From: Massariosphaeria phaeospora
Lineage: Eukaryota; Ascomycota; Dothideomycetes; Pleosporales
DNA: 64,000 nucleotides
Reading direction: 5' to 3'
NCBI GenBank assembly: GCA_011032825.1
Contig: JAADJZ010000018.1
Coordinates: forward strand, 248,001 to 312,000
The position numbers and the translations under genes were made by a program. Below the pieces are notes generated by a model that worked only from the letters and a program-made list of their open reading frames with translations, ran no database searches and was not told the DNA's origin. Positions within the stretch are counted from its first letter, which is position 1. Each line of letters starts with the position of its first letter. This document shows, one piece after another, positions 1 to 64,000 of the stretch.

Positions 1-2
1 CG

Positions 3-2030
3 GGTAAGGTAAGTGCTAGTCCCGGTGCGGATGCGGAGATCATCTTCGACGTGGAAGACTCCGGTTTCTGTGCGAACGAGGATGAGGCTGATGCTGCACC
101 GGTTGTGACACTGGATATGGATGGCGTTGCTGACCAGTTCCGCCGTATGGGTGTGTCGTTCCGCGACGTTACCGACGAGCCTACATCAAAGTCTTTTTTA
201 GGCCAGCGCTCCCCAAGCCCGCAAATGGAATGCTTCGGGGAGCAGTTCGCGGTTGAAGAGCTGGGCTTGTTTGTCACGCTAGCAGGTGACGGTTCGAGCA
301 CGGGGTCTGACTGTAGCTCGACGCGCTTTGATAGCGACTGCGAGGAAGTCTGTGAGGCCGACCTCTTGTGCTTTGAAACCGAGGAAATGGAGGAAATGGA
401 GGTGCAAGACGCCGACGGTACGGTTAAGGTCGAGATGGGCGAAGTCGAGGCTGCTGTGCAGGCGCTGCTTGGCCCAAAGAAAGTCGAAGAAGAGTCCTGG
501 GAGCATATTAACTTGCACGATGTAGATGAGAAGAAGCCCTTCTTACCCGGTAACGAGCATCTCAGCAATCTCGTCGCACGTCCCACATTCATCACTTACG
601 ACCGAGAGATAGACTCCAGCTCTTCAGGAAACAAAAACGATTCAGATACTAACCTTCCAGGCGAACATTTCGAAATCGCAGACGACGGCGAGAAGTCGGA
701 CACCTCTCATGAGATGCAACCAACTCCTCCAACGGTCTTCGAAGCTCTAGATGAGTGCGCTGATGCAGATATGTTCTCAGAGGCTGACAGTGACAAATCC
801 GAAGCCGACTGGATCAACAGTGCCCGCGGAGTTACAATCTTCGATGCGGATACGCAGCAGGAGGTCAAGTACACTGCTTTGAATGAGCTGACTACTGTTG
901 TAGATTCCGAGCTTCTGCCTCGCATTCATCGAGCGGAAGATGATGACTTCCTTGCTGACAAAGCTAGCATCCGAGAGATCAACGAGCCCATAGACGAATG
1001 CTATGAGGACTCTGCAGACGAATGGTCATCGATATCCTTGGAAGATCCTCGCAATGACGAGGATCTTACCTACTGGCCGATGGAGCTGAATCCTGCTACT
1101 CAGAACTCACGCCCGCATCTTTGGGTCGAGACGGATCTGACGACTGTCACCGAGCAGTCTGATAGCAAGAAGAGCGCAACAAATCGGTCTCCAGCGTCTT
1201 CCAATGGTTCGCTGGACTTCGAAGACGACCGAGGCTTCATCAAACCGCTGTCAGAGCGCCGCCTAGGCTTCCTCGACGATGAGTTCTCGCCGGTACGCGA
1301 AGACCACCGTCTCAAAATCAGCAATAGCTTGGATTCGAAGTCCAGCACCAAGTCGCTCAAGGAACTCGTCGCAGACAAGTCCGAGGTAAGTGGCGACCAA
1401 ATCCACGAAGTCATCGTCGAAGCGATGAAAGAGTTCACGAGCGACTACATCGGCCACCTTCGAGAAGGCGACTTCGCCCACATGAGCTCCGTGTGCGAGA
1501 ACATCATCGAGGACTGGGAGATCAACTCCGACAATCCCTCTGGTATCCCCGAGAAGACTCTAGGCGACTTTGCCAACCTCGTCCTAGATGCGCATGCATG
1601 CCTACGCCCGGTATCAGACAAGTCGCAAGCAAAGTCGCTCGATGCGCTTGACCACATCGCAGCCCGCATCCAGAAGTCCATCGCGCTCGTGGAGCCCAAA
1701 CTCCTGCACGTAGACCGCACACCGCTGATAGCGAACAAGCTCTGGAACGCAGCGTTCGACTGCATGGAGCAGATCGAGGATGCCAACGACGAGCTTTCGC
1801 AGGGGGATGCGCTGTATGCAGGTGGGTTTGCCGCGACGAATCGCCTTATCTGGTGCGACTTTGTGAGCCATATGCATGGCGCTTTTGCGCCTGCGGAGGC
1901 TGGGGCTGAGGCTCAAACTGAACCGTCTGTGATGCTGTCGGTGGATTCGTTCGTCAATGATGGTCTTCATTGGTGGGCGATGAAGGTGCGACAGCGGAGT
2001 TTGCGGGTTCGGTGTGGTCGTGGCGTGTAA
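3..2030 (+). CDS. Acidic protein of unknown function, 5' end missing
   Basis: The reading frame is open from the left edge of the window to a TAA at 2028-2030, so the true start lies outside. About 675 codons are visible with no obvious intron. The protein is very rich in Asp, Glu and Ser and looks disordered over most of its length. The last 220 residues (from about 1380) are less biased and may form a helical folded domain, with segments such as HEVIVEAMKEFTSDYIGHL and the end GLHWWAMKVRQRS. I do not recognise a family. The first ATG-like start would only be a GTG at 51, which supports truncation by the window edge rather than a start here. Confidence 0.75.
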   Translation, partial: GKVSASPGADAEIIFDVEDSGFCANEDEADAAPVVTLDMDGVADQFRRMGVSFRDVTDEPTSKSFLGQRSPSPQMECFGEQFAVEELGLFVTLAGDGSSTGSDCSSTRFDSDCEEVCEADLLCFETEEMEEMEVQDADGTVKVEMGEVEAAVQALLGPKKVEEESWEHINLHDVDEKKPFLPGNEHLSNLVARPTFITYDREIDSSSSGNKNDSDTNLPGEHFEIADDGEKSDTSHEMQPTPPTVFEALDECADADMFSEADSDKSEADWINSARGVTIFDADTQQEVKYTALNELTTVVDSELLPRIHRAEDDDFLADKASIREINEPIDECYEDSADEWSSISLEDPRNDEDLTYWPMELNPATQNSRPHLWVETDLTTVTEQSDSKKSATNRSPASSNGSLDFEDDRGFIKPLSERRLGFLDDEFSPVREDHRLKISNSLDSKSSTKSLKELVADKSEVSGDQIHEVIVEAMKEFTSDYIGHLREGDFAHMSSVCENIIEDWEINSDNPSGIPEKTLGDFANLVLDAHACLRPVSDKSQAKSLDALDHIAARIQKSIALVEPKLLHVDRTPLIANKLWNAAFDCMEQIEDANDELSQGDALYAGGFAATNRLIWCDFVSHMHGAFAPAEAGAEAQTEPSVMLSVDSFVNDGLHWWAMKVRQRSLRVRCGRGV

Positions 2031-4631
2031 GTAAGACGCTGGCGGTAAGTTAAAATAGTTTGATAGTAGTTGAAAGAAATTACATGATATATATATATAA
2101 AAAGAATCCTGAGAGAAAAGCAAATTTGTTCACATGTGTTGTGGGGAAGGTGATCAAAATAGATCAAATAGACAGTGAGTGATTGATGTAGGTTGAAATA
2201 AAGGTCATTGATGAAGGTCTGAATGAAGAGGGTTGATGTACGTGGAAGTGAAGAAGATTCGACGATGTGGTGACATCTCCCTTCTCTGCGCGAACTAGTG
2301 TTATCGGTCAACGGGACAAACCCAATAGGAGAGAAGGAGACATGCTCGGTTGGAGTTATCTCGATACACACCGGGTAGCCACAATGATAAAAATAGAGAC
2401 TTATTCGAGACCGAAGTTCGCAAACCCGGTCCCGAGTTGACAGGGCAGGACACACGGCTAGGAGACGAGCCATGCACTCGTCCAGATACCGTACAATCTA
2501 GGAAGCATCCGATGGTTTTTCAAGTCTCAGCCCACAGGCTAGATACCATCTAGTTATATGCCAGAAAGTGGAGATGCTCGAATCCTACTGACGTTCTTCA
2601 GACGCCTCGTTACGCCTCTTTTTTTACAGCGGCATGGCTGAACTGAGCAGGCGGAAATAGACTACGTGCTAGAGCGTGCGGGCTGATACGTATCTAGTTG
2701 GAAAACGATGCTCGCTGGATTATACGGTGGGTATCCTCAGCTGTGTGGATTCTGGCGGCTGTTTACGCATCGGAAATACAAGCGTACTGGCTGCGGTGCT
2801 TTGGCTAGCTGGAGACTTGGGACCATCTAGTATGTACGCCCGGGGACGTGTGGATGTTGTTGGCTTAGGCGGACTGACTGAGTTAACAGCAGCTCAGGGA
2901 AGATGTTGCTGTGCAACGGCTCGGATCACCGTAGCGGGTAGTGATTGTGCCGCTTCTCGTGCAATATCCGCCTCAGGAAGGATATATTTTCAGTCAGCAA
3001 TGACATCTCCGAAGTACGCTGGGAATTTGGTTTTTGCGGCGCTGAGCAAGGTACGTACGGCCCGCTTTGTGCCCGGGCTGTTTAGGCGTTGTGAGCTTGG
3101 AGAGCTTGTAATGATGGATGGTTTTGCGGGCTCAGCCGTGGCGTAGGTACCGAGTCGGCCGGCGTGGCAGATGAACAGTGGCATCATACGAGACATGCGA
3201 GAACCGAGATGTGGCTCTTGGGGGAAGGATTCTTCTTCGATAGAGGGAGATTGCTTTCAGCATCGCCGATTAGCACGTAAAGAGGTAGAAAGCGCTAGGA
3301 ATGCAACGCCGCTCCCCATAGTCACTCGTTTATGCATGCGTTGTTAGCCCTGAGTACAGGTATCCACGCGCCAAGAGACTGAACACACTACCTGGTAGTG
3401 GAGATGTTCGTTATGTGGAGCAATGGCGCCAGATGCAGCCGAGTAAACTCCGATATCTGAGTATCTTGTGCCACGAGGGAATATCGGTCACGAAGACTGG
3501 GTCGAAGGCAGTTATCCATGGCCACGTCGGGTTGATTAGCGAGGTGAGCCAGACCCAATCGAGCGTGCGCCTCCCACTTCATGCACTGCACGCGCTTGAC
3601 CGGGGTTCAGGTCCTTGGGAGGGCTTCCAGAAGCTTAAACCAGATAAGATACTGCCGGTTCCGGCAAGGTAGCGAAGAGACCCAGTAAGGCATAATCAAT
3701 GCGTGCTTTGTTTCTGTTCACAACAGCTTCGTGCTTCGCTTGAGGTACGAGCTGGAAGCTGTGCTGAGACCTCACGTTTCGCCCTGGGTCCAACCCTCAA
3801 CACAGGCTGCTCACTTTCTGGTACCGTACACGTTGGTGGGCGAAGCTGAAGCACCTCAGAGAGCGGCATCTTGTATTGGGGCGTGTGGCGCGGGGTCCAG
3901 CTTGTACGGTATCTTCCACGGCGCTTCCCACCAGGTTCGTGATGCTCAGGCCAAAGATGCAGAGTCGACAAGGCTGGAACTTCAGGCTTCGGGAGCTCCT
4001 CAAAGCGGTCGAGCCGAAGTCGAGGCTGCCTTCTGATGGGAGTACAGAGAAAGGCGTTGTAACGTCCATGTCACCCTTGACAAAAGAGCAGAAAGCTTCA
4101 ACAGCATTGGTGGGGAGTCAACTCTGTCTGCCGAATCGGTTCAGGCGTGATTTTCTGTGCTGCATGTAAGCATGCCGGCATTATTGGCGAGTGGACCTGT
4201 CGGGGCGCTGGCTTGCTAACGCTGCTGATGCTGATCTCTCTCGAAAAAACCATCAGAGCATACCTAGTAGCGAGCGATTTGAACTCGGTACATTGGAGCT
4301 ACTCATTATCATCAGCCTCATCGGGGATAGGCGGAAGAGTCGGGCGAGTGGTGTAGGTATTGAGGCTAGGCAAACTTTAGGCGATCGGTAGGCTCGCCTC
4401 AGGGCAAGAATAGAGCGGTGGTGGGAAGCGATTGTCAAATGTAACGCGATGTCGGTGCGTGGCCTGTCAAATCGGTGTGTGGCGGGAGGCGATGGTAGAG
4501 TCGCACCGTGGAGTGGGAGACGTGCTGGCCGAAGACGACGAAAAGCGGGAGGGGCTAGGCCGCAAGGGGGAAGGCGCATGGCCAGGCAGCCCAAAAATAG
4601 CTGCAGCCGAAAGAGCCGAGCGCGGCGCAAA

Positions 4632-4697
4632 CCACCACCACCACCACCGCCGCCGCCGACTCTCCACCGCCCACGCCCACGCCCACGCCCACGCCCG
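4632..4697. repeat. Microsatellites (CCA)n, (CCG)n and (CCCACG)n
   Basis: A CCA run at about 4632-4648 passes into a CCG run to about 4658. A CGCCCA hexamer run follows at about 4669-4696. These simple repeats produce the long spurious open frames on both strands in this area. Confidence 0.85.
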
Positions 4698-5048
4698 CGC
4701 CAACGCTGCTCCGCTCCAGCCACAGCCTTCCACGAATGGGGGCCCCTGGAGAGGCTCGCTGGGACGCGGGTCCGCTCCACCGCACGCAGCTCTTCCATTC
4801 ATAGCACCCCTGCTGCTCGGCCACCACCGCGTCCGTCCGCTAGGGCTGTGCTTGCCGAAGTCTCCCTGCTCTCACTGCTCAGCTCCCTGTCCACGCGCTA
4901 TCGACCCACCGTGGTCTGCAGAACGGTGCCTGTGCAGGCGGCGAGCTGGCGAGAGACGGTGACTCCAGCCCGGTGACAAAGCGCTGCGCTAACTTCATCA
5001 GCCAGCAATGGATATGGAATCTGACGGATGCTTCGACGTGAGGTGAGG

Positions 5049-5054
5049 TATAAA
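5049..5054 (+). promoter_or_regulatory. TATA box of the secreted repeat protein gene
   Basis: A TATAAA lies 227 bases before the ATG at 5281. A pyrimidine- and CAA-rich leader follows it, as is common for strongly expressed fungal genes. Inferred from sequence only. Confidence 0.45.
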
Positions 5055-5280
5055 GCCGCTGCCCATCCCGTGCCATAGTACTTCCATCATCACCAAACAA
5101 TCCAATACAATTTCATAGCTCCGTTCGCTTTTCTTTGCTCTTTTCCAGACCAGACAGTCGCTCCTCGCCAGACCAGCCCAACGACAACCACCGTCTCCAG
5201 AGAACTAATACTTAATTCGGACTTTATATCTTAATATCAGCAAATACAACACCAACCACAACACCACATCAACAGTCAAT

Positions 5281-6486
5281 ATGCGGTCGTTCTCTCTCGC
5301 CGTCACTGCCCTGATCGGTGTTACTGCTGCCAACCCCAGGGTGTGGCCAAGGAACTATCGTCCCGTGAACCCCTACCCCACAGTTCCATCGTCATCCTCA
5401 TCGACCCCCAGCTCAACTGAAGGTGGTGAATATCCTCACCCGGGCCCAACTGGCGGCAACACATACCCTCCCTACCCGCCTCACTCGACTGATGTGACCG
5501 ATTATTCCCATCCAGGCCCGACTGGCGGCAACACTTACCCTCCCTACCCACCTCACTCGACTGATGTGACCGATTATTCCCACCCAGGCCCGACCGGCGG
5601 CAACACTTATCCTCCTGGCGGACCCAGCACTGAGGTCCTCACCACTTACACCACGACGACTGTTTGCCCCGTCACTGAGACCCACGGTACTAAAGTCATC
5701 ACAAGCCTCACTACCAGCGTAATCACCATCACCTCGTGCAAGGCGGGATGCCACCACGAGCCTACGCCTACTCCTGGGCCTAACCCTGGACCCGGCGACA
5801 GCAACTACCCCGTCACTGTGCCGACAACCATCACCACCACTACCTTCACTTGGGTTCCTTGCTCCACCTCTGTGGGTCACAGTGGTCCTTCGGTCATCTA
5901 CTCTAGCTTCCTGACGCCCTCGTACTACCCGACTACCTACGTTACTGACGTTCTCGTCTACCCAACGCCCAAGCCTGAGTCTCCAGACGTCACCCCCGCT
6001 TCCCCCGAGCATCCTCCTGTCTACACTCCCGGAACTCCCCAGCCCCCGGTTGAGACTCCTGGTGCGCCCCACCCTCCCACCGTCACTCCTGCTCCTGAGA
6101 ATCCTCCCGTCTACCCGCCTGGTACTCCTGAGGAATGCCCTGCTCCGGTCACTATAACCGTTACTGTTGGAGGAGGCGCCGAGCCTTGCCACGCCTGCGA
6201 GACCAAGACATACACCATCACCGAGCACGGCACCGCAACCACCTTCACCGTGACGGTGACCCCTGAGGCTACGGGCCCCGTCAACACTCCCCACTCAACT
6301 CCCTATGGTCCCAACCCTCCTCACTCGACCCCCTATGGCCCCAACCCTCCAGTCGGTCCCACCGGCGGTAGCTCCACCGGCGTGCCGCACCCCACCGGCT
6401 ACATCCCTTACCCTAGCGACGCCTCGAGCATGAGCTACAGCTCCTCGCACGAGGGCCCCAAGCCCACCGACTACTACACATACTAA
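5281..6486 (+). CDS. Secreted Pro/Thr/Ser-rich cell-wall protein with tandem repeats
   Basis: 401 residues in a single exon. The N-terminus is a signal peptide (MRSFSLAVTALIGVTAA). The mature protein is Pro, Thr, Ser, Tyr and Gly rich, with a 24-residue unit starting HPGPTGGNTYPP repeated two and a half times from residue 53. Thr-rich beta-type stretches with paired cysteines follow (TTYTTTTVCP, SVITITSC, VTITVTVGG, ETKTYTITEHG), resembling fungal cell-wall mannoproteins and flocculin-like surface proteins. The end (GPKPTDYYTY) is hydrophilic, so there is no sign of a GPI-anchor signal. Extensive O-glycosylation is likely by composition. The exact family is unknown. A role at the wall or outside the cell is inference. 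Confidence 0.85.
   Translation: MRSFSLAVTALIGVTAANPRVWPRNYRPVNPYPTVPSSSSSTPSSTEGGEYPHPGPTGGNTYPPYPPHSTDVTDYSHPGPTGGNTYPPYPPHSTDVTDYSHPGPTGGNTYPPGGPSTEVLTTYTTTTVCPVTETHGTKVITSLTTSVITITSCKAGCHHEPTPTPGPNPGPGDSNYPVTVPTTITTTTFTWVPCSTSVGHSGPSVIYSSFLTPSYYPTTYVTDVLVYPTPKPESPDVTPASPEHPPVYTPGTPQPPVETPGAPHPPTVTPAPENPPVYPPGTPEECPAPVTITVTVGGGAEPCHACETKTYTITEHGTATTFTVTVTPEATGPVNTPHSTPYGPNPPHSTPYGPNPPVGPTGGSSTGVPHPTGYIPYPSDASSMSYSSSHEGPKPTDYYTY
5437..5613 (+). repeat. 72-bp in-frame tandem repeat, about 2.5 copies
   Basis: Copies start at 5437, 5509 and 5581. The second is nearly identical to the first at the DNA level and the third is partial. Near-identity in DNA suggests recent duplication or ongoing copy-number change. 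Confidence 0.9.
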
Positions 6487-7962
6487 GTAGTCGGCAGTGA
6501 GTGAGAAGACGGATTAACATCAAAAAGGCGTTTGGGACTGGTATTTGGGAATCTAGGACACACGAGGCGGGGCACAGGTTACACTTTAATCCACCTGCTA
6601 TCCCGCTACGACTCTCCTTCACACATCACGAAAGAAAGCACAGGTACACAACAAGCATGATAGCGTCCATTCCTTGACCTTTTGCATACAGCCGCGGCGT
6701 TTTTGCAATTTTGGGACAAGACAGATGTTTTTGGGGGTTTCTACTGTTTCTTATTCCGTGAAGGGGGTTTTTGGCGATGCAGCTTCTTCCTTTTTTTTGC
6801 CTGCGGTTGTCTGGATGTTTTAGGAATAGTAATTATCCAACTTTTTACACTCCTTGTTTTGCTGTGTACTGTGCAGTTGCTTTGCGCGTGTGAATTTGTG
6901 GTGGCTCGTACTCGCTACTCGGCTGCTGATGATTGCTGATGCTGATGCTGATTGATCATTCGGCAGTAGCGCCTCCGACTCCACTCCACTAGATACTGTG
7001 GCCCCGAGTAAGAATCGATAGTCCAGAGCCTTTGCCTGATCTGATTCTACGATAAGGATACACGCTACTAGGCAGACGTCGTAAATTCCACGAGTTGATG
7101 GTAGCAACCGTGGGCCGTGTCTGCAGCGACTTCCCTCCCACACACACATGCGTACGTGCGCGCACGAGCTGTCGCAAACACAGCCGAACACAGCTGAGCT
7201 GGTGTCGTCGTCGGCGCACACGTCAGATGCAGAGAATAAGTCTGTACGTGCACTGCTGCATACCTGGCTACCTACACAGCCTCCCCGCAAGTACCGTAGC
7301 CGCGCATGATCGGATCCTACCGATCTGTGTACGAAAGGCAGCGCGGAAAGCTTGTTCGCACGATTGGGGGTTGTACATGGGGCTTATAAAGGGTTCAACG
7401 TGGCAGGGGTCGGGGGCGGGGGGGTATGAGGTGTGGGGTGGGGAGGGGTGTCAGCACCTGAGACTGAGACATTCTTGTGGATGGTCTCTGAGCGGTGGGA
7501 AGGGAGTGTTGGTGTAGGCTGGAAATAGAATAGAAGAGAAGTTGATGCGGTTCTGGCGAATTGGTGATGGGCCTGCACCGCCACAGCTGACAAAGAGCCG
7601 TTGAGCCACAGCGCGTAAACCGACACCGACCACCACCGTGCTGTTCTTTCCTTTCCATCTCATCTCATCCATCCCACCTCATTTCAGTCCACTCCATCCC
7701 ATCCCATCTCAGAGTTGCACGGCGAAAGGCACGGAACATGTGAATCCTAAACATATCAAGTGGCCATAGCGGTGAGCGAAGTATTGACGGGACCCAGTAT
7801 GCACCATTCTCTTGATATATTTGTACTGCTCGCGCTTTCGGTCATACTATCTCCAGGCCACCTACAATCTATCCTTTATAGTCACCGCGAGAAAGAAAAA
7901 ACAGATCCCCGTATCGTACAAACAAAATCCCAAAGCTAACGCCGCCTAAAAACGAACGCCTT
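6487..7962. other. Non-coding stretch between two convergent genes
   Basis: Contains the 3' regions of the secreted repeat protein and of the minus-strand secreted protein at 7963. The open frames here are short, without family features, and overlap on both strands. No RNA gene is recognised. Confidence 0.55.
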
Positions 7963-8700
7963 TCAGAGACCCTCAGGATCTTGGCCGATACCAGTCTGGT
8001 TGGGCTGGGGCTCGATCCATTCGATGTCAAGGGTTGCAAGCAGCTCCACAACCTGGTCCAGGACTTGGCCTTGGCCATTGACGACATCAACCCGGCGTGC
8101 AATGGGGTACGACCCAGACTCCGCATTGCCTCCAAGAGCGCTTGCCAGAATCGCATCAATAGCATTCTGCAGGTTAACCCGACCGTTGTCCGGAGCACGC
8201 GTACGGGTAATTACGCGATTCCAGGATGGATGCGGAGTTGAAAGCGAAACTCGGAGGATCAAGCCCTGAGCTGGAAACTGGATCACGCGAACGATCGGGC
8301 CGCCTTGCGGTGGTTCTTGAGTAGCGAGGTTCATCGCTGCGTCGACCAGCGCGGTACTTCCAGCTTGCTGCGGCGTGACCGCCGTGACGTCGAGGTCTCC
8401 CTCAAAAGGCTCCTCGAAACGCCGTTGAGCGAGGATCCTGAAGGCAATGGTGGCTATGAGAAACAACTGGTCGGGATTGAGGACTGCTGGCATTTTGGCA
8501 GGGTTCGCGTTCGGGAACTGGCGCTCAACGATAGCAACACTACACGAGGTCAGTATCACTTCACAGTGATGCAGCAGAACATACGCTTTTCCGCTGCGAT
8601 ATTCCCGCGCGCCAGACTGCGTCGTCGCAGGAAATGCTGCAATATTTGGTGTCAGGCTAAGCAACACCGTCGCGACCGCACTCATGCTGAGGAAACGCAT
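7963..8700 (-). CDS. Small secreted protein of unknown function
   Basis: complement(join(7963..8539, 8585..8700)); 230 residues. I start at the ATG at 8700 because it gives a clean signal peptide (MRFLSMSAVATVLLSLTPNIAAF). An in-frame Met 15 codons upstream would bury it. The intron 8540-8584 is 45 bp with donor GTATGT, branch TACTGAC and acceptor GTGTAG. It has a length divisible by three and no stop, so the unspliced frame also reads through. The mature protein is almost free of cysteine, with an alternating hydrophobic pattern such as GPIVRVIQFPAQGLILRVSL, and ends in an acidic, Pro-rich tail. No family recognised. Confidence 0.7.
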   Translation of the reverse strand: MRFLSMSAVATVLLSLTPNIAAFPATTQSGAREYRSGKAYVLLHHCEVILTSCSVAIVERQFPNANPAKMPAVLNPDQLFLIATIAFRILAQRRFEEPFEGDLDVTAVTPQQAGSTALVDAAMNLATQEPPQGGPIVRVIQFPAQGLILRVSLSTPHPSWNRVITRTRAPDNGRVNLQNAIDAILASALGGNAESGSYPIARRVDVVNGQGQVLDQVVELLATLDIEWIEPQPNQTGIGQDPEGL

Positions 8701-8713
8701 TTTGACTAAAAGT

Positions 8714-8811
8714 GCTGGTTGAAGATATTCGATAACGAAGGGCAAGTATAGGAAGGAAGAGGGCTGGTTGAAGATATCCGATAACAGGGGAAAGTATAGA
8801 AAGAGGGAAGC
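8714..8811. repeat. Two tandem copies of a 49-bp unit upstream of the secreted protein gene
   Basis: Copies at 8714-8762 and 8763-8811 both begin GCTGGTTGAAGATAT and share GATAAC and AGTATAG blocks with scattered differences. They lie directly upstream of the minus-strand start at 8700, in its leader or promoter. Confidence 0.8.
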
Positions 8812-9572
8812 TGAGGATATAAGAGTCTACCTTTGGGTGAGGATAGAAGAAACAACGGTATGGCATGCGAGTACTTATACGCCAAACTCTTTGGTTACAC
8901 ATCTATCGCGAGAGCTAGAATATCCACCTCAACGAGCACGATGCTAAAGATAGGCCAGTACTGTACAGCTCGGACTTGACTCAAGTTCAGAACAGCCGCT
9001 CGAAGAAGTCCTGTATTTAGTTCTGCTTTACTAAGAAAAAGGTCCCCAGGAATCTACCAGCCGTTGGGAGCTGCTATGCAGGTATTGGATGGAGCGTATG
9101 CTCACGGGCTGAGGTTGAAACTCAGGGCTTGGCTCATCTTATGCTAAGGCTTGGGTATGTCAGCTAGTTGGTTCCGCATTGCGACATTGATAGCTACGTT
9201 TGGCCGGTAAATGTATACATGTGTTAGCCTTGATTGATGGTAGAGGTGCATAGCAGCTCAAAATGTAAGTTTCATGAAGATTATCGATGTTTGAAAGTCT
9301 GGGGCGGAGGCTCATGCTTTGATGTGAAAGCATGAGCAGAGCTGAGCTTGGTTAAACGTCAAGGCTAATTTAAGGCTTTCCGTACACAAATAGATAGTGA
9401 TACGAAGGAAAGGTGAGTATAAAGACGCAGTTGCTAGTGAACTGTTGTCTACCACAGAACACCCAGTCCTCTACCAGCTCAACAATCACATTTTTCAGCT
9501 CACCTTTCCATCTTATCGTTCCAATATTTTCTTCATATTCAAGCTCCGACCCGTCTAGACTTCTCCGTCAAG
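8812..9572. other. Divergent intergenic region
   Basis: Separates the minus-strand secreted protein (8700) from the plus-strand cysteine-repeat protein (9573), so it holds both promoters. A TATAAG on the minus strand near 8874-8879 may serve the former. No gene seen. Confidence 0.5.
9418..9423 (+). promoter_or_regulatory. TATA box of the cysteine-repeat secreted protein
   Basis: A TATAAA lies 155 bases before the ATG at 9573. A CT- and CA-rich leader lies between them. Confidence 0.5.
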
Positions 9573-10364
9573 ATGTTCATCAAGATTTCCCACGTGCTAG
9601 CTCTGCTGTCGGCCACAGCAGCACTTGCATCAGCGTCCTCCTTCGGTAGCACGCCAAACGACGTTGCTTCAGGGTTCAACGACCTCCACGTTCGCCAAAA
9701 CGCGAACTGCGGTACAACGAACGGCGCCTGCAACGCGAACGGCTGCGCCGGCGTCAACAACCCGGCCACTGGCGCAGGAATCTGCACCGCCGGCGACTTT
9801 GCCGGATGTCCCTGCGCCAACGTCTGCGGAGCCACGAGCGGAAAATGCAACGAGAACAACTGCGGCGGTCTGAACGATCCCAGCGGAGTGGGCAAATGCA
9901 CCATCGGCCAATTTGCAGGATGCCCGTGCAACAGCGTCTGCGGCACGCCCGGGGACTGCAACAAGAACGGGTGCGAGGGTGTCAACCAGCCGGGAGGCCA
10001 GGCCGGCTACTGCACCAAGGGCCAGTTTGCCGGCTGCTTGTGCAACAGCGTGTGCGGGGACAAAGACGGAAGTTGCAGTGACAACGGCTGTGCGGGCAAG
10101 GGGGGCGTGTGCACTGCCGGCGGCCTCAAGGGCTGCTCTTGCGATAACCAGTGCGGCAATCTGGAATCCAAATCTTGCTCTGCCAACGGCTGCAATGGCA
10201 TCAACCTCCCGGATGAAGGCTTCGGAGTCTGCACCGGGTCGTTTGCCGGCTGTGCGTGTCTGTTGACGTGCGGAGCGACGCCGGGATCTTGCTCTAAGAA
10301 CGGGTGCAATGGATCTGGAGGGAAGTGCACGGCTGGGGCTTTCAATGGTTGCGCGTGTGTGTAA
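9573..10364 (+). CDS. Secreted protein with six repeats of six cysteines
   Basis: 263 residues, one exon. A signal peptide (MFIKISHVLALLSATAALASA) and a short spacer are followed by six tandem units of about 31-41 residues covering the rest of the protein. Each unit follows C-G-x(4-6)-C-x(4)-C-x-G ... C-T-x-G-x(2-3)-G-C-x-C, giving 36 cysteines in all, with Asn and Gly between them. Units differ mainly in a central loop (for example NNPATGAG or NLPDEGFG) that shortens in units 4 and 6. All-even cysteine spacing implies disulfide-linked small modules on the cell surface or outside. I do not recognise a named family. Effector, wall-structural or adhesive roles are inference. Confidence 0.9.
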   Translation: MFIKISHVLALLSATAALASASSFGSTPNDVASGFNDLHVRQNANCGTTNGACNANGCAGVNNPATGAGICTAGDFAGCPCANVCGATSGKCNENNCGGLNDPSGVGKCTIGQFAGCPCNSVCGTPGDCNKNGCEGVNQPGGQAGYCTKGQFAGCLCNSVCGDKDGSCSDNGCAGKGGVCTAGGLKGCSCDNQCGNLESKSCSANGCNGINLPDEGFGVCTGSFAGCACLLTCGATPGSCSKNGCNGSGGKCTAGAFNGCACV

Positions 10365-11214
10365 GGGCGAGGTGGTTATCGAGGGTTAGAGGGTGGTCTT
10401 GGTGGAGGGGTCAGGAGATAGAGGATATTGGCGTATTGGTTTTTGACATGTATGACTATTGTAGTTTTTCCAATTCACTGGTTTCGAGGATGACATTGAG
10501 ATGAAGTTGCAATGTCAGATGAAAACTTACACGCGAGAACCTACAGTGATGAGTACCTTCAGACGCTTGAGAACTGTAGCAGCCGAATTCCTCAACATGG
10601 TAGCTGTCTCCTGGGAGTTTTACGGCGCACTGTAAAGGGTAGATTCTAGAAAGCGGGTTTCATGTCGGTTGCGCGCGCTCCAGCGTCGCGAGCTGCGATT
10701 TAGGGACTCTTAGTCTCTAGTTGCTATCATCAAAACCCTATTGTACGAGTATCAGTGAAAATTTAAGGAGGTGTCCTGGTCCTTCAGCGCCACACATGCT
10801 ATCACCAGATGACTAAGCGAAATTTGTACCGCCACAGGTTGCGAAGTTACAGCGCTTGCCTTTCTCCACTTTTTTTCGTGTCAAATCTCAGAGTTGATTG
10901 GTCCATCGACGTTCTTCTATGCCTACCGTTTCGCTCTCATATACAACCGTCTCAACACCCTTCGCAAACAACCAGGTCCGAACGTCGAGTCAGGTTCTCT
11001 ATAACACGCATATGTGCCGAGTCAGTGCCCGCTTCTCCGGTGTCGAAGATTATGTAACGGATACGTGGTGCGGAGCTGCGTACGCCCAACCTCACAGCAG
11101 GTGAATTCGGTGCACGGAGTTAAGCCGGAGCCGGATTGCTCGAAGTTAAAAGGAAGCTTCACCGCTCTACATTGATCCCATCATCAATCGAACGTACTGG
11201 GCCAATTAGCTCCA
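10365..11214. other. Intergenic region
   Basis: About 850 bases between two plus-strand genes. No family signal in any frame. It holds the amidohydrolase promoter, with no clear TATA box. Confidence 0.5.
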
Positions 11215-12783
11215 ATGGCGGCCCCCACCCTCTTCAAGAACGGCACCGTTCTTCTTCACGATGCGAACAACCACGTGGTCCCAATCAGGACCGACATCCT
11301 GATCCAAGTCACCATCGTCGAGATAGCTCCCGACATCGAGCCGGACGAGGCTTGGTGGGTCGTCGATTGCACGGATAAGATCATCTCGCCGGGATTCATC
11401 GACACGCATCATCATGCATGGCAGACTCAGCTGAAGGGACGGCATGCGAATGAGATGTTGATGGAGTATATGATTTCAGGTAGGAGTTGTACCTCACCCG
11501 CCCTGAATCAGCCTAAGATTCTGATGATAAATAAAGGAAATGCACAATCTGTGCAATATACCCCCAAAGACGTCTTCTATGGCCAACTGTCAGGCATGCT
11601 TGAAGCCGTTGCTGCCGGCACGACAACTGTTCTCGACCATGCACACGTCATCACCTCGCCGGAGCATGCCAAACAAGGGGTTGCCGGAGCCGTAGCCTCG
11701 GGAGTTCGGTCCATCTTCTGCTATAGTCCCATCTCGCGCGTCAAGAACTTCAATCCATTAACGTACCATGCTAATCCGCTCGAGGACTGGGTTATGCAGA
11801 CCTTCTTCGAACTAACAGAGTCCGGGCCTTGGGAACGAGGAAGAGTGAAAATGGGATTCGGATACGACTTGTACTTCATGCCGGAAGACGTCACGAAGGG
11901 CATCTTCGCTGACGTGAAAGCAAAAGGAATAGATGTGATAACAACGCATTTCGTCAATACCCCTCAGCTCGGTCTAGGGAGGGCAGAAACTAGCTTAGTC
12001 AAGAAGTTGAAGAGCATGGATCTACTCGACGAACACATCCTGATGTCGCACGCTAATGGATGCCCAAAAGAAGACATCGAGTTGATCAAGGCCGCCGGTG
12101 CGCATGTAAGCTCCACGCCAAGCTCCGAGCTCCAAATGGCCTTTGGACGGCCAGTGTGCTTTAATGCATCGTTCCTCGACGGCGGACCGGACGGGTCTTT
12201 GGCTGGCATCCAAGACCACGCGAGCTTAGGCATCGACTGCCACAGCAACAATTCCGGATCGATAATCGGGGAAGCTCGCCTCGCGCTCCAGAACGCGAGA
12301 AACCACTTCAACGAGCACTATTACCACCAAGGCAAATCGACGCGACGCCTGCCCGAGAGCCTGAGCGTCGAGGCAGCGTTCAATCTCGCAACGGTCAAGG
12401 GCGCAGAGGCTATCCGCATGGAGAAGGAAATTGGAAAGATTGCCGTACGCATGAAGGCTGATTTTGCCATATTCGATGCGTTGAGTCCGGGGATGGTGGC
12501 TGCTGCGCAGCATGATCCGGTTGCGGCGATCATTCTGCATTCGAGCCCTGCGGATATCGAGATGGTGGTGGTAGATGGGATAATTAGGAAGCGCGACGGG
12601 AAGCTGTTGCCTGTTACTGGAGGTGAGAGGAAGGAGAAGAAGCTGGAGTGGAGTGAGATTGCGCGGGAGGTGGTCAAGAGCAGGGAGAGGATTCAGAAGG
12701 AGATTGAGAAGATCGATATGGTGGAGGGCGGTAAGGCCATCATGAAGCTCTTCCACATTGACGAAAGCGTGTATGTGGATTAG
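11215..12783 (+). CDS. Amidohydrolase of the cytosine deaminase/ATZ-TRZ type
   Basis: join(11215..11479, 11537..12783); 503 residues after splicing. The 57-bp intron 11480-11536 is in frame and stop-free, but removing it restores MISGNAQSVQYTPKD, which fits the family better. The metal site is visible: PGFIDTHHHAWQ (His-x-His near residue 65), TTHFVN, LMSHANG and the acid in LGIDCHSN. The family is a metal-dependent TIM-barrel hydrolase that deaminates or dechlorinates heterocycles. Guanine, cytosine, thioadenosine or triazine-like substrates are all possible. No signal peptide, so probably cytosolic. No obvious pathway partners are adjacent. Confidence 0.85.
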   Translation: MAAPTLFKNGTVLLHDANNHVVPIRTDILIQVTIVEIAPDIEPDEAWWVVDCTDKIISPGFIDTHHHAWQTQLKGRHANEMLMEYMISGRSCTSPALNQPKILMINKGNAQSVQYTPKDVFYGQLSGMLEAVAAGTTTVLDHAHVITSPEHAKQGVAGAVASGVRSIFCYSPISRVKNFNPLTYHANPLEDWVMQTFFELTESGPWERGRVKMGFGYDLYFMPEDVTKGIFADVKAKGIDVITTHFVNTPQLGLGRAETSLVKKLKSMDLLDEHILMSHANGCPKEDIELIKAAGAHVSSTPSSELQMAFGRPVCFNASFLDGGPDGSLAGIQDHASLGIDCHSNNSGSIIGEARLALQNARNHFNEHYYHQGKSTRRLPESLSVEAAFNLATVKGAEAIRMEKEIGKIAVRMKADFAIFDALSPGMVAAAQHDPVAAIILHSSPADIEMVVVDGIIRKRDGKLLPVTGGERKEKKLEWSEIAREVVKSRERIQKEIEKIDMVEGGKAIMKLFHIDESVYVD

Positions 12784-14764
12784 GTAGGGAGTATAGGTGC
12801 ACAGATCTTTGAGTTTGGGGGTTAGGGTGATGACGTAATTGTGCCAAGCAATCCGCCAGAAATCGCGTCGCGCTTCTTTCATCTAATCTCTTTCACCCAC
12901 CTACCCCACTGCCCACCCCACCAACCAACGAAAGCTGCTGTCAACAAATGCTGACTAGTCGATGTCATGTGCGGCGACTGGAGCAGCGCCGCTGACCGCA
13001 CGGTTCGTGGACCATTGATGCACTCAGCTCTCGTTGTTCCCTTCGCTAACGATGCTGATCGTTTGCAGAGAGCACCGACGACTTACCAAGGCGGTAGAAT
13101 CGCACCATGTAGATCCAATATTTGTCGTCCTCGAACAAAGGTCCATGGGGTATCGCGATCGTTCCGATAACCGTGGCTCCGCTCTCCAGACCAGAACCCT
13201 TCGTCGGCGTCGAATCGTCTCGCTGAGATAACTGTACAATGACGGATGCCGTGGAAAAGATGCTGCAGCCTGAGTAGATCTGGGTCAGATGTAGATCACC
13301 ACGCATTGTGCAGATGCAGGACGAGCTGCTGGCGGCCCGTGGCAACGACCATGTGCAGCAGACTCAGTCTGCTGCAGTTGAACTGCCGTGGCTTCCTTTC
13401 AGGCGCACCTTGGCTACCAGAAAGGGGGAATTGACCATGAGGACAGATGGCGTGGGATCACGCAAGCGACCCGTGGCCATGGACGTCGGGAGCCTGGATG
13501 CTTTGCCCTGATGCAAATTGGTGAAGCTGTCCTTGGCTGGCTTGTTGCATCCACATAGTCGATGCTGCGAGCGAACTTGACAGCTCAATTGTTCTTGCGT
13601 TTACCTTGTTTTCAGTTCAGCGAGCACGATCCTCAGGTTTCCTCCACCAACCAGGGTCGTAAACGATTGGTCACGTTGACTAGCTGTGTTGCGCAGCTCA
13701 CACACAACTGCTAGGGACATCGGAACGTGCAAATAAGCTCCCGCAAGACCTCGTATCCGCTCACTTATCTAGCCATTCAACCAACATGACACGCGAAACT
13801 TTGACTGCACCTTCTTTTTCCGGCAATACAAGAGTCGCCTGTGCGTAGGTCAACAACAATGGCCCTCTGTTGGAGACCCAAGAAGCTGGCTGTTGCAGTG
13901 GCTTTCGGGCGTGTTGACGAGAGAGGCTTGCTGGCTTCTAGAGTGATGCCAAGAATTGCGCGACCTCAAGGCGGAATGTCGTGCTCTGCATGCGCTCTAC
14001 CCATGCCCGCTTCACCCAAGCGCTCCAGGAACCTCGAGCAGGGTCAGCACTCGTCCCTATAACAAAGCTACGTCTCGCTTCTAGGCATGTTCTCTTCTTC
14101 AAGTGGCAGTTTATATTCGCCATGTCTTTTTCCCGCAACTCAATCGCACTTTTATGGCCCAAACGGGCAACGAAAGATGTTCCAAATTATGCGCTCTCGG
14201 TCTCCCCAGCACCGAGCCACAAAGCCTTAGCGACGCCTCGCGCTGTTTTCGACCTGTCTGTTTGCTTTGCCTAGAATTCCCAAGCTCTTGGTCTTCAACA
14301 CTCCCGAGACGCTCACAGAGCTTGTCCCCGAGCACGCAATGTCAACCCGAGTCCCAGTGCCACTAAATCGCGCGATCATAGCTCTGAACAAACGCAAGTG
14401 GAGAAAGGTTCGGTCATAGCGACAAGAAAAGCACAGCCCGTCACCACTCACACGAAGTCGAGCAATCCTATCATATCAAACTTTCGCACCTGCCGCCGCA
14501 ATCCCACGCCAAGCTTGGATGCATGTTCGGCTGGGCCCGCCCTAGTCGTTACTGCCCCCCTCCGGCCTTCGTACACATACCTTCGTAGCAACCTTGCCTG
14601 GCTGAGATCCTGCTCCCGTGCCAGCCCTAGAGCCCAGCCCAGATATCCAGCCTTCACGCCGTGTTTCTCCACGGCGATCTATATCCAGTTGCATTGCCGT
14701 ATATATACCTTACTGCATCCCAGGTCTGCGGTTCTGTACTAGGTACAGCTCCTATAATATAGTC
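12784..14764. other. Intergenic region of about 2 kb
   Basis: No gene recognised on either strand; only short overlapping frames. The last part is the sulfate permease promoter, with a TATATATA-like run at 14699-14706 about 60 bases before the ATG. Confidence 0.5.
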
Positions 14765-17384
14765 ATGGCACAGACTTCGGGAAACGCCCTCGGCCGCTTC
14801 TTGGCCAAGATCCTCTTCATCAACCTCGACTACCGCAAGGAAGAGCCTCTCACATCCGGAGCGGCTTCGATTTCTTCTGTTGAAACATGTTAGTGATCGA
14901 GTGGAAGAAGCTTGAGCAATGCTGATAGAAACTTTAGATGTCGAAAGTGAGCCGACTGTTAGGGAATGGGTATCAAAGTTCAAGCCCACAGCAGGAGGAT
15001 TCCAGCGTTATATCAAAAGTCTGTTTCCTTTCTGGGGCTGGATCTTCCACTACAATGTGACTTGGCTTTTCGGTGATATTATTGCTGGTAAGTTCTATTC
15101 AACGAGTCTACCATCTTCTATTGACAATTGGTATAGGTGTTACGGTAGGCTTCGTCGTTATTCCTCAAGGAATGGCATATGCACTCTTGGCTCAGTTGCC
15201 TCCCGAGTATGGCCTTTACACCTCGTTCGTCGGCTTCTTGCTGTACTGGGCATTTGCTACGTCGAAAGACATCACGATTGGCGTACGTAGTTCCACCTCC
15301 AATCACATGAGCCCTAACTGACTAGCAATAGACTGTCGCCGTCATGTCGACTATCGTGGGCAACATTGTGATCAAGGTTCAAGAGAAGCACCCGGATGCC
15401 AATTTTGCTCCCGAAGATATTGCTCGTGCCCTCGCCATTATTGCCGGAGCAGTACTTCTGTTTATCGGCTTGATCAGGTTCGGACGCATTGTCGAGTTTA
15501 TTCCCTTGATAGCCATCACTTCTTTCATGACTGGTGCAGCTATCTCGATCGGAGTCGGCCAAGTGCCTGCGTTGATGGGTATCACCGGTGTCAACACTCG
15601 TGGACCCACTTATCTGGTCATAATCGACACATTAAAGGGCCTCCCAAGGACTAAATTAGATGCAGCTATGGGTTTGAGCGCCTTGGCCATGCTCTACATC
15701 ATTCGCGGGTTCTGCAGCTGGATGACTACGAAACAGCCTTCGAAGAAGAAAGTTTGGTTCTTCATCTCGACATTGCGTATGGCTTTCGTGATCCTGCTAT
15801 ACATCATGATCAGCTGGCTGGCGAATCGCAATATCAAAGATGCTAAGAAGGCCAAGTTTAGAATCTTGGGCAGGGTACCCCGAGGTAAGTTATCCAACAC
15901 TACCGACTAAGTAACATATCTGTGTTAGAGCATACTGCTAACATACGTAAGGCTTCAAACATGCCGGTGCCCCGAACATGAGCACGGAATTACTCTCTGC
16001 TATCGCTCCGGATCTTCCGGTCACCATCATCGTTCTCATTCTAGAGCACATTGCTATTAGCAAATCTTTCGGTCGCATCAACAATTACGTTATCAACCCA
16101 TCACAGGAACTTGTTGCCGTTGGCTTCACCAATCTTCTCGGACCTTTTCTAGGCGCATACCCTGCCACTGGATCCTTTTCACGCACCGCTATCAAGTCGA
16201 AAGCTGGCGTCCGTACGCCGTTGGCCGGGATCTTCACCGCTGTGATCGTGCTCCTTGCGCTGTATGCCCTCACCGCAGTCTTTTTTTATATCCCATCGTC
16301 CAGTCTGGCAGCCATCATCATCCACGCCGTTGGTGATCTCGTCACTCCTCCCAATGTGGTCTTCCAATTTTGGGAGACTTCCCCGCTCGAGGTTGTTATA
16401 TTCTTTGCGGGTGTCTTACTCACGATTTTCACCAACATCGAAAACGGAATTTACCTGACCATCTGCGCCTCACTCGCCCTTCTCCTATGGCGCCAACTCT
16501 TCTCCAAAGGCGCCTTTCTCGGCAAAGTCCAAATCTATCGCGCTACCCCTGAGACTATTGGCCGCAAGGAGACGGAAGCATATGGTCCGGCAATTGTTGA
16601 GCGTACTTCTCGTGAAGCCTATATTCCCGTCAGTCGCATCGACGGGTCGAATCCCCATGTAGAAATCGAGTCCCCATATCCCGGTATTCTAATCTACCGC
16701 TTCCTGGAAGCATTCACCTATATCAACCAACAACATTACATGGACGAGCTCGTAGCACAAGCACAAAATATTGCGCGTCCCACCAAACTCGACCGATACG
16801 CGAAAATTGGAGACCGACCATGGAACGACCCCGGCCCAAGGCGCGGCCAGCAAGTCAACCTCGATGATCACCGGCCCATCCTCCGCGCCATTGTGCTAGA
16901 CTTCTCGTCCGTCAACCAAGTCGACGTAACCTGCGTCCAGGGCCTCATCGACGTGCGCAACCAACTCGACCGCTACGCCGCGCCCGAAGTCGTAGAATGG
17001 CACTTCGCCTCCATCAACAGCCGCTGGACCAAGCGCGCCCTGACAACCGCCGGCTTCGGCTACGTCGACGCTGAGCGGCTGCGGGCTCGCCAGCACTGGA
17101 GCCCCGTGTATAGCTTCGCAGCACTGGACACCGCGGCGCCGAGCCGCGACCCCCGCACTGGCGACGTCGAGGCCCAGGATGAGATTGAGACGGCAGGCGC
17201 ACACAAGGGCGGCGGCTACTTTCCTGATAAGCTGTCGACGGTGCATGGCGCGAATAGGCCGTTCTTCCATATCGATGTGCAGGCTGCGGTTGAGAGTGCG
17301 ATTTTGGGTGTCGAGACGAAGTTGTCGCATGTGAGTTCTAGTAGTTCGGATGTGCGCGAGTCGGTGCCGACGAAGCAGGAGTGA
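14765..17384 (+). CDS. Sulfate permease (SLC26/SulP family)
   Basis: join(14765..14888, 14938..15087, 15137..15282, 15332..15884, 15952..17384); 801 residues. Three introns are exactly 49 bp and the fourth is 67 bp. The N-terminus ends in the family segment ETYVESEPTVREW. The membrane part follows, with the SulP signature region GVTVGFVVIPQGMAYALLA and about 12 membrane segments. The C-terminal half has a STAS domain (RAIVLDFSSVNQVDVTCVQG, about residues 620-690), then a disordered tail. Length matches fungal Sul1/Sul2-type high-affinity sulfate importers of the plasma membrane. Such genes are usually induced by sulfur starvation through a bZIP activator. I did not identify its sites here. 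Confidence 0.93.
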
Positions 17385-17958
17385 AGTAGGTTTGGTGTAG
17401 TATTTGGTTTTCCTGACGAGAGATTATAATATGAGGGATGGTGTCAGGTCTCTCGCTACTACCTCTGCTGCTGATCTCAACTCGATTACTGTAGGTGCAA
17501 TAGCCGGGTTGGAAATACCATACATTACAAAACCCGACAGAGGACAGAAATCGAAATGCTCTGCCTTCTCGCTTTCTCTCTCTCTCTCACACACTTTTTT
17601 TCCCCTCCTTTCCTCTGTTTTAGTCTTATCTCACACGTTCCTAGCGAAATACCCGATTATCGTACACTTATCCCGGACCCAACACCAACACCAACACCAC
17701 ATGGCCATGCCGTCTAGCGTCAGCTACTCACCCTGGTATTCATAGCCCAGTGATACATTCGTACCCAGACATCATCGTACCCCAGTGATACCCGCACCCC
17801 AGCCATACATGCAGCTACCTAGCTCGATCGACCTAGCGCCCTCGCCCACTGTCTCGCGCGTATCTATTAATCTATTAATCAACACAGCTGCACAGCTGCA
17901 CAGTACGTACCGCTCCAACAACCACCATCGTTCCTCGCGTCGCACAAGATCGATCGAT
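17385..17958. other. Intergenic region with CT and CAACAC repeats
   Basis: Holds the permease 3' end and the P450 promoter. A CT run lies at about 17568-17590 and a CCAACA run at about 17680-17700. Nothing coding seen. Confidence 0.5.
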
Positions 17959-19780
17959 ATGGCCAGCACGCAAAGCTCCACGCCGCCTACCCACCCATCT
18001 ACTTTAGTCCCTATTACCAGCGTACTCAGCGCCGTATTCGTCATCTACATCACCTTCAGCTTCCTGCAATGGCGCCGGCTCTCGCACATCCCAGGCCCGT
18101 TCTGGGCTGCGCTTACCAAGGGCTGGATGGTCAGGGAGTCACTTAGGGGAAAGCAGCCGAGCGCTCTTAAGGAGGTGACGGATGCGTATGGTGGGTTTGT
18201 GTGGCTCGTATAGTTCATTGTGCTTGCATGGTTTGTTTGTTTGTCTGTTTGTTTAGTTGGCAGGACATTTACTTGTACTGACAGTTATCTAACTCTCGCA
18301 GGATCGCTGGCGCGTATTGGCCCTAATGAGCTGGTTACGGACGATCCAGAGGTGCTGCGCAGGATGATGGCGGTGCGGTCGACATATACGCGGGGGGCGT
18401 GTAAGTAGTTATCCCAATTGCATCGTAGAGTGGCGGTCACGGCCATGGGCACGGGTGCTAACGACGTCTCCAGGGTACGATGCCATGCGGTTCGACCCCG
18501 GGCGCGACAATCTGTTCTCGATGCGCGATGAAGCGGCGCATACTAAGTTGCGCAGTAAAATGGCTGCTGGAGTGAGTGTTCTCGGCGTTTCTCTCTCGCA
18601 GGACTTCGTCAACTAATCAATGTGCATTGAAAAGTACTCTGGAAAAGAGAATGAGTCGATGGAGGACACCATCGACGACCAGATCTCCAAGCTCGTCCAT
18701 CTGATCGAGACGAAGTACCTCTCAACGGCCAATGCGTACCGCCCTATGGATCTTGCGCAGAAAGTGCAATACTTTACGCTGGATGTCATTAGCGCTTTGG
18801 CGTTCGGACGGCCGTTTGGCTATTTGGACCAGGACGATGATGTGTACGACTACATCAAGATCACGACATCATACATTCCCGTTATGATGACTGTTGCCAA
18901 TGTACCGGCGCTGGCGAAGATACTGCATTCGCGCCTCTTTAGGGGGTTGCTGCCGACTGAGAGCGACAAACTTGGCTTTGGCGCGTTCATCGGGTGAGCT
19001 GCTCGGCACCCTTTCTAAGGAAAACCACGTTGCTAATCAGATTATCAAAGAGTCGCGAAGAAGATGGTGGCAGAGCGTTTTGGACCTTCAGCAAAATCCT
19101 GTCCGGATATGCTTGGCTCATTTGTGCGCCACGGACTGAGTCAAGAAGAAGCGTCTGGAGAAGCGCTGCTGCAAGTCATTGCTGGGAGTGACACTTCGGC
19201 TTCAACCATTCGCATCGTGATGTTGAATCTGTTGACCAACCCCACAGCCTACAGGAAACTGCAGGCTGAAATTGATAGTGGCATTGCTGCAGGAAAAGTC
19301 TCGTCGCCAATCAAGGACGTCGAGGGCCGCCAACTCCCTTACCTCCAGGCAGCGATCAAGGAAGGATTGCGAATCAACCCGCCAGCATCCGGCGTCTTCT
19401 TCAAGACTGTGCCTGCCGGGGGCGATACGATCGATGGGAAATTCGTGCCGGCCGGAACGCAGATTGGATCGTCACCCTTGGGGATCCATCACTCGAAGAA
19501 GATTTTCGGTCCGGATGCAGAGCTGTACAGGCCGGAGCGCTGGCTCGAGGCTGATGAAGAGCGTGTCGCCGACATGGCGAATACAGTCGACCTTGTCTTT
19601 CACTACGGCAAGTACCAGTGTCTGGGGAAATCCGTGGCCATGATGGAGTTCAACAAGGTTTTTGTGGAGCTGTTGCGGAGGTTTGATTTTGCTATTGTAC
19701 ATGCTGAGCAGCCGGCGAAGATTGCGAATGCGGTGGGTACAGACAAGCACTTGGGAGCATGTTATTTGGCTAACATGTAG
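17959..19780 (+). CDS. Cytochrome P450, pisatin demethylase-like
   Basis: join(17959..18190, 18302..18400, 18474..18571, 18635..18993, 19051..19780); 505 residues, four introns of 111, 73, 63 and 57 bp. I start at MASTQSS because the membrane anchor (VPITSVLSAVFVIYITFSFL) and proline hinge (HIPGPFW) follow. Motifs in order: RIGPNELVTDDPEVLRRMM (family N-terminal block), I-helix AGSDTSAST, ExxR in KEGLR, YRPERW, and heme loop FHYGKYQCLGK with the Cys ligand. The GKYQCLGK form is typical of pisatin-demethylase-like fungal P450s. It acts in the ER membrane with P450 reductase. The substrate is unknown. The b5 reductase gene next door could donate electrons to such enzymes, but the proximity may be chance. 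Confidence 0.9.
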
Positions 19781-20260
19781 TTGTAGGGAATTTGGATTAT
19801 CGACGACTTTTGGGTACGGGTTACACAGCGACAGTTTTGAATTGGTACCGTGATAGATAGCTTGGATGTACAGTGATGCTAGTGTGAGTGCGATAGATGG
19901 GCAGCTTGTGGTGTTGTGGTCTATTGTGGACACACGGTCTCAGAACCACGGCTGAAAACGATAAAAAGCGACTCTTGGAGAGCATTGAATTGTAGGTTTT
20001 TAGAGCTATAGCATGTCTGTTTTGATAGCGCGCGGATCGATCTTTTTAGTTGCAGAGATCATGTTTCCTTGAGAGTGTGGTGTTGTGGTGTTCGGCTGTC
20101 CGGCCAGCAGTTCAATGCGATGACGTTTGCTTAGGTAACCGCCAAGCCTGGAGCTTAGATATCACCAGCACCCAGAAGCCGGCCGCGTCGTGCTGCCCGC
20201 CCCCCATTGTCATCCCAATTGCACCCGCCTCTGTTCTCCGACACGTCCAATTCCGCCGCC
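19781..20260. other. Intergenic region
   Basis: About 480 bases between the P450 and b5 reductase genes. No gene or clear motif found. Confidence 0.5.
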
Positions 20261-21514
20261 ATGTTCGCACGACAGGTTTTCCGACCCGTAAACACGGTGC
20301 GACAGGTACGTTGGCCGCTATCGCCTCTTGCCCATGCGCACGTGCTGGTTCAACATGGCTAACATCGACCAGCACACTCGCCGATATGCCTCTGATGCGC
20401 CGCCGAGCGGCAGAAGCAATGCCCTTCCGTACACGGCCGGAGCTCTCTTTTGTGTCGCAGTGTCCTACTTCTACTTGAGGCGAAAGAACCCGATGGACAT
20501 ACCGGAGGACGTGAGAGCCAAGATCCAAGGGAAAGCAACAACGAAGACGGGCCAAGACGGTGCAGCGCCGCCTTCGAAAGAGGCCGAGAAGACGCCGGCG
20601 TCGACGACAGGGCTGCTCACGGTGCCTGGCAAGTTCGCTTTCACCGGCGGAGAGCAGGGCTTCGTGTCGCTCGTGCTCGACAAGTCGGAGGTGGTCAACC
20701 ACAACACGAAACACCTCAGCTTCAAGCTGCCCTCGGAAGATATGGAGAGCGGTCTGAACGTCGCCTGTGCGTTCCATTCGTGCTATGCAAGGTGTCTATA
20801 CTGATGATGCCGCAGCCGCCGTCATCACCAAGTACAAAGGGCCCGAAATGCAAAAGCCCGTCATCCGACCCTACACGCCCGTGAGCGACGTTGGTGAGCA
20901 TAACTGAGCTGCTTAGTGAGGCATGTCTAACCGCTTGAGCAGACCAGAAAGGCACTGTGGATTTCCTCATCAAGAAATACCCCAACGGCCCCATGTCCAG
21001 CCATCTCCATGACATGGAGCCCGGCCAGCGGCTCGATATCAAGGGCCCCATTCCAAAATATCAATGGTCCGCGAACAAGCACGATCATGTTGCCATGATT
21101 GCCGGAGGAACCGGCATTACCCCAATGTGGCAAGTCGCCAATGCCATCTTCAAGAACCCCGAGGACAAGACCAAGGTGACTTTGATCTTTGGCAATGTCA
21201 CCGAGGAAGACATTCTGTTGAAGCGAGAATTCGAGCACCTGGAGAACACATACCCGCAGCGATTCAGGGCATTTTACGTTTTGGACAACCCACCAGAGAC
21301 GTGGCAGGGAGGCAAGGGCTTGGTCACCAAAGAGCTGCTAAAGACGGTGCTTCCTGAGCCGAAGCAGGGCGAGAAGGTCAAGATCTTTGTATGCGGACCT
21401 CCCGGCATGTACAAGGCCGTCAGCGGTGGCAAAAACAGCCCGACAGATCAGGGCGAACTTACAGGCATGCTGAAAGAGCTTGGATACAGCAAGGACCAGG
21501 TGTACAAATTCTAA
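20261..21514 (+). CDS. mcr1: NADH-cytochrome b5 reductase, mitochondrial type
   Basis: join(20261..20305, 20373..20766, 20816..20893, 20943..21514); 362 residues, introns of 67, 49 and 49 bp. The first exon codes for only 15 residues ([15 protein letters not shown]), a basic presequence, followed by one membrane segment ([14 protein letters not shown]). The FAD domain has the RPYTP motif and the NADH domain has [10 protein letters not shown] and CGPPGM. This is the layout of Mcr1, anchored in the outer membrane or intermembrane space, which passes electrons from NADH to cytochrome b5 or to ascorbyl radicals. The linker of about 60 residues rich in Lys, Ala and Thr between anchor and FAD domain looks longer than I expect. 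Confidence 0.92.
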
Positions 21515-22964
21515 GTGGTGCTGTAAGGTTTGTACGATTATGTCTCGCCTAGATAGATTCCAGGGCGAATTTACACCTGTTCTGTTCTATTCTTCTTTGC
21601 TTGTCACTAAAAGGTCGAAGTCGCGGGTGTGTCTACACGACCCAACCTTCCAAATGGTAGGCAATGGCAGTTCCGGCAACTTGTCCGTGCACAAATTGAC
21701 GAGGTAACTACCCTCTTCACCCCGTCTGCACTACAGTCTCTTTACAGTACATCATCTGAACTGTAAGTAAATCTACCACTTAGTTTAGATACACTACCCT
21801 TCGTATCCCCATGCTGCGCTAACTGCAAAGCGGTCGTTTTTTGCAGCATCACGCCCACCGCCCTAGGTATAATTCATTTCGGTGCGCACCTAGGTACGTT
21901 CTTACCTCTACGACTAGTGGTACAGGCCTAACATACAATGCCTACTATACTGGATACAGTAGGGCTTTGTAGAGATAAAGGTAAAGTGGCTACTAGGTGC
22001 TGAAAACTCTTAGGCTGTTGAGAGGATCGCTTGAAGTCGCGTTTTATTAGCGATGAAGTCTGCTGAGGGATTGCACTTCTTACGGTGAAGTGTAAAGGAG
22101 GGAGGAGGATAAGAAGGTGGTATAATGAATGGGGTGACTCAGCTTGTGGGATTTTGGGTGGTCGAAATGGGGAGAGGCGTGGGGCGTGAAGGGATTGTTT
22201 GTCGTTGGTAGATCTTCACATTCTCACACTTGGTTCAGCGGCACGCGGTTCAGCGACTCCACGGTTCCACCCGCCAACATCTTCCTTTTGGGACTTTTGG
22301 GATCTCTCCCTTCTCTTTTTTCGCTTGACTTCTTTCTCTTCCTTTCCCTTCTGTCGCTCTTGCGAATCTTAAAGAGGAGTGGGTGCGAAGTGCGCATATG
22401 CATCATGGTTTGCAGCTACGATCGCAACGCTACAAAATGATCAACACTAAAATCTGTTAATAGCGATATCGTGTTTTACGCGAAGAAGTTGAGTTGTAGT
22501 GGCGGCCTGTCTGCGAGGCAGGAACGACCTTACTAGGAAAGCTTGTAGTAGCTAACTTCGCAGAGACGTCGGAAGCATCCTCAACACCAACTTTCACTGT
22601 TGTATTGTTACTTTCATTGCGCGCGCCAGTACTAGGCCTATTACTTCGCTTCATACTTCTCTATCCATCGCTTCGCGCATGCTCAACCTCGTTGCCACAT
22701 CCCTCGAGTCGTCGCAGAGTGAAAGCGTCGACAGACTCTCAGTTCATTCGTATGAATCTCCGTCGGAAACACGAAGTAAGATCATACGCTCACCAAAGTG
22801 GGTCGCGTAGCATTGATGCGACCTTTCCATGCTTGTCGACATTGTTCGACAGTAGTGAAAGTCCCCAAGTCTCTATCCATTATAAAGGCTCCATCTTTTC
22901 TACAAAATACTAAACGCGACCCCAACACCGCGACTCTCAACATACTGGAAACCACCAAACCGCA
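21515..22964. other. Intergenic region of about 1.45 kb
   Basis: No gene found. An imperfect inverted repeat sits near 21947-21971 (CCTACTATAC ... TACAGTAGG). The end is the promoter of the gene at 22965. Confidence 0.5.
22881..22886 (+). promoter_or_regulatory. TATA box of family member 1
   Basis: A TATAAA lies 84 bases before the ATG at 22965, at a typical distance for a short leader. It supports that ATG as the start. Confidence 0.55.
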
Positions 22965-24242
22965 ATGCCACCAAAACTCCGCAAGCAGAGCTGTACGCAT
23001 CCCATGCCATCGGGTCTCAACCTCATACTCGAACGCGAACGCAAGTGTCCAGTCTGTGTGATCCAGCACTACCTCGTTGAGATGCAGGCCACGCAAGCTG
23101 GCTGGGCGATGCGCGGTGGCATATACGGATCCATTAACAAGGTCCGCCGTGAGAGGGTCGACACGCTGCTCGAGTCGAAGCAGCAAAAGAGGCATACTGC
23201 GTGGAAAAATAAGTGGAGGCAGGCGAAGATCAAGGTGTCGAATACGGTGGCGCTATTAGAAGACTATGTAGCTGGTGGGGGGGAGGTCGGGTATGGGATA
23301 AAGGGCATGGAGATGGCACTTGAGGCGTTGAGACTATGGGAGGAGGTGAGGGAAGACAACACGATGCCGTATTTGGGTGATGAAAGAAACGTATATCCGA
23401 GTGTTGAGGCAGAATCTGAGGAGCCTGTTGAGCAAGTGCAGCCAACCCAAGGCGCAGACCAGGACACGGACGAGACCTTGATGCCCGCACCGAATACTGG
23501 AGAACGCGCCGTGCCTTCGGTTCAGAATCCAGTACCTAATACAACAACACCCCACATTCGCTCCGCTCTCCGCTGCTCTTCATCCACAGCCCCCTCAGCT
23601 CCACGTCCGTCTGTCCGATTCGCCGAGTTCGCCACAATTCGATACGAAATCGACCCCGACGACACCGAAACTCACCCAGGCCTTGTCCAGTATCCACATA
23701 GAGTCCCGGATACGACACGAAATAGCAAGAACGCACTCAAGATACTTAGACGGAGTGACAACGAGAAGTATCAGCCAGGTACGTGGGCGTCGCCACCCGA
23801 ACACGAAAAATGGGACACGAGCTTTTTCACTAGGCGTTGGAATGGAGCTTCCGTGGAGGAACAAGATGATGACGAGGTCCCCACTGCCGACGACGAGATC
23901 TTTGACGTAGACACAATAATGCGTACGGTCGAGCTGGGTTCCGATTTCCGCCGCGAGTCGATGCAAGGAAAAGATGACGAGCTGCACACTGGTGGCGGAG
24001 ACATTAACGCAAGCACGATGATCGAATCGGTTGAGCTGGGTTCAAGGGTTCGTCGCGAGTCGATACAAGAGGAAGACGGCAAATTCCACACGGGTGACCC
24101 AGGCGTTGAGCCGCACACGATGATCAAATCGGCTGAGCTGGACCCGGATGTTCGCCGTGATTCGATTCAGGAAAAGTTCGACGCCGGGGAAGATGACGAG
24201 GAGCGGATGTCTATACAGCAGGATGAGAACGTAACATCTTGA
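22965..24242 (+). CDS. Unknown protein, member 1 of a three-gene family in this window
   Basis: 425 residues, single exon. A zinc-like N-terminus has C10-x-H12 and C28-P-V-C31 followed by His35, then helical, basic segments (residues 40-125) with AWKNKWRQAKIKVSN. The middle is disordered. It carries PSVRFAEFATIRYE near residue 217 and, near residue 270, the C-terminal motif KYQPGTWASPPEHEKWDTS. Three tandem 34-residue repeats rich in Glu and Arg close the protein. The same three blocks in the same order occur at 25158 and 48058, so these are paralogs. No known domain is recognised. The CxH...CPxC site suggests zinc binding and the composition a nuclear protein; both are inference. A TATA box lies just upstream. 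Confidence 0.75.
   Translation: MPPKLRKQSCTHPMPSGLNLILERERKCPVCVIQHYLVEMQATQAGWAMRGGIYGSINKVRRERVDTLLESKQQKRHTAWKNKWRQAKIKVSNTVALLEDYVAGGGEVGYGIKGMEMALEALRLWEEVREDNTMPYLGDERNVYPSVEAESEEPVEQVQPTQGADQDTDETLMPAPNTGERAVPSVQNPVPNTTTPHIRSALRCSSSTAPSAPRPSVRFAEFATIRYEIDPDDTETHPGLVQYPHRVPDTTRNSKNALKILRRSDNEKYQPGTWASPPEHEKWDTSFFTRRWNGASVEEQDDDEVPTADDEIFDVDTIMRTVELGSDFRRESMQGKDDELHTGGGDINASTMIESVELGSRVRRESIQEEDGKFHTGDPGVEPHTMIKSAELDPDVRRDSIQEKFDAGEDDEERMSIQQDENVTS
23913..24200 (+). repeat. 102-bp in-frame tandem repeat, nearly three copies
   Basis: Copies at 23913-24014, 24015-24116 and 24117 to about 24200 (partial). Each encodes 34 residues with the pattern T-(I/M)-x(3)-(V/A)-E-L-x(2)-x(2)-R-R-(E/D)-S-(M/I)-Q. 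The units have diverged at many positions. Confidence 0.85.
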
Positions 24243-25157
24243 CGTGCCGGAAATGAACGGGAATCCGCTGAAGTCTACGTCTAAAGGGTGAGCTAGCCGC
24301 TACAACGTGTTCTCCTGCCCGGGACGGGAACCGCAATCCAACACGACGACCAAAATTCATTTCAAGGGCTCGGAGTGATATCGGCTGTGTTTGGTTTTGG
24401 AATTGGGCTTGCAGCATCTAACACCGACACATGGAGGACGGGGATGAAGTGTGCAAATGTTCGCGTGCGCTGCATTTTGAGTATTCCTAGAGACATCACT
24501 ATAGACACCGGTAGTAGATGTGTTTGGATTCGATAGACATTCAGGGTATGAAATGAATTATGTGTCTATTCAAGCCTATGATAATTAAGCTTTAGAGTGA
24601 CGAACCATATGTTTCGATGTCGCACGCCGGTTTTCACTGCAAGAGTGAGACTGGTAACGAACATGTTTGTTCGTTGTATAGTCGATATTGTTACTCCAGG
24701 GCATGCTAGAAGTTATATTGTAATGTTCTCTATCGACCCGTTGTATGAAAGTCATCTTGACGAACCATGGTTGATTGTGTCCCATTCACTGTACTGTCAG
24801 CACACAGCCTCATACATTCTCCACAGAGCACTCAACTTCACAATCCATCTCGCCCCCGCAGTGAAAGCACATACAACCGGCGGAGTCATACCCCTGTATG
24901 ATGTGCTCGGCGCGGCCCGGAAAAAAGTTGTTTCACCCGACTCGACGGGTTGTCCTATACGTCAGCTCCGGGTATGAAATTTTATGACCTCATAAACTTC
25001 CTGGCTCCAACTTACTTCACTTTTGGTACTGGACCTCACATTCCAACTCTTCGACCTGCTACTACTACCTACTGCCTACTGCCACCGCCACTGTTGCTTC
25101 TTACAGATTGAACACGAACACCATTGGCAGTTCGATCTTGTTGCCCGCGCGAGCTAC
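24243..25157. other. Intergenic region between two paralogs
   Basis: About 900 bases separating family members 1 and 2. No gene seen. The open frame of the next gene extends upstream to 25023 but without an ATG. Confidence 0.5.
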
Positions 25158-26768
25158 ATGGATCAGAAAGTCGCTTCGATGGATGGAGAGAAGAGAGAAG
25201 AGGGGGGTTCTCCGCCCGGGACTGCGTCTGCGTCTGCGTCCGGCGTGGATGGGTCCAGCTCCAGCTCCAATACCTCAAGCTCTGGTCCTGCATCCGGCTC
25301 TGCGTCTGGCGTCAATGGGAGCAGCGCCGGTTTCAATACCTCAAGCTCTAGTTCCGCCCCTCGCCCTGCCTCTCGTTCCGCCCCTCGCCATGCCTCTCGC
25401 TCCAACAACGCCGCCCAGACCGATGTCTATACCTCGAACATCCCCAGCTGCAGTCACGCCTTTCCACTTCTCCTCCTCGAACTCACCGCCCCGCGCACCT
25501 GCCCGACATGCCTGGTCCGGCATTGCATCACCGAGATCCAATGGATCCAACTGGAGCAGAAGAAGCACGGCGGCATCTTCGTAGCCAAGGAGAAGTTGGC
25601 GTCGGAGTGGGATTATTGGAGAGCGAAGACCAGGGGGGTCAGAGTTTTGCTCGCGAATGCCGTGTTGAAGTACCAGGCATTTGAGGACGCTATGAAACAA
25701 GGAGTCGCTGGCATGGATGGAATCAACGAGAGAAATGTGGTACGAGGCGCGCTGGATCTTTGGGAAAGGAAGCAGGATGTGATTGGAAAGGTGCCCGGGG
25801 TGCGGATCACGGGTGATGGCCTGGGCGAGATTGAATTGAAGGATCCTTCTGTGCCGAAAGAAGATCGAGACAAGAATGAGGAAGAATACAGACCCCGTGT
25901 TTTCCATGCCAAGAGACGACACAGTCATAGGTCAGATGAAGCTCCCACGGCTGCGTTCTTGAAGTTCCAGGCGGTCGTTGCAGCCCGCGCGGAGAGATCT
26001 GCCTCAATGAACCGACATAAGCACATGGACCAGAAGGTACCTGGGTTCAGTCGAATCGACAAGTTGCTTGCTGATCTCGGAGCTGATCTCGGAGAGGAGG
26101 CAGGAAACAACGGTTCAAGAGTGGAGTCCGGGTCTGACGATGTCGTGATGACAGATGCAGCGGAGACGTTTGCAGTGTTACAGAAAGATGGGACACCAGG
26201 GCGTGAGCTCTCGAAGAAGAGGAAAAGACCCGTCGAGGAGGCGGAGCCTCAACCCGGACCAGCAACCAAGCGCCCAAAGACCGCCTTCTCAGGTCGTGTC
26301 AAAAAGGACTTTTCGAGCGCCACAGAAAAGAAAGTCCAGTTCGCAGAAGAAGCCACAATCATCCCCGAGATCCTCACCTTTAAGCCCTGGGCTGCCGGCG
26401 TACCCACCGCCAAAGCAATCATCACCCCGCGCTACTGGCTCCTTCCACAACCACCTACTGCAGCTCCACAACCGGTAACTCGACCTCACAGCCGGTACAC
26501 TGACGCCAATAAGAAATGCGTCAAGCCGAAGCGCTTCTCGCGTCGGAGGACGAGGCACAGTCCCACTACCTGGACACCAAAGCCTGGATATGAGAAATGG
26601 AACACAAGTTACTATTATCATGACTGGGACTCTATGGGACGCCGACATGAGCGCGCGGATAAAGAGCTTTTGGAGGAGGAGTTCGTGGCTTGGTCGACCA
26701 AGAATATCGCGGGAACGTGGGTGTCGTTGTGGTGGCTTAAGAGGACGGCGAATATTAGGCCTGTCTAG
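25158..26768 (+). CDS. Unknown protein, member 2 of the three-gene family
   Basis: 536 residues from the first ATG of the frame (MDQKVASMDGEK); the frame upstream has no ATG. A Ser/Ala/Pro-rich leader with a degenerate repeat (SGVDGSSS, SGVNGSSA, then RPASRSAPRHASRS) precedes the family N-terminus: C-S-H ... C-P-T-C-L-V-R-H. Helical segments and ALDLWERK follow. The middle has a strong nuclear-import type signal (SKKRKRP ... ATKRPK) directly before EKKVQFAEEATI, and the C-terminus has RHSPTTWTPKPGYEKWNTS. All blocks align in order with members 1 and 3, though identity is low. Function unknown. A nuclear location is inferred from the basic signals. Confidence 0.75.
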   Translation: MDQKVASMDGEKREEGGSPPGTASASASGVDGSSSSSNTSSSGPASGSASGVNGSSAGFNTSSSSSAPRPASRSAPRHASRSNNAAQTDVYTSNIPSCSHAFPLLLLELTAPRTCPTCLVRHCITEIQWIQLEQKKHGGIFVAKEKLASEWDYWRAKTRGVRVLLANAVLKYQAFEDAMKQGVAGMDGINERNVVRGALDLWERKQDVIGKVPGVRITGDGLGEIELKDPSVPKEDRDKNEEEYRPRVFHAKRRHSHRSDEAPTAAFLKFQAVVAARAERSASMNRHKHMDQKVPGFSRIDKLLADLGADLGEEAGNNGSRVESGSDDVVMTDAAETFAVLQKDGTPGRELSKKRKRPVEEAEPQPGPATKRPKTAFSGRVKKDFSSATEKKVQFAEEATIIPEILTFKPWAAGVPTAKAIITPRYWLLPQPPTAAPQPVTRPHSRYTDANKKCVKPKRFSRRRTRHSPTTWTPKPGYEKWNTSYYYHDWDSMGRRHERADKELLEEEFVAWSTKNIAGTWVSLWWLKRTANIRPV

Positions 26769-27824
26769 GTTCCAGAGGGAGCCTGGAGTTGTTACAGCAA
26801 TCTGTTCTCTAAGCCTGCGTATGCGGTTGATAGCACCTGCTGTTACGGCAAGAGAGCTTGCCCAACATGAATCAACGTCGAAAAGTCGCTACCCATCTCG
26901 TATCGACGTCTCGATATATCTGCATTCATAAGTCAATAGCGGTTACTGAGCCAGAACGATATGTTCTGAACCTACCTATACCCTTTCACAATATCTAGTA
27001 ACAGCTACCGATCTTCGTAAACACCGGAATAAAGAGGGACCTCGGAGAGATTATGGAAATCGCCGGTGTGCAAGGTCTACGGAACGGAATGTTCATGAAT
27101 CACGATAATTTTCAATTGGTTGCACTCTAGGCGTTCGAGCGGACTTTGGGGAGAGAACGGAGGTATCTCTACATTGATATTTATGTTTTCGCGGGCAAGA
27201 CGTGTCTCCAGAAAGAGGACTGGGATTTTGAGACGTCTTGTATACGTCATGATTCAGCTGTCAGACTTAGTTTGGTATAAGTAGATTTTATCCGAGCGCA
27301 TGCCGGCCAGAGCATTCAAATATACCTCTCACCTCTATTATGATGCCTCAATGTAGCGTTCCTTGTCTTGTCATAGCTCACACGACGGTCGTTATTTCGT
27401 CATCTGCTCTCTCACTCCTGTTTTTCGACACCATATGGACGACACGCTACAGGTAACGCTCACGGATGCACGATGGACGGCCCTTCTGTACGAGTATGTC
27501 CTATTAAACAGTATTCTGTGAGTTCTCCGACGACTCTTATTGATTCTCGCGACAGCACGCTCTCGCAGCCGTCGGTACCCGTGTTCACGCTCTCAATACC
27601 CCGTCAGCGACGACAGTTAATTCCTTGGTACGCGAAGGCTATCTCAAATGGCTCTTTACGTGCTAGGTACTGTGCCACATGCACATCCCCGGCTTTTCCA
27701 CGTTGACCGGAAACGACATGAACCGGCTCAACAATCAATCATCAATCTAAAAAGGGCAACAACGCTCTAGGTTCTGCTCACGGACCTTTGGCATTGTACT
27801 CCGATCCTTGAACAGCAGCCTATC
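26769..27824. other. Intergenic region of about 1 kb
   Basis: No gene recognised. It contains the promoter of the SDR at 27825. Confidence 0.5.
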
Positions 27825-28656
27825 ATGTCTCCATTGAGTTGGCTTATCACCGGATGCTCCTCCGGCTTCGGTGAAGCACTTGCTCTCGAACTGGTCAAAC
27901 GTGGAGACCGCATCATTGCTACCGCACGTAATGTCGACTCCCTCGAGCATCTGAGAGGTAACAATGTACACACAATAGCTTTGGATCTCAACAACTCCCA
28001 GGAAGACATCGACAAATGCATTCACGCGGCCCAAGAGGCCTTTGGAGGCATCGATGTACTTGTCAACAATGCTTCATATCTCACTGGAGGCCATTTGGAG
28101 CAGGTTAGGTGAGTTTTCGCGTATTACTTATTCTAGATACATATAAAGTCTTCTGACTAGCGTTCTGTAGAGACATCCACTTCATGGAAGTGTACAAGAC
28201 CAATCTCATTGGCACGGTGAATGTTACACGAGCCATCATGCCACACTTCAGGGCCCGGAACGCTGCCATGGTGGTGTTCATGGGTTCGATGTCCGGTTGG
28301 GTCGGGAACATAGGGGCGACGTCCTACTGCGCTTCTGAATTTGCGCTCGAAGGTAGGCTAAAAACTCCGAACGCTCCCTGCTTTCACATATTCACACCTC
28401 CCTAGGAGTTTTCGAAGGATTCCAGCAGGAAGCCGCACTATTCGGTATCAAGTCAATCATCATTGAACCCGTTTACTTCCGCACCAACATCTTCCATCCG
28501 TCTCGTCTGAGGATTGATACCGATCCGCTTGAGGCGTACGAAGAGATCAACAAGCAGATGGCGGCGTTTGCAAGTGCAATCCACGGCACCCAGCCTGGAG
28601 ATCCGGGCAAAGCAGCGGCGCGTATTGCCGACGTTGTCCACGGGGAAGATTTGTGA
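27825..28656 (+). CDS. Short-chain dehydrogenase, probably degenerate
   Basis: join(27825..28108, 28171..28352, 28406..28656); 238 residues, introns of 62 and 53 bp. The Rossmann nucleotide site (TGCSSGFG, residues 9-16), NNAS and the catalytic serine region (MGSMSG) are present. The active site normally reads Y-x-x-x-K but here is Y-C-A-S-E (GAA at 28337-28339), so the catalytic lysine is lost. The protein stops early at HGEDL. Seven bases before that stop, another frame reads CEEWEEVIPSTDF and a TAG, which matches the C-terminal end I expect for this family. About 25-30 codons seem to be deleted with a frame change. I read this as a recently inactivated NAD(P)-dependent oxidoreductase gene; an intact but altered protein is possible. 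Confidence 0.7.
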
Positions 28657-29670
28657 GGAATGGGAGGAAGTCATCCCTAGCACCGACTTCTAGGTATTCC
28701 TGTTGTTGTTTAAACGTCTCAGGCACCATAATCTTCTCCTTAGGTGTCGGGACTTGGCAGATGGAATACGAGTGGTTTCCTAACATACAACAGTAAGAAG
28801 TCTCGGATTCGTGATCAGGATGATATGTCTGCCTATCATATACACGGTGGTTTGATGAAATGCGGCTACGTAGACGGCAAGAAACACCTGACGGATGAGC
28901 TTGAGCCATGAAGACGTATGGATCATAGTGGGGAGCATGTCAATGCCACAATTACCAACCAGTCACTATCGAAGTTCCATCTTGGGTGTAGCTGCGAGGC
29001 GAGCGACGAAGCGAATTACTACTGCTAGTGTAGCAAACGACATACAGACAGCGCTAGAGACAATTATCCCTAGCACTTTTGTACCAAGTACATGATTTTA
29101 TATATACAGAGTACTGAAGCTTTCCAAGTAACCGAATTCTTTTCCCAACTACCAACGTCAACGCTCGTCTCTACCCAACCCCGTTAGCTGCATGAACCGC
29201 CCAACCCCAAAACGCTGCAGTTAGCTCCACACCCCGTCACGCCTCTTCACGCCTCAGTTTCGCATTATTCTACTATACCGTATAATCTGCCCTATACTAG
29301 TTTTCTCCTGCTCCTAAGCGGGGGACCCTGGGAGTTAGCAGGAGATGTCGCACGGTCTGTTTCTGGTTTTGTTTTCTTTATTTCTAGTTGTGTTAGCATA
29401 AAAGAAGCTGTCCAGAGACGTTGAATTCAGATTTAGACAGCTTTATGTAACAAAACTGTAAGATTGGGTGGATAACATCAGCCTAAGCGCTAATTCTCCC
29501 CCTATTCCTCCCCCAACAGGAGAGAACCGGTATAGGACAGATTATACGGTATGTCTCCCAGAATCGACCAACACCTCCATCAACTTCAATCTCAAAACAA
29601 AACAATTCTTTGTCGATATTGTTGTACATATGTTGCTTCCAGCATCCTCTGCACGCTTGCTGCGCGCACC
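28657..29670. other. Intergenic region of about 1 kb
   Basis: Between the convergent SDR and the small secreted protein genes. No gene, tRNA or clear repeat seen. Confidence 0.5.
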
Positions 29671-29964
29671 CTAGACCGCCGGGCAGTTCATCGACGGCGG
29701 GGCACAGCACACGTATTTGAGGCCGTCAGCATAATACAGAAACTCCTCGTTCGGAGTGCAATACACCGATCCTTTCGCCCCACTAAAATGTCGAACGTAG
29801 ATCAGCCACACATTTCTTGCGAGAACAGAAGCATATGCAATCTGGATGTACCTTTTCTCCTGTGTAAATTCGTAGAATATCTGAGGCGCGGGGGTTTTGG
29901 CGGCTGTTGCAGGCGCCGCGAGGGCGAAGGCTAGAAGAGGAGCGATGAGGGCGAAGGACTTCAT
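29671..29964 (-). CDS. Small secreted cysteine-containing protein
   Basis: complement(join(29671..29782, 29852..29964)); 74 residues after splicing. A signal peptide (MKSFALIAPLLAFALAAPATA) is followed by a short mature chain with four cysteines, three of them near the C-terminus (VCCAPPSMNCPAV). The 69-bp intron 29783-29851 (GTACAT donor, GGCTGATC branch, TTTTAG acceptor) has no stop and a length divisible by three, so an unspliced 97-residue form is also open. I prefer the spliced form because the intron segment (YIQIAYASVLARN...) looks unlike the rest. Size and features match candidate effectors or small wall proteins. No family recognised. Confidence 0.6.
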   Translation of the reverse strand: MKSFALIAPLLAFALAAPATAAKTPAPQIFYEFTQEKRYIQIAYASVLARNVWLIYVRHFSGAKGSVYCTPNEEFLYYADGLKYVCCAPPSMNCPAV

Positions 29965-30758
29965 TTTGGGCTGGCCGAGTTGAGTGATTTAGGTTGGGAT
30001 GAGTGATGAGTCGCTTGAAAAGAGCAGTGACATCCCTAAGTCGTACTGGCGACTCTTATATCCCTTTCTTTCTATGCCGTACGACACGCCCGCCTTCTTA
30101 AATTCGACGCCAACCCGCACATACCTTCCCCTCTTGATGCGCACTGTAGGGCCCCCGAGACAATACCACCTGGCCAGACACCGTACCTGGAAGTTCAGCA
30201 ACGTCACTGCCTGCAGTTGCACTCGCTTGACGAACGGCCTGCCCAAACTGGCCATGGTGTTGGCATCCCGTACGAGAAGACGACATGCACCAAACCGTGT
30301 GCATACATATTCGGTTGGCTTGCTTTTGCGGAGGCCGTAGCCTTAGTACGCAAGGTTTGTTGGAGTACATACTCGCAAGCCGGATTCGAGGTGTGGTGAC
30401 ACGAGACGTCCAACCCTGTAATTGGAAAAGAAATGTACCTTACTGTGTACACCTTATCGAAACATAAGAGTGTTAGCAAGCACTGCACAGGATTAGCAAC
30501 GAACCAATAGAGTGTACCATATATAGTATCCACACAACAGAAAGAATACTCACAGCCCCGTCGCATTTTTCCCCCAACCACTAGCGCCCGTCTTTATAGT
30601 ACCCACCTCCCTAGCTGCATGAACCCCCTCCAACGCAAACGCCCCACCCGCTACACCGCATCCCCTCACCCACCCACGCCTCCTCTCACGCCTCATTTCC
30701 CGGTTCCCCACCATATAATCCCCCCGACTCTTCAAAACCCTCATCAAACAACTCCACA
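29965..30758. other. Intergenic region upstream of the tRNA gene
   Basis: Holds the promoter of the minus-strand small secreted protein, with TATAAG on that strand near 30056-30061. Nothing else recognised. Confidence 0.5.
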
Positions 30759-30781
30759 GCATCGGTGGTTTAGTGGTAAAA

Positions 30782-30830
30782 GTCCGTTCCTCCATTCTGA
30801 TTCGTTGAACCATAACTAACAATGTTCTAG
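30782..30830 (+). other. Spliceosomal-type intron-like insertion in the tRNA gene
   Basis: 49 bp, beginning GTCCGT and ending TTCTAG, with a perfect CTAAC branch site (30816-30820) whose branch A is 11 bases from the end. 49 bp is the commonest intron length in this window. Removing it restores D-stem position 25 as T (pairing G10) and brings the anticodon stem into place. The donor differs from the usual GTAAGT/GTATGT at positions 3-4. The 3' boundary also lies in a possible TAACTA/TAGTTA hairpin. Confidence 0.7.
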
Positions 30831-30843
30831 TTAGCCGTTGCCA

Positions 30844-30853
30844 GAGCGCAACA
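30844..30853 (+). other. Canonical tRNA intron, 10 nt
   Basis: GAGCGCAACA lies between tRNA positions 37 and 38 and forms the bulge-helix-bulge fold with the anticodon loop, including the required position 32 to intron pair. Confidence 0.75.
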
Positions 30854-30896
30854 TCGGCTAGCCCCGGGTTCGATTCCCGGCCGATGCAATTCAGAA

Positions 30897-30906
30897 TTTT
30901 CTTTTT
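30897..30906 (+). terminator. RNA polymerase III terminator
   Basis: A TTTTCTTTTT run starts 9 bases after the tRNA discriminator base, as expected for a functional tRNA transcription unit. Confidence 0.75.
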
Positions 30907-31663
30907 GCTGGTGGGGAGGTGAGATTTTTGAATGTTTGGTGGTGCGCCGCGAGGATGGACTGTAACTAGCGCATTACGTAAGGTTCGCTTAGATGGTGCT
31001 TGCCGCTTAGTAATCGATCGATCGATCCATCCATCCAACGAACATGCACTATCACGATCTAGAGTCTAGAGCACTGTAACTTTCGAATGCAAACGGTGAT
31101 CAATGACCCTCGCAACTTGTGCTTTTCTACGAAAAGGCTGCACAGGGGGACTCAGGTAGTGCTATCGCGGGTAGAGAATCTGATTTATGAGGTTTTGATC
31201 GGTCTTTTCATAGTAATTGCAAGTTTGTACATGTAGTTGCCAAGCTTATATCTACCTACAACTTCCTGTTTGTGCGATTGCACAGTGGCAGAGACTAGGG
31301 AAGCTGAAAAGCTGAAGCTTGCTCCTCCTACGTACAGTAGAGTCGGCCACTGCCTGTGTTGGCGGTCTATCGCCCACATGTCATCGACATCTCATGTCTA
31401 GGGCCGTGCAACTCCTCCGTACATGTTAGCCGTCCGCGCAGTCCCAGCCGACTCCAGCATGGTGGCTTCGCCTTGTCCTGCTATGATGGGTCGCTTTCTA
31501 CGATCGACTCAACGAGATGGCGGCTTCGCAACCGACGGCGCAGACTCCTTGTAGTCCCGCCAACGGGCGAGCTCGATACGCTCGGCGACGACGATTTTGC
31601 CTCTGCGAGCTGGGGCGCATCCTAGGAGCGGTTGCTCCTTTTCAGGGTTCAATGAGGAATACC
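30907..31663. other. Intergenic region
   Basis: About 750 bases downstream of the tRNA, up to the end of the histidine kinase gene. A short GATC/CATC simple repeat lies at about 31013-31036. No gene seen. Confidence 0.5.
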
Positions 31664-34600
31664 TCAGGGAACTAAATCTCCAATCCGCCCATCTAGTCCA
31701 GGTGCGGGCAACTCGGTCGACGGCGTAGTAACTTGAGGAACAAGCCCTTTCATCATATGGACGAGATCCGTCGCTTTGAAAGGCTTCTGCATGACGCGAT
31801 CCTGCTTGTATTAGCCCACAACATCCAAAACAAGCGGATCTCCAACTCACAGCCCCAACCGCAATCGCATTGTCAATCTGCTCCTGCCGCACATTCGCGG
31901 TGACTGCGATTATCGGTAGCCTCTGCTCGCCTCTCAGTCCATCATTAAGCGCCTGACCCAGCAGCCCCTCTCTGTCCACTTCTCTCTTACGGATCTCCTG
32001 CATCGCAGCGAGCCCATTGAGGACCGGCATCTCCAAATCCATGAGCACGACGTCGAAGGTCTTCTTCTCGAGCATGTCCAGCGCTTCGAGGCCGTGATTC
32101 GCGACGTCGACCAGACACCCCGCCTTCTTTAGCTGCTTGCCGAGCACCTGCTGGTTGATGATGTTGTCCTCTACAAGTAAAACGTGCAGCTGTTCAGGCG
32201 CCTGACCGGCCTTACCAGAATCGTGGTAGAGCTCGCCGAGCGTCTGGGGCGGACGCTCTACGCGTCTAGCCTTGATGTAAAAGCCAAAGGTTGAGCCGTT
32301 CCCGAGCGTAGAGGACACTCCAATCTCACCACCTTGCTTTTCCGTCAGCTCCTTTGAAATGAACAGGCCGAGTCCACTGCCGCCGTAGTTAACATGAGTG
32401 CGTCCATTAGCTTGCCCGAAGCGCTCGAAAATCTTGTGAGTATCTTTGCTCTTCAAGCCAATGCCCGAATCTTGTACGAGAAACGTGAGGTATATTTCGT
32501 CGCCTTGGCCCCATTCCGGATTCGCGGTTACGTCGCAGTCATGCTTGCTTCGTGTGGCCCAGAACATATCCTGCGCAAAGAAGGCGTGGGGGTCGGAGAG
32601 ACAGGCGCCGTATCTGATGGAAATGCTCCGGTCGTTGGAGGGCTTGACGAACTTGATTGCATTCGTAACGAGGTTTATGAAAATCTGAGTGACACGGGAA
32701 GGGTCGAAATAAAGGTAGTCAATTGCTAATTTGGACAATGACGCATCCGGTTCAACACTGCACCTAATGCGATGCGATTTCAGTTCTGCCTCGAACATGC
32801 CAGTAATGGAATTGACTAGCTTCGGGGGGCGTACAGCGCTTGGTGTAATAGAAAGCAACATTGAGTCGAGCCTGCTCAATGTGAGAACGTCGTCAATGAT
32901 CCGCTTCTGATGGTTAGCACACTGCATGATGATGTTTGCTGCAGCAACGTTGTCAGTGAGAGCGTCAAGACACGGCTGTGGTATCTCGGCGAGCTTGGAG
33001 TGGCACTCGTCAAGAGCGTTACTGATCCCATCAGCGCAATGCACAATAGCGCTCAGAGGGTTGCGCATTTCATGGGACACGACATCGATGAAGGCCTCTT
33101 GCTGCCGTTTGGCTTCTCGTGCTTCGGCAGCTAGTCGTGCTTGGAATGTCTGAGCCCATTTGAGCTTGCTGATATCGGTGGTGCAGGACATGACGGATTT
33201 TGTAATGCCATGCTCGCGGTAGGGGAAGGCAAGAATCTGTACCTGGGCAGGTTCCGCATCGCCAATAGGTGATTTGAATAGCCGCTTGGTTCTGACCTCG
33301 ACAGAAACATGGTTGTCACTCTCTAGCAGGCTGTCCCATGCCCGTTGGGCTTTGGGGCGATCTTCATCCAAGCAGCCGTCCAGGAAAGCCATTGGGCTCT
33401 GCTGATCGTGAGCATCTCGCCCCGACAATGCGTAATGGTGCTCGTTGGCCCATAACGTTTCCCCTTGGAGCGACATGTGCGCCATGCCAATCGAAGCATG
33501 CTCAATCAGGTGGCGCAGCTTCAAGTCGCTGAATGCCAATTGACTTTCCAGTTGTTGTTGGCGCTTCATTGCCTCTTCTGCGTTGACAGCCGCGAAGATG
33601 ATGCTTGATACCATCCGTCCCAGGTTCTTCAAGAACTGCTCACAGTGGTCATCGAGTGGCCGGCATGGATTGGTGCCAACGATGAGGTAGGCGAAGATGC
33701 GCGATCCGCTCGTGATGGGTAGTATAGCCAATTTCTTCGATGGGGAGCCAAATCCGCCCCAAGAGATAGAGCCGAAGCGCTCATCATAGTCGATGAGGAC
33801 CAGTTCGGCAGTGTCTGCGCGTCTGCAATCCGGGATCAAGCCGTCGAGACTGTCCATATCCGATCCATCCACAATTAAATTATGGCCTGTGGGGAGTCCG
33901 ATGTGCCCCCGCAAACGTAGCCCTGTCGGCCCCAAACGATCTTTGGCTTCATATAGCAGAGCGAGTGGTATGTCGTTTCCATTGGTCTCGAGCGTCTTGA
34001 GGATGTGTGCGTAGACTGCATTCAAGGTAGGGTCCGGCACAGAAGCCATGCGATTCAGCATCGTGGTCCGCCGTTCAGCCAGCTGCTGGTCTGTGACTTC
34101 GATAAGCGCATTGTAGAAGCCTTCGGGCTGGCTCGTGGATCGGCTGCTCAATGGCACAAAGTTGCCCGAGAAAAAGGCCCTGCCGGTTATCAGTCTCCGT
34201 GGCCTAAATTTGCCCAGGTTGTCATCTCACTCTTCGCGCCATCCCCGCCGCTCGACCATGAGAGGCATGGCGGCCGATTGTTCGACGCCGCGGCCCGTCC
34301 GTCGCGCTTCGTCAAAGACGGGTTGGATGCTTTCCCACAATTCCGGAAATCCATCGCGGAAGGTCGAGCCCATAAGCTGCGGGTGCGCCTGCGCGGCGAG
34401 GGGCATGAAGGCTTCATTGTAGATGGCGACGAGATGCGGACCCCTGTCCACGGTCAGTCACATCGAAGTGCAGCGTCCAGCCCCTGTGCCTGTACCCACC
34501 ACCAGAGACAAGCGGCGCGCGAGTCGGCAAACAGCATGCGCGTGAAGAGCTGCAGCGTGGGGCCCCAGTGCTTCAGCGGCCCCAGCTGGCTCTGCGCCCA

Positions 34601-34762
34601 GTCCGTGTGCCTGAAGAAGCGCACATGGTCGCTCTGGGGCAGGTCCTCGGTCCAGTCGTAGTCGTACTGGTAGTCGCAGTCTCCGGCAGCGCTCGGCGGC
34701 AGCGTCGTGGGGATGTCAGCCGTGTCAGCGATGTCTGGCGGTGGGGAGGGGTAGGGCTGCAT
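31664..34762 (-). CDS. Hybrid sensor histidine kinase
   Basis: complement(join(31664..31801, 31851..34179, 34231..34443, 34500..34762)); 980 residues, introns of 49, 51 and 56 bp. I start at MQPYPSPPPD because the frame upstream has no ATG. Order: PAS-like N-terminal region with VAIYNEAFMPLAAQAHPQLMG (exons 1-2), a GAF-like region (about 226-356), a PAS domain (about 378-500), H-box SHEMRNPL with phospho-His near 528, N-box NLVTNAIKF (about 661), G1 QDSGIG, F-box ERFGQANG, G2 GGSGLGL, then a receiver domain with LLVEDN and phospho-Asp in LMDLEMP (about 873). The terminal exon supplies the conserved Lys (MQKPF). A soluble kinase feeding an Hpt phosphorelay. The stimulus is unknown. Confidence 0.92.
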
Positions 34763-35400
34763 GATGATTATTATCGCCGCAACACACAGCGACGAGGCAG
34801 CTGGACAGGCGGGAGGAGCGACGGCGGCACCCCGTTTTCTCCTACTCACTGGGTATAATTAGTCGTCCAGAAGATGGACGAGAGGGTCATGTCTCCGGCG
34901 ACGCGCAGTGGCGCCCTGGACAGCGGCAGTGGCGGCAGTGGCATCGCGCATCGCATCGCCTTGGGGCGGCGGTCGGTGGCCGGCAGCAGGCGGCTCGCTT
35001 CCTCTCTCTTGGCGTGTGCAGCCCACGCTGACGCCGACCTGCTGCGACACAACCACACAACCACACCTGCACGCACCCCACCCCGTGCATGCGCAGTATT
35101 GCCGCAAACACCAAATCTATCGTCCACCGACAAGACGAGCTTGCGGCGATTTGAAGTCACCGAGGCCGAGGAGACGCGACAATCGAACGAGTACGGGAGG
35201 GGTCAGGACATCTCGCTATGAGGCTCGGTGCAACAGTCAAGGACAATGAATGATAAAAGACCTCGAGCGCGATCCCCAAGAACGCGTCTTGTGCCGGGAA
35301 TATGGCGAGGCTCAGGGCAACTCGATGGCTTGGGAACAGCATGATGGAGTATGATCATCATCGTTGATGACAACACCCACCAGCACCATCATCTACTGGT
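34763..35400. other. Promoter region of the histidine kinase gene
   Basis: Between the kinase start and the stop of the peroxygenase, both on the minus strand. No gene recognised. Confidence 0.5.
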
Positions 35401-36428
35401 CTACAATTCAAATCCGAAATGCACGTCTCGACGCCCCGCACCATGTGGTGATTCCGCCTTTGTCGAGCTCGCCGGTTCCGCAGGAGTCAGCAGATTAGTA
35501 GCGCTCCTGATCGTCTCCGACACAGCCAGGATCCTCTGCAGGTCTACGGGCTCACCCCTTGTAGTCCACCCCAACTCGAATGGAAGCCGCTCATTCTCTG
35601 CGGTGTGCTGTTAGAATCGACAACTTCCACACCAGCAACTTATGCTAACTCACCGAACAAATACTCCACCAACGTCCTGTTCACTGTCCCGGCGTCCACG
35701 TCCCCAAAGGCAATGATTGGTGCACATACCTCACCAATACTGAACTCTTCCGTGCTCTTAGTGAAGGTGTAGTTCGGGTTGAAGGCTCGCGATTCGATTT
35801 GGCGGGCCAGTTTGCCGTTGGCCAGCATCGTTGCATTGAGCATGGGTGCCGTCCAGTACTGCCGAGTCTGGTTGAAGATAGTTTCGTTATAAACGTGGTT
35901 GTTACCAAAGAAAGCATCAGAGCGACTAGTTGGATGCCATTAGCTTTAACAACTGGGTTATGGTGGTAGGTATCGATGCAACTAACCTCATGCTCGCGTC
36001 ATGTTCCAAGACGTTGTGCTGATTGAGATGGTCACTAGCAGTAGTCAGCTCATTCGCTCAGTTCAGATTGAAAGTAGGACCCCGTACAGAGTGAAGAAGG
36101 TAGCATTTGGCTCCGGATTCACAATCACAGCCTGGTCGAACATCAAACTCGCAAGCGCCCCGTCGAAGTTCAACGCCGCTTTCAGTGCATTGGCTGCATT
36201 CTCTTTCGTAATGTTCCGGCCATCACGGGGAAGGTAGCCATGGTTCGCCAGCGTATTCATCATGGGGCAGGGTCCTCGAACTGCACATCGTTAACAACGT
36301 ACGTCACGAGTGTTTGTAACCAACGACATACAGTCATCCTTGCCGCCGGGGATCCACTCATGCGGATTCCCATTTGCGAAGGCGGACGTGACGAGATAGA
36401 AGAAGATGGGAAACTGCATGGCGCGCAT
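35401..36428 (-). CDS. Secreted heme-thiolate peroxidase/peroxygenase (chloroperoxidase family)
   Basis: complement(join(35401..35597, 35654..35925, 35987..36034, 36088..36280, 36332..36428)); 268 residues, introns of 56, 61, 53 and 51 bp. A signal peptide (MRAMQFPIFFYLVTSAFA) precedes the heme-ligand motif P-C-P (Cys37) in RGPCPMMNTLANHGYLP, the family hallmark. Residues 107-109 are E-H-D in LEHDASMSRSDAFFG, the magnesium and catalytic block of short unspecific peroxygenases. The C-terminal block is FENERLPFELGW. Several N-x-S/T sites fit secretion. The family uses hydrogen peroxide to oxygenate or halogenate aromatic and aliphatic compounds. Length and the EHD motif point to a short-type peroxygenase. 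None of the individual open frames covers the gene; it appears only after joining five exons. Confidence 0.9.
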
Positions 36429-37000
36429 CTTGAAGTTGAGTTGGATGTCTGTGACAATGACTGAGGAGAGTCACAACAATTTGCAAGTTTTCGCTGTTCA
36501 AAAGACGTTTTCGAGAAACTGGACAGCTCCGGATGTCTAGAAAAAACACCGCGTACTCACTTCATTTATACCACCACTCTGTCGTACCACAGCCTCCCAC
36601 TACCGAAGTGCCCTCGTCCCATTCTCGCAAGCTATGCCCAAACCCTCTCTGTGAACCCAGTGGGTCAAGTACAGATCCTAGCCAGCCGCACCTTTCCATA
36701 ACAACATCTGCCGAGAAGGCGTAGATCATCTTCATCTCAGATCACAAACAACTGTGTAGCCAGTAGACGACGAGGAAGTGGGATGCTTGACGCGTTTCAA
36801 CGATATCAGAGACGTGGTGTGGTGATGGACCGTATTTAAGCGTATTCGCTTATCGTATTGGATAATACGGGCGGGTACGGAGGCATAGAGGTCGGACTCC
36901 GCGCTGTTGCCTAGTGTTTCCTCTGAATACGGTCAAGCGCGAACAACTCTACTCCTTTAAACTTGCAACTCCTCCGACATTACACCACCGCCGCGCTATC
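36429..37000. other. Divergent promoter region
   Basis: About 570 bases between the minus-strand peroxygenase and the plus-strand F-box gene. No gene seen. Confidence 0.5.
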
Positions 37001-38664
37001 ATGGCCACCATCTCGAGTCTGCCAGTGGAACTTCTGTTCGCGATCGGGGAATACTTCGATCCCGGCGATTGCTTTGATTTCGCCCTTACTTGTAAGAACA
37101 ATTGGGTTGCTTTCAAGTCGACCGTGGAAAGACACCAACAGCTCCACGGAGAATATCGCCATGTCGTCACCAAGCGTGAGGAGCGAACCATATGGAACCT
37201 ACTCAACACCTCGCTAGCAAGACCAGACGTGGCTTACCATATCAAACAATTGACCTTGACACACGACCGCGATTACGGCTATCTTTCGGGCAGGTCTCAT
37301 AGCCCTTGGAAGCCCCAAGGTGGTGTCCCAGGAAAGGATATAACGAGATACATCAAAGTGGCGTCAGAGAACTCCTTTTTGACCGCTGCTCCTCATGATC
37401 CAGAGTTTGAGTCGCTTCGCCGTCGCTTCCGGAAAGAAGTGGATGTGTATCAGATCATCAGAAATGGTGCTGACGGACCGTTGATTCCGGTATTGCTTTT
37501 TCTCTTGCCTCGGCTGAGGGAGCTCAGATACTGTGATGGGGGCGATGACCATTGGCTTTTGCACTCCCTCAGGCATCTAGCAGATGCATATGATCGCCTC
37601 GGCACTACATCGAATGTTTCACTGCCATTAGGGTGCTTGACGACGGCATATATCTCGCATGACGAAGACAGCCGACAACGCATCGATTGGGCTTTTGTTC
37701 ACTGCATTATACGGATTCCGACTCTGCGTTCGTTTACAGGACACATGGTTGGTGGGGACTTGCATCCTCTTGAAGAGACACTGTTCGAAGGAAGGCCTCT
37801 GCGCAGCGACGCTCCAACGTCAAATGTGGAGGAACTGGTCTTTTCATACAGCGGCATCGGCCCCAACGCTTTTGAAGCCATCCTCAGCCTGACAAAGAAT
37901 CTTAAGAGATTCCATTACCAACACAGTAATTACATTCACGACCCGCCTTACGATGCTTGGCGTATAGTTGCTGCACTCCGCCAGTACTGTGGCAATTCGC
38001 TTGAGAGGCTGGAGCTAGCAGCGGTTGATTCCGTTTGCGTAAGTATGTTTCTTCCTTGACGTGACGGGATGGAACTTTATGGTCACCCATCATCATCGAA
38101 AATGTTTCTAAAGCATGGAAACTCAAGCTTATGCTGACACTGGATCAGGAAGTAGATGACAAAAGCTGGGCATGCCACCCTATACTTCAATTACCCCACT
38201 TTGAGAAGTTAAAGGCCATTCGATTGGAGCTCACGGATATAGTTCCAAGCCCAAGGGATATTGAGGGGACTGAGCTAGAGCGAACGCTACAAGAGCTGCT
38301 CACGCTCACACCGCCGAGCGAATCCCCCTCACAGACTCTTCCTTATTTCTACCCGAGCATGATATTTCCGCACTCCCTCGAGCAGCTACACATGAGCAAC
38401 TCCCATTACGAGTTCTTCTGGGAGTCAAGATGGCAGCCTGCGTTGGATATATTATTGGAAGCAAAAGAAACCCATCTGGTCAACCTGAAGAGCCTCTATT
38501 TCTCAGAACCGAGATCCTCAACATCTAGAAAAGAGATTGTAGAGATTCTTGCCGCTAGTGGGATTGCATTCAAGGAGATACCGTTATTCGTGAAAGAGAA
38601 ATCTATCTTCACGGGCGAGTCTGGTGTCGAAGTAAACGCCCATTTGCCTTATGGTTGGTCATAG
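37001..38664 (+). CDS. F-box protein
   Basis: join(37001..38038, 38149..38664); 517 residues, one 110-bp intron with a GTAAGT donor and a GCTGACA branch. The start MATISSLPVELL places the F-box right at the N-terminus (residues 4-45: LPVELLFAIGEYFDPGDCFDFALTCKN). The rest has irregular Leu-rich helices with LRELRYCDGG, LERLELAAVDS and LKSLYFSE, like a degenerate leucine-rich region. Such proteins recruit targets to SCF ubiquitin ligase through Skp1. The target is unknown. An upstream in-frame Met is possible but would put a basic leader before the F-box. Confidence 0.8.
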
Positions 38665-38904
38665 GTAGCTTGCAAGCCACCCACCGACGCGCGTGAGAGC
38701 TGAACCGAAATCATGAGCGTAGCAAGTACCTGGTCGAAGTCCAACGTTGTGGTCAACTTTGGAAGGCAATCCCTGCGGCAAATATCTCATTTTATTCCAA
38801 CCTCTTTCATTGACTATACAAATAAAAACCCCCCTTCGTTCCCCACGGCATGTCCCAATCCGCTGGTATGGACCACGGCAGCCTCTAATCCGTCACTCCT
38901 CCAC

Positions 38905-39726
38905 TCACATTCGCTGAAACAGCGCCGTGCCGTTTCCCAACCCACAATTCGGAACCCCACAGTGCGTCATGGTATGCACGTACCGGAGCTTGCCCCCCTC
39001 CACTCGAAACTCATGGGTATCCGGCCATGCGCTTTTCCCAAAGTCAAGGAAGACATCGACCACACCAACAGTCTCGTCGATGACATAACGGCGGTTCGTC
39101 AGCGGCACACCAGCCGGGACACCGACCTGACACGTTCCATTCGGCCCGGGATCGCCGTACAACCCGCCTTCGAGACGCACACAGGGCGTTCCCCAGGGAA
39201 CGGTCACGTTCGGGTTGTTGAACAGGTCGCAGTAGGCATCCGCGGCCTTTTTGATCGTATCGCGCGTATCGCGTATTGCCTCAGGGATCAGGCCCCAATT
39301 CTCCTGCGTAACCCAGTATGCAGTGCCAGTGACGTTGAACAGCCAGTCGCCGGGCTTCGTGATGATGGTGTCGACCTTGTTGATCTTGTGGTCTGCGAAA
39401 CGTAATTGAGTCCCGATGACGTATGGGTCGGTCGTGCTGTTGACGATGACTTCGGTGTAGGTGGCGCAGGCGGTGGTGTCGTAGATAGAGCGGTTGTGTG
39501 TGACGGGGAGTGGCTTGTTGAGGATTCCGGTGTTGACGTCGACTTTCTTGCCGTTTTCATAGTAGCCGAGCCATGTGGAGTTGTCGAAGCGGGCTTTGAG
39601 GGCGGCGGGTTGCCCGCTTGTTTGCGCAGCGAGGTAGAGGTTGGTGGTCTCGAGTAGTTGTGTGCGGACGCAGTGAGCGTTGACAGACGCTGCTATTGCG
39701 AGCGCTGGCAGAAGTAACTGAAGCAT
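38905..39726 (-). CDS. Secreted protein, DUF8021-like
   Basis: 273 residues, single exon, with a signal peptide (MLQLLLPALAIAASVNA). The mature protein has TNLYLAAQTSG, WLGYYENGKKVDVNTGILNKPL, HNRSIYDTTACATYTEVIV and a Cys-rich end (HTMTHCGVPNCGLGNG). This order matches what I remember of the fungal secreted domain DUF8021; that assignment is from memory. Six cysteines and several N-x-S/T sites fit an extracellular protein. No catalytic function is known to me. The gene ends 240 bases from the F-box stop, in convergent orientation. Confidence 0.75.
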   Translation of the reverse strand: MLQLLLPALAIAASVNAHCVRTQLLETTNLYLAAQTSGQPAALKARFDNSTWLGYYENGKKVDVNTGILNKPLPVTHNRSIYDTTACATYTEVIVNSTTDPYVIGTQLRFADHKINKVDTIITKPGDWLFNVTGTAYWVTQENWGLIPEAIRDTRDTIKKAADAYCDLFNNPNVTVPWGTPCVRLEGGLYGDPGPNGTCQVGVPAGVPLTNRRYVIDETVGVVDVFLDFGKSAWPDTHEFRVEGGKLRYVHTMTHCGVPNCGLGNGTALFQRM

Positions 39727-40433
39727 TATGGTCGGTTTGCTCGCTTTCTAGTGCTCGTTCGAAGTTTGGGCGGCTATTACATTTTTATCTCATGTGAAGA
39801 AGTCCATAGCCCCTCACGGAAATGTGATATGCCATGTAGTCTCATTATCCTTTCAATCTATACGCAAATGGGCCCCTGGGGGTGTGCATCTTGAGTGGCC
39901 AGCTAATCAATTTGCGGTTGAAGTGTTGCGGTTCCTGCAGTATGGGCAGGTGTATACATGCCCCACCTTGTCGTACGTAGACTTTGATTGTATGCATATA
40001 CTTTTGCCTCTGAAAAGAAGCATCTCCACATTCTTGTGGAGCTCCTGCCCGAGAATGGGAAATAGATCTCTCGCCGCCGGTCTGAATTGCGAAAGCTGGG
40101 GTGAAGCTGTCGCCTTTGAGTGCCACGTTAGACTCTGTTTGTCCGCATCGCTCTTCACATTAAAGTCCTTAGTCGCCTTGCTCTATGAAGATGAAATGGA
40201 CTGGCTTGTCGGAAAGCTTTGTCGTGCGCGATCCAGGGGGCGACTTTCGTCCCGAGGTTAGAATTTTGCTATACCATATCGGGACACACTAGCACATGTG
40301 TCAGCATCTTCTCATCGTCACCCTAAGCTTATGACTCCGAGCCTTAATACTGACCTTTATCCATCGCAGTCTGCTTCACCAACCGCAGCCATGATGAAGC
40401 ACCGATCGAAACCGCCTCAGCATACCAATCATT
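39727..40433. other. Divergent intergenic region
   Basis: About 700 bases between the DUF8021-like and unknown genes. The frames here have no family features. Confidence 0.5.
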
Positions 40434-41342
40434 ATGGAACGATTGTCTCCGCGGACAGGCTACATCCGCACAACTCCGCACCCTGAATCAGAGTACAAGT
40501 ACGAATGTATCGGTATCTTCGCACTTGTAGTCAAGTGCATGAGGCAGACGTCTTCCTTGGATCTAGCAGCAGGGAAGCCACGCCACCGCTTTCTATTCGG
40601 TGCCGTCAATGCAGCAGACGCAGTCTTACTCGATGTTTTCATCTCCCATCTTCAGCCTAGGACATCGACCCCGAGCGATCCGATTATCAGATGGCCTTTC
40701 CAGAACGCAATTCGCTCTGATGTTCGAATGCACATATCTCAAGCGAACGCAGCGACATGCATTGGAGAAAAGCTCTTGAAACGATGTGCGGATGAGGGTA
40801 TTACATTTTCCATCAGCGGCGCAACTGATGAGGAATGCGACGAAGCTATGTTAGAGGAGTCCGATTACCTCATTGACGAACATACGTACAACCTTTGCTG
40901 GAATGGCGACTGGTGGTACTGGAACCATGCCAGACCTGGCGTCCCGCAAGACAATATGCTCATGAACCCGAAGTATGACGTGCGCAAACATGACGTATCG
41001 GAATCCAGGCTACGCTATCGTTATTCTCAATATGGATGGAAGGCCAGCTCAGGCGGATATCACGGAAACGGGCCGTGGAGGTGCAGGATGTGTAACGGCA
41101 AGTGCAAACGAGGAAAGTGCAAGAACGGGCCGCCGAAAGAGAAGGAGGAAGAGTTCAGACGGTATGAGGAGGAACGGGATAAATGGAAAAACGAGTGCCT
41201 GTTATTGCCTAAATCTGGAGACGAGAAGCTGAAGACCTTGACGGCTGAGGAGGTGTGCAGACGGTTTTCATTGCAACAGTTGGCAAAATACAAAAGATAC
41301 TCGGAGAAATGGGAGAGCATCGACTCCTTTAGTGCTAAGTAA
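40434..41342 (+). CDS. Protein of unknown function with a cysteine cluster
   Basis: 302 residues, single exon. The middle is Trp- and Asp-rich (YNLCWNGDWWYWNHARPG). Near residue 219 a compact basic cysteine cluster (WRCRMCNGKCKRGKCKNG) has five cysteines in 14 residues and could bind zinc or nucleic acid. A charged coiled-coil-like segment follows (KEKEEEFRRYEEERDKWKNE). No signal peptide. I do not recognise the family. The start is the first ATG of the open frame; a short upstream exon cannot be excluded. It ends 18 bases from the stop of the convergent transcription-factor-like gene. Confidence 0.6.
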   Translation: MERLSPRTGYIRTTPHPESEYKYECIGIFALVVKCMRQTSSLDLAAGKPRHRFLFGAVNAADAVLLDVFISHLQPRTSTPSDPIIRWPFQNAIRSDVRMHISQANAATCIGEKLLKRCADEGITFSISGATDEECDEAMLEESDYLIDEHTYNLCWNGDWWYWNHARPGVPQDNMLMNPKYDVRKHDVSESRLRYRYSQYGWKASSGGYHGNGPWRCRMCNGKCKRGKCKNGPPKEKEEEFRRYEEERDKWKNECLLLPKSGDEKLKTLTAEEVCRRFSLQQLAKYKRYSEKWESIDSFSAK

Positions 41343-41360
41343 CCTGAAAGGATTAGTCTC

Positions 41361-42861
41361 TCACTCTATCTCCCGTACACCGCCTGCCAATATCCGAAAT
41401 CCCTTCTCTCCCGGTCCATCGTGAAGGCGGCTGATCCAAATGACCCTCTTCAATCTCTTGCTGACGTCTTCCCATTCCAAGTGCGACTCCTTCACTAGGG
41501 TTCTCCATATGCCCGTGAGCCAATCCAAATCTGAATCGAAAACAGACACAGCGCACATCATCAGCAGCCAAAGCTCCAGCGTAGGATTTCTGTGTTCCGG
41601 TTTCTCCAAGGGAATCCGACGAAACAACTTTTTGAGCCTGGTTACGAGGTACGTATATGGAAACTTCTTTCCAGGAACTCTGTATGTGGTAGTCATAAAA
41701 GCTAGCATACCTAAGCAGAGAATGTCAGATATAGTGTCATTAGACTGTCTTTCGAGCTGTAAGAGACGTGACTGGAGCGAGCTCATAATGCCTTGGAAAC
41801 ACTCTGCTGTTAAGCGCGAGTTGTGGTCAATGTGATCGTCTATACTGTTAGTCAGATACTGAAGATCTGCATAGACACCGGCCAGATGCTCAGATACGAG
41901 ATCGTCGACATCTAGTAAATCGGTGGCAACACGGGACAAGGATCCTTCAAGCGGGGACGGCGACTTCCAGGCCATGTCATCTAGTTTGAAGCGTGTCTCT
42001 TTCCCAGGGTTACAATAGGATGCTCGCGTGCGAAATAAAGGATCCCAGAAGAAATCGTCTGGCTCGAAGCGTGGCTTGTTCCCCGAGCTCAAGCACCAAG
42101 AGAGGTCGATTCTACGCAGGTCAGCAAGCAAACACGAACAAAGAAATGCTACTCACCGATCCACCTTGTAGTGCAGTTTAGGCCGCGTTTGGAGGAATTT
42201 GATTCCGCCGCGCAGTTTCACGATGCGTTGCAGGCCAGTAATATGCGCATTGGCCGCGTGCCAGTCGCCAAGAACGGCCGAGAGAATGGTAAGGGTGACT
42301 ACAACATACAATGTGGACTCCTTGAGGTGTCCGTCCTTCTCCGACAAGCTCGTGTTTAGTAGCGCTAGTGTCTTACGGAGGTGATGTAACGTTCTCGACC
42401 CTGGACTTGCTCTTACTAGCGCGAAATCGTCCAGAAGGGAGCTCATCAACAGCGCTGTTTCGAGGAAGACGCTGTCCTTGAGAAGCAGGTCAAAGGACTG
42501 TCGCTCCACGGTATCGAAGTCAACGCACACTTCGAGAGGCGAGAGGCTGTGCCTGATGGTAGTGAGGGTGTAGTCTTTGACAGTCGTGAGCACCGTTCCA
42601 CTTGACTTGAACTCCTAGCTTACATTTGAAGAGCATCTCCCTTGAATCGCCGTTTATCTCCGCTGCGAATGGAACAAGCGCTAGATCATGCGGCGGTGCG
42701 GGGGGTAGTTTGGCCGCATCTCGTTTGGCCTCTCGGAGTGTACGGCGGGAGTCTTCACGCTTGTTCTTCCCTTGCATGCAGCGTTTCCGAATAAACGACC
42801 TGTCGCCCGCCTGCGTCTTTCCCTGGGCGTCCAACGACACGAAGTCAAACTGAACCGTCAT
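41361..42861 (-). CDS. Fungal transcription-factor-like protein without a zinc cluster
   Basis: complement(join(41361..42111, 42157..42574, 42624..42861)); 468 residues, introns of 45 and 49 bp. The N-terminus (QFDFVSLDAQGK ... SFIRKRCMQGKNKRE) followed by the mid block LSPLEVCVDF and later HITGLQRIVKLRGGI is typical of the large fungal group that resembles the regulatory region of Zn2Cys6 activators. No C6 zinc cluster is present upstream: the first exon starts directly at this block and the region before it has no matching frame. Such proteins may be cofactors or decayed regulators. Target genes are unknown. It shares a 509-bp divergent promoter with the SDR at 43371, which suggests but does not show co-regulation. 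Confidence 0.8.
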
Positions 42862-43370
42862 TTTGACCAGATTGCTGTCTCAATGAAGAAAAGTATCCGG
42901 AGGTCAGTCCGAAGAACACGCGAGGATCCGAATTGCAGCTGGTTTGTTCGCAAGCAATAGTGGAGAGAGAGAAGGAGGACGGTGAAGAAGACGGAGGAAA
43001 GACACTCGAAGTGAGAGCTTGACATTGATGCCCCACTCAGCCTCATCTTGGCTCGCCTTATTCCTTGGCGACCAGATCGTATCCCGCTTTGGGAATAACT
43101 AGCTATTTTCGGTTAGCTCACTCGAAGAGGACTGAGTAAGTTCGATGGCATTATCATGAAAAGGGAGAACATTTCGTCCGAGGCAAGCACAGAGATATAC
43201 ATGAAAACGTATATATTCTCCTCTATCGGCGAAGGTTCTACTTCTGATTCCCAAGATAAAAGGTCTTTGCGAGCTTATTGCGCCCAGATCAGATTCCCAG
43301 CATCTTCCGATATCAGCTTATACATCTATTCAACCCGTACTGCCTCAACATATCTTATCGCAACACCATC
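42862..43370. other. Divergent promoter between the TF-like and SDR genes
   Basis: About 500 bases. A TATATATT-like run lies near 43208-43215 on the plus strand, about 160 bases before the SDR ATG. Confidence 0.45.
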
Positions 43371-44465
43371 ATGGGCTCCACAACGCTCCAACCAACCAAC
43401 GAAAACATGTTGAAGATGCTATGGACAGCCAAAGCCAAAACGAATTCAAGACCAACACCACCATCGATCTCCTTCGCCGGCCAAACTGTGATCATCACAG
43501 GCGGGAATACGGGTTTAGGCCTGACATGTGGCGAGTACATGCTCAAGCATCAACTTACACATCTCATCATCGGGTCGCGCAGCCTTGAAAGAGGAGAACA
43601 CGCGGCAGCTCCGCTGCGCAAGGCATTTCCAAAAGCGAGCATCGACGTCTGGGCTCTAGACATGATATCGTATGAGTCCATCCAAGCATTTGTAGTGAAG
43701 TGCAATACTCTTCCTCGACTCGACACTGCCATTCTCAATGCCGGCATGACGCAAGCGCAGTGGCACATCAACCCATCGACCGGCCACGAAGACATATTCC
43801 AAGTCAACTACCTGTCCACGGCACTCCTCTCGATCCTCCTACTCCCACTGCTCAAGTCCAAGAGCCCTCCAAACACTCCTGGCCGTCTCTTGCTTATCGG
43901 TTCGGGTACGGCCTTGTCGGCACCATTTACGAACCGGAATGCCGACCCTCTAATCCCGTCGTTTGATGACCCCAAAGGCTGGTCGGCTATCGCCGCTGGA
44001 CAGCGATATTCGCTGAGCAAGTTGGCGGGGTTGATGTTCTTGAGTAAGCTGGCTGACACTGTGGCCGCCGAAGATGTCATCGTCAATGCAGTAGCGCCAG
44101 GTATGGTGCACGGTACAGCGCTGCATAGGGACTCGCCGGCGGGTGTACGTTTAGTCATCATGCCCATACTTCATAAGCTGCTCGCGAGGTCACTAGAAGA
44201 GGGTGCGTCCACGTATGTCGACGCTGTGACCACCAAGGGAAAGGAGTCTCATGGGAGTTTTCTGGTAGATTGGGAAATAGCACCGTAAGTTTGTACCCGG
44301 AAGGCTTTTACTTCTTCCGTGTTGGTCTAACATTACAGATTCCCCTCTCTCATGTACACGGAGGAAGGGAAACAAACAACGGACAGGCTTTGGCATGAGA
44401 CGGTTAAAGAGTTCGAGTTTGCTGGGGCTAGAGGGATATTAGATTCTATGGGCAGAAGAAAGTAA
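43371..44465 (+). CDS. Short-chain dehydrogenase/reductase
   Basis: join(43371..44284, 44339..44465); 346 residues, one 54-bp intron near the 3' end. The start MGSTTLQPTNE follows an in-frame leader that looks untranslated. The NAD(P) site is TGGNTGLG, followed by LNAG, a serine in LLIGSGTAL and the intact Y-S-L-S-K active site. The C-terminal exon reads FPSLMYTEEGKQTTDRLWHET, typical of fungal retinol-dehydrogenase-like SDRs. Substrate unknown. Probably cytosolic. Divergent from the TF-like gene and convergent with the DUF1996 gene. Confidence 0.88.
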
Positions 44466-44686
44466 GAGCAGTGATGTGCTGTAACACGGCACTCTAATTG
44501 GACGACATTGATTGTCTAAGTCATGTAATCGACTAATGTGTGTGCATTTCTATGGGGAAATTAGGAATTGCATTGAGTATATCTGAAGACTTTGATATTC
44601 GATCATAGATAGAGCGTGGCCTGAGAGAACACCGTGGTCTGTATGAATGCCTCGCCGTGATGATGACCGGCCAAAAAGCGAAAGGA

Positions 44687-46133
44687 TTATTTGTAAGTAA
44701 CCGGAAGGCCTCCCGGAAGCTCGGTGATCCCTGACCATAATCGTTAGTATATTTTCACAGATGCAAAGTCGACGTTGAACTTACATTGATCACCGACATT
44801 CTCTCGAACAGATTGCCTGGTCGCGCACTTGGTCGATACGGCGGCAGTCTGGGTCTTGAGCTGACCACTGCATGTGTTTCCACTGCAACGGGCGTCCAAA
44901 GCCTTCTGCAAGACACCATCCTTCCAGCCGAAGACGTAGTCTCCATGTTGTCCATATCCAGTACTATCGTGGTTGTCAGTGAGCGTGATCACCCAGAGAG
45001 AGGACCTGGACTCACCCGTCGCCCATGGAGTAGACGAAAGGTTGCGAGCCATCGGAGGGCCACATGCTCTTATCGTTGAACTCGGTGGTGTCCCACATGA
45101 CTTCGTACATGAGCTGCGGAAGACGAACTGGATGCGAAGCTGGGCAAGGGCCCGTAGACTCAAAAGATCCCGAGGAAGGACTAAATTTGTCAGTTTACTT
45201 TCATGCCAATGCGGGGAAGGAGAGGAGACAACTTACTAAGCGACGTGGTCTTTGTGATTGGGGCTGTCGACGTCCTTTCCGTTCCAGCATCTAGCTTCAC
45301 GTCAGTACCCTTTGAACGATATTCAGTCATAGACCATACGTTGGGAAAGTAATAGTCGTGCGGATACCGCCTCCGCACTGCGTTTTGGGAAGATCAAACG
45401 TGTCGGCGCCGGTGCAGGGAGCACCGCCAAACGGATCCTGCTTCATGTTGGAGAAGCAGCGATGGCACAGCTGCTTTTGCTGGCCGGTCTTGGTGCGGAG
45501 TCCGGCATCTCCGACGAGCATACGGAAACCCTGATATTCCATATATCAGTAGGAGCCTAGTCGCTTTTCGAGTCGTGCGTTCATACCTTGGGGAAAGCCG
45601 TCACTTTGGTCTTGCCATCATACGGGGGAATGTAGTACACGGTGACACCTTCACGACCTTGGAGCCCCAAGTTCACCATCTGCTTGACGCGTTTGAATGT
45701 GCCGTTCTTGGCCTTGAAGTACAAGTTCGCGGTCCAGTAGTTTGAGAAATCTAACTGCGTCAGATTACAGTTGGACTTCGCCATTTCGAGCAACGTACCT
45801 TCGGAGAAGTCGCAAGTGGTGCAGGAAGACTTCGTGGATGGGTCATAGTTGACCGGTGTCATGCTCACGTTGAACGAATCACCTCCGACGATTTGGTGCC
45901 TGGTTGATCAGTCAATCGAATGTACGTATTTTGCGACCCAAAACATACATGTGTGTCGCAGGAGTGACACCCGGTTGAACGAGGGGGTCGATACGGTCGA
46001 AGACGAGTTGAGAGCACTGGAAGCGCATCATAGCGGCCTGCGCAAACTGTCGGGCCATGAGGCCGTGAGATGAGGCTGCCGCAGCATCTTGCACGGCGAG
46101 CCCGAGGGCTAGGGCGAGAGACGTCCACTGCAT
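44687..46133 (-). CDS. Secreted DUF1996 protein, eight exons
   Basis: complement(join(44687..44730, 44785..44963, 45016..45180, 45237..45290, 45340..45530, 45587..45750, 45799..45899, 45949..46133)); 360 residues, seven introns of 48-56 bp. A signal peptide (MQWTSLALALGLAVQDAAA) precedes the DUF1996 domain, which fills the protein. Landmarks are FDRIDPLVQPGVTPATHMHQIVGGDSF, SCTTCDFSEDFSNYW, YYIPPYDGKTKVTAFPKGFRMLVGD, CWNGKDVDSPNHKDHVAYP and YVFGWKDGVLQKALD. The last exon was found by splicing out 44731-44784 and gives WITELPGG, which fits the expected domain end better than the read-through DQCKFNVDF. The family is secreted and wall-associated; its function is not established. Confidence 0.92.
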
Positions 46134-48057
46134 GTTGATGAATGGGTATCTTCGTCTTGCTGGTATGGAAAGAAGTTAGAGTATCTCGAGCAGAGGGGAA
46201 AAGGTGTCGGTGACTTGAAGGCGATCTTTTTGAATGCTAGCCCGCCGACGACACACTGCCGACGCGAGAATGATAGCCCTGATAGTGTTAACAGGCATTC
46301 CATGCGTCCGCTAGGCAGGCATGTTTTTGGGCAAGATTATAGGCGGATCGTCGCCCATGGAGAGTGCATGATGAACTGCCGTAGATTAAAAGCTTGAGTG
46401 TTCATCTATGCTAGGCGGTCGATCAATCAGATAACACATTCATGTGCGACGAAATAAATGAGGTGCACTCGAAGAAATCGAGATTGGGCATTTGGTTAAT
46501 AATTCTTAGTACGGCGAGCAGGGTTTAGATGAGAAGATAGGGTTTGGAAGCCATCCAGAAGGGATCGAAGAACGCTGGGACAAGGGTGGAACGTGAGGAC
46601 TTCGGGCGGGAACTTCGAGACTTCTTGCATTTGAAACGATTGCGGGAGCCTCAATCGCGTGTCTTCAATATGCGTTGAAGAAGTTAGATAGAGATAAACG
46701 TGGCCTGAGGTATTATCAGCCCGGTCAAGCTCGTGTCATTCCAGGTTTACTTCGTACCGGGCTTTGCTCTGCCAGATCAAGTCGTGTGGATATTTGAGCA
46801 TTCGATAAGCCGGAGGGGAGCCGGTGTCCTGCTTCAGCAATGTCATCGGAGCACGCCGGCGCTTCCGAATTCTGCGGAGCCGGGCGCTAGGTGGAGCACG
46901 TGAGATGTTTCCACTCTCAGGCATCCTCAACGGGCACGCTTGGTCTACTATTGAAAAGTTTCCATCGCAAAACATGTTTATAAAAGCGGAGGGATAAGTA
47001 AAGAGCCTTGAAGCGCCCAAAATTCGAGGTTTTCAAGGTTCGAGATAAAGTCACGTTGATGTGGCGACACCTGCTGCCGGGCCGCGTTAGTTGGGCTGGA
47101 CCCTTCTTTGTGCTCAGTGGATGCCTCAGGACCCAACCCCACTCGGTAGCGCCTCTGTCTTACATCGTCCCATCCGGGCAGACTGTTTGATACAGCTCGG
47201 TCAGCATAACAAGCGTGTATTGCGCCATATGCTTTAGTGTTCACAACACTGTTTTGTAGATCTTGCGCCGCCTCCTATTCGCCCCTTCAATAGTAAATGG
47301 TGGAGCTTTTAGTACCACAAACAAAGTCCTTTGCAATGCTCTTTGCAAGAACTTGCTACACCAAACGTACCTAAAACTTGATTAGCAGTGCTGTAAAAAA
47401 ATTAAGGACTTGTTTCTGGCTTAGCTTAGGTATGTTAACTGTACGCCCAACCAGTCGCCCTCTAGGAGACGAGTTCAGCGCACGCTGTGCAATTTTTGTT
47501 TTCTGAAGTTAAGCTATCAGAGTCTATGCATTCACTGCGACGTTACAAAACTAACCACCGTTTTAAGCCTTGTACTAAAATCGCCCTGCCAGAACGAGCG
47601 TCTTATTAAGGGGTTGGGATGGGCGGAAGAAAGTGTTGCTAGTGGTAGTGAATCTTCAAAATGAATGAACTTACGCCAAAGATGAATAAAGGTCTAAAGT
47701 CAATGTCTGAGGTATTGTTTAGATGTGGGATACGCAGTAAGCACCGAAGTTGGGCGGTATGCGGTATGCGTAAAAAGTTGAGTGAAAGCTCTCAGATAAT
47801 CACCAAACGTCTCATCCCGATCATGAACCTTTTCTCACCGCAAAAGTTTCTTTCCCACACCATCGTCTGTGCTTCTTCGTACGTCATACACACGACCCTC
47901 GGTTTGTAAACAGTCGACAGTGCTCCCTCGCTCGCAGTTTCTTCTCCACCAACCCACCAACCCACCTCTTCTCGTGTCAACCTCAACCCAATTCTCTCTC
48001 TTTGAGCTGCTTGTCCATCCATACAAACAGTCCTCTTTTCCAGACAACACGAGCACA
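46134..48057. other. Intergenic region of about 1.9 kb
   Basis: Divergent between the DUF1996 gene and family member 3. No gene recognised. The frame of member 3 stays open upstream to 47869 but has no ATG until 48058. Confidence 0.5.
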
Positions 48058-49713
48058 ATGCTCCCCAACGTCTACTTCGGCTGCTCCCAAGGCGCACCAT
48101 CGCCAGAGTCCTCAACGCAGCCTGCCGACACAGGATCGTCGCCGAAGCCTCCGCTGTCGTTTCACGCGCCCAATGTGAGCATGGATATATGCGAGGATGC
48201 AGGAGCGCAAGACGTGGATATGCTAGTCGACGCTCCGGTCATGAACATGCACGGACACGAGGATGCAGAAGCACAAGAAGAGAACGTGGTATTCGACGCG
48301 CCGGTTATGAAAGCGCACAAACACGAGGATGCAGGAGCTCAAGACGTGAACATGCTAGTCGTCGCTCCGGTCATGAACACACATGAACATGAGTATGCGG
48401 TCATGGAAGTGTATAAAAACGAGGATGCAGGAGCACAAGACGAAGACATGCTAGTCGACGCGCCTATGCCCTCGTCCCCGCGCCCTGAATCCATACCTTT
48501 GACACGCCCTGGTTTGGCTCCATCTCAAGATCCACCTGGAGTGATTACGACCAGCCCGTCGGTATCAGATCCGGCCTATTTCGACCGCCGATGCCCCCAT
48601 AAAACCCATCCAGCTATAGCCACCAGCTTCAAGGGTTCGCTATGCCCACCCTGCCTGGTATCTAACAGAATCAAGACGATGCGCCATTTCCATGAGAGGA
48701 TCGCCTCAAAAGGTGGTGTTGAGAAATGGTGCCTGGCAGTGAGAGGTGATCCAACATCTGCGAAGTGGGTAAAGCTCAAAGCCCTTCCAAAGTCACAGCT
48801 AGCCAAAATCGAAGAGTATAAGAGTACAATCAAAGGCCGGGACAAGAAACATAAAAAACGCAATTTAGGGTACCGAAACGTAGAAGTAGATCTTCTGAAG
48901 ATAGTGGCGCAACTGGAGAAGCACAATGAGCAAGAGCTACAGTACGAGCAAGAGAATGGCGCCGTCGAGTGTGAGCATTCGGCCCAGCGGGCATTGGAGA
49001 TCTACCACAAAGCTAAATTCGACATCATGTACGTACCTGGCGATCCAGCGGGTGAGAGCAACAAGCGGAAGCGGGAAGAAGAGACCGAAGATGAAGACGT
49101 AACAAACCACAACGCTTCATATGGACCAGAGGACGACGTACCCCAAGTTAAACGCCGCCGTCGCGTCACGTTCAAAGACACAGTGGCAGTACGGACGCTA
49201 TTCGACGTCGACGAGTTCCGCAAATTGCCTGCCCGTGAGCCGTCGGCAACGGCCGTGACACGGGCACGCAGCTGTCTCCGAGGCGGCTCCAATCCCGTTA
49301 CTCGGCCCAGAACCAGGATTGAAAAGATCCGGAGTCAAGTAAATATCTATACGAGTAAAGTCCATGGCCTGTTCCGAGATCCAATACCTCCAGCTGTCCT
49401 GCCCCGAAGTGTTCCGCTTCCCTTGAACGAGCAATGCTCACGAAAGGGCGCATATTTCAAGCGGACCGGAGTCAAGAAGTACAGCCCCGGGGCGTGGGCT
49501 CCACGAGCCGGATGGGAGCGAATGGACACCGGTCTTTCGAAGATGCCATGGAAATCGGCGGGAGTATACATCAAGGAGTCACAAAAAGAAGCCGATGCAA
49601 TGGATATTGAAATATTCCCGGCGCTGTTCCCAGTAGTTCCCACTATAGGATTGGCGATTGGGACTTTGGCTGCTCCGGTAGCTTTGGGGTGCATTATTTA
49701 TCATTACCAGTAA
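48058..49713 (+). CDS. Unknown protein, member 3 of the three-gene family
   Basis: 551 residues from the first ATG (MLPNVYFGCSQG). After a leader come tandem 22-residue repeats with the core EDAGAQDVDMLVDAPVMN. The family N-terminus follows as CPHKTHPAIA ... LCPPCLVSNRI, then highly basic helices (KGRDKKHKKRN) and ALEIYHKAKFD. The middle has a nuclear-type signal (NKRKREEE, VKRRRRVTFKDTV) containing RVTF. The C-terminal motif is KKYSPGAWAPRAGWERMDTG. Unlike the other two copies it ends in a hydrophobic stretch (FPALFPVVPTIGLAIGTLAAPVALGCIIY) that could be a membrane anchor. Function unknown. Its stop lies 70 bases from that of the convergent receptor gene. Confidence 0.75.
   Translation: MLPNVYFGCSQGAPSPESSTQPADTGSSPKPPLSFHAPNVSMDICEDAGAQDVDMLVDAPVMNMHGHEDAEAQEENVVFDAPVMKAHKHEDAGAQDVNMLVVAPVMNTHEHEYAVMEVYKNEDAGAQDEDMLVDAPMPSSPRPESIPLTRPGLAPSQDPPGVITTSPSVSDPAYFDRRCPHKTHPAIATSFKGSLCPPCLVSNRIKTMRHFHERIASKGGVEKWCLAVRGDPTSAKWVKLKALPKSQLAKIEEYKSTIKGRDKKHKKRNLGYRNVEVDLLKIVAQLEKHNEQELQYEQENGAVECEHSAQRALEIYHKAKFDIMYVPGDPAGESNKRKREEETEDEDVTNHNASYGPEDDVPQVKRRRRVTFKDTVAVRTLFDVDEFRKLPAREPSATAVTRARSCLRGGSNPVTRPRTRIEKIRSQVNIYTSKVHGLFRDPIPPAVLPRSVPLPLNEQCSRKGAYFKRTGVKKYSPGAWAPRAGWERMDTGLSKMPWKSAGVYIKESQKEADAMDIEIFPALFPVVPTIGLAIGTLAAPVALGCIIYHYQ
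48193..48474 (+). repeat. 66-bp in-frame tandem repeat
   Basis: Units at 48193-48258, 48259-48324 and 48325-48390, a 30-bp remnant at 48391-48420, then a partial unit from 48421. All begin GAGGATGCAG or a close variant. The remnant shows that one unit lost part of its length. Confidence 0.88.
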
Positions 49714-49783
49714 CAAAGTCGCAAGAAGGGTGCGAGTGGGAGAAGCTATGACTCAAAATGATTGCGACGATTACCTTAGATAT

Positions 49784-51000
49784 CTACTTGATATAATCAT
49801 GCCCCTTTAATTCTCCGGTCGGTCGCGGATCCGACGCCAAGGAAGTTGTCGACTCTCGTGGCCCCGAATCTACCTCATCGGCCGTATTGCGGTTCTCGAG
49901 AATTATCTCCTCTATCTCGTCTTCAGTGGGGGCAGTGGTTCTCGAGGGCTTCGAGGGCTTCGAGGATCTGGATGCTTTCGTGCGACGGTCATGTGTGAAA
50001 AGAGTGCGAAACGAACCAACACAAGCGACTATGATGGCTGTAGTGAACGTTAGTCATTGCGGATAAAGATTCGAATGACATCCTACCAATGTTCATCTCC
50101 AGGCTCGTCCAAAGCTCTGCCCATATAGGATCCATCTGATTACTGACACCGCTAGTGGTTGTGGTAGTCACGGCGGCCCGGACAATCGCAAACACGATGG
50201 TAACGAGGACGAGGGAGAAGACACCCATAAGACCCAACCTCTGGCGAAGCGTAAGGGTAGTTCGCCACACAATGTTCACCGGAATCGACACGACTGTCGC
50301 TGTTAGCGCCCATATTCCAACAGGTGATGGTGAGGACATCTCACTAAGGCAGTCGGTAAAGACATCTAGCGCACAATTGACCTTCATCGACACGTAGGAT
50401 GGTCCTTTCGTTTGCGTGCATTCGGGAGTCCTCATTATCGCGAACCCGCCGAGCGTGCAGCGGTATGGCAGCGTTGCATAACAGGCGAAGTAGCTAGCTG
50501 CTGTAATGGCAGTCACAATCCACCAGTGCCAGTGGAGGCTACGCAGGGTTACAGGAGTGAGTCGGCGAAAGAAAATCAAGAAACTGAACTTGATGCACCA
50601 CAGGCTTGTGTAGAATATCATCAAGGAAGAAGTGAAGCCCTCGTAGAAATGCTCCGTGTGCTTGCTGAAGTTTTCAGGTACAGGTGGTCCGAGTCCAGCA
50701 CCCCAGTAGACCACTACGAAAGCAGATTTCGACAGGACCGTATACATAATGGAGATGGCCAACGACGATAACCAGGCCACAATAACCAGGGCGTCGTCGA
50801 GGAAGAGCTTTCGCTGCGTAACCCATCGGGCATAGAACCGCAGCGGTAGGAAGGCGAGGGAGAGCATTACGGACGTCCAGACAATGCCCTACGACCCAGT
50901 CAGCTTCATCATCAACTGCGAGCTTCGTATAAGGAAGGTGGGGACCCACCAAGAAGCCCGGCTTGTCAACATATGGCGGAGCCCATAACAGTACTGCCAT
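49784..51000 (-). CDS. Pth11-like integral membrane protein
   Basis: complement(join(49784..50037, 50087..50888, 50950..51000)); 368 residues, introns of 49 and 61 bp. The first exon codes for 17 residues (MAVLLWAPPYVDKPGFL). About seven membrane segments follow. They carry the signatures of the fungal rhodopsin-like/Pth11 group: FYARW, DDALVIVAW, LMIFYTSLWCIKFSFLIFFRR, CTQTKGPSYVSMKVNCALDVFTD and MEMNI-like SLEMNIAIIVACVGSFRTLF. The tail is cytosolic and acidic, with SKPSKPSR repeats. Relatives act as G-protein-coupled surface sensors in plant pathogens. The CFEM domain seen in some members is absent. Ligand unknown. Confidence 0.88.
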
Positions 51001-51840
51001 TGCCGATACCACTATCTCGTGCGTGTCGATGCGCCCAAAAACAGTCGCGTGGAGATGGTCTCCACACGTACCGTGGGCGCCGTATCCCTCATATACAACG
51101 GCGCGAATTTGGACCCAAGAACAGGACGCGACTGACAGCGGGATGTAGCAAGGAACGCTTTGCCTGTTACGTTTGTCCAACAGCCTAGTTTCGTTTCACA
51201 CCCCAAAACAAATTCGCCTTGGAGTCTAAGGCAGTAGCATCCAACCAATCAGTCGCTTACGAGGCGCTGATGGAGCTGTCTTCATCTCGCTGTGATTGGA
51301 GAGAAGTGCAAAACGATGCGGCAAACATTTAGCAGCGTACTCGGGGAATTTTCGAACTTGTGACGCTTGTCAATCGGGTTCATGTTGGGGGGTACCCATT
51401 CGGGTGGGGATAGCGCATGTTGGGTGCATGTCATTGCTGCCCATCAACGCGCAGGACTGGCGGATAAGGGCGCATTGAGGCCTTTGATGGGTTATGGCGA
51501 CATTCAGATGTTGGTGATCGGCGGTGGTGTATGGCTTCGGGGTGGGGTGCGGTGAGATTGAAGCTTTCGGCATAGGTGGGGGTGTGGGGGTGATCCGCCG
51601 TTTTATGGATTTCAGACACGTCAGCCTTGACAGTGTTACCACTTTTCATGATGCGTTCAAAGAATGCCGATTAGAGGGACGAAATATTTACTAGAAGGCA
51701 CTCATGTTATCTATATGGTATGACACCTGATGCGCGTTGCAAATGGTTTTGCTGGGAATTGAGTTTCTCAACGGCTTCTAATCGAGCTTGTCCACATCAG
51801 GCACACTACAAAAACTTTTCCCCTTGTAGCTAGGCAACGT

Positions 51841-51974
51841 CCCCTAGTTGCTAAAGGATTAGTTAGGGGATAGCTAGGGGATAGCAAGGGGATGTGTCTT
51901 TGTTATTAGGAGGTGCTAGGGGATATATCCCCTAGCTATCCCCTAGCATCCCCTAGCATCCCCTAGCTATCCCT
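51841..51974. repeat. Foldback cluster of CTAGGGGA / TCCCCTAG units
   Basis: About nine copies of CTAGGGGA or its complement. The left part carries mainly the G-strand orientation (51865-51893) and the right part the C-strand orientation (51929-51968), so the two can pair. At 51915-51936 there is a perfect 22-base palindrome centred on ATAT. The unit is about 10 bases (AGCATCCCCT or AGCTATCCCCT). Confidence 0.85.
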
Positions 51975-54900
51975 ACGCTAGAGGTCTTCATACACGCTAG
52001 AGCGCCGGAGCCACACACGCCGGATCTCCGCACCCCGCGCCTGCGCTATATAGTCAAGGTCGGCGCATCTCATCTATCTCATCCATCACGGTGACGCGCT
52101 CTCTCTTCGCAACCAGTCACTGATGTAGTACAGGCGAACATGAGGCATCTCACGATGAGGTAATTCGGCAGGCAGGCACGCACGCAGATAGTGACGTAGC
52201 GTTGGTGAGGCAATCCGGATGTCCGGGTGGGGAGCTGGCTGATCTTAGGAATGTTTAAATAGTCCTCTAATCACTTGTTTGACAAAGCAAGCGTTGTAAC
52301 ACCCTCGATTGGGTAGATGTGAGGCATTCGTTTCAAGGCGACAATTTTTGCATCACTTGTGGGCTTTGTGGGTCTTCCATAATTCATCAGGCATCAATGG
52401 GATACAGTGTAAGTTAGCTGGCTTCCCAGACACCCGATTTCCAGAAACTTCTCTTATTGACTTGACAAAGCAAACTCGCTTCTTAGATACGAAAGAGATT
52501 ACATTTACTATACTATGATGTCGAGACGTATTAGCCACCTTTCTAGATCTATTCATACCCTGCAACACCGATCAGAAAATGTACCAGCAGTTACTGTAGC
52601 TATAGCATCGCCATTGGAAGGCTTCATTGGTTAGAATTATGTAGTCCGCATTGACAATGGCGCCGATGGTAGCGGTGAAGATGAGCGATTGAGTGCGCAT
52701 AGTGGCGGATAAATTGTAGTTCAGAGATGTGTAAGTGAACAGGTATGTGTTATGATGTGGTGAATTTGAAAAAGAATTAGTAGACTGCAGCTTTAGATAT
52801 GTCGTTGTGATCCTGGAATCTACGGCGGTCATCAAGTGCATTCTATACCCTCGCTCCCAAAGTTCATTCCGCAAGCATATTTCAGCCCCATGTTCTTTAG
52901 TCGCTACACTTGACTTCAGGCTTACTATCTCCGTGACTGAAAGGTAAGCTCGCGAGGATTGCGAAACTCCGGGTTGTGAAAGTAGCAAGTGCTGCAGCTA
53001 TTGGTTTGTGTTCTGCTTCTAGCTTGGGGCTGAATTGTAGTTCGATGAGATGCATTATCCCCATCGAGAGGCTAGTCGCAATCTTGAGTGCCTTAGGATA
53101 CAGCATACAATACACGTCATACCGCAATCATCGCATGTGAAGCCTTTCGTCGTGCAAACAAGCGATAGCCATCCAAATCACCAGAGACCCGGCCCTTCAA
53201 CTTACAGCTGGCTCACTCTTCCGCTGAACACATTTGGCATATTAGCAATTACTGCGCCAAACCTCGTTGTTGTAACGACATTCCCTTTTCAGCAGCTCCA
53301 ATGTGATTAGAACCTGACAGCGCTTTTTCCCGAACAGGTGTTTCTCTCGCCCGATTCTTATAATGCGACCTCGGCGTTTCGGGGTTGATCTGTGTCAGGA
53401 CCTGGCCCCCAATTTAGCGATGCGGTTGGCCAAAAGTATTGTGAGCATCGATATGGCAGAGTTACTACACAGTTCCGATTGGTGATGTTAAGGAAAGGTA
53501 TACCATGATAAAGGAAATGTCGTGTTTCCTTCATAATTATCCAGTTTTAGACCAAATTTGGGGATCATTCGAACTTCCATTTACAGGGAATCTTGGGGGC
53601 GAATGTTGAAGACTCCTAGTTTCAAAACTGGTATTCGTTTTTGCATGGACTTGTAGTATTGGAGGGACACTGTTGCCGCGACTTCGTAGCGACCGGGGCA
53701 ACCAGGATGGTAGTGTTTAACATGGAGTGAGTTCACCGCGGTCTCTTCTTCTATGAAGTGTGCTTCGGGAAGCGAAAGGAACTAGTGACCGGTGCGTATT
53801 CTTCCAGGAATTCCAACTTGCTGACTTCAGTAGTCAGTCGTTAGGCCTTGGATAGAACGTCGAGTACGGTTATGCAGCCACCTACTCCTTGTGTATATGC
53901 TAAGCTGTTCCCCCAAGGAACATTTCTATTATGTTCCATGCCATCTATGACGTATTCTGGAGTGTGATCTAAACCAGACTATCGACCGTATTACAAGCTG
54001 TCTAGACAGCAGAGCAAAGAGCAAGATACAAGGCCAGTCAGCAATCGCGCACTGTTTTTGCCCAGCGGTTGGTGTGGAATTTCAACTTGACGGTATTTTT
54101 GTCTGTGCCTGTCATTATTCATCATGAACACTCGTGGTATGGTGCCATTCAGCTGGACGATGCAGGTTAGGTGCTGAACTCTGATTGGGTGGGTTTGAAG
54201 GCCGTCTTCTTAGTATGTATCGTGATACGAAAGTTGGGCTTCGTGTTGTGCATGATCGATCTGGAACTAGATTCTGCTTTTGCAGTCCTGGGATATCTTG
54301 CTTGTCAAAGCCGAGTAGGAAGATGATCGTGTGTCTGTGGTTTACGTTGCAATAAGCCGATAGAGATGGTTCCTGAAATTCGGTTTAGCAGAGGTGAAGT
54401 GGTCTGATGAAGGAAATACTCTGCTAGGATTTGGGCCGTGGTATGAAAGTCCACCCCACCAACGTAGTCTTAGCCCCTGGGTCTCCAGTGGGAAATACCA
54501 AGATATTGCCAAGGCAAAAAAAAATAAGATTCCACTCCCAAGCCCGCCACATTGGCTATTTCTTGACCACCTGCAGCTGTAGCTTCGACATCCGGGTTTA
54601 GTTAACTGCGCTAGATTCGTACAGAGTACGTCCGCTCTCTCCGACCCTTTCCCAGGATTAATACTCTTTGCGGAAGTAACAGGACCCGGAGCTGAATATT
54701 TGAATCTTTGGGGTGGCGCATACTCTTCGATTCGTTTAACTATGCGATGCGGTTGGGGGTCAACTTAAAAACAAGTGACTAGGACCCGTTCCCGTCGTCA
54801 TCTCATTGAGCTTGGCTCCGCTGTGGCGTTTTTCCGAGATGGAGCAATCGCGTGCCTCCGTTCGTGCAAACCGAGCCTTTACGGAGGCATCGGGATGAAC

Positions 54901-57151
54901 ACGAGGAGAAACAACACGTGGGTGTAAAACTCCATGTTCTAAATTTGCCCTATCCTCGTTCAAGCACGCGATGGCAGACGGCTTACGCCCCGACATGCAG
55001 CCGCGGATCCCTCCGCGTTTTAGCGCGCGAAAGACTGCGCCACGGGCATTTGGAGCCGCGTGCATGGTCCACGCCCTGGTTGCTGGATTGGTCACGACGG
55101 AGGTAGTTGGTTCGCTCTGACGTTGAGGACGGGAAGCCCGTCAGCAGACCAACGGGGTTCGGTAGAGGTGGTGGACGGATACGAGGTGGCGATGCCGATT
55201 GGGGGCGGCCTGAGGCCCGACGTTGTGGAGAGGCGTAGTGGCACGCCTTCAGACAAATCATCGAAGCACTACCTTTGTAGAGTCTAGCCGTCAGTAGCGC
55301 TCTGATGAGAGATTGTGCGAATATCTGAGTAAGTTTGTGAGATGGAGAGTAGAAACAGAGAACAAAGCCATATATCGTACTGAGAGTTGGAGCGCCCGGC
55401 GTAGTTGTCTGCACTTTACTCCGTACACCCACCGACTGTAACCTCTAATATAGACAATGGGATTCAGAAATCCGATGTATGTTGGCTTGAATAATGCACG
55501 TTCAGTTCAAAATATCCCATCACCCTTACCTATGTTACCAAGACCGAGCGGCGTGCAGCCGGCATGGCCTCCGCTCCGCTACCCCTGCATGTTGCTTGAT
55601 CAACTTGCCAAGATGCACGAGGTCCGCCATACCGTATACGAGGCTACGTATCTCGCACGAGCATCTTACCGAGTCAGTCGAACCCAGGTTCCTCATGATC
55701 TCGACCTGTTCTGTTCCGCTCCCGCGTTACGCGGAGTGACTGGAGCCTGCCCGACCCTGCTTTATGCTTGCTAGCGTCGAGGGCACCGGTGATGTTCAAT
55801 GCCTTTTCTGTACTAGAACTGTCGATGTGCTCTTTGAAAGTGGGTTCGCGCTAGTCTCCCGTCAAGGAACACGGGCTCTAACACGCGGTAACGGGCCGTT
55901 CCTAAAATACGTAGGCGTATCGAAGTGGGTCACTCGCCCTCGAAGCAGTCAAGCTCTACCTTCACCGGCCTGTGAGGTTTGAAATGACGCCCTGGATGCT
56001 GAGATGTTGTGGTCTGGAACCGAGGTCCACTTCCCGTTCGTATGCGAGGGTGGCAAGCCGTATTGACTAGTTGACGATCATGTTGCTCGCGAGGCTCCTT
56101 CTCACTCCTGTGTGGTGGCTATTGGGACCGGTACCTTGCTGCAACCCCACTAGCCTGCACATGATTCCGGCTATCAACAGACGATATCAGTATACATCAA
56201 ACTTCAAAGTAGTCTCCGAAAACCACGGTGAAAGGGCTTACGTAGTTTAGATCGACATCACTCAAGTGTTTGTCGAACACTGGCTGAGTGCCATATTCCC
56301 ATCAGAACGCCCTACAAGCAGTGCCATATGTTTAAGCGCCTTTGCCACAAGCATTTCCACAAAAGCCACCAACTGTCTCAAGAGTAAAGCCTCTATCTTG
56401 GCTGCAGCGAAGGGGGCATAATTGTGTGTGCTTGGTGTCTTTCGTTTACCACTGCTGCCTATCAAGACTGAGACATCAAGCCGTTCGATCGAAGATGATC
56501 CAAGCTCGGGGTTCGAATTTGCCTTCAGAGAATACGGAGGCTGCAGACAAATGCTTAGGAGTCTTCGCCGAGATTTCTGATACCTAGCTAGCTTGGCAGA
56601 TGTTCGTGAGCGCTTAGAGATGGTAATGGTATACCTCTTGATGGAGTATTCACGACTATCTCTTCAAGGTAGTCTAGCTGCCTAGGTAGTCAGATAGCAC
56701 TCCCAGATATGCTTCGACCCCTATACTTATATTTCAGATTAGTGTAAGTGCTGTATGTTCCCTCTCAATTACACCTACTCGAGCGTTATTCCCCAGAGAA
56801 GTGCACAGTGCCAAGAAACTGACGTACTCCGAGTCATTCGAGTACCCACTCACCCACCCATCCACATAAGCCATGAGGCGTCGCCTGAAGCAGAGATACG
56901 AAGGGACTCACAGATCTTTCAGGCCAATCTGTACCTTTTGCCCCTCGATGCAGCCACTCGATGCAAGTCCGGTCGGCCAGACCTCGACGAACCACACCCA
57001 CAGAGCCCTAGATTCGATAGTTTGATGCAGTGTGATTCACAACCCCACGGAGGGAGGTCTCGAGAGAAACTGTAGGCGAGGTCTGTCGGCAGTTCTCAGC
57101 GATATGAAAGCCGTCTGCTGCAGTGGGAGGCGAATTCCATGGCCGGAGAGA

Positions 57152-57157
57152 TATAAA
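57152..57157 (+). promoter_or_regulatory. TATA box of the multicopper oxidase gene
   Basis: A TATAAA lies 90-95 bases before the ATG at 57247, and a CT-rich leader follows it. Confidence 0.6.
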
Positions 57158-57246
57158 GTACGAGCGTCCGCAAACTTTGAAAGACATCAGCCAGCAGCTG
57201 CTCCCCACAGTCATTCACTTGCTCCTTCTTCTACCTTCTAGTCAAT

Positions 57247-59221
57247 ATGTTACCAAACCTTGTTCAAGTAGCCTTTGGGCTCTCCCTTCTTTCGTCGGGC
57301 CTGTGCCAGCGCCTGCGCCCCGCAAAATACACCGACAAGATTCCCGACTCTGAGAAGAAAGCTCTCAAGGGCATCATCGAAGATGACCCCAACGACTTCA
57401 TGAGCATCCAGAGTGATTGGGAAAGCCCCGAGTACACGCAGATCTACAAAACCGCACTCCCGATCCCCCCGAAGAAGGAGCCCAAGTAGTAGGTTACGCA
57501 CCTGCTTGTCTGAAATGTGATGGATCACTGACCAAAGTTAGCAAAATCACCAACCCTGTCACTGGCAAGGAGATCTGGTACTTCGAGATTGAGATCAAAC
57601 CTTTCACCACGCAGGTCTATCCGGGCAAGAAGCCCGCTCGATTAGTTGGCTACGATGGCATCTCGCCCGGTCCGACTATCATCGTGCCTAGGGGCACCGA
57701 GTCAGTAGTGCGCTTCGTGAACAACGGCGACCGAGAGAGCTCTATCCATCTCCACGGCTCTCCATCCCGAGCTCCTTTCGATGGATGGGCTGAGGATCTC
57801 ATCTTCCCTGGCCAGTACAAGGATTACTACTATCCCAACAACCAAGCAGCACGCTTCCTGTGGTACCATGACCACGCCATGCACTTTGTGAGTGCTCGCC
57901 GTAATGTCTCGGACTTCGTAATCTAACACAATGGCAGACTGCGGAAAACGCGTATTTCGGTCAGGCTGGGGCTTACCTCATCAATGACCCAGCTGAAGAT
58001 GCTCTTGGCTTGCCATCCGGATACGGTCAATACGACATCCCGATCGTGCTCGGCTCCAAATATTACAACGCCGACGGCACGCTGCAGACCACTATAGGCG
58101 AGGAAGATAGTCTGTGGGGTGACGTCATCCACGTGAACGGTCAGCCATGGCCGTTCTTCAACGTCCAGCCGCGCAAATATCGCTTCCGCTTTTTGAACGC
58201 TGCCGTGTCCCGAAACTTCGACTTGTACTTTGTTAAAGCTAATGCTGTCAACACGAAGCTGCCCTTCCAAGTCATTGCCTCCGATGCTGGTCTTCTCGAG
58301 CGCCCGATCACGACCTCAGACTTGATCGTGGCCGTCGCGGAACGTTACGAGATTGTCTTCGACTTCTCAAAATTCGCCGGCCAGACTCTCGAGCTGCGCA
58401 ACCTCGTAGACGCCAATGGTATCGGAACCGACGATGAGTATCTCAACACCCACAAGGTCATGCGCATCGTCGTTAGCAGCGGAGCCGTCACAGACAACTC
58501 GAAGGTGCCAGCTGCCCTCGCCACGATCCCGTTCCCTCCCGACTCTACAGGCATCGACCACCACTTCAGGTTCCACCGCACCAACAGCGAATGGCGCATC
58601 AACGGCGTCGGATTCGCAGACGTCGCGAACCGAATTCTCGCCAAGGTTCCCCGTGGCACTGTTGAGATCTGGGAGCTCGAGAACGGATCTGGCGGCTGGA
58701 CGCACCCCATCCATATACATCTCGTCGATTTCAAGGTGCTCGAGCGCTTTGGTGGCGACCGTGGCGTCATGCCGTACGAAGCCGCCGGTCTCAAAGACGT
58801 CGTCTGGCTAGGCAAAGGCGAGACCGTCCTCGTGGAAGCGCATTACCAGCCGTGGGTCGGAGTTTACATGTTCCATTGCCACAACCTGATCCACGAAGAT
58901 AACGACATGATGGGCGCGTTCAACGTCACTAAGCTGCAGAACTTCGGATACAATGAGACTACCGACTTCTCTGATCCGGAAGATCCTCGCTGGTCTGCTC
59001 GTCCCTATGTCAAAGCTGATTTCAGCGCCCGCTCAGGTATCTTCACCCAGCAGTCGATCACCGATGCTGTCACCAATCTCGCCCGCCAGCAGCCGTACAG
59101 TGAGTTGGCGGGTGTTACAGATGCTTTGGACGACTATTACTCCGGAAACAGGAAGCGGACAGACGCGCCTGCATCTGAAGCTGCTGCACCAATCCCACGC
59201 TATAGGCGAGTTGTCGTATAA
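57247..59221 (+). CDS. Secreted multicopper oxidase, bilirubin oxidase/CotA-like
   Basis: join(57247..57485, 57542..57887, 57938..59221); 622 residues, introns of 56 and 50 bp. A signal peptide (MLPNLVQVAFGLSLLSSGLCQ) is followed by three cupredoxin domains. All four copper motifs are present: HLHG (His149, His151), YHDHAMHF (His189, His191), HPIHIHL (His451, 454, 456) and HCHNLIHEDNDMM (His508-Cys509-His510, His514, axial Met519). The axial Met and the segment LVGYDGISPGPT are typical of the bilirubin-oxidase and CotA branch rather than plant-type laccases. The enzyme oxidises phenols, bilirubin-like pigments or metals and reduces oxygen to water, outside the cell. The exon 1 to 2 join (E-P-N-K-I-T) is well supported by frame. 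Substrate not determinable. Confidence 0.92.
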
Positions 59222-59454
59222 TCAGGGTCATTGACCTCTCTCTTACAAAAGGATGCATTTTGGTGATTCTCTTTTGTTTCTTCCTGTCGCTCACTCGCAA
59301 TTTTTTGGCCACTGTTAGTGTTCTTTTCCTTTCTGTGATGGGAATGTTGCTGTCGATTCGCTCTTTGAGGGTCACATCTTGAGTTAACTTCTTGTAAATA
59401 ACCTTAGTCGAATACACATGTTCATCTCTCAATGTGTGCCCCTGCCGGTAGCCC

Positions 59455-62400
59455 TTACACACCTAACTGCGCATTAGTAAGGAAATGACTACCACCCCCA
59501 CAGCGATATCCTTGCATCTCTTTAATCCACTGAAAACCCATTGGGCAACAACCCAATTCTCGACATTTCTTTTGAGCCTGCATTTCCTTTTCTCTTTCTC
59601 CTCTTTCCATTGCTGCAAGAAATTCTTCATGCCTTCTTCTTTCGAGTTCAGCTTCTACTCTTTCCGCTTCTCGACGTCGCCTTTCTTCTCTTCGACCTTC
59701 ATACTGCTCTTGTACTTTGTGTCTATATAGTGGCAGAGTATCTGCTGTAGTTCCTGGTCATTGTAATCCTGAAATTCCATCGATACCGGGATTCGACTTG
59801 GTATTCCAGGGTTATGGGCAAAGAAGGCTTCCATCTGCTTATGGTAGCCGGCCAAGACAAAGACTACTTTCCCAGTGAGGTTCTCAATCTCGACTAAGAG
59901 GTAGTCTAAAACCGCTTTGCCACCATAGCTATTCCCAGAGACCAACTGATAGGCTTCATCAATGAAAAAGACGCCCCCACCTTCTTCAAGGATCTTATCG
60001 ATGTGGGCTTTGCAGGCAGATACTCCATCGTTGGCTAGAGAAGATCCTGAGGATTCGATGAAATGATCCCCAGGGAGTGCGCCAACTTCGACCAAGAATT
60101 TGGCGTAGAGGCGTGCAACCGTTGTTTTACCTACGTGACTATGGTCAGGCAGATACTGTGACTTGTTAAATGTAAGACCATACCTGTACCCGGGTTCCCC
60201 AGCAATGCAGCTCCGAGCCTTTCGCCTTTTAGTGAGACATCTTGTCGTACTACGGTATCTACCTTGGACTTGATGCCAAGGAAGCTCTGCTTGACAGTCT
60301 CCAGTCCTGCGTCTAATCGTGAGCACCAGTTAAAACACAAAAATGCAATACTGACCTATCATCTCCATTAACGCGTCAAGCGCCTCATTCTCTGCACCTT
60401 CATGCTTTTTTTGCCACTCCCAATCATCTTTCGACTCGCTTTTTCCCCAGTCCTGTATCGGCTGTTTGTTGGTTGATGTGTTTCCTTTTTCGTTATCTGT
60501 ATTTGTAGACTCATTCGTTGAAGTTTGAGAGGACGCATGCACAGCTTCAGCGTTCGTGGAATGGGAAGTGGGTGGTGAGACTGATGTTTCACGAGTCGAA
60601 TTGAGTGTTGTCGTAGAGTTTCTAGCCTTCTCTTTCAAGTTCGTCAAATCCAGCTTCATTTGAGCTAGAGAGTTTTGTCGGTCCTGTTCCTCGGCTCGAT
60701 CCTTGAGAACACGCTTCTGGTGGTCAAGCTCTTCGCGCATCTCCGCTAGTCTAGCAGCGTATGCGTCTTGCTTTGCCTGGCATTCTTGATCAAGCCTATG
60801 GTCTCGCTGGCGCTTCTTCTCTTGTAGGCGATATTCTGCCTCGCATTTCTTGCAAGAAGATGCGGCCTTGTCATGGCACCTTCTCGAAATTTTGTGATTC
60901 TTTGGACATTGAGAGGTGACGATAGCCATGCATTTCATTTTCGAGTGATCTTGCAGTTGGTGACATCGCTATAGACAGGCGTGATTGCCACAGTTGAGCA
61001 GTATCCCACTTCATAGTGTCAGCATTGTCACCAAGCGTCGCGCTTCTTCTACATCGACTCACCAAGACTCTGAACAGCCTCCATCTGGGCAAACCGTTTC
61101 AAACTGCTCCTTTTTCGAGATGAGTGCCTTCTTTTCAGGATGCTGCTCGCATTTTACAGGAAACCCGTCGTAGACATGGCCCTCTCGCTTTAACTGATCC
61201 ATCAGCGGAACCCACACGTCTTTGCCTTTACGACTGTTCATAAATGTATCTGCATTTCCAATCATTATTGAGCCGTTCCGTGCTCTTGACAGAAGCACGT
61301 TCACTCGCTGTGGGAAAGCCATGAACCCAATGTCTCCTGCAGTGTTGCTCCGCGTCAAGGATGCGATGACAATGTCGCTCTCTTCTCCTTGGTAGTTGTC
61401 TGGAACCTGTTAGTCTTGAGTCTCATGATTTACAACAATACAGGGAGCACGATAGAACTTCAGTCTTGTGAAAGGGATAGACCTGAAAACTTGGCTGACC
61501 TATTGTAGATATGCGAATCATTCGTTTAGAGATATTCGCAGCTGCAGGTGTGAGCAGACCGGCCTGGATCAGCTCGTGCGAGTCCAAATCGTTCAGAATA
61601 GGGTCATTGTCCCTGGAGAGCGTCTTCAGAAGGAGGAACAGTTGACCGAGATAAGGTGTTAATATGACAATCTGATCCGTATTGTAACGTTGCTGTCCGA
61701 GATAACGAACAAATCTCAAGACCATGTCAGCCTCGTACTCGTTCTCTTTGCTAGACTTGGAGCCCTCGTCGCGACGGTCGTTGAGCTTATCGGCGTTCAA
61801 TTCAGGTTGGCTATGCGACACAAAGATGAGATCGTCTTGCAGCCCACGAAGATGTGGTCTTCCCTGAGTCTTTGGAGCATCTTCCAACTCGGGATATGTG
61901 AGATTTCTGACAAGAGATGAGATCTCTGGGCGCATTCTATGCTGTCGGGTGAGTGTGGTATGTGGAACACCAGCAACGACAAGTCTCTCAAACAGAGATT
62001 GGTTGAGGTTATATCCATCGCCTTTCTCCATGGTCAACGCGTAGTTGTTGACTTTCGGTCGAAGTTGTTTATGCTCACCGATCAGTACCAGCTGTTTGGT
62101 GGTCGGAGTCATCGCGGTAAGGACATGACTCTCTAGAATTTCGCCTGCTTCTTCGACCAGTATTATACCAGGAGACACCTTCTGGAGCTGTTCTGTGTAC
62201 ATAGCAGCTGCAGTCGTTGTGCAACCGATTATGCGCTTTTGTTCCAGGATGTGAGCTGACTTTTGGCGAAAGAGCTGATCGATAAGATCGCGGCACTGAT
62301 TATACTTGTGTATCAGATTCCCAACCTCAGCAACGTGCTCTTCCGTCATCTCTTTTATCCAGCGGCTATGAACAGTAAACCGAGCCTGAGGATCAAGTTT

Positions 62401-64000
62401 CCAAACATCGCGATACTCACCCCTAACGACTGCCTGTGGAACTCGGTTATTTGTACCGTTCATCCATTGTTTTAGCAAGTAATGTGGGTCGATGCGCCTA
62501 CCGCGCTTTCCAACTACAATCCCACCATCATCACTGTCTAGAATCTGAAACGCATCGAAGAACCATGAGTCGTCAGATAGTTCCAAATAGTCGAGTAGAT
62601 CTTGATCCGTAATACGAGTGGTTCGGAATATGGCCACCTTCTTCATTAACGTCTCATAGTAGGCTTCGGACTCCAACTTCTGATATTCAATCATGCTCGA
62701 CGTCTGTCGGCTCATTTTATACGTGTTCTGCTGTTCAGAGATGCTGAGGTGTTTCGTGCTAGCGTCAAACCTCCCGCCAATTCGAACCATGGCACTCTGA
62801 GGGATGCCAATATTCTGCAAGTCGAGGAGGAACTGGTCCAGTGCATGGTTTGTGAATGTCTGTACAAGTATTGTCTCACTTGTGTGATCATGTAAGATCT
62901 TCGCAATTAGAGCGCCAAGAAACAACTTTCCAGTACCTAAGTTTGTCAATCACAGTCTTTCATTGGAGCTTAGCAATCATAGATGGAACATACCTGGAGG
63001 ACCTTGTATAAGACTTACTCTCTTCGCTAGACCAATGAGTAGCGACTCAGCCTGAGCGTTGTCAAGATTCACGCTTCTAGTGGTTCGGAGTATATTTTGT
63101 AGATCGCTGTCCAAATTCTCTCGGATCGTATTGATGATCGTCGATGGATGAATACCAGTCAAAGCCTCACTTGAGTCTGGTCCCAACTCGAGCAGCTGTT
63201 CTTGAAGCGGTACTTCAGACATGTTTTGTAGTCGCTTTAGGATTGGCTCGTACGCGAAGACTGCCGTGTCGACTTGGACGAACAGAAGATCTGATGCAAG
63301 TTTACTAGCGAGTAATACCTTCTTGAACGAGTTTTCATCGCTGACGCGCAAGACCAGAACGGGCGGCTGTTTCGCAAGCATATCTGTGTCTCGATCGACC
63401 GAAGCGAATGCTACAATGTTTCCATTACTGATAAGGCATCCAAGCGACTGGTGTTTGATGATCTTGCTGTTCTCCATCAGGAATTTCTTGCGCGCTGGCA
63501 CGTTATTTTGTAGATGTCTGAGCTGACTCAGTTGAGGAATGTCTTCTCTGCATTGAAGCTTTATACAGCAGTGCTTCCGCTTAACCTCAGGCCCACAGTC
63601 AATCCCGATGAAAGTGAGACCTTCGAGTACAAGTTTGCGGCGGCCCCGCTTTTGACCTGTGGCTATCTGGAAGTCGTTGCGCAGTTCCCCGAGGAGATCT
63701 TTCCGCAGCAACCGAAATTGATTGTCTAGGTGCGTTGCGCCTCGATGCTAGGATTCTATGGCTTCAATAGCGTCAGTCCTTCTATAGAAAGGCCTTTCTG
63801 TATTCGCGAACTCATCGGACGTCGGCAGGATTTTGATCTTGCGGAAGTCTGCAAAATCATTATCATGACGGCCACCTGGTCCGTCTTGGACATCAGTGGA
63901 AGAGCGCTGGAGGATGTGTTGAATCTTATAGCCAATATTGCGGACTTCTAATGAGGACGAGTTGATGAAAGACTCATATTGTGTGACGCGTTCCGCCACA
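59455..64000 (-). pseudogene. Decayed NFX1/ZNFX1-type helicase with a SpoVK-like AAA domain
   Basis: Runs off the right edge, so the 5' end is missing. Reconstructed exons, in gene order: to 62994, 62936-61500, 61399-61063, 61008-60356, 60306-60184, 60130 onward. Order: superfamily-1 helicase (Walker A GPPGTGK, VEEAGEILE, TRQHRMRP, DNYQGEESD, NVLLSRAR), NFX1-type zinc-finger remnants (CGILLNCGNHAC ... RCHQLQDHSKMKC), coiled coil, a CbxX/SpoVK AAA ATPase (LLGNPGTGKTTVA, FIDEAYQL) and a C-terminal Cys block (ELGCCPMGFQWIK, YRCGGGSHF). Damage: in-frame TAG at 63748-63750, in-frame TAG at 60969-60971 inside the zinc finger, and a frameshift near 59718-59745. The Walker A Ser/Thr is also replaced by Leu. 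All splice sites are still good, so inactivation looks recent. Intact relatives are RNA-helicase-type proteins; their role in fungi is unsettled. Confidence 0.8.

Follow-up and report, generated by a model that had tools for sequence, protein, structure and literature searches.

Putative spliceosome-type introns at ectopic positions in nuclear tRNA genes of the fungus Massariosphaeria phaeospora

Introns of mRNAs and of tRNAs belong to two separate worlds: the former are removed by the spliceosome and the latter by a protein endonuclease. A few described systems lie close to the border between them. In fission yeast the gene for U6 snRNA carries an mRNA-type intron, for which reverse splicing is proposed as the origin (PMC10484740, citing Tani and Ohshima 1989, 1991). 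That gene resembles those described below in being a small Pol III RNA gene of a fungus with a spliceosomal intron, but U6 belongs to the spliceosome itself, whereas the hosts here would be several tRNA genes, and the U6 matches of this fungus show no intron-sized excess (none in any of six U6 or 21 5S matches among the best-scored candidates, so to that extent other Pol III genes seem to lack introns of this kind). An mRNA-type intron has also been described in the nuclear 18S rDNA of deuteromycetes (Rogers et al. 1993, as cited in PMC11782384); this too is a spliceosomal-type intron in a fungal structural RNA gene, but the host is a Pol I rRNA, for which a single splicing machine suffices, whereas the host here is a Pol III tRNA. 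In Cyanidioschyzon merolae and in the nucleomorph of Guillardia theta, tRNA introns are found off position 37/38, sometimes several per gene, as in the present case (PMC3978253, PMC9602550); unlike those, which these sources ascribe to bulge-helix-bulge (BHB) motifs or describe without a defined motif, the inserts reported here have a spliceosomal donor, branch site and acceptor. Judged from their sequence, they would belong to a known kind, the spliceosomal introns that interrupt genes of small structural RNAs, with tRNA genes as hosts. In the open-access literature that was searched we found no earlier account of such introns in tRNA genes. Where the description of tRNAscan-SE 2.0 (PMC8450103) deals with noncanonical introns, it presents a BHB-based search that belongs to the archaeal mode, so fungal genes of this sort could be missed or misread.

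The window, i.e. the whole stretch of 64,000 nucleotides that was analysed (positions 248001-312000 of contig C10, JAADJZ010000018.1), belongs to an assembly of 42.08 Mb in 51 contigs. It contains a tRNA-Gly(GCC) gene with the following features (window coordinates, with the evidence in parentheses):

30714..30717, plus strand: TATA element of Pol III type, upstream, 45 bp 5' of the tRNA (sequence)
30759..30888, plus strand: tRNA-Gly(GCC) gene (Rfam RF00005, 36.5 bits with a gathering cut-off of 29; ARAGORN once the ectopic segment is cut out)
30759..30781, plus strand: exon 1, tRNA positions 1-24, i.e. the acceptor 5' strand and the D-arm to 24 (identical in three copies)
30766..30776, plus strand: A box TGGTTTAGTGG, unbroken (sequence)
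30782..30830, plus strand: putative 49-nt intron of spliceosome type at an ectopic site, between tRNA positions 24 and 25 (removal scan; GT..AG and branch motif; common to C20:202833-202965, minus strand, and C20:484481-484608, plus strand)
30782..30787, plus strand: donor GTCCGT, weak; GTYCG across three copies (copy comparison)
30816..30820, plus strand: CTAAC, the branch-site motif, within an ACTAAC common to the three copies (copy comparison)
30826..30830, plus strand: TCTAG, the acceptor, within a TTCTAG common to the three copies (copy comparison)
30831..30843, plus strand: exon 2, positions 25-37, anticodon GCC (ARAGORN, removal scan)
30844..30853, plus strand: ordinary 37/38 tRNA intron of 10 nt that pairs with the anticodon loop (ARAGORN; GUUGC/GCAAC pairing in the fold)
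30854..30888, plus strand: exon 3, positions 38-73, i.e. the anticodon 3' strand, T-arm, acceptor and discriminator (ARAGORN, removal scan)
30867..30877, plus strand: B box GGTTCGATTCC, unbroken (pattern search)
30897..30906, plus strand: T runs that resemble a Pol III terminator, TTTT C TTTTT (sequence)

The sequence features expected of a functional gene are present (an intact cloverleaf, A and B boxes, an upstream TATA and a terminator-like stretch), and the nearest long ORF (31509-34226) lies on the opposite strand. An earlier sequence-only reading of this DNA had held that the locus folds as tRNA-Gly(GCC) only without 30782-30830, a segment that splits the D-stem, and that a separate 10-nt intron lies at 37/38. 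Both points hold up: with the segment cut out, ARAGORN calls Gly(GCC) with the 10-nt intron, which in the fold also pairs with the anticodon loop, and with the segment left in it reports a false Gly(CCC). The borders were recovered as well. In a removal scan in which segments of 25-80 nt were cut one at a time and tRNA structure alone was scored, they came top of 3010 placements (27.4 vs 26.9 for the next). The segment does start with GT and end with AG, and the combination of GT..AG with such a branch motif occurs in about 1 in 10,000 random window segments of 47-56 nt. The branch site itself was read correctly as CTAAC (it lies within ACTAAC), but the distance of 11 given for it was not, as 10 nt separate CTAAC from the end of the insert. 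The statement that 49 bp is the commonest intron length is not borne out by our count: the window has 23 intron candidates (defined as GT[AG]NGT..CTRAC..YAG) where chance would give 9.7, and no candidate measures 49, the most frequent length being 56 (three candidates). The caution about the donor was justified, as the GT[CT]NGT class to which GTCCGT belongs has no enrichment in the window (12 occurrences against an expected 13.7). An ARAGORN scan of the whole window with bacterial settings reported no tRNA, and exact patterns for the gene ends had no match in two scans of viral contigs and one of prokaryote contigs.

We consider it very likely that this nuclear tRNA-Gly(GCC) gene is transcribed by Pol III and its transcript spliced by two machines, that the 49-bp segment is one of its introns, spliceosomal and U2-type-like, and that the same class of intron occurs elsewhere among the tRNA genes. 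In such a scheme the gene would be transcribed by Pol III from its TATA and its A and B boxes, the spliceosome would remove the D-stem intron in the nucleus (using donor GTYCG, branch ACTAAC and acceptor TAG), the cloverleaf would form once the ectopic intron is gone, and tRNA endonuclease and ligase would then take out the 10-nt intron at 37/38. Of the two machines, the spliceosome would probably precede the endonuclease, as the tRNA depends on its D-arm for its shape.

A genome search for the same insertion in other tRNA genes, which the sequence-only reading had proposed, was productive: by whole-gene DNA similarity three tRNA-Gly(GCC) genes were found (the window gene and the two C20 genes), and all three carry an insert at one and the same D-stem site (49 nt in the window, 51 nt in the minus-strand and 48 nt in the plus-strand C20 gene) besides an ordinary intron at 37/38. 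The exons are identical at 71 of 71 bases across the three genes, and the inserts have changed to different degrees along their length. In the two diverged copy pairs, the middle of the insert matches at 13-14 of 29 bases, the first bases at 4-5 of 5, and the last, with branch and acceptor, at 15 of 17; in the close pair (the window gene and the plus-strand C20 gene) the corresponding counts are 25 of 28, 4 of 5 and 16 of 16. The flanks share no similarity over 1.5 kb on each side in any of the three pairs (E 0.01). The exons are kept, as are both ends of the insert (the donor and ACTAAC..TTCTAG), and the middle has drifted; it looks as if the Gly(GCC) tRNA and the splice signals of the insert are under selection and its middle is free to drift. 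In minimum-energy folds of all three precursors the 5' strand of the D-arm pairs with the insert, although the insert sequence differs in the third copy; this predicted pairing may hinder or regulate splicing, or may be due to chance. Models of the tRNA that use the 49 bp were discarded: ARAGORN gives mutually discordant readings of the three unspliced copies, namely Gly(CCC), Leu(TAG) and Ala(TGC).

An intact, insert-free tRNA-Gly(GCC) gene, which the sequence-only reading had named as part of the evidence for a disrupted pseudogene, was not found by any of several routes: none by a search with the 5' half at up to three mismatches (the extra matches were a Gly(CCC) gene and two fragments), none with the 3' half at up to two mismatches, none at 99 GGTTCRANTCC sites (57 and 42; 19 lie within Rfam matches and the remaining 80 were screened for tRNA), and none among the 48-49 Rfam matches, for which the best 63 of 1281 candidates were scored. 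GGC and GGT make up 129 of 214 Gly codons (60%) in six window ORFs, and as the majority of Gly codons they leave tRNA-Gly(GCC) hardly dispensable. Two partial resemblances were noticed on C20. One (L035, C20:464565-464600, plus strand) is a Gly(GCC)-like 5' half without the D-stem insert, which matches spliced positions 1-36 at 31 of 36 bases before the similarity stops and has a TATA-like stretch upstream; it may be a dead insert-free copy, i.e. the state before intron gain, or a copy of the spliced tRNA. The other (L036, C20:549979) has little beyond the first 17 bases of Gly(GCC).

Introner-like elements of fungi are a route by which spliceosomal introns reach new sites. They differ from the present case in that many near-identical genomic copies would be expected: a 21-base core of the Gly insert, the core that was tested, matches genome-wide at up to three mismatches in two places only, both of them Gly(GCC) genes, so the sequence relatives of the 49-bp segment, a search for which had been suggested, do not extend beyond this family at that threshold. 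The suggestion that an intron-like element has just landed in the window gene likewise misfits a site common to three copies and a core with no other relatives in the genome.

Four further tRNA genes with ectopic inserts were chosen by length and position, and not by the ends of their inserts:

C7:783232-783352, minus strand: Ile(AAT), 47 nt at 45/46, GTGAGT..CTAAC..TTAG; no 37/38 intron
C48:1821400-1821548, plus strand: Glu(CTC), 53 nt at 52/53, GTAAGT..TACTAAC..TTAG; also a 37/38 intron
C9:884012-884172, minus strand: Ser(TGA), 56 nt at 53/54, GTGAGT..TACTGAC..CCAG; also a 37/38 intron
C11:125032-125185, minus strand: Gly(CCC), 48 nt at 58/59, starting GAACGT, AACTAAT..TCAG (irregular, GA..AG); also a 37/38 intron

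After the cut, ARAGORN restores the expected isotype in all seven ectopic-insert genes; uncut, four are read as a wrong tRNA and three as none. The seven inserts measure 47-56 nt and all end in AG with CTRAY 9-11 nt from the end (six start with GT), and each of the seven genes has a TATA between -33 and -45. By these signals the inserts at three of the other ectopic sites (Ile, Glu and Ser) are of the same intron class, and the fourth, in one Gly(CCC) gene, probably is. The feature is real: as judged from sequence, seven tRNA genes have introns of spliceosome type, and the ectopic sites number five, one of them irregular. The structure-only scan places the cuts with varying precision: GT..AG is the sole best in all three Gly(GCC) genes (by a margin of 0.5 points) and ties for best with neighbouring registers in Glu and Ser, whereas in Ile a cut other than GT..AG is slightly ahead (27.37 vs 27.0) and in Gly(CCC) three registers tie, none of them GT..AG.

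The Ile register is settled by a paralogue, despite the slight preference of the scan for another cut. The spliced sequence of the C7 Ile(AAT) gene is identical over 74 bases to that of a second gene (C4:1068934-1069022, plus strand), and their introns are reversed: the C4 gene has only the 37/38 intron and no V-loop insert, and the C7 gene has only the V-loop insert. A Glu gene on C12 lacks the T-stem insert and, once spliced, is identical to the C48 Glu(CTC) gene over 72 bases. Both comparisons are, as regards the 3' parts that they cover, independent of the tRNA model; each allows four registers for the insert, GT..AG among them. The Ile(AAT) twins form a natural pair for intron gain and loss, with a distinct intron class at a distinct place in each. 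Insert-free genes for the same anticodon are available for Ile (L019), Glu (L070 and L125) and Ser (L009, whose exons differ by eye from those of the insert-bearing Ser(TGA) gene), and also for Gly(CCC) (L022).

These insert-free genes bear on the possibility that the insert-bearing ones are pseudogenes disrupted by intron-like DNA, with functional copies elsewhere; the window locus as a dead gene was one of the options offered earlier. For Ile, Glu and Ser the loss of the insert-bearing gene would be harmless where another gene reads the same anticodon, and the genome search for insert-free copies was not exhaustive. But every one of the three Gly(GCC) copies has the insert, four further search routes yield no gene without it, their exons are unmutated while the insert interiors have drifted in dissimilar flanks, and the exons of the insert-bearing Ile and Glu genes are identical to those of their paralogues, with TATA elements present; we regard this explanation as very unlikely. 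The Gly(CCC) gene is the one that, from its sequence, may be dying, as its insert breaks the GT rule (GA..AG) and L022 is a Gly(CCC) gene without such an insert. Splicing by two machines is, on the sequence evidence, the best supported of the three readings first put forward, given three copies that share the site, inserts in other isoacceptors, and insert-free paralogues.

The signals of the inserts can be compared with those of introns in the window and with those of ordinary tRNA introns. In the window, GTAAGT followed by CTRAC and YAG is seen six times (0.33 expected under a first-order random model) and GTGAGT with the same signals five times (0.67 expected under that model), and the distance from branch to acceptor is 6-13 in 22 of the 23 candidates. 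The Ile, Glu and Ser inserts have GTRAGT donors; those of Gly(GCC) are GTYCGW, a class not enriched in the window yet kept in three copies. Taken alone, then, the Gly(GCC) case is weaker, and GTRAGT..CTRAC..YAG in Ile, Glu and Ser together with insert-free paralogues makes for a stronger case than a single weak donor. Ordinary introns at 37/38 occur in 40 of 54 other tRNA genes, and the window gene has one itself, but they differ from the ectopic inserts: they measure 6-35 nt, lack the GT..AG/CTRAY signature (one is GT..AG and none has CTRAY, for which a shorter intron leaves less room) and sit at one fixed position, whereas the ectopic inserts lie at 24/25, 45/46, 52/53, 53/54 and 58/59 and never at 37/38. 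This control set of 54 excludes the seven ectopic-intron genes (L027 among them), the doubtful tRNA-like matches L059 and L061, the doubtful Met-like L111 and unclear B-box sites; L077 is part of it, although its anticodon can be read as TCA only with doubt.

The same comparison speaks to a second explanation, in which the inserts are ectopic introns of the tRNA endonuclease, as in Cyanidioschyzon or archaea, with borders that fold into a BHB and are cut by the Sen complex, GT..AG being due to chance. An endonuclease for the 37/38 introns must exist here, given how many genes carry one. The lengths of the ectopic inserts, their GT..AG ends and CTRAY are foreign to the 37/38 class, however, and what is conserved in them is the donor and the branch/acceptor region, with no shared fold. 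In none of the seven genes do the insert borders show better BHB pairing than shuffled inserts do (the fraction of shuffles reaching it is 0.32-0.94), a weak test, as the overall score of the controls is not above shuffles either; exon-exon helix pairing is 1-3 of 5 for the ectopic inserts vs 4-5 of 5 in ten selected 37/38 control introns. We judge this explanation to be very unlikely. Least probable of all is that the introns are part of longer Pol II transcripts that cross the tRNA genes, the tRNA itself being read by Pol III: spliceosome substrates are mostly Pol II RNA, but the cut restores a tRNA in every case, which a host transcript would not require, and the three Gly(GCC) copies lie in dissimilar flanks, all with a Pol III-like TATA.

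If the inserts are indeed spliceosomal introns of Pol III transcripts, their placement relative to the internal promoter matters (A and B boxes are placed at tRNA positions 8-19 and 52-62 in PMC3978253). The Gly(GCC) and Ile inserts sit between the two boxes. The Glu and Ser inserts end at the B box, and the last bases of the intron substitute for the first purines of the box, which with the insert in place reads GGTTCGATTCC in Glu, as without it, and AGTTCGAATCC in Ser. The B box is split in Gly(CCC) only. The Ser and Gly(CCC) inserts contain TTTT, which could stop Pol III. It is probable, in our assessment, that the spliceosome is an essential tRNA-maturation enzyme in this fungus, with every Gly(GCC) gene carrying an intron and decoding of GGC/GGU dependent on its removal, and that there were about five gains, mostly sparing the A and B boxes.

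Should this be true, one gene for a needed tRNA would have both kinds of intron and link the two splicing worlds, Pol III tRNA precursors could serve as substrates of the spliceosome, translation would be tied to splicing, and a structural RNA of 70 bases could gain an intron and survive. Pairs of genes that encode one and the same tRNA, of which only one has the insert, would provide a clean system for studying intron gain. The counts of tRNA genes in such genomes would also be too low: in the genome Rfam scan, in which the best 63 of 1281 candidates were scored, two of the seven ectopic-insert genes are above the cut-off, one is below it and four are absent. Our inventory of tRNA genes is itself incomplete (no Phe, elongator Met, Pro-AGG, Pro-TGG or Arg-TCT genes were recognised), and more ectopic introns may be hidden in unrecognised tRNA genes. 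A pattern for extra T-arm introns found none; this pattern is unable to match even the Glu or Ser cases.

Several other observations were made on tRNA-like and Pol III-related sequences of the genome. The Ile insert (C7:783260-783306, minus strand) has a possible TCACTT/AAGTGA hairpin; stable folds are typical of fungal introner-like elements. L111 (C6:948834-949194, minus strand) combines a Met(CAT)-like anticodon arm, a T-arm, an upstream TATA and a long T run, and has no matching acceptor 5' strand or D-arm; it may be a relic, or else a tRNA that carries an additional insert. Two adjacent tRNA-like matches on C11 (305099-305170 and 305285-305356, minus strand) have odd anticodon arms and no TATATA or T run in the bases printed, and are perhaps organelle-derived or relics. 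Among the U6 copies (L142-L146), four out of five have a B-box-like GTTCGAG about 12-15 nt past the T run (in budding yeast U6 the B box is also downstream of the T run); the fifth, L146, has neither this motif nor a TATA and looks like a pseudogene. The stretches L082, L084, L095 and L126 lie dispersed in the genome and are almost the same in sequence. They have a B box (GGGGCGACGG..TTGGGTTC.A.TCCCGCCGTCGCTGG) and an upstream TATATA, and are a candidate Pol III RNA family or SINE; L081, L090, L096 and L100 form a second set.

In the window itself, three ORFs on the plus strand (22914-24242, 24996-26768 and 47827-49713) share weak mutual similarity (BLASTP E 1e-9 to 3e-5, 27-33% identity), and perhaps constitute a local gene family. 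Several ORFs between 59655 and 63747 on the minus strand resemble, by eye, an AAA ATPase and NFX1-type helicase gene, which we take to be cut by introns.
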